DNA of 61,017 nt, taken from the NCBI GenBank assembly GCA_009602725.1, contig WELB01000047.1:685579-746595 (forward strand). The letters run 5' to 3'. Numbering within the stretch: position 1 is the stretch's first letter; each line of letters begins with the position of its first letter. This document shows positions 1 to 61,017 of this stretch, in pieces. This DNA is from Spirogloea muscicola. Its lineage: Eukaryota > Streptophyta > Zygnematophyceae > Spirogloeales > Spirogloeaceae. The translations under genes and the position numbers were made by a program. The notes beneath the pieces were generated by a model. It saw nothing but the letters and a program-made list of their open reading frames with translations. It was not told the DNA's origin and ran no database searches.

Positions 1-3000
1 CGCCGCAGCCGCCGCCGCCCGCCTCGCCTGGTTCGCCGCCGCCGCCGCCGCGCAGGCCCTGGCGGCCGCCTCCATGGTCGACAGCGGCCGCCTCCTCCAC
101 GCCTCCGACGCCGACAGCCACCGCCAGCGCCTCCTGCGCCGGGTACGCTAACTTAAACCCTAAACCCTCACCCTTAAACCCTAAACCCGTTTCCATGGCC
201 GCCAGCAGCGCCCGCAGCGGCTCTGCTTGGGCGCTACGCCATCGCGCCAGACGTGGCTGAGCTGCGTGCGAGGTCCCTTCCCATTAGCCATCTGGTATCC
301 AGGCATTGCTTAGCGACCTTTATGTGTTGACCCGTGGTTACTGAGCGGGTCAAGTTGCAGTGGGTAATGAACGTCAACAGATCTGCTTGCCTTTGTACTT
401 GGCCAATTTAGCCTTCGAGTATATCATTACACGGTTATAGTAATTATACTGTTCCCTTTCGATTGTGCGCAGGCGAGGTACAATCAATGGGTGGCCTGGG
501 CGAGGGCCGGAGCGGCCGTCGGCATCGTCCAGGTGCTGGCGGCCGCGTTCCTCAGCTACGCCGCTTCGAGCGCCACTAGCGACAGCGCAGGGCAGCATGC
601 CACCTGCCCTTTGCACGGTACGCCCTGCAAGCGCCTCTCGCCACCCAATTAGTCCACATCTGCGCTCTAATTGTCACACCTTCGAGTGCTCAGCCACTCA
701 CGCTTCTTGGGAAGCTCTTGGCGGGTCATCAGAGGACGAGGTCGTGTACTGTCGGGTATCCGTTGCAGGCGCAGCAGCCACCTTGTCATCTTACGAAGGC
801 AACTTGGTTGTTGAGCCCCATTCGGAGCGTCACGGTGGTGCCAATGCGTGCTTGAAGAAGCGACGCATGCAGCCATTGACCCTGAAACCTACACCTAAAA
901 GCCTAATCCTAAACTCTAAACCCTAAAAGGGCTTTGTCCCCGTGAGGATACTGAGGTCCTCCGCAGGACCTTACGGCCTCTCACGTACGGCTGCGGCTTT
1001 GTGCAGGGGGCACGGTGGACCCTGCGCGGCGGTGGCTCCAGCCGATGACCGTGCTCCTCTGCGTCGCTTCCTGGCTGCTGGCCTTGGCCCAGTGCTGCGC
1101 CGGCGCGGATGTCCTCACGTGGCGCTCCCTCTACGAGATGCAAGGCCAGGCTTGGACTGCACACTACCGGACGATGTTCGACCGGGGCATCCGGGACCTC
1201 CTCTGCTGCATCGGCCGCCTGCACTACTGGTGGGCTATTGCAGGCCTTCGCTGCCATTTGCTCACAAGTACAGGTGGTCGCAATGTGCACTACAAGCGGA
1301 GGTCCAGGTAGTCAGGGTTACATGCTGCGCTCGTCACAGTCTTGTGAGTGACCAGCGATGACGGCCTGGATGGAGGTCGCCAGTGCTGCAGCTACCACCT
1401 CTAGTAACAATTTGTGAAGCACCATTGTGACGTCTCCACAGCCCCCTCTGGGTTGCGCAGGGAAGGATCGGACTCGGAGGATGATGTGGCATCCGTGGCG
1501 GCGGTGTTGGGCGACCTTGTTGCATACCGTGCGCTGGGGGCCACTCACCTTGAACTCCTTGCAGGTCTGCATGGGCATCGCTACCAGCGACAGCCTGAGC
1601 GAAGCTGTTGCAGATGGTCATTCTGCGCATCTTTCCTGTCTCCTGTTTTCACAGTAGCGATCTTTGCTCTTTGCTCAATTCGCATACCCACTCATGTGCA
1701 CAACCATGAGCAGGAATGGCGTACTTACAAGAACAGCAGTCGCGCCGTCCGTACGAGCAGCAGCTGCCCTCTCCTCCAGCTCCTGTCATCCGAGAGGCTG
1801 CCGCCTTGCACCCGTATGCTGTTGCTGCGTATACGGTAGGCTGCAAGCCTTGTCAAGGTCATGCTTCTGGCATTCACATCACTCAGTTGACATGTATGCA
1901 TCGGTTCACGGTGGCTGTCGAAAGGTGGACAGCATCAGGCTGGTCTTGCTCGTGGCACAGCAATTGCAGAAACTGGTGCAGTCCACTGCCTCTTCACTGA
2001 CGCTGTCGACGGAGTCTGCTCTCTCTTCTGCACCTTCGCTCCAGGGCTGGCTGCTTGACTTCGGGCGACACCCATTCCTGTTCTGCTGCGCCTGGCTATG
2101 GCGCCAAGAAATCCTATTCCCTTGGCGTCTGAGCAAGTGAGTGATTACCTTGCTTGTCTCAACTTGCATTATTGGCAGAGATGTGTTAATGAGGAGCCAC
2201 GTGCACCATCGGTGGCCCGCAGATGCAGTTTCCTTTCCGACTCTCTGCTGGCCATGGACTCAGAAGCTCAGCCATGCTTGGTTGTGCTATGCAGCTCATG
2301 CTTTTGAATCCACCATCTTGACTATTACGTGGCCTCACTTTGCAGGAGGCCGGAGCTGGAGGGCGACAACTGGTGGCGGGGAAATGCTGCCGCCTTCTTG
2401 CGGTGGGTGCGCCTGCCACCAGATACGCTTCGACAAGGTCGTGTGAAACAGGTAACCATGCATCCTTGATGTACAATCTTTTGCTAATGGACTTCGATCA
2501 AAGTACTGCACTGCTTCTGTCTGAATGATCACACTAGAGCATGGAGCGGCTGACAATTCTGGCCACTCTAAGGAAGTCCCTCTCGCTGTCACTAGCCAGC
2601 GCTATCAGCACCTTGATATCTAATGCACCTAGAGGAGAGCGTCTTAGCACTTTGGGTCAGCAAAACAGTCACGTTTTCTGTGCACACTGCTGTCTGCGCC
2701 TGCTTGGCGGCAAACAAGTAGGATGCTCAGGAAGGAGAGGGGATGGGGCTAAGAGAAGCCAGCCCAAGGGATTTCTAGAAATGGGGTGCGCAGCACCAAC
2801 ACTTGGGGTCAGCAGCTGTCACTCACAGCATCATCCTTACGGGCACAGAGATTTCTTGACGTCAAAGACCGTCTTCCCTGTGTTTTGCGCAGACAAGGGC
2901 GCATGCTGTCTACTTTGTCGTTGTATTGCACCATCTCAAGTGTGTGGTGATAGCCGTGCGAGGCACGGAGACCCCCGAAGACCTCCTCATTGACGGTCTT

Positions 3001-6000
3001 GGACGTGAAGTGCCGCTGCTGGAGTCTGACTTATCTGGGATTCTCAAGTAAACAATTACTACTCCTGGGGCTCAGGCGAGGCTTCCATTCTGCGTCGCGC
3101 GGGTCTGCCACTGAGGCACAGTCTTCAGTGCTTTTTATTGCATTTACACGTTGTAACGGTCGCAGTGAACAATAGTCGCACCGCTGGATTTTACTTAGTA
3201 TGGTATCCGTCAAGAGGGAAAAGGTCGTGCTTGTCATCAGTGCATAGACACAACTTGATGAATGAATCCTCACAATGCTCACCCTGTCAGAAAACAGTGA
3301 TCAGCCAATGAGTTGCTCATCCTTGTCATTACAATCAGTCTATCTGCAGTCGTGTCTTAGCTTAAGCACAGTATCCCAATGCCAGAGTGGTTGCCTCAAT
3401 ACAGAGCAATGCTATCAGTCTGTTATTTGGTACTAACATTGTTAAGTGGACCTCTGCGTGGGCTTGCAGACCGACTGTTGGAGACCTGCTCCCCACAGCT
3501 GTCTCGACTGTACCCCATTTTGCACATGCCGGAGTGTTGGCAGCAGCACGCGAGCTTGCCTGGCAACTGGATAGCCTCCCTCAAGACGAGTATATTGGAA
3601 CTCACAGCCAACGTAATCTATATTTCTTCAAGAGGCCCCTACCTTCTGCGATCTGATGACCCACTCCGCAATAGGGCCGTAGATTGCAATGCTGGCCTGC
3701 TCAGAAGCTAAGTTGTTGAGGAAGCCGTGCATCAGTCCTTTGTGCTGAGTCTCTGCTGGACATGACTTTCGTTTGCCTCTCTTGCCACTCATGAGCTGAC
3801 CTCATGAAACAGAGCAGACTGCCACTGTAGCCATTGCCAGCTCCAGTCAATCGCTCCGATGTGTTAGACTTGTATTGCTCACCTCTCTGAGTCTTGAAAG
3901 AGCAAGGTGGGCCGCTGCTGTTGATCAGGCCCCGCCTCTTTTCACGCTCGGTGTCGTGCTCGTCACAGAATCGTAGTGATTGCCCCTGGCAGACGACAAC
4001 GTGCGGCCGAGAGCTGAAAGCAGGGGCCTCCTGTCCTCGTTGCTTGCCCCGGGGGCCGAGTGTGAGGGCTACGGGCTGCGCTTTGTTGGGCATTCGCTCG
4101 GAGGCGCTGTGGCTGCCCTGACGGGACTCAGGGTGAGTGCCCCACTCCTGGAAATTAGGGTTTAAGCCTTAGGTTAGGGGTTAGGGTGCTACTTCTGGCC
4201 TGCTGAGGGCAGTGCAGCAGCAGGCACATGTGCAGTGACTTGACAGAGCTGACTGTGCAGTACTTGTCTTATACAACTCCGCTAGCTGAAGCGAACTATT
4301 CGTGATTTCTCGCAGCTTCATCTCCGCTTTCCGGATCTGCATATATATGGGTACGGGATGTTGCCCTGCATGGACGCCGTCACCGCCGAGGCTTGCTCTG
4401 GCTTTGTGACCAGGTACTGCTGAACTGAATATCGAATCAGGTCAACTCTGCAATTGATGGTCAATATATCGGCACTTTGCTGCACCGTTGAGCACTTAGC
4501 ACGGCGTGTATTGGCTTCACTGTGCCCTCGTGTGTAAATCTGTCTTGCGCATGATCATACGCCTGATATGGCGTTAGCAGATGTGCACGATCAGACAAGC
4601 ACTCGGGTGTGCTGATTGGTCGGGGGACACTGCTGTCGTGCAGCATTCTCACTTGATGACATACAGGATGCCTGTGAAAGTTGTGTGAGTTGCTGAAGTG
4701 CTACAAAGACATGAGAAACTTGGGTTGCGCATATGACCCAAAGCACAGTGCCTGTGCTGCGCAGCATTGTATACAACGATGAGTTCTCGTCGCGCCTCTC
4801 CATGGCGGCCATCCTGCGTCTGAGAGCAGCAGCCCTGCGGGCGCTGGCAGCAGCAGGAGCTGCAGAGGACGAGGCACGAGGCGCAGTGGGCGGCGGCCTG
4901 CATATCATCCCGCCCACCATCAAGACGTTGACACGCAGCCTCTTCGTCCAGCCAAAGCCGCAAGGTACTACTGCTGATACCAATGCGACTGCTGATGACG
5001 ATGCTGGTCATAGCAACGGTCACATGTTGGGCGAGCAGCAAGAAAGCTGGCATCAAGTCAACAGCAGCAACCATGGCAGTGATGTTACGGGCCTCAGTAT
5101 CGACACAGCACAGGGTAGTAGCGGAGCACAGGCTGACAGGAGTACGTCAGAAAAGCCATTAGAGGAGCTACCACTTAAGAGGGTGGATAACACCGACGGA
5201 GGTGGCCTGTTTGGCGCTGCTTCGCCTCTCGAGAGAACAGACTCAGAGGCTTCGGACCTCTCCCTGCCAGAGTATTCCATGGCTGCATATGCAGTCTTCA
5301 GGGGCTTCGACTACGCAGAGATCAAGAGGGGCCAGCTCACACAGATGCGGTCTTCGAAGAGCATCGACCAGAATGACCAAAGAGAGGGAGCAACCCAAAG
5401 AGGGCGTGCTCGTCGTGGCCATGAGGGCAGGTGGAGGCTGCCGCCCGGCCGGAAGCGGCGCAAGCTCTTTTTTGCCCAGAAGGGCGCCCGCTACTTGGGA
5501 TGGATGGTCTGCCGGTGCGCGTGCTACTCGCACCTCCACGGCCGCGCCAAGTCCATGCTTCCAGATGACCAAGCAGGCTCCCAAAAGTGCCCGGTGTGCG
5601 GAAGAGCACCTGCTTGGCACGACGGCGGCGCCCACATCCTCAGCGCAGGAGAGGGTGGCTGGCAGAACTTTGGCGTTGCCTCCCTGCCGAGGAGCTACAC
5701 GGATGCTGATCCCGAGATGTGCGGGAAGGATGGAGGAGACTCGGAAGGCTCAAGCAGCTCGCAGAGCAGCAGTCAGAGGACTCGGGGATCCAGGCAAGGC
5801 GGCACAGACGAGGTGCCGGCAGGAATAGAGGATGGCTGTGCAGAAATTGCAGTCGATGCAAGGACAAGGCACAGCTCGCAGGACGTCGAGAGCGAGCAAG
5901 TCGGTGAGCTGGGCAGCTTGCCTTTGGACAGGCAGACTGACATAGCTGACATAGAGGAGCAAAGACGTGAGGAAGATAGTGCTGCGGTCCGGTCCAGACC

Positions 6001-7067
6001 AGGACTAGGACCAGCTGGAAGTGCCAAGAAAGGAGGCCCTCTGCCTCATGACTTTCCCTCTCACACCAGCGACAGTGACACATTTGGTGGGAGAGGAGCT
6101 GGAGCTTCTCAGACTGAGGACCATTCTCATGGGGCGCTATTGGGCGTGGATGCAGGCGCGGCGCGTCCGTGGCGCAGAAGGAAAGACCTGGCCAAGGCAG
6201 AGCAGGAGGAGTTGGAAGGCCTGAGAAAGGCCGAAACCAGTGGGCTGCCAGCCCAAGACGAAGCACGGGAGGGCGGAGCTAGAGCGCCGCAGAGTGGCGA
6301 TGTGGTCATCGACGTGGCGCTCGATGGAGCAGGCCCACCTAGTCACGGCCAGGATGCTAGGAGCGACGGCGGCGGCGGCAGCGGCAGGTGGGGCGAGCAG
6401 GCGATGGGGGGGGGCCAGCCGGGCCCCGAGTCCAGCGAAGTGCTGGCGGAGAACCAGCGGCAGGTGACGGAGGACGTCAGGCAAGGTGGCACAGCCGAGA
6501 TCACACCGGCTTCGGCCATGGCGCAGGACCCAGCGGAAGCACGGGGAGAGGGCGGGCGAGGAGAGGACGCGTTCGGTGGCGGCAGGTTCCCCGCCGAGCT
6601 CTTCGTTCCGGGCCGCGTGGTGCACCTCATTCGGGAAGACGAGGACAGCGGGTGGCCGCGGTGGGCGATGCCGGGCGGCCTCCGCAACCGGCACAACCGC
6701 AACCGCGGCAAGGGGCACCACCGCGCAGTCGTGACGGACCGCGAGTTCTTCCGCGACATGCTCATCTCCCCGTCCATGTTCCTAGACCATTTGCCCTGGA
6801 GGTGAGGCAATCTGATACATCTGATACATCTGAAGCTCGGTGGGTTACCCATGGAGGGTCGCCTGTTGAGCATGAGAAATTTTGATAGCAAGAGAACTTC
6901 ATCAGTGGCTAACGAATAGGACATCGTGGTGGCTGCCGTGGCGCAGGGTGCAGCGGGCGCTGAATGAGGTGCTGGAGCAGATGGAGCAGGAGTCACCAGG
7001 TGTCGAGGAGGACTCCGCGGACGCCGACATGTCTGCTGAACTGAAACGCCTGGCGGACCGTGGGTGA
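1..7067 (+). CDS. DAGL: sn1-specific diacylglycerol lipase (DAGL-like, class 3 lipase), 5' partial
   Basis: Membrane serine lipase expected to cleave the sn-1 acyl chain of diacylglycerol. Thirteen phase-consistent exons: 2-142, 473-617, 1007-1229, 1461-1564, 1714-1835, 2045-2136, 2346-2451, 2893-3047, 3470-3612, 3993-4132, 4316-4413, 4765-6801, 6947-7067 (about 1208 residues; the start lies upstream of the window). Exons 2 and 3 encode hydrophobic helices (VGIVQVLAAAFLSYA; MTVLLCVASWLLALA) like the DAGL N-terminal membrane bundle. Exon 8 carries VVIAVRGTETPEDLL, the class 3 lipase core strand. Exon 10 has the nucleophile elbow GHSLGG. FVTSIVYNDEFSSRLS holds the likely catalytic Asp. LISPSMFLDHLPWRVQ aligns with the region of the catalytic His in animal DAGLs. 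About 575 residues (nt 4865-6590) separate Asp from His, far more than the regulatory loop of animal enzymes. Introns hold telomere-like motifs and LINE scraps. The family call is firm; the substrate is inferred. Confidence 0.93.
153..188. repeat. interstitial CCCTAAA telomere-like motifs, DAGL intron
   Basis: Four imperfect CCCTAAA units (TTAAACCCTAAACCC twice, with a CTCACC interruption). They begin about 10 bases after the donor of the first visible DAGL intron (143-472). Confidence 0.85.
318..450 (+). mobile_element. LINE 3'-end remnant in a DAGL intron
   Basis: Positions 327-344 read Leu-Thr-Arg-Gly-Tyr-stop, the same terminal peptide that closes the longer LINE copies at 20168 and 46690. 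The following tail contains TTGGCCAATTTAGCC, shared with tails near 18105, 22645 and 44300. It sits wholly inside the 143-472 intron. Confidence 0.6.
880..926. repeat. degenerate CCCTAAA repeats, DAGL intron
   Basis: Run of decayed telomeric units (CCTGAAACC, CCTAAAAG, CCTAATCC, TAAACTC, TAAACCC) in the intron 618-1006. Confidence 0.7.
4150..4188. repeat. degenerate TTAGGG repeats, DAGL intron
   Basis: Units TTAGGGTTT, CCTTAGGTT, AGGGGTTAGGG start about 17 bases after the donor of intron 4133-4315, in the opposite orientation to the copies at 153 and 880. Confidence 0.75.
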
Positions 7068-7639
7068 GGCCGAGCTGCCTGCGGAGGTGCGGGAGCTTGC
7101 CGCACTGGAGGAGTGCACCAAGGTGCTGGTTCAGTTGTTGTGGTGTAATATATTTCCTGCAATGTTTCTCATTCTTAAAAGGGCTTGTTCCTTGCTAGCT
7201 GTGCGGCTACAGAAAAGCTTAGCTTAGCCATTATTGTACATTTTCCCTTCTTTAGGCCGCGGGCTGCCGCATTGCAGCCCCACTACTGCCGCTCTTTCGA
7301 GCACAAATACCTATCAGTGTTCGTGTTGCAAGTGAGAGTGGGCTAACTGGGGTTGCATTTTGCTCTCACCTTTGCCTACTTACTTAGAGAGGCTCCAAGA
7401 GGGCCGCACATTGACTTGGCTTACTGGCTGTCGTATTTGACTACCATATCCGCTGCTTGGCACATGCTCAGTGAAGCGCAGCATGTCAGCAGATTAATGT
7501 GGTTAGAATAAGAGTAAAGGATGGCACTATTATTGTTGTCGTATTTGATGCTAGCTTGGTGCCACTCCGACTTGCGGCTATTGACGAGGGTATATTGAGC
7601 ACCGAGTTGACGTAATCGCTTGAATAGTGGCGTACTTTG

Positions 7640-7850
7640 CGTGGCGTACTTTGCGTTTTCAGGTCCTTCAGATATTGTCCGAATCTATATGTTCATAAGG
7701 TCCAAAGGGCCGAAAGGGCGCCAAAATCCACACAGCTATGCAGCTATGCTCTGAAGGCTTTTTCTGGCCCCTTTGAACTTTGTTCATCCCTTTTACTGGG
7801 CTGCCAATCACCGCCATCGCCCTCTACTGGAAGAGCCTTGCTCTCTTAGT
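7640..7850 (+). mobile_element. LINE 3' tail fragment
   Basis: CTGGCCCCTTTGAACTTTG, then a CATCCCTTTT spacer and GGGCTGCCAATCACCGCCAT, closely matches the tails at 17710-17790 and 21050-21125. No coding part remains. Confidence 0.6.
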
Positions 7851-8482
7851 CCTCCATCACTTGGAACACACTCCATTCTCATTCATAGTTAAGATTGATC
7901 TCAATTTAAGTTCTTAGTCTAAATCTCAATTCTTAGTTATTCTTTTCTGAAGTTGTCGAAGAGGAGGACATTTATAAGGAGCTGCCTGCGCCATTGAAAG
8001 GGATCACCATCACGTTCACAATACCACGTTGACCGGGCTTGGGACACAAGCAGCACCTCTCTAAGGGCAGCTTGGTTCCCAACTTGAACAAACATGCATC
8101 TTGCATTGTACAGAACTTACGAGAGCTTGTTACGCTGATGCCTGAAGCGAAGCGCAGTTTTCAAGCAGCCATGCAAACATCCCATTCTCAACGACAAAAC
8201 TGGAGGGGTACGTGGTAGGATGGGGCAGGTAGTCAGCGAAGGATGAGAATGGGGCGAGGAATCTTTGTCAGTGCAGTTTGCAATGGCGTGGGAGTGTCTG
8301 GCGGCAATGATGTACTGTACTTGCTGCCTGGCAGGGACTGCTCGCTCGCAGACCCTTAAACCCTCCCACCCAGGAAGGATTTAAGCGGGGAGGAGGAGAC
8401 CCGGCCCTCCACCCACCATGGCCGCCCTGGCCAGAGCCCCGCCGCCGCCGCCGCCGCCGAGCCCGCGCCCCGCCGCGGCCGC

Positions 8483-8483
8483 N
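8483..8483. other. single undetermined base
   Basis: An N in the GC-rich leader five bases before the CRM-gene start codon; it could hide a frame difference that would extend the N-terminus. Confidence 0.95.
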
Positions 8484-8487
8484 GACG

Positions 8488-9503
8488 ATGGCAGAACCAG
8501 AGAGGGAGGGCAGCAGCAGCAGCAGCAGCAGCAGCACTGCAACGGCGGCGGCGGCGGCGGCGCGGCCGGGCCGCGGCTTCCCGACGCTGGGCAGCCGCGA
8601 GAAGAAGGAGCTGCGGGCCTACGCCCACGAGCTCGGCAAGGCACTGGCCGTCCACCACGTAACAGCGCTCACCCCGCCGTCAAGATCAGGGTTGGGGTTA
8701 GTGTTAGGGTTAAGGTCAAGGGGGTTCAGGTTTAGGGTATCGGTGTTAGGGTTTAGGCTTTAGGGGTTTAGGGATGTGGGGTTCAAGAGTCCCTGACTCG
8801 CCTGGGCCCTGCGCTTGTGGGTGGCCGCCGCAGGTGGGCAAGTGGGGGGCGACCGAGGCCGTCGCGGCGTCCATCGGCGACGCCCTGGAGGCCAACGAGC
8901 TCATTGCGGTGTGTAGTCAAATCGCCCTTCTCAATGAGAGCCCTTCTGGGTCCTCGGTTGCGACGCCCCAGAGCAGGCCATCTGATGGCTTTAGAAAAGT
9001 TGTGCCTATGATAACGTGAAAGCCAAAAAATTCTGGAAGAAGGGATGTAGAGCCATAAAGGCTCTCTGGCAGGATGCAGGTTAAGGTGCTGGACAACTGC
9101 CCAGATGACGTCGACGAGGTCTCGGCGCAGCTCGAGAGCTTGACGAGCGCGCAGACGGTGGGCAAGATTGGCCGCAAGCTCCTGCTCTACAGGCCAAGTG
9201 TCACCAAGATGGCTGCTGCCGCAGCCCAGAGGGACAGGGAGGCCAAGATGCGGCCAAGGAGGGTGCCAACACATCGCACACCGGTGAGCACAGTCCGTGA
9301 ATACAAGTACAGCATGTGATGTATTGCGGGTCCAGCTGATTACTCATGAGCCCGATAAGTAGATTATTATTGTCTGACCTTTCAACACTCAACGTGAGAC
9401 GGTCTGTCGTACTTTTCCTTTGTGGCAGCGACGAAGTAATAGAGGTTCTCTCCTCCAGGAGGAGCAGGGAAGCAACAACGAGAACACTTGGCCAAGGATG
9501 TGA
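8488..9503 (+). CDS. single CRM (YhbY-type) domain RNA-binding protein
   Basis: Four exons, all in phase: 8488-8658, 8834-8908, 9080-9283, 9459-9503 (164 residues, stop TGA 9501-9503). After a Ser/Ala-rich N-terminus (MAEPEREG, then Ser and Ala runs) the protein follows the CRM/YhbY fold end to end: LGSREKKELRAYAHELG, VGKWGATEAVAASIGDALEA, the KVLDNCPDD turn, and a final IGRKLLLYRP strand. The GKWG loop corresponds to the conserved GxxG RNA-contact loop. YhbY acts in bacterial ribosome assembly and plant CRM proteins assist organelle group II intron splicing; a stand-alone domain suggests an organelle ribosome or RNA-maturation role (inference). The Ser/Ala-rich leader could be a plastid transit peptide. 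The start is the Met at 8488; an upstream Met at 8418 is in another frame. Intron 1 is full of TTTAGGG-like repeats, and one base (8483) just upstream is undetermined. Confidence 0.92.
8691..8774. repeat. degenerate TTTAGGG repeat tract in CRM-gene intron 1
   Basis: At least eight variants of (T)TTAGGG over 84 bases, including AGGGTTTAGGC and GGGGTTTAGGG, filling much of the 175-base intron 8659-8833. Confidence 0.88.
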
Positions 9504-10172
9504 TCTCATTGGCCTCTCGTCAACTTCTGCAATGCAGGGGCAGCTTCACTTGTGCCTTTGACTGCATTTGTCTGCCAAAGCTTGAGGTGAGCATGCTGTA
9601 CTCTGATTTCTGCGCACCTGATTTGGATTCACTTTCTGATTGACTCGACGATTTGATTCCGATGTCAAGCATTGAATGAGGCTGTGCTTTTTGGCTAGTG
9701 ACACTCAGGTGTCGCAGCGCACTTTCGACCCACGAATGCTGATGTATCTCTGAATGATGTTGATAGGCTTGACGGCTTCAGTTCAGAGCTGACTAAGCTG
9801 CGGAGTGCAGGTGTTCTTAGATGGCATAGTATCTGGAGAATCTAAGGAGCCGCTCAATGTTCACCAGTCATTGCATTACACAGGGCTCTCTTGGCAGCAC
9901 TGCTACTCTGCTTGCCCATTTGATTCACTCTGTATGCTTGTTTTCTTAGCGTCAACATCTTGCACTCTTCTTACATAACATTGAGAGCTTCATCCTTAGT
10001 CAGGGCAATTTTCTGTACAATCTACTCTCACACTAGGTCACATCATTGGTGAATGTCACCATGTCTTGAGCTTTTGACTAACCACCCCATGTATTGTATA
10101 GTCACTGCATGTGAGCTGGCAAATGGAGAAGATCTCGCACATCGCATGGTGTTTATCTGTATCCTAACCAAA
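9504..10172. other. convergent intergenic region
   Basis: Shared 3' flank of the CRM gene (+) and the amylase (-). Ordinary composition; nothing recognisable. Confidence 0.6.
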
Positions 10173-13100
10173 TCAATCTTGGCGGGCTGCCTCCCACACA
10201 ATGTAGTCAGGCCCTTGCACAGCAATGGACCAGCCGCTGCCAGTCGCTGGTGGTACAAATTCGTCGCGACCCAGCTTAATCCACACTTTGTCGTCAATCT
10301 TTGCTGCGTACAAGTTCCTCTGCGCCTTCTCAATGTGCACCTGTGGCAGCACAGAAATGGCATGACATCGTCTCTTTAAGTGGGACAAAATGCTGAGAGA
10401 GTGCCACTACAAGTATCCTGGCATTCTCTTGAACCCGTTTCACACACTCACTCCTGCCTCGTGCACACACATGCTAATGAGCGTGGCTGAAAAATCTGGA
10501 TCGTGGAATACAGGCACACGGGGCTTTTGGAAGGTGATGAATTCACCTTTGACCCACAATTAATCTGGTTGCGTTTCCGAATACCTACAAGGGCTGCAAT
10601 CTTGTCCTCAAGGCTCGAGAACAAGTGGTCCCAGAATACTGATGGTGTGCCAGGATGCGTGAGTATATAAGCATAGCCTTGACCTTCCTTCCCTTGTGGA
10701 AAGCGCCAGTGGCCCTGCGCAACAGGAGATACCACCTGTCAGCTGCCAGGAGATGGACTACGCACAAATCACCAGCTCCTTGCGATGCGAACCTTCAAGC
10801 ACAGCCTCTTTCATTCTATTCTTAGAAAGACCAAATGAAATGCTCTGACAGTACCTTTCTTGAGCAATTATTAGTAAAGTGATGTCTACTGGCTTGGTCT
10901 TTCAAGGATGCAATACTGATTCATGCACGTGTAGCATGAGCTCCAATCTTGCCTCAAAGACTAATCATATGCTCAGAATAGGTAGTCATGCAAGTAGACG
11001 AAGAAACGAACATAAATATTAGCTTGATTGAATTGCTCCAATCAAGCTAATGCTCACTTGAGTGGATCCAGTGTCGTGGTTCTCAATGAAGGTGACAGTC
11101 CTCGATGGCCACAAACCCAAGAGACCTGCTGGCCGCCCTTGAGAATCGGCTAGGCGCCCGTACTCCCCAGTCTCTACTGCCTGTGATTGCCAATGACTGG
11201 AATCAGTCATCTCAAAACATGCCTCATCAACTGAGGTCCCCTGCATGACTATGCTGAAATAACCAGTTTGCCTTATGTTGTATCAGCTGGGACAGATGCT
11301 ATTCAGGTGCATACCGCATGGAGAATGCCCTTCAGGGTGACATCAAAGGCTGACGAGAGGCCTCCACAAGCTGTAAGCCACTTGACAATTCTCTGACGGT
11401 GCTTATCCTGTGCACGTAACAAATATCAGGCCGTCAGGCCAAAATGTAAGGAAAGGAAATCGTGAAATGGGCATTCTATGCAGGCTGAAAGCAACTATCA
11501 TCCATGCACAAAAACAAAAAACTGTTGCAATTAAGAAACAGCAAACAAGAGCACAGCCTCTAGCAGATGCAAAATCAGAGGGATATAGGCACCTGGTTGC
11601 GGTTCAGTCTGCCGCCTGTATAAGACAAGCTGTCCCAGTACTCCCCCACTGAGAAGTCTGGGTCAGAGGCCTCTATGTATTCTTTCACATGGCCACCCCA
11701 ATAGCCCCTCACAAAGTCAAAGCGCCACCCATCATACCCAGCCTCAGTCCTGCACAACAAGCAATTATCAGCTGCCACTCTATAACTTATCAATAATACT
11801 TAACCATAGAAGCCGCTGACTTGGACCTTCAATTCCAAACGCAATAAAGCCAGGCTGCTGCTTGTCAAGCTCTTAAAGCCCTTGCCATAAGCAGATCGTG
11901 CCAACAAAATTTGAAGGTTGGATGCATTGCCTGAGCCACTGGAGCCAGAGAGCGAGATCCTTGCGCACAAACTCCTGCGAGTGGTCAATGTTCGGGGCTG
12001 CACCGAAAAAGTCACCCCGGCTCTTGTTGCCCTTCCCCTGGCAATGAAAGCAAGGGCAATGAGTCATGCATGCCTCATCTTGGTTGATTAGCCACTGACT
12101 ACTTGCTTAAACTCGTCATTAGAAGCTCGCAGGCAGCCACCTTCAACAATAATGGTAATCCCACCCTGAGGCTGGCATGAAGCAGGACCAGCTGCAAGCT
12201 CCACAAGCATGTGAGCTGCAGCTTCAAGCTAGCGAGTGCAATCTTCACATCAATCAGCATTGACAATGGCACCTACCTGGTAAGTAGGATCATCACAGAC
12301 AATGGCAGTCTCGTTCCAGTCGAGTTTCCCTCCAAATCTGTTCCAGACGCCCTTCTGATTCTGCCGGTGAGCACATCTGTGATTGATGACTACATCCGCC
12401 AGTACTCTTACGCCCAGATTCTGAAAACTCTGGATTGCCTGCTGCAACTGCTCCATGTTTCCGTACCTAATTGTCCAAACGATTTGTTAAGTTCATGAGG
12501 CAAAGCACAACCAAACAATATAGCTTGCCAATTACTGCCATCTGCACAAACTGACTACCTATGAAAGCGGGAGATAACACCAACTAAATACAGATACTTG
12601 AATATGCACTGTGACAAATTAAAGGACCAATGCACTACAGCCTCAGATACATTGTGCTAAGACACAGATAGATAGTTGCTCTTAGAGGGTTATTTTGTGG
12701 GTAGGTGTTGCATGGCGAGTCGCCCACCGAGACTGAAGGCTGTACAAGTCTCTCGGCATGTATCCCTGTGGCGCTATGGACTCAGCTGGGGGCGGAAACC
12801 ACACCATTGTCATACCGCTTCGAGCAACCTCTTCGGCTTTTGCTTTGAGTTTTCCATACCATCTGCAAAACACAAAGGAGCAGTTGGTCAGCAATGTGCA
12901 CCTTGCATGGTCTGACACTGGTATTCATGGTGCCTAACCCAGGTCATCACCACACTCACTACTATCAGCCTCCCACCTTCGGCTAAGTGGCCGTGACAGC
13001 AGCCCATATAACAGCTTCAAAGGTATGCAAGCTGCCTTTAGAGACTCTCTGTTTTTGCAGACAGGCAGCGGGAAGGAACACACATTCTACAGATACTTTG

Positions 13101-16100
13101 CGTACTTGGCACTCCAGGCTAATACATAATCTTGCAAGAAGCTATTGGGAGCTATTGGAGGTTGTGCATACCTGCCACACTTATGAGACTCCCAATTGAA
13201 AGCCTGTAAAAGGATCTCTCTACCCGTCCCGGTAGCTGAGCTTCCAGGCTCCCATGTGTCAAAGGAGCTATTCACCTCCTCCGTAACACCTTGCCTTAAT
13301 CCGGACTAAAGGCCAGAAGACAGGCAGTAAAGATATCCAGCAGTCAGCAGAACAGCCTGCCCCACGTACCTCAAGATATTCATTTCTTGTATTGACAAGC
13401 TTATTGTCCTCAATGGTGCATATCTGTCAAGGCCGACTCAGAGGCTAACAATTTGAAAGAACGAGCTAAGAGACTAGAACATGATAGGCATGACTTGTGA
13501 TTGCAAGTTTCAGTACCGAAGGGCGCACAAATGTCCTGTGCACTGAGCTATGCAACGTAGCTTCAGAACGGAAGCAGACCATGGCAATACCTGCGCTGCT
13601 CTAGCATTGACCTGCTCTTGCCTGACTGCTTCAAGGGTTCCACTTGTGGTCTCTGCTACGTCTTGTGACACTTGACTTTCTGCAGACCTCGCCAGCGCCT
13701 CCCCAACCTTCCCGTCCTCAGCACGTGACGCAACCCCCACCTGTCCTGTTCGGATCAGAAATTTTTCTTCTGTCTCTGCTGTCGCTAGTACGGCAGCTTC
13801 AGCTCCATTGTTCGTGTCAGAAGACACCGCATGTGGCTCTTGCACATGCACTTCAGGTTCAGGTTCAGGTTCAGATTCAGTTGCTATGTCAGCAAGGTCC
13901 ATAATGCCAGCAGCTGTGCTTTCATGTCTCTCAGGCGGTTGTCTGACGTCTGTGGGGCCAACATCTGAGATATTGCACACCGTGGACTCTGCCTTGCTTG
14001 GAATTGTTGAGGATGGTTCTGAGGTGCCTTCAGCAGAGCTTGCTCCACTAGAATAGCTTGGCAAGGTGCTTACTGTAATGTCCTCGTCATCTGTTTGCCC
14101 CACTGACTGAGATATATCTGCGAGTTACACAAACAAAGAGGGTCCAGCTAACATCTCCATTAAACATCCTAGCAGGAATATGTGCTATGGCGAAGTCATT
14201 GCACTGATGTGTAGAGAGATGTGACTTAGTAAGCAGGCCTGCTCAACCCACCTCTGTATGGCAGGGGCACAAAGAAGTTGCCGCCACGATCATCAATCCA
14301 CCTGCCTGACTCTGCTTCCTTGAGGACAAATCTGAGACCTCTGGCTCGCCGTCCAGTCTGCACCTCCAGTGACTGCTTCCCACTTTCTATCTGCACAAGG
14401 AGCACCAGCAGTCAGCAGATTACGATACTCACATGTGAAGTCTGTAAGGGCACTTAATAATGAGAAGCAAATTATGAAAGTATGATCTGCAGCTCTCAAA
14501 TTGGAGGCAAATAGTATGCTTGAAGAAGTTGATGACTTGAAAGTGCAGAATCTGACCTGCAGTGGAGTCTGCACTGCGCGCGTCTTGTGCACTGTGCTAC
14601 CAGGCGGGAGCATATGCCGCGGGGGGACCAGCCACGGCAGGTTCTTGCCCTCTCCTTCCACTACCCCCCAGTGCAGCAACAGCGGAACCTGCCACCAAAG
14701 AAAGCCAAGGCAAACTCAGTGCGCTTGATAAAGGTGAGACTTGGACAATTACTTGGCAAATCCATTGGCTAGTTAAGCATTTCCTTAATGAGGAATGAGC
14801 ACTACTTTAAGATGCTCCTGTTCTCTCTTACTTCTGTCTGGCGGATACCTTAGTGGAGCTCATGCTGGCTGACCCCACCATGCGAACCCTGACTCAATGT
14901 TTTATCAAAGGCCCCCTTTTGCAGATATGGTTACCTTGCATCGGCCTCTTCAAGGCCGTGCCGGTAAAAACCTACATGTAGATCATACCTGGACTCGCTA
15001 GGAAGAAGATATTCATTCAAGCCTGGAGATCAGAGAAAGCAACTGGCTCACCTCAATATCTGTCTCGATACGAACCCTAGTGGGACTTTGCGCTGCAAAA
15101 GCCCGGAGGTTGTTCTGCACTGAGCGTTGCCTCTCCAGAGTATATGTCTTTACCATGGGCCCTGCAGGGTGTAGAGCAGAGCTTGGTACGCCTGAATCTT
15201 GACATGATTGAGATCTATGTACGGCTGGAGCATACCCACAAGCAGCTTAGAAGCGCATACTTCTTAGAAGGCTGCCAAAGAAAAGCTTAGCCTTACATCC
15301 ATACCAGCCTTAGCGCCTGGACTGAGCAGGTCTGAGCAGGGCACAACGAAGTCATCCCTATGGTTTTTGAGCCACCTGCCAGTCTCCTCGTCCTAAGCAC
15401 AAGCATCACAGTCAAGCTATCACAAATGTGTCTAATGCAAGCACCTGCTCAGCATGAAGCACACAGGCAATTGGAATTTGATTAGAGTTTTTTGAATAGA
15501 ATTCCGGATATCATTCTGCACTGCATTGTAGAAAAATGCTGTTGTCCAGTGTCACATACCTTAAGCACAAATTTGACAGCATCTGGCGCATCCTGCTTGG
15601 AGAAACGGATGACAACCTGTCTGACCTCACCCCCTTCTTCAGTGCTGGTGAACGGCGTCTGAGCTGCAGACTACTGGAAAGAACACTGGAGCATCCATGA
15701 GCTACTTCGTGTTCAAATTAGACTACGAGATCGGACACTCGAGTATTGATGTCCAGAGAAGAGCAAGAAAAGCAGGCATTGAATGAAGTCCTGCATATGA
15801 ACTTCTGGATGACAATATCAACTCAACTGGGCCCACCTTTGTCAATTGAGTGCCCAATGGGCAGAGAGCAGCTGGTGGAACCTGCCACCTCCTGAGCAGA
15901 GGCAGCCACGTAGTGCGTGATGGCCCACTCAATTAAGATGCCCTTTTCACCAGCAAGTGCTAGCTCAGCTCATCAAGGGAGATGATGAGAACTCTAAGTC
16001 CGTCCCACATGCTAGTTAAGTAAACCAACACAGGTATGAGAACATAGTGTTCAAAGCTTGATGGTCAACGCCCAATGCATATTGTTCAATACACAGTGCA

Positions 16101-17239
16101 TTCTTAACTGCTTCTTATCAAAAGTGCTGATCTAACACACAAGGCCTGATCTATGCCAATATCAAGGGAGAAAGTGTGAGCTTCTGCATTGCCCATACGT
16201 CGAGCTGGAGCCTCTTGCGAAGATACCCCAGTGGAGGAGAAGTCGGGTGAAAACGGTGGAAGTAATGGTAAGCACTATCTCAGCCTGCTTCACGTTCTCC
16301 ACGACCTGGGTGCTCAGTGTGCCTGTCTCCTGCAACTCTGAACAGGCAGCTCTGAGTGCCATGCCAAATGGCAGGTGATAGCTGCTTGGCGCAAAGCCCA
16401 GACTGGTCAGCTCCTCCCTCTTGCATAAGGCATCATGTTACTGATTACTCCATTTCAGCAGACTAAGATGCCCAGGAGTGCATCGCCTTCCCAGCAGGTC
16501 AACGTAGCAGGATGGACAACAAAATGCAGAACACACATTACTGATGCTCCCTCGTCCTTCTGGTAGTCAGCCACAAATTTACGCTAAGAGACTACCACAC
16601 TGTGCGATCATGCCATCTAACGTCGAAGGCAGGCTCGTATACCTGGATCAGACGGTCCACGGTAAAGACATGCTCCGTTGCAGGAACGACGTCGGCGTCA
16701 AGCACCGAGGCTGAGGCGCCCATGGAGCGGCCCCGCTCCACACCCGGCTTGCTGGCAGTCCCGGCAGCTGTGCTGCTGGCGGGACCGTGAGCGGCAGCCA
16801 GCGGGTGCAAGGCTCGCCGGCCACGAGGCGTGGGGCCGCCGCTTGCTGCCTTGCGCTGGACACATGAGCGATTGACGAGGCGGAAGGTCACGATGAAGGC
16901 TAAGGCAGCTCCAACTAATCTCTAGCACACTCGGCGCAGCTAAGAGACGAGACGATAACAGACGATAATAGGTGGCACTCTAGGCACCCGGTGCGACGGC
17001 GAGGCCACGATCGGGAGCCAGCGGCAGAGGTAGATGGGGGAATGAGGGGCCGCAGCGTCGGAGCTCGTCAGTGCGTCACCGTTGGCAGCAGGGGCGGCCG
17101 CTCGGAGCCGCGCCGCGGCAGGAGAGCCGCCGGGGGCAGCGGGCCGCAGCTCCCGCGCGCCTTCGCAGCGGCGGCGTCGGCGGAGGAGGAGGAGAGCGCG
17201 GGCGGACGCGGCGGCGATCGCGGCGGCGATCGCGGCCAT
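10173..17239 (-). CDS. AMY3: plastidial alpha-amylase, AMY3-like, with two CBM45-type starch-binding domains
   Basis: Endo-hydrolysis of alpha-1,4-glucan in plastid starch. Twenty exons read on the minus strand, all in phase: 17239-16988, 16855-16643, 16329-16199, 15891-15837, 15658-15560, 15392-15305, 15161-15052, 14688-14557, 14390-14252, 14117-13591, 13423-13370, 13305-13172, 12862-12728, 12466-12277, 12037-11931, 11749-11593, 11407-11315, 11180-11058, 10714-10547, 10340-10173 (about 1024 residues). The Ala/Arg-rich start MAAIAAAIAAASARALLLL looks like a transit peptide. CBM45 modules are marked by LLLHWGIFAR with RWQVPPAALCPLGTQ, and by LLLHWGVVEG with PWLVPP. A linker of about 175 residues with Glu-Pro repeats precedes the GH13 barrel. 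All three catalytic acids are visible: GWRFDFVRG (nucleophile), VGEYWDS (acid/base), ENHDTGSTQ. The C-terminal sheet is complete. The intron between 11931 and 11749 uses a GC donor. This matches plant AMY3 rather than secreted AMY1. Confidence 0.96.
13855..13884. repeat. hexanucleotide (GGTTCA)n in the amylase linker exon
   Basis: Tandem GGTTCA units on the plus strand encode the Glu-Pro repeats of the interdomain linker in the amylase (minus strand). Confidence 0.8.
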
Positions 17240-17379
17240 AGCGTGACCATCGACGGCCTCGTCTAATTTGGCAGACACCTTTCGCTGCAGTGCCGGGTAG
17301 CGATAGTGACACGTGGCGCTACAGGCGTCAGCCACTTGTCGCCTCCATTACCTTGCAAAACTTTAGATTGGCTCTCTCA

Positions 17380-18330
17380 GAGGAAAGAGCTCTTCCACTT
17401 TAGTGGCTGGGCAAAGGCCAGCCCAAAAATAATGGACAAGGCCCAAAGAGCCGAGAGGCGCCTGAATTACACAGCTATATACGAGACTACAGCGAAGAGA
17501 AAAGACGTTTCCAGGAGTGGCTGGGAGAGGCCAGCCCACATAAAAGAATTAACAAAGTCCGAAGGGACCAAGGCGGAAGGTATGCAGCAGTACTTCGACT
17601 ACCCCTGCTGTCGTTTCTGCGCAGTCGTGTGGCAGCCTGTTTGCCTGGCTGCTCAACAGGGAATATTGAGCATCCAGTGGCCGTGTTCCTTGAGTCGCAG
17701 TGTTCCTCCGCGCTTTTCTGGCCCCTTCAAACTTTGTTTCATTCTTTTCCTGGGCTGGCCAATCATGGCCATCGCCTTCTGCTGAGAGTCTTCCTCAGAC
17801 CTGATGTTGCTCACTCGTGGGTACTGAGCTTTCCTCTGCATCGTTTCTGTGTTCTGCAGTAAGTTGTAGTGTAGTCCTTTCTCCGGCTCCTCTTGCTTTG
17901 GCTTTGGACATTGTCCATTCTTTTTTGGGCTGGCTTTGCCAGCCCCTCTTTTCTATGGGCGCGCTCTTCTTCCTCTCGTTTGCAGCGAGCTCAGGCTCAT
18001 GCTTTGCACCCGAAAGCTGGTCGAGCTTTAGCTGGTGGCAGAAGGGCTGTCATTTGCCGTCCGGTACTCAGGTACAGTCTGCAAACTTTGCGAGCTGACT
18101 CGTGGTTACTGAGCGGGTCAGCTTGGCAGCAGGTGATGGACATCTGTCGATGTCATTTACCTTTGCCCTTGTACATTCCTTTGGGCTATCTCTCACAGCC
18201 ATTGCCTCATTGGGGATACAATCTAAACACAAGGCCACTCAGGCCCTCCATCACTCAATACAAGCTCTGTTGCCACTGCAATAACCTCGTACGAGCCCAC
18301 AAATGGAACAAACTTTGAAGGAGTTGGGAA
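17380..18330. mobile_element. cluster of LINE 3'-end fragments, both orientations
   Basis: Two reverse-oriented tails lie at about 17398-17462 and 17520-17580 (AAAGGCCAGCCCA and GAGAGGCCAGCCCA). Forward ends follow: LeuLeuAsnArgGluTyr-stop at 17653-17673, SerAspLeuMetLeuLeuThrArgGlyTyr-stop ending at 17827, and LeuThrArgGlyTyr-stop at 18095-18112. Each is followed by a tail; the one at 17927-17945 is the perfect hairpin GGGCTGGCTTTGCCAGCCC. Confidence 0.75.
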
Positions 18331-19140
18331 GTACAGAGACGACTGAGAACGTCTGCTAAGTGACCCTTAGTCGTAGGAGTCATTTCAAGCTTCGCAGCTT
18401 GCTATGGTGCACAAGGCACAGGGCATCAGCTCAGCAGCTCCTAGCTGCTGACTCTACTCCCTTCGCTTCCACAATGGCCTCTTCAAGTGCCAGTCAGGTA
18501 TTGCTCGAGATGACCTTACGGAATGTCGGCGTTGCAGGGGATACCTTTGCTGCATCTACCAAGTAGCACAATGATTGTCACGAATGCAAGTCATATTCGT
18601 CATCAGACATTGTCTCATCACCTCTCCCAAAAGCGTGCTCGCTGCTGAGCTCCTTGGCGCTCACGTTCCTGTGTAGATGCTAGCTATCTTTTGTGCACAC
18701 AAGAGCACAATCCCACATTGGAAGTCTATTGTATCCTCCTAGGCATATGACTGTGCAGACCATACTGCCGTCTATAATAGCGCAAAGGTGATTACTTCGC
18801 GCAAAGCGACCTAGGGAGCATGATTTGAAGTGACATGACTTGCATGATTGCCAGCTTGCACTTTCTCCTGGTTGCGCTGCACGCCCACTAATGCGGTCCA
18901 AAGAGCCAGGATAGGAGTGAGCGAGGAGGAAAAGAAACAGCTCGTTCATCCATTCTCCTTTCAATGTAAGGCAATGGCTGGAAGAGTCCAGCTTTGTGGA
19001 AATTCCAGCCGAAAGGAATGCGCAAGGTCTGGAAGGGCCGGAAGGCACAAAAACAGGCGCAAAGAGCACGAAACTTCTCTGCGATTTCTGCTAGTGCACG
19101 CTCAGTGACCTCTAGTCGGCTGCTCAACAGTGGATATTGA
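18331..19140. other. gene-free stretch with weak LINE relics
   Basis: No supported gene. About 18890-19060 resembles a decayed reverse-oriented LINE tail (GGCTGGAAGAGTCCAGC), and about 19120-19141 reads LeuLeuAsnSerGlyTyr-stop, another terminal-peptide relic. Confidence 0.45.
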
Positions 19141-19201
19141 GCACCCAATGGCCGCTTGAGTTGCTGTGTGCTTTAGCGCTTTTGGAAGCGTCTTTTCGTA
19201 G

Positions 19202-20168
19202 CGTAGTGTAGTCCACCTCGCCCACACCCCAGACCAGCGTGCCCAGGCACGCTTCTCGGCGCTGGTTGAACAAGCGGCCTCCGACCAGGTGGTGGAGCTT
19301 CTCCCTCCGGCTGACCTTCGTGGGCGCGCCCGCCTGCTCTCAGCCTCCTCCACTGGGGCAGCGGCGTGGCTATCAGCGCTCCCACTTCACGCGGCGCTCA
19401 CTATGCCCGAAGAGGTCTTCCGGACGGCGGTCCACCGGCTTTTGGGCCTCCATCATCCCTGCCTCGTGGGCGTCACTCAATGCAAGTGCGGTGCCCGTCA
19501 CGTTGATCCTGCGGAGCTGGCCGCCCACATGCTCCGTTGCGCACACGGGGGCGACCGCTTCCCACGACCTCCTGCGCGATGGTATGCAGGGGGTGTTTTC
19601 GGAGGCGGGCTTCAAGGTCGCGGTGGAGAACTCCTCCATCATGCCCATCCAGCTGGGCGCGGACGGCCAGCCCCATATGCGACGCGACGACCTGGTCGCC
19701 ATCCCGCCCGGCGGCGGTCCCCGCATCATCGCTGATGTGGTGACAACTGACTGCATCGACTCCGCCAATCCCACCAGATCGGCGTCGTTTGCAGGGCACG
19801 CGGTCGGCCAGGCGGCCCGGGGCAAGGAGCGAAAATATGCTGATCACCTGGTGGGGGATGAATTCGCGGCCCTTGCGATGGATGTACACGGGGCTTTCGG
19901 CAGCCGCTGGCTGGATCTCATTCAGCGGCTTGCCCGCCAGGCCATTCGACCGGCGGCCGGGTCTGCCAGGGGCATGCCCGGCTTCAACGCCGCCGGTTCG
20001 CTCGCACAAGTCTTCCTGCGCCTGGCCGTATCGCTTCAACGCTCCCTTGCCCACGCCGTCCACACGCGCGCAGGCCGTGCTATGGCCGCCGCCTCTGGTT
20101 CTCGGCGGAGTGCCTCTTTCCCTGCAGCGAGCTACTCAGACCTGATGTTGCTCACTCGTGGGTACTGA
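19202..20168 (+). pseudogene. LINE reverse-transcriptase C-terminal region, 5'-truncated and frameshifted
   Basis: C-terminal third of a non-LTR retrotransposon polyprotein of the kind that carries a restriction-like endonuclease (R2-like). Up to about 19553 the frame of 19289 encodes GAAAWLSALPLHAAL and a Cys-His knuckle (CKCGARH, then HMLRC). The frame then changes and the rest (HDLLRDGMQGVF, MRRDDLVAIPPGGG, IIADVVTTD, AGRAMAAASGS, LLTRGY-stop) continues in the frame of 19239, so there is at least one frameshift. The DDLV and ADVVTTD blocks sit where the PD-(D/E)XK-like endonuclease would be. The reverse-transcriptase core is absent, so this is a dead, 5'-truncated insertion. The 45968-46690 copy is homologous and open. 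Confidence 0.85.
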
Positions 20169-20545
20169 GCTTCCCTCTGCATCGTTTCTGTGTTCTGCAG
20201 TGTTTTGTAGTGGTCCTTTCTCCGGCTCCTCGTTCTTTGGCTTGGACATTGTCCATTCTTTTTTGGGCTGGCTTTGCCAGCTCCTCTTCTCTATGGGCGC
20301 GCACTTCTTTTTTTCTGGCCCCTTCTTGGCCGCCGCCTCTGGGTCTCGGCGGAGTGCCTCTTTCCTTGCAGCGAGCTACTCAGACCTGATGATGCTCACT
20401 CGTGGGTACTGAGCTTTCCTCTGCATCGTTTCTGTGTTCTGCAGTGTTTTGTACTTTCTCCGGCTCCTCTTTCTTTGGCTTTGGACATTGTCCATTCTTT
20501 TTTGGGCTGGCTTTGCCAGCCCCTCTTCTCTATGGGCGCGCATTC
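20169..20545 (+). mobile_element. LINE 3' UTR and a second truncated 3' end
   Basis: The UTR of the 19202 copy includes the hairpin at 20265-20283. A second end (LAAASGSRRSASF, SDLMMLTRGY-stop) at about 20330-20412 is followed by its own tail with the hairpin at 20504-20522. The two UTRs are near-identical over more than 100 bases, which suggests recent tandem insertion or duplication. Confidence 0.8.
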
Positions 20546-20547
20546 TT

Positions 20548-20875
20548 CTTAGCAGGGGTTACTGAGCATTACGTAGCTGCTTTGTTTCTTGTTGTGCTTG
20601 GTTTTCTTAGCACTTCCCCCGGCCCCATTCTCGTACTTTGTTCCTTCTTTTTTGGGCTGGCTTTTCCAGCCCCTATTGTGGGTACTGAGCTTCCCTCTGC
20701 ATCGTCTCTGTGTTCTGCAGTGTTTTGTAGTGAGAGAAGGGCTCGCCCATTGAGGATAGGGGCTGGAAAAAGCCAGCCCAGAAAAGAATGAACAAGGGAC
20801 GAGAAGGGGCCAGGGGAAGCACGCAGAACAACAAGCACTAAAAAAGAAACGTAGCAGCTACGAAGCACTCAGTGT
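20548..20875. repeat. inverted pair of LINE tails (about 115-base arms)
   Basis: The arm at about 20561-20677 begins after LeuSerArgGlyTyr-stop (20548-20565). The arm at about 20755-20870 is its diverged reverse complement; both share CGTAGCTGCT, CCCCTGGCCCC-like and CAGCCCCTA segments. The spacer holds a piece of the other tail subfamily. Confidence 0.8.
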
Positions 20876-20879
20876 AGAC

Positions 20880-21130
20880 CTTTTTGTAGTGTAGTCCTTT
20901 TTTTTTCTTTTTTTCTTTTTTTTGGTTTAGCTCCGGCTCCTTTTTTCCGGCTCCTCTTTCTTTGGCTTTGGACAATGTCCATTCTTCTTTGGGCTGGCTC
21001 TGCCAGCCCCTCTTCTCTATGGGCGCGCACTTCCTTATCCTCAATGGGCGAGCCCTTCTCTCTTTCTTCTTTACACCTTGGTTCATTCCTTTTCCTGGGG
21101 CTGGCCAATCACAGCCATCGCCCAGTACTA
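20880..21130 (+). mobile_element. LINE tail fragments
   Basis: A T-rich stretch is followed by a third copy of the first tail type (hairpin 20991-21009) and a tail of the 7640 type (GGGGCTGGCCAATCACAGCC). Confidence 0.7.
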
Positions 21131-21561
21131 GCAGTCTCTCTCGTTAGTTAGCATGTGCAGACCGTACGTCATACATCGGGAAGCGCTGTACTTTGGATCG
21201 TAAGAAGGGCACATCGGGGGGCCAGGGGCGATGCGGAGGAGTTGGGCGAAAGGGGGGCCCTTCTGGAAGATCGAGGCATCGGACGGCGGCGGGGGGCCCC
21301 CCGGACGCGTGGCAGGCCCGCGGGTCCTCGGGAGCTGGGAACCGCCGCGGGCCCGCCGCGTGGTGGGAGCCGGGCCCGCGGCCACGTGGCGGCCGCGGAA
21401 GGGCTCGGAAAGGCTTGCCCGCAGACCTGGCGCGGGGGAGGCGGAGGGGCGCGCAGACCCCCCATAACCAGAGCTCGCCTCAAGCTCGAAGGACCCCCCC
21501 CCCCCTCTCTAGCGCCAGCGCCAGCGCCCCTTAGCCGCACGGCCAGCCAGCCAGCTCCGCA

Positions 21562-21731
<170 letters not shown>

Positions 21732-22121
21732 NNNNNNNNNNNNNNNNNNNNNNNNNNNNNNNNNNNNNNNNNNNNNNNNNNNNNNNNNNNNNNNNNNNNN
21801 NNNNNNNNNNNNNNNNNNNNNNNNNNNNNNNNNNNNNNNNNNNNNNNNNNNNNNNNNNNNNNNNNNNNNNNNNNNNNNNNNNNNNNNNNNNNNNNNNNNN
21901 NNNNNNNNNNNNNNNNNNNNNNNNNNNNNNNNNNNNNNNNNNNNNNNNNNNNNNNNNNNNNNNNNNNNNNNNNNNNNNNNNNNNNNNNNNNNNNNNNNNN
22001 NNNNNNNNNNNNNNNNNNNNNNNNNNNNNNNNNNNNNNNNNNNNNNNNNNNNNNNNNNNNNNNNNNNNNNNNNNNNNNNNNNNNNNNNNNNNNNNNNNNN
22101 NNNNNNNNNNNNNNNNNNNNN
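21732..22121. other. assembly gap
   Basis: 390 undetermined bases inside the 5' part of the bZIP gene; its start codon is probably lost here or upstream. Confidence 0.98.
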
Positions 22122-22196
22122 GTCGGGGCGCCGCGCCAGGCCACGCTCGGCGAGATGACGCTCGAGGACTTCCTCGTGCGCGCCGGCGTCGAGATG

Positions 22197-22229
<33 letters not shown>

Positions 22230-24113
22230 TCCCTCTCCGGCCTCGCCGCCTTCCACGGCGGCCAGCTTCCGCTGCAGCACCACCAGCAGCAGCACCACCA
22301 CCACCACCAGTACCAGCAGCAGCAGCAGCAGCTGCCGCAGCACCAGGCAGCGGCCATGGCGGCGGCGGCCGCTGCCGCCGCCGCCGCGCAGCAGCAGCAG
22401 CAGCAGCAGGGCGGCGGACTGGCGGGCGCGCACCCGCAGGCGGCGAGCGCAAACCTGGCGGCGCCCCAGCTGATGGGCGGCGGGTCGAGCCCCCAGGAGC
22501 ACGACTGGATGAGCGCCCAGCTCAAGAGCAGCTCGCTGCTGGCGGCGCAGCAGCAGCACCACCACCACCAGCACCTGCAGCAGCAGGTGAGTCCCCTGCA
22601 TTACCGTGCATTGGCGACCATTAGTGTTTACACGCGGTTATTGAGCGATTAATCTACGTCAGCAGATGTGCTTGCCATTGTTCTTGGCCACTTTGGCCTT
22701 CCATTATCTCAATACTCCCTCTCCCTCCACCGTTATCATCTCTCTCGCTAATTGCTCCTCCACAATGCATCGCCACTCAAGTAACCGCTACCAGAGTCTG
22801 CGATAATGCTATGTAATCAGTGGCCCCTTGCCAGTTTGCCATATGGGCAGCTCAGTTTTGCTACTTCAAAACCACAGAGCACGACTGACGCCAGCCCTCT
22901 GCAGGCGCTGCATCGGCAGGCAGCCGAGGCTGCGGCGGCGTACATGAGCGCCGCGCAGCGCGCCAACAACCCCGGCATCGTGAAGGTGTCGGCGCTGCCC
23001 CCGCCGCTGAGCGCGGGCCTGGGCCAGTCGTTGCCGGGGGTGGCCATGCCCGCCGAGTCCCCGAGCCTGTCGCAGTCGCCCAACAGCAAGAAGCGGGGCC
23101 TGGAGTCCCCGTTTGTCGGCGAGCGCACGGGCGAGCAGCGGCAGAAGCGCATGATCAAGAACCGGGAGTCGGCCGCCCGCTCCAGGGCCAGGAAGCAGGT
23201 CAGTCCAATCAGTGCCCTCCCTGCTGCCGGCTCAGCTCGTCCTCCGCATTGGCAGGAGTCAGGTTCTCCACGTTGGCAGGAGTCGAGTTGGCGGCTGCTA
23301 GTTGGCAGCTGCGCGAAGCCACCCAGATGTGCTGGCCGCCGACAGCCTCGCGTCCTGCTGCTGCAGGCGTACACGGTGGAGCTGGAGGCGGAGGTCACGC
23401 AACTCAAGGAGGAGAACATGAGGTTGCTGCAAGCCAAGGTGCGTAACGAGAAGCGGCCAGCTGAAACACGTGTGGAGCATGTGTCGTGGCACATGGGGCT
23501 TCAGCCTGCTGCAATGGGGCTGGCAGAAGGAGCGATGCTCATGCATGCGCATGCACCAGATTGGCAGCAGTAATTTTACGCACTGCACTGCACAACCTGC
23601 AATTGAATGAGCTTCTTGGCATTAGCAATCTAGGAGAGCATGACATGGGAATAGCTCAGAAGCTGTACAAATACTCAGGGCCCATGCACTGAATTTCTCT
23701 GTCTTGCAGGAGGAGCTTGAGAGGAGGACAAGTGTTCACGTGAGGCTGGCTGCTGTCTCTTATGTCCTGCATAGTCTGCATGTTCAGGCTACTCGCTTGC
23801 AAGTGCTTTCAGTTTGTACGAGACTGCAGATTAGTGGTCGATATATTGAGTTTTGACTGATACTGATAGTCCAAAGCTTAGCATTGATTGTGACGTTTGC
23901 TCTGCAGCAACACCACTATTTCTACCCCACCACCCACTAGTTGCAGAATACTGCATGTCGCCGGTGACGCTGATGGCCCTGACGCAAGGAAAGTTTGGCC
24001 TACTGCAGGCACAAGCACAGGCAACGCCCCTAAATCTACTCGCAGCTCCAGCCAGAGAAGTGCCGGCAGTCCTGCGGAGGTCTCTCAGGCGCACTCGCAC
24101 GGGCCCCTGGTGA
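22122..24113 (+). CDS. group-A bZIP transcription factor (ABI5/ABF/AREB type), 5' partial
   Basis: DNA-binding regulator expected to recognise ACGT-core (ABRE-like) sites in the nucleus. Exons: 22122-22586, 22905-23198, 23367-23438, 23710-23739, 24009-24113, in phase (at least 321 residues; the N-terminus is in the gap). The first visible exon carries TLGEMTLEDFLVRAGV, the phosphorylatable conserved block of group-A bZIPs, followed by long Gln/His/Ala/Gly tracts. The second ends with the basic region RMIKNRESAARSRARKQ, split from the leucine zipper (AYTVELEAEVTQLKEEN) by an intron, and EELERRT follows. The last exon ends LRRSLRRTRTGPW-stop, the hallmark C-terminus of ABI5/ABF proteins. The final junction is the only soft one: an acceptor at 23908 would give a different short tail, but 24009 keeps phase and yields the family C-terminus. 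In land plants this class works downstream of SnRK2 kinases; whether ABA is involved here cannot be seen. Confidence 0.93.
22627..22720 (+). mobile_element. LINE 3'-end remnant in bZIP intron
   Basis: 22627-22644 reads PheThrArgGlyTyr-stop, followed by GTTCTTGGCCACTTTGGCC, matching the tail type of 318-450 and 44290-44330. It lies in the intron 22587-22904. Confidence 0.55.
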
Positions 24114-25770
24114 TGAATTCAGCAAAGCATTGGGCGATTGGAGGCTCGCAAGGATCAAACCCAAGCTACGAGTTCTCGACAGTAGCATGTCATTAAGCAG
24201 CATGCTAGCTCAGCAAATTTTTGCAGGCTTGAGGAGATACACGCGCAAGTGCGAGCACAGTGCAGTCGAGGACGGTTAGTCGTCCCATGCCGTCTCACAG
24301 CGGCAACTACTGCAAGAACTGGTCCAGATTGGACACACCGGTGAGGAATAGGCCATGAGCTCTGCCGGGAGCAAGCGAGTGGCACCAATGTAACAACGTC
24401 AAAGAGCTCGCAAGGGCCATTCAAGACTCTGTAGAGATGTATGTACCACCATCCATGTATCCATGCCTGCTGCTAAAATGGCAGCCAAAGGACCGCAGTG
24501 CCAAGTGCAGAGTCCTCTGCATGTGTAAATGTCAAATGGCGAGAGCTCCTTGCCTCCAGCCTCACCACTTTTTCCTGTCCTAGGATCCCAAGTACGCAGT
24601 TATACCAAGGTCAGATTGCAGGAGTGACTAGCTTGCATGCATAACTTACAGTAGCCAACAAGAGCTCTCGGTAGCTATAAAGGATGGGCCTGAGCAAAGT
24701 GTATGGGCCTCCATCATTGACATAGGAAATCAATGACCACTGTAGTCCCGCCAGTTCCTGCCCAGGACTCTGGAGCACGAGGCACAGAGGCACCTTCATT
24801 ATCCAGCTTCTGCGATGTTCCGAAGCCGCCTAAATGAGGCATAGGATGTGACAGGAGAATCTGCAGAAGGGCTGTCATAAAGGCAAATCACAAGGGCTGC
24901 TGGCAAGATTGTGATGCTAACTGGTGCTTGGGACAGGCGACACCTAGTCCCCCACCCATAAGAATGTGGAACACCGATGTCTTAGACTTTCAATGGCGAT
25001 CCCCCATCCCAAAGATCCTGGTCAGTAGCAAACTTGGGGTTACTAATGTCCATCTGCAACACTCGTGTTCCCATCTGAGCTCCCTGGAGAGCCGAGACAT
25101 TCAAGCAGGTGACAAAGGCCAAGGAAGGATTTGCCTACTATAGCCAGCAATAGCTCAGCTTCTTTGAGGCATCCGACCACAAATACGGGGCAGATCTTGA
25201 GGGTCCTGGTCTTCATATTTCTTCGCCAGAGAGCAGGATGACAGAGGACCTCAGCAGCTGCTTTTGGAGGAGGTCAGATGAGTGCTTAGGGTGTCAGCAA
25301 CAGGTCCTCATGCAGGTACTTGATCACGCCTCCTCCAGAGAGGCCTCAGGGGATACCACCAGTGCCTGTGTCATGCATTGGACCTGCCAATGCATGCAGA
25401 ATGGTCCAATATTTTGGTATCTAGTGAACACCCAGTAGCAACATGTTAAAAGGAAAAACTGACAGCCTACACTGCTTGCGCTGCATTGAGTTGCATACAA
25501 TAAAGTAGTTCGTATTAAGACACTCATGCAGACTCCAGCAGCTGGCCTTTCTCACTTTCAAATATGCCATGGCTAGTTGCAGAAGCTGCAGTCGTTACTG
25601 TGCCTTCTTCACAACGTAAGTCGGATGTCCCAGTCCTTGCTGGTTTTGTTCTAGGATAGCAAGCAGGCCCCGAATGTCGTCTTGAGCCAGGTCCTGTCCA
25701 GATTGCGACCTGTCCATCATTGGAGACGAAGAGTAAAGCACAAACCCACCACCAAGACTGCTGCAAGCTG
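24114..25770. other. convergent intergenic region
   Basis: 3' flanks of the bZIP (+) and ZNG1 (-) genes. ORFs here are short and show no family motif. A short AT-rich stretch near 25440-25520 may hold polyadenylation signals. Confidence 0.55.
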
Positions 25771-28700
25771 CTATGAACACATTAAGGTTTGGTCCAAGTT
25801 ATGGAGTCTGTAGAGAATGACAATGAGCAGAAGTAGCTCTAAGACAAACAACAGGGCTAAGTTAGTCAAGTGTGGTTGGCCGTTGACCAGGATCCAAAGC
25901 AGGCGCTTGGCCAAGAGCTCTTACCAATGACAACAACTCGATTCAACCTTTCCTCTGCTAACTCCCAGGGTTGACCAGCCGTGATGTCATAGAGCTCGTG
26001 CACAGCCTGCATAGCAATATTGCTCCCTCATTGCCATGTGGATCTCACCAGCAGGTCACACTACTCCATGCAAATGGTCAGGCAGGACATTTGCAAGAGG
26101 TACACAAAGTGGGCCATCAGCCTATAACAAAGTGCATTGACTTCTTTAAGCATGGTAGTAGAGCAGCCATTAGACTCTTCAGTATCTGGGAAACTCTCAG
26201 CAGCTTTCTCACTTGAAGGACATGCTTGAACGGAGAGTCAAAGACATTCAAGATTCCCTTCATGCGATACACATTGGCAGCATGGGCGTTCTCCCAGAGT
26301 ATTCCGGACAGCCACTCATGGACCTGACAGGTGGAGCTTCTTGACAATTGTCAGATGACTATCAGAAAACTGTTAAAAGACCTTCCACTTCATGGAGGAA
26401 AATGATGGGCTAATGCATTATTTACTGGGGCCAAGAGATTGAACCTGGACTCTTAGAACCCTGGAACAAGCAAGTCCACATTTTATTTTCTACACTGGAC
26501 AAGAACTAGCAGGCAAGATGTGCAGCCCATGCTTTGTGAAAGGCGTTCACACCCAAATCTCAATCCTGCAAGCAATCTGCTATTGCAGTTGGCAGGTGAC
26601 AAGGCAAACACCCCACGCTCTTAGAAGACTAGAACAGCACTGCTCCATGAAGTCATCTCTAGATTGTATATGCTGAGTGACAGTGACATACGAATAAAGA
26701 ATGGCAACGCTAACAAGGAAGCGATTCGAACCTTTGCTAAGTCAACTTGTCCACCAACCACTATGCTGAAGGTGCCAACCTGGGGGTCATGAATGCTGCT
26801 CTCCTCTAGCAACTCAGGCGCAAGGGTCAGTCCCCTAGAACCTGGCACCTGCACCAGTTAATTTTGGAAATTGCAGGTGAATAGCCTTCGGAATCACTTC
26901 TACTTAATCTTCTACTGACTTACTTGAGTAAGTGCTAGCTTGACACTTAGCTGTAATGTGGACCATGGCATCCCCGCATCTAGTAGGCAGGTAGCGAGGT
27001 AATCTGCTCCAAGACGAGCCCAGATGTCAAGCAGCTGTCAGCTGGTTGATGGGGAAAGGGGGGGCAGATGTACTTCGCTGCCATAGGAGTTACAGCTCAA
27101 CACTCTGGCAAGGTCCACCTTGCATCGCACAGTCCTGAAGATGTTGGCCAAGCTGTTGATGGATTTCACTGTGGACTCTATCGCTGTTACGGCGTCCTCT
27201 GAGCAGAGTTGCTTCTCACACGCTTCGAGGAACTGTGCACCCTTGCCTTCAGAGTTCCCATTGTCATCAGCTCCTGCTACTTGCACAAGACCGACCAGGT
27301 CTACTTTATTCAAGAGAATTGTGTCCTGCATGGAAAGAATAAGGCATACATCAAGTATAACCACCCAGACTCCAACAGGTGGGGTTTGAGAACAGTACGG
27401 TAAAGACACAAAGTTGGCGCGTGTAGCACTGTTCAATTTACTGCAGCTACACATAGAGTATAACAGCTATAACAGCTAACAGCTAAACAGAGAATAGCTG
27501 CAAGCCCAACCTGGCATACCAGAGTGGACCTTACAGCGTATGCTATCTGTCGTGCGGCCTCGCTGATGCCCCCAAAAGGCTTCTGCTCCTCCAACTGTCT
27601 TGTTAGGTTCCGAGCATCAAGCACCTGCTCCAAGAAGATAACGATTCACTGTGGGGTGCAACAACCCATGTTTGTGCTACTTATAGGATACAATGTATTA
27701 AGGTTCTAGTGCAGCAAGACATGGCTAGGAAGCCATTGCAAAGCAGGACACATGTTACTAACTTGCAGTAGTGCTGACTGAGAGGAAGGATGCCAACTAT
27801 TTGGGAACGACTGCAATAACTTATTTCTTTGTCTTGCTTCTTAGTCATCAAGGGGCAGCACAGAGAAGGTCCTCACAGACACGATGGAGTCTAAGCGTAT
27901 GGAGCTTTCTAGAGCGCCGTCCACCCAAAGGAGCTTCGCAATCGGCCCAGGGTCAGCCAAGCCAGTTGTCTCCAGTATGATGTGGTCAAACGGCCTGCCA
28001 GCAGTGCATAGGTCACAAGCGCAATTGAATTAGCCAGAGTGAGAGCTGCAAATTTTGTATGCTCATGCACCATCGCCTGCACATGCTTGTGCCTCGTCAT
28101 TTGCTTCCTCGTTATCTGCTAGACTACACCTGCCTCCTGAAGTGGGCACTCCTCAACATGACTCTGAAGATGAGCTTGTTAGCATTGTGGTCCGACAACC
28201 TAGGATTACAAGTTCTTCCAGTCGTGTGCCCTGCAAAATACCTGCTGTACAGGATGTCTGGTCATGATCAGACTCTCCAGGCCGCTTGTTTGTAGATATG
28301 CTTATGCTTCTGTGTTCGACACTATAGACTTTGAGGTGCATTTGCATCAAACACAGATGGTGCTCTTGCATTTCAGCTTCATACTAGGAAAGCCAACACC
28401 AACTTATCGCCGTGCTTCAAGAACGTCCGTGTTAACACCCTTCCAACCAATTTGCCTTACTAGATAGGCCTTGGCTATTCACTGTCAGCTTTGCCAGCTT
28501 GTTTGGTGCAGGGAAAGGTGGAGAGGTGAATGCAGCATACAACAGATAAAGGCGAACCAAAGAGCAAACAGATTACAATTAAGTGCAGTGTTCGACAAAT
28601 TACCTGTCCGGCCTGTCTAACAGTGCCTCTAGGGCTTGCACGAAGTTGCTCTTCACATTGCAGCAGACGCACCCATTGGCCAGCTCCACCCACTCTTCCA

Positions 28701-29468
28701 TCAGATCATACTGCCCTTGGACTTCCTCAGCCTCGCCACTACCCTCAGCGCTTGCCCCCGATTGCGGGCCTCGGACCATTGCACGCTCAATGCCCACCTC
28801 TTCGCCGAACTCGTTCAGGATCACAGCGATCCTGAGCCCGTGCATGGCAGTCAGGATGTAGTTCACCAGCTGGAATAGATCAGGAGGAAGCGGAGAGGTC
28901 ATCAGAATGAAGTTCTCACGATAACGTCCACTCGTTTCCCATAACAATGGCACGTCGCGAGGGGTGCGACACTGCTACCAGGCCCAGCTAGAAGGTTATG
29001 GTGCGCACCGTGGTCTTGCCGGCCCCCAAGTAGCCGGTGATGATTGTGATTGGCACCTGTTTCGAGCATTCGGATCCCTGTGCTGCGCAAGACAAGGACA
29101 TGAATTCATATGAAGACTTAGGGTTCACGACATAGGGTTTGGGATTAGAGTCCGAGTAGCTAGTACTGCTCCCACACCAAATGTCACAACCAGTGCAACT
29201 CTTGACCTCCTTTGAGCTTGCAGAATGGCTGCTTGGGGCCATGAGAAGGCTCGTCAAGGCAGCAGGCTCACGAACGCCAGACGGTCGTGAGTACCTTGCG
29301 ACTATGCTGGCTGCGCTGGGAGGACATCTAACGGCCAGTCTACAGCAGCGGGCCTCCATGGCTGCCTGAGAGCATCTGAGGAGGCCCACGGCAGCAGGGC
29401 TTGCAGGCAGCGGGCTGCTCACCGGCCCGCGGCTCGAGCTCCAGCGGCACGGCGCACGGAGGCCCGTC

Positions 29469-29502
<34 letters not shown>

Positions 29503-29507
29503 GCCAT
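25771..29507 (-). CDS. ZNG1: ZNG1/CBWD-type zinc-transferase GTPase (COG0523)
   Basis: GTP-driven metallochaperone; the animal and yeast members deliver Zn to methionine aminopeptidase 1. Exons (minus): 29507-29423, 29082-29009, 28869-28604, 27994-27877, 27624-27535, 27325-27074, 26848-26732, 26323-26213, 26006-25925, then an unresolved terminal exon (about 398 codons before it). Visible motifs: Walker A ITGYLGAGKTT, switch/metal segment ILNEFGEEVG, the metal-binding CxCC in NGCVCCNVK, Walker B region HIILETTGLADPGPI, G4 motif LLNKVDL, and the CobW_C domain ending in AVHELYDITAG and LNRVVVIG. The N-terminus MADGDGDGDGDGDDG ends in CAVPLELEP, reminiscent of the CPELVPIE docking peptide of animal ZNG1. 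An in-frame Met at 29552 would add 15 residues. The last junction is doubtful: AsnLeuAspGlnThrLeu, expected near the end, lies at about 25788-25805 but out of phase. Confidence 0.93.
29116..29150. repeat. degenerate TTAGGG motifs in ZNG1 intron 1
   Basis: CTTAGGGTT, ATAGGGTTTGGG and ATTAGAG within the intron 29083-29422. Confidence 0.7.
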
Positions 29508-29852
29508 GGCGCGGCCGCGCAAAGAGGACACCGATGCCGCTGTTGGCGCCACAGTTGTCCACTGCTCTCACAGCCGCCGGCTGCTCGAACGCTGTGGACG
29601 ACTGTCCAGCGGCCGGCGCGAGACAGGCCTGCAGATCGAGCGCGGCGCGAGCGGCGCGACCGGCGGCGGCGGCGGCGGCGGCGGCGGCGTCTAGCGGCAG
29701 CTTAGAGCGTGATGGAGGGTACGTAATACTACGACTTAGGGCTAGGGTTTAGGGTTTGTGGAGCTCCGGGCCGGCCCTGTCCGGCCCCGTCCCGCCCCGC
29801 CGCCGCCATGGCCTCGGCGCGCCGAGCGCGGCCGTGACGGGAGGCGGCGAGC
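29508..29852. promoter_or_regulatory. bidirectional promoter of ZNG1 and mitochondrial bS6, with telo-box-like motif
   Basis: Only 345 bases separate the two start codons. At 29738-29756 lies AGGGCTAGGGTTTAGGG, which on the other strand reads CCCTAAACCCTA and contains the plant telo-box core (AAACCCTA). Telo boxes are established elements of plant ribosomal-protein and translation-factor promoters, so a regulatory role for the bS6 gene is plausible. The region is GC-rich with a (GGC)n run at about 29663-29688. Confidence 0.6.
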
Positions 29853-30673
29853 ATGCCGCTCTACGACTTCGTCGCCGTGGCCAAGCCCGCGGTGGCGCGC
29901 AAGGCGGTCGTCGACATCCTGCTGGCCGTCGGGAAGCTGGTGCACGCGCGGCAGGGCGTCGTGACGGGCGTCCAGTCCTTCGGCCGCGTGCCGCTGGCGT
30001 ACGACGTCCGCAAGCGCGACGGCATCCATCTCGAGGTACCGCTGCCCGAGCTGCTCTCGGCGCTGGCAGTGGTCTGCCACTGCCTAGCCTGGCGTATGCG
30101 TGCGCGGTTCTTCGCGAGTTGCCTCTTGGTTTTGCGACGAGACCGCCTATTACGCGGCACTGCTACGCTTGGCCAGCGCCATGGGGCCCCTGTGCTCTTG
30201 GCCCCTGGCTCAACAGCTTGCGAGCTTCGACGAGGCTTGCTGCTCTCGCAAGCACGCCCCCATGCTGGACTTCCTAGCTATGCTCTTATCGCCGTCCTGC
30301 CTCTTCTAGCTTCACTATCTTGGACCAGAGCCTCCCCGGCCAACGTCCAATGAGCTCCTGCTAGAATCATAGTGCCCATGGCAGCCAGTCTGTGGTGTTG
30401 GCAGCAACGAAGTTTGGGCTCGTTTCAGATGCGTACTTCTCTGGCTGATGTTGATACCTGTCCCTGACTGTGGTACAGGGGCAGCTCGTGCAGATGACTG
30501 TCATGGCGCCAACTAGCCTAGCCAAGGAGCTCGCTTACCTGAAGCACGAGGACCGGTTGCTGCGATGGATGCTCATCCGCTCCAGAGGTGACAAGTGGCT
30601 CAAGTGCAGCAGCTCGCCCGTGCAGCCGCAGCCGCCTCTGCCCCGCAGTCCCTTCCAAGCATTGGGAGCTTAG
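29853..30673 (+). CDS. bS6m: mitochondrial small-subunit ribosomal protein bS6m
   Basis: Ribosomal protein S6 of the mitoribosome platform. Two exons: 29853-30035 and 30479-30673 (125 residues). The start MPLYDFVAVAKP, the turn QGVVTGVQSFGRVPLAYDV, QLVQMTVMAPTSLAKELAYL and EDRLLRWMLIRSRGDKW follow the plant mitochondrial S6 family, which also starts with MPLYD and lacks a cleavable presequence. All strands and helices of the bS6 fold are present. The Pro-rich C-terminal extension (PVQPQPPLPRSPFQALGA) is short and specific to this gene. The start is the first Met in frame after the GC-rich leader. A telo-box-like motif lies about 100 bases upstream. The intron is 443 bases. Confidence 0.93.
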
Positions 30674-32291
30674 CTGCGGCTCTTAGGATGCCAACATGGG
30701 TACAGCACATGTCTCGCGAGGCTTGTTGCAGCTTGCTGCCCTCGTGCTCGCTTACAAGCTCCACTGCCACAACATATTAAGAGCCTCTCTGTGTCTTAGT
30801 AAATCTCACTACAGGCACGTACCGCACTGACTTTGGGCCAGCCTGCTCAAGCTCCGCCTGCTTACATTCTCAAGCCGAGGCAATCTGATCAAGTAGATGC
30901 TGCTTGCTACTTGTGCTTGGCCAATGTGGCCCCAACCTTTTAGCACACTGCACGATTGTAGCTGCTCTCGTGTTTAAAGCCCTGGCAGGGGCCACATGTC
31001 ATGCGCACGGCCTAGTTTCTGCTCAAGGCAGCCAGCGAATGCCTTCCTGTGCAGATAATTGCACAGTACGCTAGTGTCATGCCCGTCTCATCTGTCCAAA
31101 TCAGAGGTATGGCCAGGATCTTGCCTTTGGGTGTATGCGCCGGTGATGGTAGGCTATGAATAGGCTTGACAACCTAGTCTAATATTGAGTGTGAGCCTCT
31201 GGAAAGGCTTACATGCTGTACATCAAGTGCTTCAGTGGAGAAGCATGGACTTCATTGTATCAAAGCTAAATGGACAGGATTTTGCTCTCCACGAATTATT
31301 CAGCAATGTGCACTGGCTAATCATGACAGTGAAGCTATTCTGATTCCACCTGCTTGAAAAGAAATGCAAAATTTTTACTGTTAGTGGCAGAACAGATACA
31401 GAAGGATTTAGTAGAGACTTGAAGAGAGCCACAAAACTCCACCTCCACGGATTCTCCACAGAAGCTCACAAAAACTCATCACGAACTTTCGCGTATGCTC
31501 AGCTTTTCCGCTCAATAATTTCAAACAGTGTTTTAGAATGATGCAAGGTTCCATTTTTGTATCCGATTGGTATGGTTTAGGCAGATGTTTGCACGTTGTC
31601 TTGACTCTTGTATTCTAAGATATTACATAGTCTTGAGTCCATGTTTTCATATCAAGTTGTGGCTGTTAATGTACGCGCTTCTGCTACATCATAGGTTGTC
31701 GTATATGTGATGATCAGGGCATACAAGAATCAGTGACCTCAACTACATAGCTCTCTCCATCCTGGTGTGACATTCGTACTTTTGTTGGTTCACAAGCAAT
31801 GTAGATGCTTTGAGTCGTGCGCCTCCAATAATGAAGGTGCGAAATAGTGTTCCTGGAGAAGTCGTTGAGCATCAGGTCTGCCTAATGATATCTCAAGGTC
31901 GGTCATCTCACACCTGCAGAAGCTTTTCCTCTGCCTCTGCCTTCCCTACCCCAAGTACTTGCATAAGATTGCATCGCACTTATGACTGTGTGCTTTGCTT
32001 CTCTCGAAAACGAATGGCTTCCAGCTTTTGCTCTTTCTTATCAACCGCCTTCTCTCTTGTGCGCGAATCAGGCCAGCGAGCCGGCACGGAGGGAAGCCAT
32101 GCCCTCCACACCCTGCCGTGAACAAGCTTCATGGTTGCCGCTGACGGTGTGCTTCGTTTCTATATGGCTTCTTGTGGATGCGGTGAGAGGAGCAAACTGC
32201 ACTCTTGAGGAGCCGGGCCGTGATAGCCGCCGCTGGAGCTGCTGCTGATCAACAACGGTTGATCAGGGGGACCACGAACATGGGAGGTCAG
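30674..32291. other. convergent intergenic region
   Basis: No gene supported. About 30900-30930 contains GTGCTTGGCCAATGTGGCC, probably another LINE-tail relic. The rest is AT-richer with no recognisable motif. Confidence 0.5.
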
Positions 32292-32558
32292 TCACTGCAT
32301 GCGACGCTGCCGCTTGCGGCGCGCCTTCGTGACCTTCTGGCGGATGGATGCCATCTCCGCATCGTCCGCGGGGGAGCAGTAGGGGTCATCGAGGTGCGGG
32401 AGGCCGGCGGCGGCCTGCGCCTCAGCGAGGGCCGCGACGCGGTCGACCAGCAGCTGGCCCTGGCGCTGCAGCGCCTCCAGCGCCGCGTGGTTGGCCTGGA
32501 CGCCCGCCGCGACGGTGCGCACCTCGTCCGACAGCGCGGCCACGGCGGCGGCCAGGCA
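32292..32558 (-). CDS. unidentified protein, C-terminal exon running into an assembly gap
   Basis: Open on the minus strand from the gap edge to a stop at 32292-32294; 88 residues are visible. The sequence is Ala/Val/Leu/Gln-rich with heptad-like spacing (AALSDEVRTVAAGVQ, ALEALQRQGQLLVDRVAAL), suggesting a coiled coil, followed by LDDPYCSPADDAEMAS and a very basic tail KARRKRQRRMQ-stop that could be a nuclear signal or nucleic-acid contact. The start codon and any upstream exons lie in the 577-base gap, so the gene is short or split. It would be divergently paired with the cupredoxin gene at 33204. GC content and codon choice match neighbouring first exons. I do not recognise the family, and the opposite strand is also open, so the strand call rests on the coiled-coil and terminal pattern. 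Confidence 0.4.
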   Translation of the reverse strand, partial: CLAAAVAALSDEVRTVAAGVQANHAALEALQRQGQLLVDRVAALAEAQAAAGLPHLDDPYCSPADDAEMASIRQKVTKARRKRQRRMQ

Positions 32559-33135
32559 NNNNNNNNNNNNNNNNNNNNNNNNNNNNNNNNNNNNNNNNNN
32601 NNNNNNNNNNNNNNNNNNNNNNNNNNNNNNNNNNNNNNNNNNNNNNNNNNNNNNNNNNNNNNNNNNNNNNNNNNNNNNNNNNNNNNNNNNNNNNNNNNNN
32701 NNNNNNNNNNNNNNNNNNNNNNNNNNNNNNNNNNNNNNNNNNNNNNNNNNNNNNNNNNNNNNNNNNNNNNNNNNNNNNNNNNNNNNNNNNNNNNNNNNNN
32801 NNNNNNNNNNNNNNNNNNNNNNNNNNNNNNNNNNNNNNNNNNNNNNNNNNNNNNNNNNNNNNNNNNNNNNNNNNNNNNNNNNNNNNNNNNNNNNNNNNNN
32901 NNNNNNNNNNNNNNNNNNNNNNNNNNNNNNNNNNNNNNNNNNNNNNNNNNNNNNNNNNNNNNNNNNNNNNNNNNNNNNNNNNNNNNNNNNNNNNNNNNNN
33001 NNNNNNNNNNNNNNNNNNNNNNNNNNNNNNNNNNNNNNNNNNNNNNNNNNNNNNNNNNNNNNNNNNNNNNNNNNNNNNNNNNNNNNNNNNNNNNNNNNNN
33101 NNNNNNNNNNNNNNNNNNNNNNNNNNNNNNNNNNN
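32559..33135. other. assembly gap
   Basis: 577 undetermined bases between two GC-rich gene ends. Confidence 0.98.
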
Positions 33136-33203
33136 GCCGCCGCTGCCGCCTGGCGCTCGTCCGCCGGCTCCCGCCGCTCCGCGCGGCGACGGGGAGGGTG
33201 GCG

Positions 33204-34871
33204 ATGACACGGCCCCGCCGCAGCCTGCCCCTCTGGTTGCTCCTCACCACCGCGCTCCTCCACGCCAGCGCCGCCCGTGAGCCCCCCCCCGCCCTCCCTC
33301 TCCGCCGCCGCTGCCGTCGGTCGCCGCCGCCGCCTCTGCCGCCGCCGCCGCCGCCGGCGGCTCCCTTGGCCACAGCCCCCACGGCTGCTTGCTGCGGCTA
33401 TCCCTCGGGCGAGTGCTGGCCAGCCGGAGAGGCGCACTCGCTGCGAGTGTCGCTGCTGTCCTCCCAGGCGCAGCGATGGCACGCCAATTCCTGACGTCGC
33501 GAAGCGGCGTCTCGTGTGCGGTGCGCTGCAGTGGTGGACTCAGTGGAGGTCTCGTCGGAGAAGGTCGTGCAGTGGTCGCTGCCGATGGTGAGCAACGTGT
33601 CCATCTGGGCTGGCGGCTCCGTGACGTGGATCTGGGCGGACGAGCTCTCCCACTCGCTGACGCGTGAGCCCCTCGCCTGCGCTGCTGCTCGGGCCTCAGC
33701 CTCTCCCTCGCTGCCGCTGCCGCTGTCAGCCCTCTTCGCTGCATTGGCATGCCTTCGAGGAGCAAAGATGGTGCTCGGGCCTCGGAAGGCCTGGCTGCCA
33801 AGCAGCGGCCTTTGATCATTGACCTTTGACCAGAGAGCACGTCATCTATGATAGAGTTGATAGCTCTACTTACCGCTGTCGTTGGCCGCCGGAGCTGCTT
33901 GCAATGGCCTGAGTCGCAGCGCAGTCCTGCCTTGCTGATGTTTTTGACACTAGATTTCGGCTGTTGTCCCAGGGGCCTGGTTTGCCCCAGCGTGTCCTGG
34001 TTGCATGGCCTCGCTTGCCTCGGGGCGTCCCCTGTGTCGCACAGTGTGCTAGCTCAAGCCCTGTGAGCTGCGTAGCTGCTACGTAGGCCACATCGAGCCT
34101 AAGCCCAGGCCGCTTTACTTAAGCAGATGAGGCCACTGCCGTGCACCTTGTAACACGTCAGTGTGGGATGCTGGCGGTGTGCTGCAGCCGTCGACAGCGC
34201 GCCGGACGACGCGGTGACCATCTTCACGGGCCCTGGCACGAAGGACAGCCTCGGCATCTCGCTCACGCGCAGCCTCACCTTCCCCGCGCAAGGCGTCTAC
34301 CGCTACTACTGCTCCAACCATCCGGACGAGATGGTGGGGACTGTGAACGTCCTCGCTCCAGCCGGTAAAGGACCGCCTCCCAGAAAGCGTGCTAAGAGGA
34401 AGAGCCCGGGTACACAGCCTGCCTTCTCTCTGCTCAGTTGCACGCTTGGAAGCGGGGCATGCATGCAGCCAAGCCTTAGGAGGGATGCCTGCGTGACGAG
34501 TGCCAGAGCGCCATGGCCGTGCGGGAGGTTTGGCCCCTGGCTCCCGGCAGCGGCCAAGGAGGACGCATGTCTTCCCGATCAGTAGGCTGGTCTGCACTGG
34601 GGCAGGATGATGCATGCAGTGGCAATGTGTGCCACTGAAATCGGCTTCTCACCGCTTCTGTGGGTTACCTCCTCGGCTTGCCTACTTGATGGCAGGCGCC
34701 CCAGGTTGGCACGCTGATGTCTGACTGCAGTGCTGCTCTCGTTCTCACCATCGTGCAGTGACGAAGAAGAAGGAAAGTAGGAAGGTGACGCCCAGGCCGC
34801 CACCTCCGCCACCCCCCAAGTTGAAGCTCCACCCCTCGCTTCGAGGGAAGAGGCCGGTCCGGCAACCGTGA
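33204..34871 (+). CDS. secreted small cupredoxin (plastocyanin-like type 1 copper protein)
   Basis: Likely extracellular blue-copper electron carrier or copper-binding protein. Four exons in phase: 33204-33276, 33532-33663, 34188-34364, 34759-34871 (164 residues). The N-terminus MTRPRRSLPLWLLLTTALL is a signal peptide. The core has VVQWSLPMVSNVSIWAGG and VTWIWADELSHSL (His as first ligand), then FPAQGVYRYYCSNHPDEMVG, which supplies Cys, His and Met, so the full His-Cys-His-Met type 1 site is present. The single-domain length suits a plastocyanin/azurin-like fold. The last exon adds a basic Pro-rich tail (TPRPPPPPPPKLKLHP) that could bind wall polymers. The stop TGA at 34869 overlaps a potential GTGAGT donor, so a further exon is possible. 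A lumenal destination is less likely because no stroma-targeting leader precedes the signal peptide. Confidence 0.86.
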
Positions 34872-36866
34872 GTGGCGGCGATGCAGCCTCTGACGTGCTC
34901 ACTCCTGTGAGTCTCTTTCAGATCTTTTCTGGCTACAGTGGCTGCTATCTGTCTCCAATACTACCCTCATAGTTGGTCACTGGCTAGTGCGCTTCCCCCT
35001 TGAGCTTCATACAACCTCAGTTCATCTAAATAGCATTGAAGATTGAAGGTGGTGCCACTCCTTGCCGCTTGACAGCGTAACAACTGGCGTCCAGCTGCGC
35101 ATAGCACGGTCATCGGTTGTGGCACCAAGTTTGATTGGTCAATGGAAGCAGCATGTGTATGTGTTGCATTAGCCCTGTACAACTGTACGGACTGAAGGAC
35201 ACCTACCAGCTCATGCAAGTTCTTGTGTCTCTTAACCTCAGAGTTAGATGGTGGAGACCAGCTTCTCTGCCCAGTGATGGGCGAAGTAGGCGCAAGCGGA
35301 GGGGAATCTCACTTGGCATTAGCTTTTTCAGCCCGACATGGGATTCTGCTCCAAGTCCTTCCCGACCACTTTATGCGCCTTCAATCTGTTTCATTCTTTT
35401 TAGTCTACGTAGGCCACAGACATCCTCTGCTGAGGTCCTTGAGGTTCACGATTTGTTCCTACTCCTTTTCTTGACACTCACCCCTGGGATCTTCTTGACA
35501 GTAGAGCATTCTCTGCTCGGGTTTGACATTTCTGCTCACCCAGATGTGGACATTATGGGAGATTGAGCACTTAAGCTTTGATGCCAAAATTGGCATGGTT
35601 GTACATTGCTGGCCTGAACGTTTTGTAAAAGAGTCGGGACCAAGATTTTTCCCGGAATGAGCAGAGTACTAAGGTTGCTCTACCTGAATTACTGCTCGAC
35701 TTTGTAGTGGAATTGGATCGACTGTGATGTTATGGCTGGTGCATTGCAACACCTGCACGCTTAATCAGTAGCTTAAGCTTCCAAAATCAGGGGTTTGGGG
35801 ATGGACTGGCATGGGATGAGGCGACAACGCCCCTAAAACTCAAGCTCTCCATTCCCTGATTCAACTGGCAAGGGAAGACACACCTTAGCCAAGCTATGTA
35901 TGTTAACACGGTAGATGGTCAAAGTGCGCCGCGGATGTTTTCAAGCTTTGATTGGATTCCATGGCAAAAGCCAGCACTTGCTACACCAGGTTAACAATGT
36001 AGGCTGTTTTATCATCACCAGAGAAGGTGTTGTAGTGTCCATGGTCACTCTAGAAATCACTGATGTCGTGAGTCCTCCCTCTGGCACCGCTGGTACTCGT
36101 TCAATCTGTATAACAGAGATTAAGGCGGTTATGGGCCCACCATGCTTCTGCTGCGTTATTCGGTGTAGTCGGTTTGTCAATCATAAGTTTCTCAGTACAT
36201 TGCTGTGAAAACAGCTTCAGCCCAGAAATAATCGGTGAGATTTGCCGCGCATAACATGAAGCATCGTGAAGTCTTATCAATGGTTCAATTTTGACCTCTC
36301 AGCAGTTCCCCTCTGTTGAGAGGTGTATAGAGACTCTTCTGGTGTCTAATGCCGCTTTCTCCAAGGAAATATTTGATATTGAGGGGTACTTACCTCTACT
36401 GTCCCTGTGCGTGATGTTCTGATCATCTTACCAGTGGAAAGTTTCTAACATTCTAGATCAAATCATCTCATCCTAAGAGACAGTGGACTCGCAAGCCTAG
36501 GACTAGCATCAAAGGCCATGAGGGCGGCCCTTCTTTTGACCTGCATTGGTCTCCCCGGCTTGCCAGCGCCTCTCAGAGCCCAGTCCTACCTTCTGTGCGC
36601 AAGTGCTTGTAATGTCATCCGCCTTCAGCTTCTGCAAGCTTGTCTATTGCTCATATCTAACTCATCCAGGCACCCCAATATGAATCAGACCATTGAGGCG
36701 CGTGACAAAGCGCCCCCACTCATGTGTCTCTCAGATGAGCAGTGCAGCTGTACTTGTTGATTGCAGCAACCCATGTCAGGTTTTCTCAGTCAGGGCACTA
36801 AACTTGCTCGAACTTGATTGAGCTTGGCATTCTGAGAAGGCCAGAAATAAATGTTGGTACATGACA
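34872..36866. other. convergent intergenic region
   Basis: Between the cupredoxin (+) and ExAD-like (-) genes. Weak similarity to the LINE tail at about 35370-35410 (AATCTGTTTCATTCTTTT); otherwise nothing recognised. Confidence 0.5.
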
Positions 36867-39800
36867 CTAATAGCAGCCAGCAGGGAGGTACTTCTGGGCT
36901 GCTCGTTGCGGCTTGGCCGCCACCTCGCGACGCCACTTGTCATTATGCAACTTGTGATGTAAAATCTGCAACTCAAGTGCAAGTCAGAGTACCTTACATG
37001 GTAACACAAGGGAGATATGGACAGGATGTCCAATCGGTGTTGCCCAACACAGTTCTGGGGGTTTGTCATTCCAATATCGTCCAAAACAGTAGCTCACAGT
37101 GCTCACCCAATGCGTGAAGCACATCCATGATGATAGCAGAGTGATTGAAAAGCGGGCTTACCTGGATAAGTGTCGTAAGTGCATCATCCTCAGTAAGAGC
37201 AGATAGCTGCTCTGCCCAGAGAGGATAATGTCCATAGAGCTCCCGCTGCCTGTCCGCTTCCAAGCGGATGACTGAGTGCCAACTAAATCGCTGCCAATTG
37301 GCGCGCACAAAAGCGAGCATGGCTGCCACCTCCTCATCTGACTTTGACCTTAGAATATCTGCCATGCGTGGTATGTCTGCCTCTCCAATACGCACGGTGA
37401 AGCTGTTGAAATCCAGGACATTCTCAAATGGCAGCTGTATCCCATCCTGCATAGCCACTCACTAGCTGCATCAATCTTCCTGAAGTTGGTGCTCAACCTC
37501 CCTTCTAGCTGGCCAACACACAGCCAGTCAGAATAGCATGGTCTGCTAATGACGTACTTGACGTAAGGTGCTCATGAACAGCAACTTCGAGCCAGAGGGC
37601 ATCAGCATATATAGAATTTTAAAGCAGCCGTACTTGGATGATGACTGGTATACATCCGTGGAGGATGGCGTCCTCCATGCGGGCGCTGAAACCGTCTCCT
37701 GGGAAGACACCGCAAAACTTTGAAGATGATATCTCGCGCCCGTACTCAGGATGTCGCTCGTGCGTCACAACAATGTCATCCTGATGTGAAGTCCCCATCA
37801 CACCTTCCTGGAGAGCATTAAGCATACCCGTTCGTAAGGGTGAGCAATCTCTACATGCAGTCTTGGCTAGTTCAGATTCATCTAAGCCCACAGAGTATGT
37901 CCAATTTGAATCTGTAATATCTGCCCACCATGGAGCCACGTTCTCGTCACTTCATATCTTCCTGGCTGCACATTCACAACCTGCTATCTCTTCTGTGACT
38001 TGGTAGGCTGCTGACAGACCAGAGGACAGGCACAAGGTGAAGGGAAAACCGAGTGTTGGTCAATCACAAGCAACAATACTGAGGGCCTTCTTTACATCAA
38101 GACTTGAGGCTTGAGAGGAGTTGGTCGTCAAGGTGATGACTGAAGCAGAATGGGGAGCTGCTGACATTGTTAACGGTTGATGCGAAGTGCTCAGCAATGG
38201 CCTGGCGAATGCCCATGGAGTACTCAGGCTCCGGTCGACCAGGCGTAAATTTGCTGCCGAGGTTGCCGTTGAAGTAGAAGAGCTTCGTCCTCTCCTCCAA
38301 GGGCCTATTTGCACAAGCAGTCAGGCCAGGATTGGCGGTGCAGTCTTGAGCAAGTGCTTAGCAGTTGTGCTTAAGACAATTACCGTCTTAGTGATTGAGC
38401 ATGACATAAGGATGTCACAGTGCTACCGCTTTAAGAATCTAAGGATGCGTAATAATTATCTTCCCAGAAAGGCTGCATGGCTGCACCTCCATGCAGACAT
38501 GAATTTTACGTGCATGAGTAGAGGTAAGATCTCCTAGGTGCATGGAAGGGGGAGAAATCGGGATGACATTGACTCTGGGACCCATCCATGTAGAGCTCAC
38601 ACTACAAACATGAGATTAAGAATCTGTAGACCTTATCTTAATCTCGGTCTGGTTGTGGATGGCTGCTCTGCTTCGCTGAATTGCTGATTCCTAGCTCTTG
38701 AGACTCTCACCTTGCCCAGTAGCGACTCTGTATGTTCTTAACATCTGGCCCTTTCCAAGCCGGCAAAACAATATCCTTCTCCGGATCAAAGCACGGATGA
38801 TCTCCTCTGAAAGTATTATTAATGAGCCCCCACTTGTCAGAAGCATATGCAGTTGTGTGAGTTTTGTGCACAGTGTTGGTATTGCCCCAATGGGACAGCA
38901 GGATGGATGGCCAGATGCTCCGTGGAGCCATGCAGGCTCCTTCATCCCATGGAAAGACCTGTGCACATCATGGTAACATCAAGAAAGCAGGTGAGCCTTG
39001 ACGTATCCTATCTGACATTGCACCAGAGAAGAACATGTCCAAGGATCGGAGGTCTCTGGAGCTTAAGCACAGTGACTTTTTACAAGTAGTGCACATTCGT
39101 CTATTCCCTTCTAAGCCCTGAACCCTAACCCTAACCCCTACAACAATATTTGGACCCCTGAGTTCCTCAAACACCCCCCCCATCCTCACCTCGCCCCCTG
39201 TCTCCCCTTATGCCCACCCCCCCTTGCCTCGCTCGCTCGCTCGATCAATGGCTCCCACCCTCCCTCCCTCCCTACCTCCATCCGTCTACCTGTTCATCCA
39301 TCCATACGCCCATCCTTCCCATGGGTGCGTGCGCACGCCCGCATGCATGCACACAGAAGATTATGTCTGCCCTGTGCTTCTGGTGAGGATGCTGACCCAT
39401 ATATGATCTTTGCCTCCACGCTTGTCCCAGTATGTGTAGTTGCTTCGGATGTACTCCAGAGCCTCCTGGTAAAGCTCTGCTGCAGCCCACACTCGTAGAT
39501 GCTTTTGCTCGTCCTGTTTCAGAGCAGATCAGGAAAGTGGGACAATTATATTCTTGTGTTAATCAAGGTGGCACTCCATCGCCTGTACACAGACATAGGC
39601 AGCAACATGATCAATGCCCAGGTCCCCCAGTAATAGCTGATGCCTGTTTGCAGCTGACTTGAATATGAGATGCAGGCAATCCTATGATGATATTGCTAGA
39701 ATACTAGGCAAGTGAGACACTGATGGATTGCCACCTTGCTAACCTTGACTGCCTGCCTTGGAGAGTCAAAACCCCTGATCACAGCGCAGCCACCTAGGAT

Positions 39801-42800
39801 GGGAACAAAGAAGTAGTCTGCTTCGTCCGCATTGGTTGTTCGATGCTTGGATGCCAGGAAACCCTCTGTTACAGCAGTCTGCAGAAATTAAAGCTGAAGC
39901 ATCAGCGTCCTCATCTTCATACAAGTGCATAGTTCCTGTATTGCCTTACTGCTTGCTTTTTATCATGCTCGAGTGAAACTCCAGCACGAAACAGTATTGC
40001 CGGCTTGTGAATCTGGGCATGCTATTGACATGCTGCCCATCTACTCTCAGGTGATCCACAGAACGAGATGTACGAAAGAAAATCATCAAAAAATGCAGCC
40101 GAGTGATTTCTCTATTCATCCAGAGCCAATCTGCAAGCAGGTAGCATAGCTAAACTGCTTTCTTGAAATGTCATGAGAGGCAGTAAGTCACCCAAGCTGG
40201 GGTATGATGCAATTGTAGCCAGTGGCTGAAACGTGCTGGTAGCTTACCTCTATCCCATGAAGAAGATAATTGTTGAATGCAGTATGATTGTCCTCATCGT
40301 ACTGCCTGGATGCACAGTAGAATCGCCATTGCCTTCCCTATCACAAACCATCCTAGTGATCCAGTCAGAGCCGTCAATACCTAGGTATAAGCAATAGATT
40401 TTCTGACAAGAAGATGAGCAGAAGCTACACTCTGGTTGCCTTTCAATTGCACAGTGCTGACCAGCAACATGGGAAGCCCACAAGCAGAAGATAAAAAGTG
40501 TCAGCTTGACATTTAGGAGACTGCATGCAATTTGAAGCACCCCCGCCAAGCACCCGAGCGCACTGACTACCTATACTTTCTGGGACAGTCCAGACCCACC
40601 TGCAGAATGTGGGCATTGAATTTGGGAGGCAGATTGTAAACGTATATCAAGGGTCTCTGCCGCTTGATCTTCCTAGCTTTTGAATCTTCCCTCAGTAGTC
40701 TACCTTCAATGCTTTCTGCATCTGGCAGATGCCCTCCAGTTTGTGTAGTGGATGCTTGGGGGTCCTGTGGGTGCACTACTGCTTCGGTTGACTTGATCTG
40801 ACTTAGTAATCTCCTCTGACTAGAGTGCTGCTCCACTTTGCCACTGGCAGTTGGTAATCCATCTGGCCCTTTTGGGCTACTGGATGGTATAAGCCAGGGC
40901 GGGATGAATGGTGCAACAGCTTCCGGCGAATTTGACGTTGGTGTGCTGCAGTCAACCCCGTACCACCCTTCCTCACACTGCACATAGTGTGAAGATAGAA
41001 TTATCAGACTTGAATATCAGCTCGCCTCCAGCAAGCAAGGAGGAGGCTTGATTTCACTAGCAATATTGAGACCGTTTCAGGGGAAATGAAGTGACTAAGA
41101 AGCTGGACAGGCTCTAAGCCTTAAACATTTTACCAACAGACAAATAGAATAATGACATTGACTCCTACTCACTAGGACATACATGACAGTAGCCATGATT
41201 GCAGAACCCATTTCCCGAGCATTGATTCAAGCAGAAACTTTGCTGAACACGCTCGCAGAAGGCCCCCCCTTGCCCATCGTAAGTACAGGCGCACTCCAAG
41301 CGAGACTGCTGTTGCCCAGTGGCAACTTCTTCCGGATCAGCATTACACCAGCCAGGAGTTTTGGTATTGTTGCCAAATAAGTCATCACGAGGGGCCATCT
41401 CTTTCCAGAGATAGATTCCATCCCTGGTCAACATGCAAGCAAGGCTTACCTAAGGTTGCAAGTGGCCTTGACTAATATTCGACTGCAATCTGAGCACAAG
41501 CTATGCTGTAAAAAATCGGCTGCACTTATCACAGGTGCTTGCAGATACGCGGCCCTCCTCTGCTAAGCTAAGCTCTTACTATAACATCCTTTCTGCTCAG
41601 CTGCATGCATCAGCAATGCCAAAGACTTGATGAGCAAAGCAAGGGAAAGCCTTGGCAGACGAATGACCATCTGAAGAGAGTCGCTTACTCACTTGCCCTT
41701 GAGAAATCCACAAGGAGAAACAACAGGCCTGTCTGGGTACTTGGTGTCCTCGCCGCAGAAGCAGTGTGCTGTCCTTGTGTCGCAGCTTGCTGGACATATG
41801 GATACAATCCATTTACCAAACTGATACTCCTCAATGGGAGGCAAGTTGCAAGGAAACTCCTCAAGCTCCCCACAGTCAGGGCCTGCAAAGAGAATTCCAT
41901 TCAATGGCCAATTGCAAGCTATGAAACCAAAGCACTGCATGTACTGCAACTTCTACTCTCATCATAGGCTGCTGCCACAAAAGTGAGTACACCAGTCATA
42001 CTACATATGTTAAGCCTGGTCCCTAGTCAAGCAAGTCCGCATTAGGCCACACATTGCACCTGCATAGCCAGATGGGCATGAGCATGCTCCAATGTCGAGA
42101 TTGCAGTGACCGCCATTGCTGCACGCCTTCAAGCACCGCTTGCTGGGCACTGGCTGCTAACAGCACGTGCGAGCTCTCAGTGTATTTATCAACTTGTAAT
42201 TTGAAGACCTGGCCAAGCTCAGTCTCTTATCCACAGTGCGTTTCCGCCACATCTCATCTTCAAATGGGCCTGCCAGGTATCCGTCATAAGCTAGACAATT
42301 GAGATAGGCTTGGAGAGGCTGTTTAGACCCTCACCTCCTTAACCTCCTCGAGCTTGGCCAGCTCATGGCAGGAGCTGAGCCAGTGGCCCACAGGAGCAAT
42401 CCATGGAGCACCTCTGTAAAGCACGACCTCCTGCCTCCCGCTGCTGGGGCTCACATGGATAGACTGTGAAGGACTGCCTCCACCAATATTTCTTCCAGTG
42501 TTCATGCTCTCACCGACTGCATCTTGTTGCACATGCAGGTCCGAGACTTCCGTGGATGGTGCGAGTTCCAGTGCCGTCCGATATGACTTCTTGAATATAC
42601 TCAACTCAAGCGTGTCGATTCCAACAATGACTGCCACTGGAGTACATACAGATGGTGAGTCAGCATTTGAGATGTCTATAGATAGTGACTGGTGGTACTT
42701 GGACCTCTCCGTACGACAGGCTTTTGGCTTTGTCAGGCCGTCATGATGGATCATTCAGATGCCTGGAGGCAATATGGACCTAGACGGACCCAATTGACGC

Positions 42801-43261
42801 TGGATCAAATCGACAAACTTCACAGCTCCGGCATCAGTACCTGCAAGGACTATGGAAATGGCTCCGAGGCGGATCCAGTTGGCGTGTCCAGGCCTGCAAC
42901 AACCGATGTCGAGCATAAGTGAGGCTAAAAGTCCTGCCTGCAGATAAGCTCACAGGAGCAAGGAGAGTGAGAGCCGGAGGAGCTGGACAGGAGGCGAGTG
43001 CGATGCCTCCTCAGCTAGCTACGGCTCGCTTGGCAGCACACCTCCTGGGAGGAGCGGCGTCGGGCCCGGCCAGCGGCGGCTCGCCGGGGCCCTTTCCCGC
43101 GGGGCCTCTGGCCTGCGGGCCCATCTCATCGTGCTCCAGCAGCGCAACTCAGCGCCGTGTCAGCTCGGGGGGCCGCAGCCAACCGCCCGAGGCAGTGCTC
43201 CTGCAGTGGCGCGCAACCGCGGGGTCGCCGCCGCGGCGCTGGGAGACGGCGCCGCTCTTCG

Positions 43262-43300
<39 letters not shown>

Positions 43301-43404
43301 AGTGGCCCTGGTCCGGGTGCCGCCGACAGCTCTCTGCCAACTTTCCAGCGCAGGCGTCGGCGAGGCCGCGCTTTGGCTGCGCTATTGCTACTTCTGGGCT
43401 TCAT
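36867..43404 (-). CDS. ExAD: GT47 exostosin-family glycosyltransferase with EGF-like modules, ExAD-like
   Basis: Golgi glycosyltransferase. Its closest plant relative, ExAD, adds arabinose to hydroxyproline-linked arabinan side chains of extensins. Exons (minus), in phase: 42893-42790, 42636-42335, 42153-42060, 41882-41693, 41423-41183, 40977-40600, 40337-40248, 39878-39744, 39513-39397, 38958-38711, 38304-38166, 37807-37634, 37446-37162, 36965-36867 (865 codons), plus an unresolved GC-rich first exon (candidate Met at 43404). Cys-rich EGF-like segments come first: CSNGGHCNLDIGACSCPSG, CFCGEDTKYPDRP, CSGNGFCNHGYCHCEEGWYG. A Ser/Gln-rich linker of about 90 residues leads to PLIYVYNLPPKFNAH. 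The exostosin domain follows with DEADYFFVPI, VFPWDEGACMAP, HWGNTNTVHKTH, GDHPCFDPEKDIVLP, KLFYFNGNLG, SKFCGVFPGDGF, EDAILHGCIPVIIQDG and LHHKLHNDKWRRE. Arabinose transfer itself is inference from homology. Confidence 0.9.
39112..39140. repeat. CCCTAA telomere-like motifs in ExAD-like intron
   Basis: CCCTGAACCCTAACCCTAAC within the intron 38959-39396, followed by pyrimidine-rich (CTCC)n and (TCCA)n simple sequence at 39165-39315. Confidence 0.75.
43257..43297 (-). repeat. (GGC)n trinucleotide tract in first-exon region
   Basis: About twelve GGC units on the plus strand; on the minus strand this is a poly-Pro run (CCG/CCC) in the candidate first exon of the GT47 gene. Confidence 0.75.
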
Positions 43405-43599
43405 CGGGGTGGCTCTTTAACGGTGGACAGGTCGACATAAGGCCCTCTCATCGGCACTTCCGGTCTTCCTTCCCATCCCCGCCCTCCCTCCCGCCACTGC
43501 TGCTGCTCTAGCAGCTCCTGCAACGGACGTAGGCCAGGTCGACAAGGCCCTCATCGGCACTTCCGGCCGTCCTTCGTCCTTCCCCCCCATGCCATCCCA

Positions 43600-44560
43600 T
43601 CCCTCTGTCGGATGTGAGGCTCCTCACTCGTAACTACTAAGTGGTCCATCCTCCCCTCCCCGTTCTGCCATAGCCTCTTCAGGCCCCGCAGTCGCTGCTT
43701 AGCTCGTACTTTGGCCCCTTCGAACCTTGTCAATTCTTTTCGGGCTGGCTTCTCACAGCCCTTGCCCCCATTGGGAGAGCCACTTCTTCTCCTGCCACTG
43801 CTGCTGCCCAACTCCTCCTATAGCAGCTCCAGCAGGACAGGTCGGCAACGCCCCAGAAGGCAATTCCGGCCCTCTTTCCCTCGCTGCTGCCTCTGGCTCT
43901 GGCCAGGGGACCCGCTTCCAGGAACCCAGTCTCTCTGACCTGAGGCTGCTTAGCAGGGGTTACTGAGTGCTTCGTAGCTGCTTCGTTTCTTTCTGTGCTT
44001 GTTGTTCTTAGTGCTTCCCCTGGCCCCTTCTCGTCCTTTGTTCATTCTTTTGTGGGCTGGCCTTTTCCAGCCCCTATTCAATGGACGAGCCCTTCTCTCT
44101 TCCCCCCCCCTCCATTCCTCCTGCCACTGCTACTGCTTTAGCAGCTCCAGAAGCGGACGCAGGAAAGGCCCCCAGGGGTTCTGCCGGCCCTCCTTTCCCT
44201 CCCCATCCCTTCGCCTGCCACTGCTGCTGCCCTAGTTCTCTAGCAGCTCCAGCAGCTGCTAAATGCTAGCAGTGCTACGTCATTTGATGTGCTTTGCCTT
44301 TGTACTTGGCCATTTTGGCCATCAATTGTTGCAATACACGAAATATTTCTATACCGGCGGTTGGAGCTTCTGCACTTGCGATACACCAGCGTGCTGGGCG
44401 TGCATTATGCCAGGCTAATGGCTTCCGTGGTTGTAATCTGGCTCCTCAGCTTAGCTTGTCGGATATGTATGTGCTCACTCGAGAATATTAGTATCCCCCT
44501 TAATGTACTAATATCCCCCTTAACGTACTACTGTCACCCTGTTACCTTAGGCACCTTAGC
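43600..44560 (+). mobile_element. cluster of LINE 3' ends
   Basis: Three coding ends are readable: LeuSerAspValArgLeuLeuThrArgAsnTyr-stop ending at 43640; LAAASGSGQGTRF, then LSDLRLLSRGY-stop, ending at 43966; and HQRAGRALCQANGF, then LSDMYVLTREY-stop, ending at 44491. Tails include hairpins at 43742-43761 (GGGCTGGCTTCTCACAGCCC) and about 44054-44073. Confidence 0.8.
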
Positions 44561-44622
44561 ATAGGGCTCCCTTTCATTTAGCCTTCTTTATCCTGCACTA
44601 AATTGTGCCTGTACTATGTATT

Positions 44623-44848
44623 GGCTTGAATTGGCCTCGCTCTGATTTCATGCGCTCCGCGCGCCTCTTCTCTCTCTCCCTCTGCCCCGTTACCAGGAAT
44701 TTTGTAAGGGCTCGGATTGGCCTCCCTTTCAATTTCATGCGCACCGCGCGCCTTCTCTCTGCAGCGGCTTGCACCGCGGGCCATCGATCGTCGTCAGGGA
44801 GAGAAGGCGCGCGGTGCGCATGACATGGAAGGCAGGCCAAGTCAAGCC
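44623..44848. repeat. three copies of a 50-base unit, third inverted; 24-base perfect palindrome arms
   Basis: Units at 44623-44673 and 44709-44759 are direct and the unit at 44799-44848 is inverted. Arms 44736-44759 and 44799-44822 are perfect 24-base reverse complements with a 39-base spacer. The spacer encodes a LINE-like CysThr/HisArg stretch similar to the 45075-45120 fragment. Confidence 0.8.
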
Positions 44849-44989
44849 TGTACATTGGTCAGGCAAAATTTAGCGCAAGAAATAAGGCTACATGAAACGA
44901 AGCCCTTTGCTAAGATGGCTAAATCAACAGTTTTTCGGTCATTGCCATGGGTGAAATTATACAAACCCGACAAGTTCACTGGAGCTGGA

Positions 44990-45720
44990 GAGACGCTACC
45001 AGCAGAGGACGATGGCTGTGGCGCTGGCGATGGATGTCAACGGGGCATTTGGCAGCAGCTGGCTGGACCTTCTGCAGCGGCTTCATCGGCAGGCCATCGA
45101 TCGCCGGCAGGGCCAGCAAGGTGAGCCGCCCGGCATCAATGCTGCCGGGTCGCTTGCCCAGGTGTTCCAATGCGGCTGGCTGTCTGTCTGTTTATCTGTC
45201 TGTTTTGGCTTTGGACATTGTCCATTTTTCCCTTTTGGGCTGGCTTAGCCAGCCCCTCTACTCTATGGGCGAGCACTTCCTTTCTCCTCCTTTCTCTTTC
45301 AGGCCCCTTCGTAGCTGCTTAGCGCTTCTTAGGCCCCTCCATCCTTTGGCCCATTCGGACCTTTGTCAATTCTTTCTCGGGCTGGCTTTTCACAGCCCTT
45401 GCCCCCATTGGGAGCGCCACTTCTTCTTTCTCCTTTGAATTCTCCCTGGCGGGCAGGCCGTGCTATGGCTGCTGCTTCTGGCTGTCGTCGGGGTGCCTCT
45501 TTTCCCGGAGATCTAAGTGCTCGCCCATATAGGAGTGCTCGCCCATCTTTTCGAGCTGCAAGTTACTCCGGCTTGCTGCTGCTAACTCGGGGTTACTAAG
45601 CTCCCATCCGCTGTAGTCTCTTGCATAGCTGTGTGCTTTCGGCCGCTTGGACCTTGTCCATTTTTTCAGGGCTGGCTATCTACAGCCCCTGCCTTATATT
45701 GGAAGAAGAAGAGCTGTTAT
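44990..45720 (+). mobile_element. LINE fragments with rearranged coding pieces
   Basis: 45007-45175 encodes ALAMDVNGAFGSSWLDLLQR and INAAGSLAQVF from the LINE C-terminus, interrupted before its end. 45450-45599 encodes GRAMAAASGCRRGASF and LLLTRGY-stop. Tails with hairpins lie at 45237-45255, 45379-45398 and 45669-45688. Confidence 0.78.
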
Positions 45721-45839
45721 ATTGAATATTGGAAGTTTCCGTGGAACAGGCCACCGCATGCCCTGCCTTGGAGGCAAACAGAGCGAGTGGGTGGGCACGG
45801 TCGAAAGAGTCGGTCGTCACTTCTCTGTCGTCACCACAT

Positions 45840-46716
45840 CCACGACAAGGCGTGGTCCCCCTTTTCCTTTGGCTTTGCACATTGTCCATTCTTTTTCCTT
45901 TTAGGCTGGCTTTGCCAGCCCTTCCTCTCTATGGGCGAGCACTTTCTTTCCCCCCGCCTTTGGTGGTTTGGCGCCTCAGTATAGCTTGTCAGATGGCGTG
46001 CTGCAGTGTGAGTGTGGGGAGCGGTCGACGGACCCGACGGAGCTAGCGGCGCATATCCTTCGCTGCGCCACTGGCGGCGAGCGCACAGTTGCTCACGACC
46101 TCCTCCGCGACGGTATGTTCGGCATCTTTCAGGAGGCCGGATACACGGTTACGATGGAGAATACTTCTGTCATGCCCATCCTTCAGAGGGCCGACGGACT
46201 CCACACGCGCCGCGTCGACCTGGTGGCGTGCACGACGGGCGGTGGCGGGCACATCATTGCCGATGTGGTCACCACTGATGTGGTCGACCGCTCCAACCCG
46301 GGGCTTTCTGCCTCGCGGGCTGGCCACGCTGCGGCAAAGGCCGCTCGCAGCAAGGCGGCCAAACACGCCGACCACCCGGCTGCCGACGAGTTCGTCCCCC
46401 TGGCTGTGGACGTGCATGAGGCTCTCGGATCCCACTGGCTCGACCTGTTGGCCAGGCTTGCACGGCGCGCTGTGTCCCGCAGACGCGGTGAGCCGGCTGA
46501 CTTAAACGCCGCTGGCTCGTGGGCTCAGGTGTATCGTATGCGCTTGTCCGTCTCCCTCCAGCGGTCCATGGCCCACGCCTTGCATCTGCGAGCTGGCCGT
46601 GCTCTCGCTGCGGCCTCCGGCTTTCGTCAGGGGGATAGTTTACCGGCAGCTAGTCTGTCGGATGTGAGGCTCCTCACTCGTAACTACTAAGTGGTCCATC
46701 CTCCCCCGTTCTGTCA
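45840..46716 (+). pseudogene. LINE C-terminal (Cys-His knuckle plus RLE-like) ORF, 5'-truncated
   Basis: The open frame from 45968 to the stop at 46688-46690 encodes CECGERSTDPTELAAHILRC, a His-Asp-Leu-Leu-Arg-Asp-Gly motif, RRVDLVACTTGGGG, IIADVVTTD, AARSKAAKHADH, AGRALAAASGF and LLTRNY-stop. Compared with the 19202 copy it is intact across the endonuclease-like part, but the reverse transcriptase is missing. A foreign tail piece with a hairpin (45903-45921) precedes it, so it inserted into, or recombined with, an older copy. No initiation context is evident, so I treat it as a truncated fragment. It ends close to a gap. Confidence 0.83.
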
Positions 46717-47039
46717 NNNNNNNNNNNNNNNNNNNNNNNNNNNNNNNNNNNNNNNNNNNNNNNNNNNNNNNNNNNNNNNNNNNNNNNNNNNNNNNNNNNN
46801 NNNNNNNNNNNNNNNNNNNNNNNNNNNNNNNNNNNNNNNNNNNNNNNNNNNNNNNNNNNNNNNNNNNNNNNNNNNNNNNNNNNNNNNNNNNNNNNNNNNN
46901 NNNNNNNNNNNNNNNNNNNNNNNNNNNNNNNNNNNNNNNNNNNNNNNNNNNNNNNNNNNNNNNNNNNNNNNNNNNNNNNNNNNNNNNNNNNNNNNNNNNN
47001 NNNNNNNNNNNNNNNNNNNNNNNNNNNNNNNNNNNNNNN
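46717..47039. other. assembly gap
   Basis: 323 undetermined bases inside LINE sequence; repeat collapse is the probable cause. Confidence 0.98.
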
Positions 47040-47169
47040 ACGGAAACCGAAACCAAGGTGCCTAAGGTGACATTAGTACCCTCGGGTGAGCACAAACAAA
47101 TCCGACAAGCTGACTTGGGGAGCTGGAGCGCCGCCACGAAAGCCGGAGGCCTGACTCAAAGCGCGCCCA

Positions 47170-47475
47170 GCCGTGGTCGACAAGTGTATCGAATGCGCCT
47201 GGCCGTCTCGCTGCAGAGGTCATGGCCCGGGCGCTGCACCTTCGTGCCGGCAGAGGCCCTCGCTGCTGCCTCTGGCTCTGGCCAGGGGACCCACTTCCAG
47301 GAGCCCAGCATCTCTGATCTGCGGCTGCTGAGCAGGGGTTACTGAGTGTCTCGTAGCAGCTTTGTTTCTGTTACTTAGCGCTTCCCCTGGCCCCCTTCTC
47401 GTACTCTGTTCATTCTTGTTCGGGCTGGTTGTTCCAGCCCCTATTCTCAATGGGCGAGCACTTTCTTCTTCTTCT
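47170..47475 (+). mobile_element. LINE 3' end and tail
   Basis: VYRMRLAVSLQRSW, LAAASGSGQGTHF and LRLLSRGY-stop (47345), then a tail with the variant hairpin GGGCTGGTTGTTCCAGCCC at 47422-47440. It ends about 190 bases before the start codon of the MOM1-like gene. Confidence 0.8.
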
Positions 47476-47667
47476 AACAAGCAGTGAACTGGCAATGCAG
47501 TGGCCCCCTCATCAGTCCATGCGAACCGCCGTGCCTTTCCGCCATCACCGTCTCCGCCTTGGCCACACCATGCCGGCGCGGCCCCGCCGCGGCCCCGACG
47601 CCGCCGCCGCCGCCGCCGCCGCCGTGCTTCGACGCGGCGGACTTGCAGAGCCCGCTGAAGGGGCGGC

Positions 47668-50600
47668 ATGGTCGGCGGCTGGCTGGACCCCGACGTGGAC
47701 GAGGGCTCGGAGGACGACGACGAGGAGGACGACGTCCCCGACGAGGGCGGCGGCGGCTGGCTCTGGCTGGCGAAGTCCAGCCCGTACGTCGGGGGGAAGG
47801 CAGCGGCGATCTCATCCAAGAACTTGCTTGCGAGCAGCTCGCCCCAGAGCGCCGGTGCTCCGCTCCCGCTGGCCAAGGCCTCAGGGCTGCCTGATGGCGG
47901 CTCTACGCAGCAGCTCCAGGAGTCCAACGGCAACGAGGTCACTATCCCGTGCAAGGCCTTTCCCCAAGGTCGAAGCGGCGACGACGATGCGCCGATGCTT
48001 CTGGAGGTGGAGGTGCCACAGAGCCTCGAGCTGAGCAAGAAGCGGAAGCGGGTCAATGGAGGAGGCGACGGCCACCTGGTCCGACAGCCTAGCTCAGCTT
48101 GCCCCCGGAGTCTAGCAGGAAACGAGTGTGCCGTTGCATCAGAAGCAGCCCTAAACCCTAAACCTAGTTGTCTTTGAGCAGACTTCATCTGTCCAACGAC
48201 AAAGTACTGGAGATTGGTTTGGGCAAGCTGTCTGTCCTCTAGTAGAGTTTCGTGGCATGGCAGTCATGCTGACGTTGTACAGAGCGTTGCTTGTACACAG
48301 GTGAGTGACAATGATCAAGCTGTTGGCTCAAGAAGCACCGTTGGTGAAGAGGTGCAGGTCAACGATCATGGTCGTAATGCCAATGTGGAGGTGGTGGCTA
48401 TTATAGCACAAGTGGGAGGAGTCCCACCAGCCACAGTCAACGGTGGACAGTTGCCGAATGTTAACTTGGAGCCAACGGATGCACAAAGGGTGGGAAAGGC
48501 ACCTCAACTTCTCAAAAGCATGCAGGCAGATGATCTTTCGCTTGGGCACGCCCCAGTGGCCTCCGAGGTAATTGAGCAAGAACAGGTCAAGAGCAGTGAT
48601 GCAGAGGCAGGTGAGAGGCGCTCGCATGACGAGGTCAGCGGAGGCGACGAGACACAAATGGATGAGTCTGAGCTGCGGAGGAGGAAGAGCAAGATGCTTT
48701 GGCAAGTGCTGCTGCGGCAGGTGGACCTCACCAAGCTGCAGAAGAAGATTGAGGTGCTCATCTAGTCAAGCAGGCTGCTCATGTATCTCTGGAGAAATAT
48801 CCAGAATGCATAGACAGGAGCTGTCCACTTCACTCCTTTTCGTGGAGTAGGGAAACTTGCAAGAAGATAAACTTGCTGGAGAATTGAAACATACAAAGTG
48901 TCTCGTACACAGTCAACTCCAGCAATCTTTGTACTACAAGTTGATAGGCACCAGGCTGTGCTCATTGGTCGGGATCAACAGGAGTACTGGCTTTAGCTGA
49001 TACCCATTGTTTCTAATCCAGGATCTGCCAACAGTACTCGAGGATACGCCTCCTGGGCTGATTCACATGGACAGTCCATGCAAGGAGGAGGAAGGCGAGG
49101 ACGAGATACTAGATATAGAAGAGGAGGCCGAAGACCTCTCATACCCACCAACTTTCGTTCACAATGAATGCTGTGAGGCATGCTCAACCAGGGGGGAGCT
49201 CTTGTAAGTCGTATACTGCCCTTTTGTTTGTCGACTTGTTGCCAATCTGTACTTAAGATGGGTGTGCAGGGGCAGCATTACTTACCAAGGAGACTTAGTC
49301 TGTGTGCAAGCCTTTCCCGTCCTCGATGTTGTATTTTGCTTCCAGACCATAGCTGGCCACATTCACAACATCAGGCATATAGCAGGAGTGAAGATGGGCC
49401 AGGGAGGAGGTTGTACAGTTGGAGCTGTCATTTGAGTTTGACTGGTGTTGGTGAGGAGGCTGTTGCTAATTATACATTGTGGCACAACCTGGCAGGCTGT
49501 GTGATGGAGCAGGCTGCACAACCACATACCACCTAGCGTGCTGTACTCCTCCTTTGGATGAAGTCCCCTTTGGCAACTGGTATTGTCCAGAATGCGCTTA
49601 CAAGAGGATAAAGGAGGGCGTGGATGTTGTCGCCTCTACAATTGAGTCTATTTGGGGCATGAGAAGCAATCGCCGTGGCCTGCCCCTCATACTGCTGCCT
49701 AGTCCCAGCACGCCAAAAGACACCTCACTCCTGATTGAGATGGAGGACTTACTGCTCTTTCACTTCAGCATGCTACCGGGAGCACTTTCAGAAGAGGTGA
49801 GGACAGGATCAAGTAACTCAGACCCAACATGGGTTTGTGAAGGCATCTCCAATGGCCAACAAATGGAAGCAGAATACTTTGTGAAGTGGGCTGGTGCCTC
49901 CCACTGCCACAACTCATGGCTGAAGGAGAGTGAGGTGCTGTGTGCCCCTCAAGGTGCCCGGGTGCTTGCAGCCTTCAAGAAGCTCTGGGCATGCGGCAAG
50001 GTGAATCAGGAAATGCCTTCCACTATCATTCTTTTCATATCACAATCTGAATAGTAAGGTGCTTCCTGTAGAAGCATCACATCATGCCTCCTCCCTGTCT
50101 GTAGCTTGCTGTCTACCATAATCATATTAAGGGTTTGTGATCACATAACTATATCAATCAACAATATGGGAGCAAGATTTAGCATTATGCAAAGGCCCTG
50201 CAGCACTCAGCTTCAGATGCGCCAAATTGTTGGGTGCACGACAGGTTGAAAAGTGGAAGAATTTGTGGACCAAGCCCCAAAGATTGCTAAGCAGCAAGGA
50301 GATAATGCCCCCAGTACCCTCCCCATCGAGGCGGCTGAGCAGTGGTCGTATAAGGCGGCAGGCTGCCTCGTCTATAATTGGCAAGGAGTGGTGAGGTGCC
50401 TGTGTACTGCAAGATCGGTTATGCGCTCTGTATGGACAGTCACGTATTGTTGGTCTCCAGGGCTACTCTTCATACCACCAGAGTAGCACTCAGCTTTGCA
50501 GCTGCTGCTCACTCAGCAGACAGGGTTCTTGACGACCGCCAATGTTTGGGCTTCACGTGGCTTGCGCATCTGATTTTGCTCGCAGCTTGGCCTGATAATT

Positions 50601-53600
50601 GTGCATAATGTCAAGAAGGCACTCTCCACTAGAGCACTACACTTGTCGTGGGCACTACACATGCCGTGGGGTGCAGTCTTTAACAAAGGCCTGTGTGATT
50701 TCCCTCACGTGGTGCAGTCTGTTGAGAACACACTGATAAAAAGTTCTAGCAGCAGCTGCTTTGTGAGTCAGGGTACTGATTGTAATATCGAGAGAAAGGG
50801 AGCCTGCTGAAAGGCCAAGCCAAGCTTGCTCTCACTGCAGGCTTGTCAAGTGGAGGGGTTTGCCTTACTCTTGCTGCACATGGGAGCCTTCAAACGAGGA
50901 AACGTTGGCGACTGCTGAAGCTCTCACCCTGCAAAGCAACCTTCAAAGTCGTCACCTGATATATCAGAGTCGACTTGATCCAAGCAAGGCTGCCGAGGTG
51001 CGACTCAGACGACCATGAAAGTTGCCTTCATATGTGCCAAACATATATGTATATCCATTCTTAAATTATTTAGCTTGCCCCAAAGCATCTCAAGTACAAC
51101 TTGCAGCTTCTGTGGCTCAGGCTGAGGCCAAGCGAAAGGGTGAGCCCAGCATGAGTGTGCAACTCCCGAAGAGTCTACAGAGTTTGGGAGCAAAGAGCAT
51201 GGCTTATCAGGTGGACTGCCTGAATTGGCTCATATCTCGGTGGAAGTCAGCAGACGACCATGCTCTCACTTCCTTCTCTCAAGGCCTGGTGCGTCTCCCG
51301 TGGCCGACCCCATCTATTGATCTATGGAGGTGGCCTTAGTAGTAGGAGATTGGCCTCAGGAACAATGCAACCTTCATTCTGCACTTTGGTAGCTGCTGCG
51401 TTTGGAAAAAGACATGCCAGTAAGAGCTGGTGCCTAACATATCAGCCATCTGCGCAGTGTGCGGAGTGTATGACTTGCAAGATTGCCTGTTGTTTGCTAG
51501 GGGAGGAGATTTGCTACCATTCTCTTTTTAGAAGGTGTTCTTCGTCATTACCAGATGCCACGCTCAGTCCTCATAATCGGTGAAGCCTCATGCCTCTTTA
51601 GATGGGAGGCACAATTGGAACACTTTCTCCCTGATGTAAACTCTGTACATCTTAAAGGGGGCAAGGCAAGCAGGAACCTCATTCTCAAGGAAGAGCTTGG
51701 GCCCAATCCTACCATTGCTCAGTGCGTTCTAGCTTCACCAGAAGTCATCAACAAGGTGTGTAATCTCGCTGAGGTTGAGCATTAGTAGCGGCCATTAGTG
51801 CATGAATGTTGGCACAGCTCACCTTATGGGGTGTTTTAATGTGAGCATAGGCTTGCTTTGTTGCTCCTCTCCTGCAGTTCGAGATAGAGAGCATCTGCAG
51901 GCAGTGACGTGCTATGATGAACTGCTTCAGAGAGGGCTGCCTTTGACCTGCAAGTATTGCTTGTGGGCTTTGCAGGAGTTAGACTTCTTCGTAAAGGAGA
52001 AGTGGGGCATCATCGTGTTAGAAAGTCCTGGTTGGGCTTCTGTGCCAGTAAAACACTTGGGTTCATTTTCGCAGCTACATGCAGATTTCCGACTTGCGCT
52101 GTCAGAAAAACCACTTGCAGTAAGCTTGTCACGCACCGGCCAGCTGTGATGAACATTTAAGTTCAAGAGCAAAGCTTGGGTGTTGATACTTAGGATACAG
52201 TAGGATAGAACACAGTAGAATGCAAACCTACATTTGAGTTCCACGCAGATGCTTCAGCATGAACGTGATGCAGCGTGTTGTTGAGTACAATGTACAAGGT
52301 GCCATTCAAGATCGAAGTTCTAGTAGTCAGTAGCCCCTCATTTCAGATATTCAGTGCTTGTTTAATTCTTCTGATGCTCATACCACACTAAGTGCAGTGC
52401 ATCCTGCAAATGGTACCATCACATTGATAGCCATTGTCCTTACAATACACAGGATCAGCCACAGGCCAGTGCCAGATTTCTCCTCCACTTCATGAACCCC
52501 GGCAAATATAGTTTGGAGGAGCAGGCAGAGGACTGGAGCCCAATGGAGACGAGCTTGAAGAAAGTGACTGCCCGGGTGGAGAAGAGAGAGCACAAGGCAG
52601 TCAAGGTAGTGGAGATGTGGTTGCCTGTGGACATGCGCAGCATTCAAAAGGAGTACTACAGGTAGTACATTGCACTCGTGCACTTGCCCGAGCTGCCCAT
52701 CTTAGAAGTCAGAATGTTCTTCTGATAGCCCAAGGAGACCTGAGCTTGCATGTTGCGCTCCCTGCTCTGGCACAACATGAGCTCCTCTTCGGGCTTATTG
52801 AGATGTTTGATATGTAGCTGACTCGTGTTGGCCTCTAGAACCATTCCACCTGAGCAAAGTACATGCTCCCAATCTTGGTGCCGTTCCACAGGGCAATCTT
52901 GCGGAGTCAAGCAGGCCTTCTGATGTCTGGCAAGCAGCAACTGGAGAGTGGAGGAGTCACTTTGCAAGACGTTATTGCTCAGCTTCGTAAAGTGAGGATA
53001 CGGCGTTCTACTCTCCCTTGACTTGGTGCAATCTGCAAAGGTCAAGCAGCGAGTATGTCTTAAGCTGCAAGTAAGCCATGTGTTGTCTGACAGTGTTGCG
53101 ACCACGCATCCTTGGTGGCGGGGACAACCAGGATGCAGTGGGCCCTGCAGCTGGCAGATGAGTCCAGTGGCAAGCTGCAGGTGCTTCAGCACCTCCTTAA
53201 CCACTTCCGTCAATTGAAGGAAAAGGTTGTCCTTCTTTACCAGGTACCTCCCTTTCTACCCAACTTCTACTCAAGGTTGTCATTGCAGCATTAGCAAAGA
53301 TATGCTGCTTACGTTCAGCTGCTAAGCTCTTGATATTTTTTGAGAATGTATATTGAGTATGCTCTCTTTGCACCTTCTGGTATTCGTCGAAGGGCTTGTG
53401 GTGCTGTATCCTACGCTGATTTCATACTGCTGAGGGATGGTTGTACAGCTTACTCATTAGTCAATTGCAGTGTCTACTACGTGTGCTGTCAGCACAATTG
53501 AACCAAAATACTCAGTTGCTGGCTCGGTTGTCACTTGACTGTCTTCCACCCTGTTGGGCTTTGCAAGGTGCATGCTATGGGAGCCATTCTTGAAGACATA

Positions 53601-56600
53601 TTCCTAAGGCAGGCGAACTTTAATTACACCTTCATTGACAGTGCAAATACCATTGGAGTCAAATTGGCACAAGTTGCGGAGTTTAGCACCTGGATTTCAG
53701 GCGTAATAGTGATGACCCCACATGATTTAGATATCTCAATGGACATTGCCACTATTAGTGTTGTCATATTTTACGACCACAACTGGGACCCTCTGCTTGA
53801 CCTTCAGGTCAGCCACTCGACTGGTCTTTCCTTTGCTCTTAGATAGGATTTAGCTTTGGAATCCCAGTTGCAAGCGCCTAGAGTCTTGGCTAAGTCTGCG
53901 AGCATAAGGAATTTCTTCCAATGGATTCCATTGTTGGAGTCCATTGTATCTTGCAAACGTCAAAGTTTCGTCAGTTGGCTGTCACTGGGAGTTGCTGATG
54001 ACCCCTCACAAAGCCCTCTGAGGATGGACAACCCTCACTGTTGTCTTATCTTAAATAGTGGCACATGTAGGCCTCACAAGATCCTTGTTGCCTGGTCATC
54101 GTACAGGCGCTTGAAAGACCAGCGAGATTTGGCATGGCTGGTCAGCCCCTGCAAGTTTACCGCCTGTTCACCAGACACTCGGTGGAGCAGCGGTGTTTCC
54201 AGCGCTACCATGCAGCAGCAGGGGACGGCAGCACAAGAACTCTCTTCAACTTTGTAGACCCTACTGGCGTCCCACATGACATGGAGGAGGCCCCAGAGCC
54301 ATGCGAAGCAGTCAGAGAGTGCCAGGAAATACTTACAATAGGGGCTGTAGAGCAATTTAGAGATAACAGGTTGGCGGACATTCCGCAACAGGGAGAAGCC
54401 AAGCTGGTGAAGGACATGGTGATCCGTTTGCATGCGGAGATGGTCGAAGCTTGTGGCCAGTCCACAAGCCAGAGTGGGAGAGAAGTACTACTCTTTGGCG
54501 GTGACAACAACGTGGAGGACGTCGAGACCTCAGGGCAACAGAGCAAGGACGTCAGGTCCTCTGGCGGTGAATTAGGTGACCAGGATGACACTCAGAGCCC
54601 CTGGAAGTGGGTCTGGACAGACATACTTGGTGGTCCCAAGAGGCAGGAGGAGAGAGAGGCGAGCAGGAATACTGGACCTGCAGAAGCTCGCACTCAGGAT
54701 ACTCCGCAGGAGGAAAGAGGTAGTCCCTTAGATCATGTTCAGCATAGTGTGAAGGTAACGGATGTCACGACTACCATCTCAGCTTCCAAAGATGCTGCAC
54801 AATTGCAGGAGAGGCCTAGTTCTTGCGAGCAGGTCAGCCTCACCGGAGAGCTCGAGGTGCCACAGCCTGCAGAAGATGCTGTCAATATAGCAGAACCTAC
54901 AGGCGAGGTCGGCCCCAGTCAGAAGCCCACGGAGCCTGGGGAGCCCATACAAGCAGAACGCGGTGGTTTGGAGGACTTGGAAGGATCTGAGAGCCATCGC
55001 CAGGTGACTCAAAGCCCAGAGCGGGAAGCTCAACAACTTGCACTAGATGCACAGAAGGATGATTTGCAGCAGTACAAGGTTCTGGACAATGGTAACGAGG
55101 TGATGCTCCCCCCAGAGCCTGAGCAGCCACAGCTTGGAGGCGATGGAAGCGCTAGGAGCGCTGGCCCACCTCTGGCAGAGCACTCTTCAGAAATGCATAT
55201 CGCAAGTCCAGGGGCTGCCGCTGTTGCCACAGGGGATGAAGTTGAGAGAGAAGAACGTGAAGTAAGAGAAGGCGGTGACAATGCACAACAAATGGCGTTG
55301 GACCAGGGGGGTGAGGGGAATCAAGTGACTATTGAGAGTGTGCAGGAAGCTTCTCAAGAAGCTGAGCCTCAAGAACAAGTAGCACTTGACGTAGCTGGAA
55401 GCCAAGTTGAAGCAGAAGATGACATCATCCGCGTCATGAGGAGCGAGTTGAAGCAGGCTTGCCGCTTACTCGAACTATCTGTAAGCTCCTGCTCTTTCAG
55501 CCTTTCTGTCTCTGTCAGGTCACTGTTGTCAGATAGAAGGCATAACAAGAGTGAGGGAGAAGAGGAATGTAAGTGGTCTGCTGAGATCAGTAGGCTTTGT
55601 GTTATCTGCAGGACAAGGTAGAGCAAGGGGCTTTGGAGGCATTTGTGATCTTGACCAGCAGATACCGGCTGAAGAAGCGGACTGTGGTGGCCATGATTAG
55701 CACCGTTTTGGCCCTGGTACATTCTCTCTTATGCCAATGTTGTGTTGCAACAGTCAATCATGAATGTCTGTCAAAGTCTTGCAGTATGTGCTTGCAATTA
55801 TGCTCTTGCGAACTGGTCCAGATTCAATGCCAATGCTTGCAGGACATTCATATGCACCATCTTTACCCTGCCTCTGTGAACCCCTCTGGCAGTGTCGCAT
55901 CTCAGCAGAGCGCGAGCTGGTAGACTTCGATTTCCAGGACTGGCTGGACCGTGTTGCAAAGCACAAGGATGTACGTGTGCCGCGCCATAAATTGGATGCA
56001 ATATACCAGAGGCTCGTCCGCACGCTGACTTCACTCACAAACAACTCGATTGACTCTACTCAATCACCCACTCCGCCAGAATCAGCTAACACTGGCCGCA
56101 CACAATCCGATCAAGCCCAAGTGGATCGGCTAGCCGAGCCACCGTTGGCAGGAGTCAGCGAACCACTTTTTCAGCAGCAATTTGGTGTCGACGACTTCAG
56201 TACTGCAGCCGCCGACAACCCAGACGCCGTGTTGGCAAGTGGCGCTCGTGACCCCGACCTTCCGCCAGCGCCCAGCCTCTTCAACCTCTTGGTGCTTTCT
56301 GTCTCAAATGACTCGCTGGACCAGATTTCACAGACTCCGAATCAGGGTGCTGCAAGCGAGCCTGTGCAGTCGCCACAGCCAGCACCAGAGATGCTGGATC
56401 ACTTGACAGATGCCACTAGCACTAGGGGGCTGCAAAGTACTCAAGCGCTAGCCAATGAAAGCCAGCCAGACCGGTTACCCTGCTCTCCTTCCCGGAGCCC
56501 CGCAGAGGACCTGCAGGAGTGGCAGGCACATGACACACGGTCGCTTATGCAGAGGCAGCAGCAGGAGTCGCAAAATCTGCAGCTCCGGCTTGAGAACGCA

Positions 56601-58282
56601 TTGGATGCGCTGGACCGGCAGCTGGCGATGGAGGTTGTGCAGCAGGTGGCAGCGGCCCACCCGGCAGACAAGGAGGCAGATCAGCGCCAAAGCACGGCAA
56701 CCCGACTAATGTTGGTGCAGCAACATGCATTGATCAGAAAGCAGCAGGCACTGTCGATGCAGGAGGCACGGGAGGCGCTGCGTCGGCAGCACCGCGAGCA
56801 GCAGCGGCAGCTGGCATTCCAGCAACGGCGATCGATTGGCGGTGCAGCTGCTGAGACGGCCACAGAACCGTGCGCTGCCCTGCCAGCACCGGTAGCAGCC
56901 GCCGCACCTACGCAGGAGCCCACCTCCCAGCAGCGGCAGGAGAACATTTCGGGCCGCATCCAGGCAACTGGGCCTCAGCCGCAGGAGCTCGCCGAGGTGC
57001 CAGACCCTGCTCCGGCGCCGGCACTGAGGGAGGCTGCTACGGCAGCGGCCGAGCGCCCTCTGCGACCTCTGATCCCTGCCAGGCCACCGCCGTCAGCTGG
57101 GCTGCCAGAAGTGTTAGAACGCTTGATCTCTGGGCAGGCCCAGCAGGCTGCAACATCACAGCTGCCGGCCCAATTACAGCGGAGCGCCAGCCATGGCTAT
57201 GTCCGTGACCCGGTGCTGCTGAGGGAGGCTACTGCGCTTGCCAGAGGCTTACAGCAGCAGCTGGGACGCCGTCAACTGACACCGTTGCTGCCTGGCCAGC
57301 CATCACAGCAGCAACCGCCTGTCGCCCAGGCCAGCCAGCCCCGCCAGTCGGTGGCGACGGCATCGGGCCAGCCTGTCGTCGTTCCGCAGGCGCAGGCAGC
57401 GGTGCAGGCGCCGTCGGTGCTCCAAGCACCGCCGGCGGAGCAGCCGTCAGCACAAGCTTTTGGGCGGCAGGCACCACCGGCAATGCAGGCATCAGCAACG
57501 CCTCAAGCTCTCCCAGCTGCCCAGCCTTCGGCTGTGCCGCAAGGCAGCGACCAGCCAGCGAGCGACTTGCCTATGCTTCCATTGCAGCTGGAGGCTCAGG
57601 GCAGTCCTGAGATGTATCCGCAGCCGGCGATGGTCGCGCTTCTTCAGCAAGTCGTGGCGGCAGGGCAAGCCGAGGATGAGGAGCGGGTGTTGCCGGCGCC
57701 CACCATGGCGGCAGTGTCGCAAGCTCCTACCATAGAGTTGGGGAGCGCGGTCGATCAGATGATGGATCCGGTCTTCCTCCAGCCAGCTGACTTGCTCTCT
57801 GCTCAGATCACGAGCCCCTTCGCTGCAGAGGAGTTGCGGCTCAAGATCAAGCTCAACTCCATCAACAACAAGTACAAGGTTACCGTGAGTACTTGACCCC
57901 ACACTTTTGATAATAATTCGAGAGCGGCAGGAGGTGTTCCTTAACTCCCGGTTACTGGACCGTAGGATTCAGTATTAGTAGGAGCACTAAGCCCACTGCT
58001 TGGCAAGTGGAGGCAGCAGCTGTTTGGCATGTTCTGATCTGCTGGCCCAATCATCTCTGGGTGCAGTCCGCAAATACCATTGCGGAGTACGAGCAAGAAG
58101 CCAGCAGGTTACGGCAGCTATACCAAACCAAGCTCCACGACCTTAACAATGTAAGGCTGGGGCAGACACAGCTGGTCCTCAACATGCGGCATATCTTGAT
58201 GTCCAACCAACACCTTGCGGAGGCAATGAAGAGCAAGTCCTCTTGGGACCAAGCAGGAGCTGAGAGCTTGCCAAGATTATAG
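47668..58282 (+). CDS. MOM1: MOM1-like protein: PHD finger, two chromodomains, degenerate SNF2 helicase, CMM2-like C-terminus
   Basis: Predicted nuclear chromatin protein; Arabidopsis MOM1 maintains transcriptional silencing. Exons: 47668-48078 (end uncertain), 48301-48753, 49022-49203, 49496-50000, 50245-50390, 50841-50997, 51121-51292, 51532-51755, 51901-52119, 52453-52661, 52892-52991, 53094-53243, 53568-53807, 54107-55480, 55612-55716, 55893-57884, 58067-58282 (about 2284 residues). An in-frame TGA lies just before the Met. PHD: CEACSTRGELLLCDGAGC, then YHLACC and WYCPECA. Chromodomains: AEYFVKWAGASHCHNSW and EWLVKWRGLPYSCCTWE. The SNF2 lobes are recognisable (AYQVDCLNWLISRW, KEYYRAILRSQ, CCDHASLV, SVVIFYDHNWDPLLDLQ, LQVYRLFTRHSVEQR), but Walker A and DExH are lost. 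Acidic and Gln-rich disorder follows. The end (EYEQEASRLRQLYQTKLHDL, MSNQHLAEAMKSKS) resembles the CMM2 coiled coil. Confidence 0.87.
48147..48170. repeat. CCCTAAA motifs in MOM1-like intron 1
   Basis: CCCTAAACCCTAAACCTAG lies within the first intron of the MOM1-like gene (to 48300). Confidence 0.85.
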
Positions 58283-59502
58283 CACAAGAATGGGGTTATA
58301 CCCTCTTATCGAATGCTGCTAGGTGCCACCACTGGACTCCCCTCTTGAAATCCTTCCATATGCTCCCGCGTTGGCTGTGTTTTGGCTGTCTGGCAAGCAC
58401 TTCAATACCTCAGTCATTGCATGAAGGGTGTATATGACATGTTCCCGCCAGCAATCATGGATGCTTGACATCCACATGTATTACAGCTCATGCTTGGTAA
58501 TGTCATGTACAAAGGCTGCCAGCATTGAAGGCTGCAGTAGGATTCTGAGTGAGCGCCGCTGCCAATGACCAACTATATCCGGCTCCGTCATTGTCCGTGA
58601 CTCGCAAGCATAGCAACTGATCGCACCAGGTAAAGCTCAGAGCGCAACACAATGATCCTCTCCAGCATTTCTGGTTCGGCTTGACTCATACTCTTGTTGT
58701 GGCATAAGTGTCGTTTGGTATCTGAAGCACTTCAGACTGAGGATTAGTTTAAGTGGCTCTGTGCTGCAGCTGCTGCAGACAAGGCTGATTGAAGGGCAAG
58801 TTTTGGCCGTAAGAGCATTACAACTGGTGCTCAGGCAAAGTGCTTGAATCGAGTCCTACATGACCAAGATGCTGGAAGGCTGCTTGCAGTAGTAGGCAAG
58901 GTAGCCCGCTTGTGCTCCAAAACCCTGTCAGAGGTTGCTTCGCCCAGGCTCGCACTATCACAACGATAGCGTGGTGATAGTGCCAACATTTCATGATGTG
59001 GTCCTATAAAGGCAACCACACAAGTTGTGCGCAAGCAGTTGCATTGTTGTGCTTAGCCAGTGAGGCTCATGATGATAGAGGAAACAGAGGCTCTTTCAAG
59101 GAGGCGATGGCTATAGAAGGGCCAGCCTATACATGTGACGAGTACAAGGGAAGGCATACTGCTCAAATCCAATATACCGAGTGGCTGTATGTGCATGCGA
59201 TCTCCAGGAAGGTTATATTCCTCACCATTGCCTGCATACCTAATACATGGATTCGAAGCTCACTTGTTCTAAGAACATCTGACACGCTTGTCATGGGTTC
59301 AAGCACCGGGGCATGACGTCACAAGTTGAGCTACAGCCAGCACTTTCACTTTATCTTGATATTTGCATTTACAAGCCTGCTCATACTGCTAAATCGTCAT
59401 ATCTCAATGACCTCGTGCTCTCAGAGCAAGGGGAATGTGCTATAACAGCGTCACTTGAAAGGGTTAGTGAGCAGGATGTGCCCCCTACTGATCTATGGAG
59501 TC
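58283..59502. other. convergent intergenic region
   Basis: 3' flanks of the MOM1-like (+) and SAYSvFN (-) genes. No motif or supported ORF. Confidence 0.55.
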
Positions 59503-61017
59503 TCAAAATTGCCCCGCACGTATGTCCTGATCCAGTCGATCCGCGTTCAATGTGCCTGGAAGCTCCTGGAAATTCTCGTTGAATATGGAATAGGCACTGC
59601 CATGCAGCACGAGTAGGCTGTTAGCACAGACATTGGATTCTGGATATTATGCTTTCTCACTTTTGAAGCACGTACAAGTCTAAGCGCTGTGAGCCAATGA
59701 TCATTACCAAAGAGGGACTACTCATGTCAAACAGAACTGCAGCCAGGGTGCAATGAGATTAACAATCTGGAACTAGCAAGACATGTCGACAATCAATCTG
59801 GAAGCAGCAACACAGGGACGTGCCTCATTTCCCCAGCCTGCCGTTTTCCGAGGTTGATGAATATGATGGCAAAGCAAGTGGCCAAAATCTGCATGCACTC
59901 TTGCAGTAAGAAAATACATACTGCTGCTGAGACATCGACAGCCTCCAGCCACTAAATGCAGTAAATATGCACAAAGTACCTGCCCACTCGGGCTCTCTCA
60001 ACTTGCAACAAATCACAGACCTAGTCTGCATCACTTGAGGCATATGCTAGAATACATGTAATGCAGGTGCTTGAGGCCCACAAAGGCATTGAAAGGTTGC
60101 ACTGGCGGCATCGTTAAGAGGGGCTGCTCACATAAACAGGGCCAAGCTGATAGTGGTGCATGACAGGGGCTGCAACGAACCACAGGATGATGCAGATCCA
60201 CGTCCGGAGCTGCAGCCAGAAGAAGACGATAAGAACAAAGTCTGCAGGGAGAACCAGCAGTGGCGTTCTGTCAGATAGCCCTCATGTCAATCCAGGTGCG
60301 CAAACTCTAAAACCCTCGAGAACAAGTCTTACCATGCATGAAGGGGCTGCGCAGTAAGGAGAATACAGGATTTGGCCTTTGATCTGCTCGCGGCTACTGG
60401 TACCTGGGAGCTTCAGCCAGCGTCTCATGAAGCTCGCCGCTCGCCGCTGGAAGGGCGTCGCTGTGGGCGGGAGCCCAAAATGCTGTGCAAGGAGAAGGGC
60501 TTGCCGCAATCAGCAGTCACTATGCTGAGTGGCACAGATGTCGAAGGTGTTCTTGGTGGGTGATTTGCCTCACTGAGAAGACTCCAGCACTGACGTTGGG
60601 CGGCTTGTGAGCGGGCCCTTGTGGCTAGGATGGCCGCCAAGATAGGGTCTAGGGTTAGGTTTACAGGGTTGGGGATTTAGGGTTTGAGGTTTAGGATGCT
60701 CACGATGACGTCGTCTCCGTCCTCATCGTCAGCGTCACCAGCTTCCACCAAGGAGGCGTGGTGCGACAGCGGCGGCGGTGGCGGAGCCACGACGGCGATG
60801 AGGGCGTCTGCAATTGAGAAGGCACTGTGGGGGGCTTAGGATTCGAACCCTGAACCCCAGATTCCGATGTCCCTGACCTACACGGCGGTGGCGCCGGCGC
60901 TGACCTCCGTCAGAGAAGCTGAGGGGCCGGCCGTCGGGCAGGACGCCGCCGCAGCGGACGAGCTTGAGGCGCTCCGGCGGCAGGCCGGCGGCCGCGCCCA
61001 CCAGCGCGCGCGCGGCG
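59503..61017 (-). CDS. ubiquitin-like plus SAYSvFN-domain membrane protein (SAYSD1-like), 5' partial
   Basis: Integral ER-type membrane protein; animal SAYSD1 senses ubiquitin-fold (UFM1) marks at stalled translocons. Exons (minus), in phase: 61017-60905 (partial), 60807-60704, 60482-60404, 60241-60132, 59888-59824, 59596-59503. The N-terminal ubiquitin-like fold is visible as LPPERLKLVRCGGVLPDGRP and LSFSDGDALIAVVAPPPP. An acidic stretch (EAGDADDEDGDD) and LPPTATPFQRRAASFMRRWL follow. Two membrane segments come next (FVLIVFFWLQLRTWICIILW; ILATCFAIIFINLG), and the signature SAYSIFNENFQELPGTLNAD closes with IRAGQF-stop. The intron 59597-59823 needs a GC donor (59822-59823) to join GEM to SAYS in phase. 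Plant members share the UBL-SAYSvFN layout; animal SAYSD1 lacks the UBL. The start codon is beyond the window edge. Confidence 0.93.
60645..60697. repeat. degenerate TTTAGGG tract in SAYSvFN-gene intron
   Basis: GTCTAGGGTTAGG, GGGATTTAGGGTTTGAGG and TTTAGGATG inside the intron 60483-60703, ending within seven bases of the upstream exon's donor. A weaker relic (TTAGGATTCGAACCCTGAACC) sits in the next intron at 60837-60858. Confidence 0.82.

Follow-up and report, generated by a model that had tools for sequence, protein, structure and literature searches.

MOM1 has been described as arising with the vascular plants (PMC2507757). The locus analyzed here raises the question of whether a MOM1-type gene is also encoded in the genome of a streptophyte alga, Spirogloea muscicola. 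The gene is located within a 61,017-nucleotide stretch of DNA, referred to as the window. The initial annotation, made from the sequence alone, regarded it as a fusion of a CHD3-like domain set with a MOM1-type C-terminus, which in a streptophyte alga would be a transitional architecture and a sign that MOM1 originated earlier than proposed.

The gene structure was derived from the conservation among three aligned homeologous copies, located in the window, in C66 and in C46. This comparative model confirms the coordinates and strand of the initial annotation as well as its exon count and consistent phase. It contains one gene of 17 exons on the forward strand (47668–58282), which encodes a protein of 2259 aa; all parts of the gene described below lie on the same strand. 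None of the three copies contains an internal stop codon, their exon lengths differ by 3n only, and each of the 16 introns is bounded by GT...AG in every copy. The donor of intron 1 (48051, GTCAAT) is weak and uncertain, and the duplicated donor of exon 15 in the C66 copy was set by hand to its first copy. An automatic gene model, with exon 14 split at a GC donor and different borders of exons 2, 15 and 16, was not used. A pseudogene is unlikely, as the gene is intact in all three copies and the dN/dS values of its domains are 0.04–0.48.

The PHD finger, the two chromodomains and the SNF2 region, which had been recognized in one gene from the letters alone, were found by Pfam on the spliced protein, and the CHD3-type set is present. 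Exons 1 and 2 (47668–48051, 48301–48753) encode an acidic low-complexity N-terminus with a KKRKR stretch; its frame is conserved in the three copies (dN/dS 0.39, 0.47 and 0.41). The PHD finger (PF00628, aa 330–373, E 1.9e-6) and chromodomain 1 (PF00385, aa ~449–508) are encoded by exons 3 and 4 (49022–49203, 49496–50000), and chromodomain 2 (PF00385, aa ~554–609) by exons 5 and 6 (50245–50390, 50841–50997). The Chromo family was matched in two stretches with an E-value of 2e-12; chromodomain 1 by itself scores 23.0 bits against a cut-off of 25.1. The SNF2 N-terminal lobe (PF00176, SNF2-rel_dom, aa 638–907, E 4.5e-13) occupies positions 51121–53111, which comprise exons 7–11 (51121–51288, 51501–51755, 51976–52119, 52453–52661, 52892–52991) and the start of exon 12. 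It is followed by the Helicase_C lobe (PF00271, aa 928–1040, E 4.7e-5, 24.0 bits against a cut-off of 23.5), encoded at 53094–54133 by exons 12 and 13 (53094–53243, 53568–53807) and the start of exon 14. DUF1087 was not detected at E 0.01 in a Pfam scan of the whole protein.

The solved structure with the closest match to the protein is CHD4 (PDB, E 1.8e-50). The three copies aside, the closest matches in the alga's own genome lie in C56, C3 and C107, and the C3 locus (L024, C3:759001–769000) is a separate CHD3 gene. In a genome-wide SNF2 search, in which 96 of 161 candidates were scored, the MOM1-like gene, whose sequence is diverged and distributed over several exons, was not among the matches listed. 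The corresponding chromodomain search gave at least 150 matches (150 of 509 candidates scored), which, judging by their number, are probably mostly retroelement chromodomains.

Alignments to CHD4, CHD1 and ISW1 show the loss of four ATPase motifs (I, II, III and V), a degeneration that the initial annotation does not mention. In motif I, GLGRR replaces GLGKT, so that the Walker A lysine and threonine are gone. In motif II, ESPG stands where DEAH is expected in the CHD1 and ISW1 alignments, and the CHD4 alignment has a gap there. Motif III reads LSEKPLAD (LSERPLAD in the C46 copy) instead of LTGTPLQN. Motif V is replaced, and motif VI is altered, with RPARFGM for RAHRIGQ. Since both arginines of motif VI are retained, the helicase lobe is degenerate only in part. 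The SNF2 catalytic residues are substituted, as described for MOM1, and the intact ATPase motifs of canonical CHD3/PKL are absent. Despite the lost motifs, both lobes are under purifying selection: dN/dS among the three copies is 0.18, 0.20 and 0.09 for the SNF2 N-terminal lobe and 0.15, 0.18 and 0.17 for the Helicase_C lobe (0.09–0.20 overall), compared with 0.52–1.00 in the linkers. In Arabidopsis, the SNF2 lobes have been called dispensable for silencing; the algal lobes, whose motor motifs are dead, are still constrained.

The first MOM1-type region is located between the helicase and the C-terminus. Exon 14 (54107–55480) encodes the end of the helicase lobe, a long weakly constrained linker (dN/dS 1.00, 0.79 and 0.61) and the start of the MOM1-like domain PF25029 (aa 1470–1582, 55421–56066), which continues through exon 15 (55612–55716) into exon 16. 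PF25029 was found by hmmscan in all three copies when the region was searched alone, with E-values of 2.2e-7, 6.1e-7 and 5.6e-6 (31.2, 29.7 and 26.6 bits) and matched model positions 5–104, 9–104 and 6–106 out of 127. Two copies exceed the cut-off of 27 bits, the C46 copy being the one at 26.6; in the whole window protein the match is slightly below it (E 7.6e-6, 26.2 bits). PF25029, which is absent from the initial annotation and probably corresponds to the CMM1 region, does not cover CMM2. A genome-wide search with the MOM1 Pfam family gave no match; the domain is split by exons, and the positive control was also silent.

The second MOM1-type region lies at the end of the protein. Exon 16 (55893–57884) encodes the end of PF25029, a Q/P/A-rich linker and the first part of a CMM2-like coiled coil (aa 2164–2245, 57810–58237), which is split by the last intron (57885–58066) and completed by exon 17 (58067–58282). 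The peptide MSNQHLAEAMKSKS, given in the initial annotation as the end of the coiled coil, is present in the spliced protein near its end, with 14 residues after MKSK. Residues 2164–2245 align without gaps to Arabidopsis MOM1 (AtMOM1) CMM2 (PDB 3vem), with 16–17 of 82 positions identical. The diagonal in register scores 58 and the next one 3, and the match is the best among 2178 windows of the protein (runner-up 18). No shuffled sequence was as good in local alignment (0 of 2000 for each of the three copies) or in ungapped comparison (0 of 20000, window copy). Shuffles that preserved the hydrophobic/polar pattern were as good in 5 of 50000 cases, and those that preserved four residue classes in 71 of 50000. 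Hydrophobic positions coincide most at register 0 (19 of 28), followed by offsets −7 and −11, which are coiled-coil repeat lengths.

The proposed CMM2 resemblance survives these register and shuffle tests, and the support for a putative CMM2 comes from this direct comparison with the solved sequence. The HMM search with the C-terminal piece, which the initial annotation had named as able to speak against CMM2, was negative as run: phmmer against PDB chains including AtMOM1 CMM2 found nothing at E ≤10. Likewise, BLASTP of the C-terminus against AtMOM1 CMM2 gave no alignment at E ≤100, and hhalign gave a probability of 7.1 (E 0.005, 66 columns with a gap). When the whole genome was searched with CMM2 from 3vem, two other places were matched (E 1.71 and 2.97) and the exon of the MOM1-like gene was missed. 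Leucine 1761 of AtMOM1 is reportedly one of two residues changed in a mutant in which self-interaction is abolished. Nishimura et al. mutated eight residues of AtMOM1 CMM2. One of these is identical in the alga (F1736), two are exchanged for other hydrophobic residues (Y for L1765, M for I1802), and five, including L1761 (T in the alga), are not conserved. A CMM3 with a SUMO-interacting motif (SIM) is absent, as the protein ends 14 residues after CMM2 and contains no such motif. The SIM of Arabidopsis is VVCLS, and silencing does not need it according to PMC6084981; CMM3 is therefore treated as variable and not as defining.

Three other explanations of the locus were considered. The gene could be a lineage-specific CHD3 paralogue that degenerated and acquired its coiled coil independently, in parallel to MOM1, comparable to Arabidopsis At5g44800, described as a CHD3-like protein with mutated SNF2 residues (PMC2507757). 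The remote CMM2 match, in which L1761 is not kept, the absence of CMM3 and the SNF2 tree would fit such an origin. In this tree, built from CHD4, CHD1, ISW1 and 11 of the 20 fetched algal SNF2 loci, the gene has a very long branch and is unplaced: grouping with CHD3 (p-AU 0.106), CHD1 (0.105), ISWI (0.401) or L022/L029 (0.113) was not rejected. Nine loci (L019, L021, L025, L028, L030, L032, L035, L036, L037) were excluded from it as short or diverged. However, PF25029 is rightly placed and ordered in all three copies, and the C-terminal match is gap-free over the whole 82-residue CMM2; convergence of two MOM1-type regions would be improbable. PF25029 was also not found in nine pieces of or beside the algal CHD3 gene, although an exon-split domain could escape such a search and the C-terminal end of that gene lies outside the pieces. 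A decayed paralogue is therefore considered unlikely.

A wrong joining of two adjacent genes, one a fragment of CHD3 and the other encoding a coiled-coil protein, is far less probable. The model comes from genomic sequence alone, and the long exons 14 and 16 contain stretches under weak constraint. However, frame and splice sites are conserved in the three copies, and the domains cross the exon junctions throughout: the PHD finger 3/4, chromodomain 2 5/6, the SNF2 lobe 7–12, Helicase_C 12–14, PF25029 14–16 and CMM2 16/17. Because Helicase_C ends in the exon in which PF25029 begins, and the domains straddle the junctions, the C-terminal exons are not easily assigned to another gene. Least probable is an active, ATP-hydrolyzing CHD3-type remodeler: purifying selection on the lobes and the kept motif VI arginines would suit it, but the Walker A lysine and threonine, DEAH, motif III and motif V are replaced.

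We therefore assign the locus, with a probability of roughly 0.78, to a MOM1-family gene with a CHD3-derived SNF2 region that has lost its ATPase motifs, present in a zygnematophycean alga in three copies after genome triplication. GRAS genes and gene triplets in the genome agree with such a host; a search for the dynein heavy chain gave no match, and its positive control was silent as well. It most likely encodes a MOM1-family protein outside the vascular plants. Its MOM1 ancestry, dimerization, partners and silencing function are predicted from sequence. The PHD finger and chromodomains would position the protein on chromatin by recognizing histone marks, the degenerate lobes would act as a structural or binding scaffold instead of an ATP-driven motor, and the CMM2-like coiled coil would dimerize the protein and recruit silencing partners. 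The outcome would be the repression of transposons and repeats. In Arabidopsis, the partners are PIAL1/2 and, through them, MORC6. PIAL is said to occur in Spirogloea (PMC11371177); our genome search with SP-RING gave eight weak matches at five places, none above the cut-off, in which PIAL is not distinguishable. The genome search with MORC S5 gave no match, its positive control being likewise absent.

The presence of CHD3-type and MOM1-type parts in one streptophyte algal gene suggests a MOM1 origin earlier than the vascular plants; a zygnematophyte MOM1, if true, would move the origin of this silencing branch back to a time before the land plants. The largest subunit of Pol IV/V type was not found in the genome, where only three nuclear-type RPB1-like subunit families were found, and no NRPD1/NRPE1 is reported for streptophyte algal genomes in PMC7994812. 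The duplication giving NRPD1/E1 has nevertheless been placed in Klebsormidiophyceae/Charophyceae or charophytes (PMC10991848, PMC2834690), and the Zygnematophyceae may have lost these genes. As the papers disagree on the age of Pol IV/V in streptophyte algae, MOM1 need not predate them, and an order of MOM1 before Pol IV/V is not borne out by the latter two papers. We slightly favor the view that the basic function of MOM1 is Pol V-independent repression by a chromatin-reading dimer, with the Pol V coupling of Arabidopsis as a separate layer and a loss in Physcomitrella. A MOM1 member in a zygnematophyte would also offer a natural test of MOM1 function without Pol V.

The algal gene shares the PHD finger, two chromodomains and SNF2 with CHD3/PICKLE and with its own L024; L024 has intact GLGKT and DEGH motifs and DUF1087, whereas the MOM1-like gene lacks these but carries PF25029 and the CMM2-like end. 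With Arabidopsis MOM1 it shares the MOM1-like Pfam domain and a CMM2-type coiled coil of 82 residues in equal register. The algal protein retains a PHD finger, chromodomains and a first SNF2 lobe, which have all been lost from AtMOM1 (PMC2507757). Poplar PtMOM1 combines a PHD finger, double chromodomains, a complete SNF2 and CMM motifs, and the features of Selaginella SmMOM1 are stated to be identical (PMC2507757). The algal protein agrees with both in the PHD finger, two chromodomains, substituted SNF2 catalytic residues and CMM-type regions, a likeness at the level of the text descriptions. It differs in its host outside the vascular plants, the lack of CMM3 after CMM2 and the remote CMM2 sequence. 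The term transitional is not supported, as the same set is known from PtMOM1 and SmMOM1 (PMC2507757) and the ATPase motifs are already lost, so that the gene has the full appearance of MOM1 and not that of an intermediate. What is new is the host and the age, the architecture being already known from poplar and Selaginella.

The C-terminal piece of the MOM1-like gene was used as a protein query against the 153-Mb eukaryotic assembly of Spirogloea muscicola (471 contigs; the window is C47:685579-746595). The six matches obtained lie at three loci, namely the gene itself on C47 and two homeologous copies on C66 and C46. The gene model was derived from the reading frames and splice sites conserved across the three aligned copies. 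It comprises 17 exons at 47668-58282 and encodes 2259 amino acids; the C66 and C46 copies encode 2262 and 2258 amino acids, respectively. None of the three copies contains an internal stop, and exon lengths differ between them by multiples of three, a rule that depends on the choice of the first of two duplicated donors in exon 15 of the C66 copy. The single phase-consistent gene proposed in the initial annotation holds, and it is real and intact. The weakest part of the model is the 5′ end, where the donor of the first intron is poor. Telomere-type CCCTAAA repeats lie in this intron, within 48051-48175, and the C66 copy carries a 42-bp insertion with CCCTAAA-type units directly after the proposed first donor. 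An assembly gap (N run, approximately 46716-47039) lies directly upstream of the gene, and a 5′ exon or the promoter may be lost in it.

Many genes of the assembly occur in threes; the GRAS genes, with 92 exon-level matches genome-wide, do so at many sites, and a genome triplication is reported for this species in PMC7994812. Taken alone, the GRAS genes would fit either a zygnematophyte such as Spirogloea or a land plant. A dynein heavy chain search gave no match genome-wide, nor did it give a positive control match. Along the window, G+C content ranges from 47 to 62% in 2-kb segments. Elsewhere in it, a bZIP basic region (PF00170, E 3.8e-8) is found at 22785-23570 (+), and 121 consecutive A residues at 21611-21731 lie within long open frames of both strands.

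Pfam analysis of the full window protein identified a PHD finger (aa 330-373), two chromodomain stretches (the best at aa 555-579), SNF2-rel_dom (aa 638-907), Helicase_C (aa 928-1040) and the MOM1-like domain PF25029 (aa 1470-1582). Human CHD4 is the best of the 134 PDB sequences matching at E ≤0.001 (1.8e-50), and the CHD3-like domain set noted earlier is confirmed. When the PHD-to-helicase part was used as the genome query, at least 55 matches were obtained (60 of 105 candidates scored), 33 of them within the three MOM1-like copies. The next-best matches are on C56 (E 2.4e-8), C3 (8.4e-8) and C107 (7.0e-7), and 19 further matches are weaker, many of them confined to the PHD. The C3 locus (L024, C3:759001-769000) encodes a PHD, chromodomains, intact GLGKT and DEGH motifs and DUF1087, and by sequence is an ordinary CHD3, so that the MOM1-like and CHD3 branches are both present in the alga. 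A PWWP-like match lies at positions 9198-9815 (-) of this locus, some 2.2 kb upstream of its PHD exon and either in the same gene or in a neighbour; it scores 28.6 bits against a cut-off of 25.6 and covers the first 19 of the 93 model positions. In a 17-row SNF2 tree the MOM1-like branch has a length of 2.9 and adjoins the CHD families (support 69/82); clades joining it with CHD3, CHD1, ISWI or two other algal SNF2 loci (L022/L029) are all unrejected. Because the tree leaves the branch unplaced, the CHD3 origin rests on the architecture and the best matches.

The PF25029 region scanned alone gave 31.2 bits (E 2.2e-7) for the window copy and 29.7 bits (E 6.1e-7) for the C66 copy, above the cut-off of 27; the C46 copy, with 26.6 bits (E 5.6e-6), and the whole window protein, with 26.2 bits, fall slightly under it. 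A stretch of plant MOM1 scored 209 bits against the model, and the CMM2 of Arabidopsis MOM1 did not match it. We infer that PF25029 represents the CMM1 region.

The initial annotation had also likened the C-terminus to CMM2. The Arabidopsis reference (PDB 3vem, 82-mer) was slid over the last 160 residues, and one diagonal scored 58, the runner-up 3; it covers the full CMM2, from ..PF to ..SK, with 16/82, 17/82 and 16/82 identities in the three copies. The local-alignment score was reached by 0 of 2000 shuffles for each copy, and the ungapped score in the same register by 0 of 20000 for the window copy. Shuffles that kept the hydrophobic pattern reached the score in 5 of 50000 cases, and those that kept four residue classes in 71 of 50000. 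This segment is the top of 2178 windows in the protein (second, 18). Across the loci analysed, only three of 30419 windows (82 residues, unspliced, without stops) exceeded 20; all three fall on the CMM2-like exon of the C46 copy, which overlapping loci cover more than once. The hydrophobic residues of the two sequences coincide most often at register 0 (19/28), followed by -7 and -11. However, BLASTP and phmmer with the C-terminus gave no CMM2 match, the genome-wide search with CMM2 did not recover the MOM1-like exon, and hhalign was weak. The resemblance stands on the full-length diagonal and the shuffle controls and not on the database searches. Homology to CMM2 is likely. F1736 is the sole identical residue among the eight mutated in PMC3276543; L1765 and I1802 are replaced by Y and M, which retain hydrophobicity, and L1761 by threonine. 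In an AtMOM1 mutant lacking self-interaction, two residues were changed, one being L1761, according to PMC3276543. Conservation of dimerisation in the algal protein is plausible. CMM3 is absent, as the protein terminates 14 residues past CMM2.

In PDB alignments, GLGRR replaces GLGKT in Walker A and motif V is replaced; the DEAH site reads ESPG in the CHD1 and ISW1 alignments and falls in a gap in the CHD4 alignment. Motif III is LSEKPLAD (LSERPLAD in C46) in place of LTGTPLQN, and motif VI is RPARFGM for RAHRIGQ, both arginines being retained. GLGRRFAT, VLESPGWAS and RPARFGMAGQ are identical in all three copies. The dN/dS values (Nei-Gojobori, without confidence limits; window-C66, window-C46 and C66-C46, respectively) are 0.18, 0.20 and 0.09 for the SNF2 lobe, 0.15, 0.18 and 0.17 for Helicase_C, 0.27, 0.26 and 0.33 for the PHD, 0.36, 0.25, 0.48 and 0.25, 0.14, 0.21 for the two chromodomains, 0.35, 0.37 and 0.33 for the PF25029 region, and 0.04, 0.26 and 0.11 for the CMM2-like end. 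The linker 3′ of the helicase shows 1.00, 0.79 and 0.61, and the Q-rich linker 0.52, 0.53 and 0.71. The motor looks dead yet retained; the low values of the lobes relative to the linkers, together with the replaced ATPase motifs, suggest that the lobes probably act as a scaffold.

An RPB1 domain search of the genome gave 30 matches (34 of 34 candidates scored), including the triplets C173/C71/C32 and C360/C59/C210 and a further family at C113/C73. A short RPB1-like NADFDGD piece is isolated at C56:533092-533163. Plastid/bacterial-type RNA polymerase beta'/gamma pieces at C392:3801-4300 and C405:35201-36200, the former closest to plastid-type chains (E 4.9e-47), are either plastid DNA in the assembly or a nuclear insert. 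No clear fourth nuclear RPB1 family was found in this exon-level search, which could miss one, and MOM1 therefore seems to be kept in the alga without Pol IV/V, through loss or absence. The sources disagree: PMC7994812 describes streptophyte algal genomes as lacking NRPD1/E1, whereas PMC10991848 places the earliest NRP(D)E1 in Klebsormidiophyceae and Charophyceae, and PMC2834690 describes an NRPB1/NRPD1 duplication common to charophytes and embryophytes. An origin of MOM1 before Pol V is thus unsupported. PIAL is said to occur in Spirogloea and Mesotaenium (PMC11371177). Chromodomains give at least 150 matches genome-wide (150 of 509 candidates scored), above the expectation for ordinary genes. 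The excess probably reflects chromodomain-bearing LTR retroelements, which are possible targets of a MOM1-type silencer.

The gene most likely belongs to the MOM1 family. No report of MOM1 in an alga or bryophyte was found in a survey of part of the open literature, and an earlier report may exist. PMC2507757 reports no MOM1 from Physcomitrella or Chlamydomonas and dates the origin of MOM1 to that of vascular plants; an algal host would move this origin earlier. The same source describes a PHD, chromodomains and a complete SNF2 in poplar PtMOM1, and the same structural features in Selaginella SmMOM1. The PHD, chromodomains and SNF2 are thus common to both of these proteins and the algal one.
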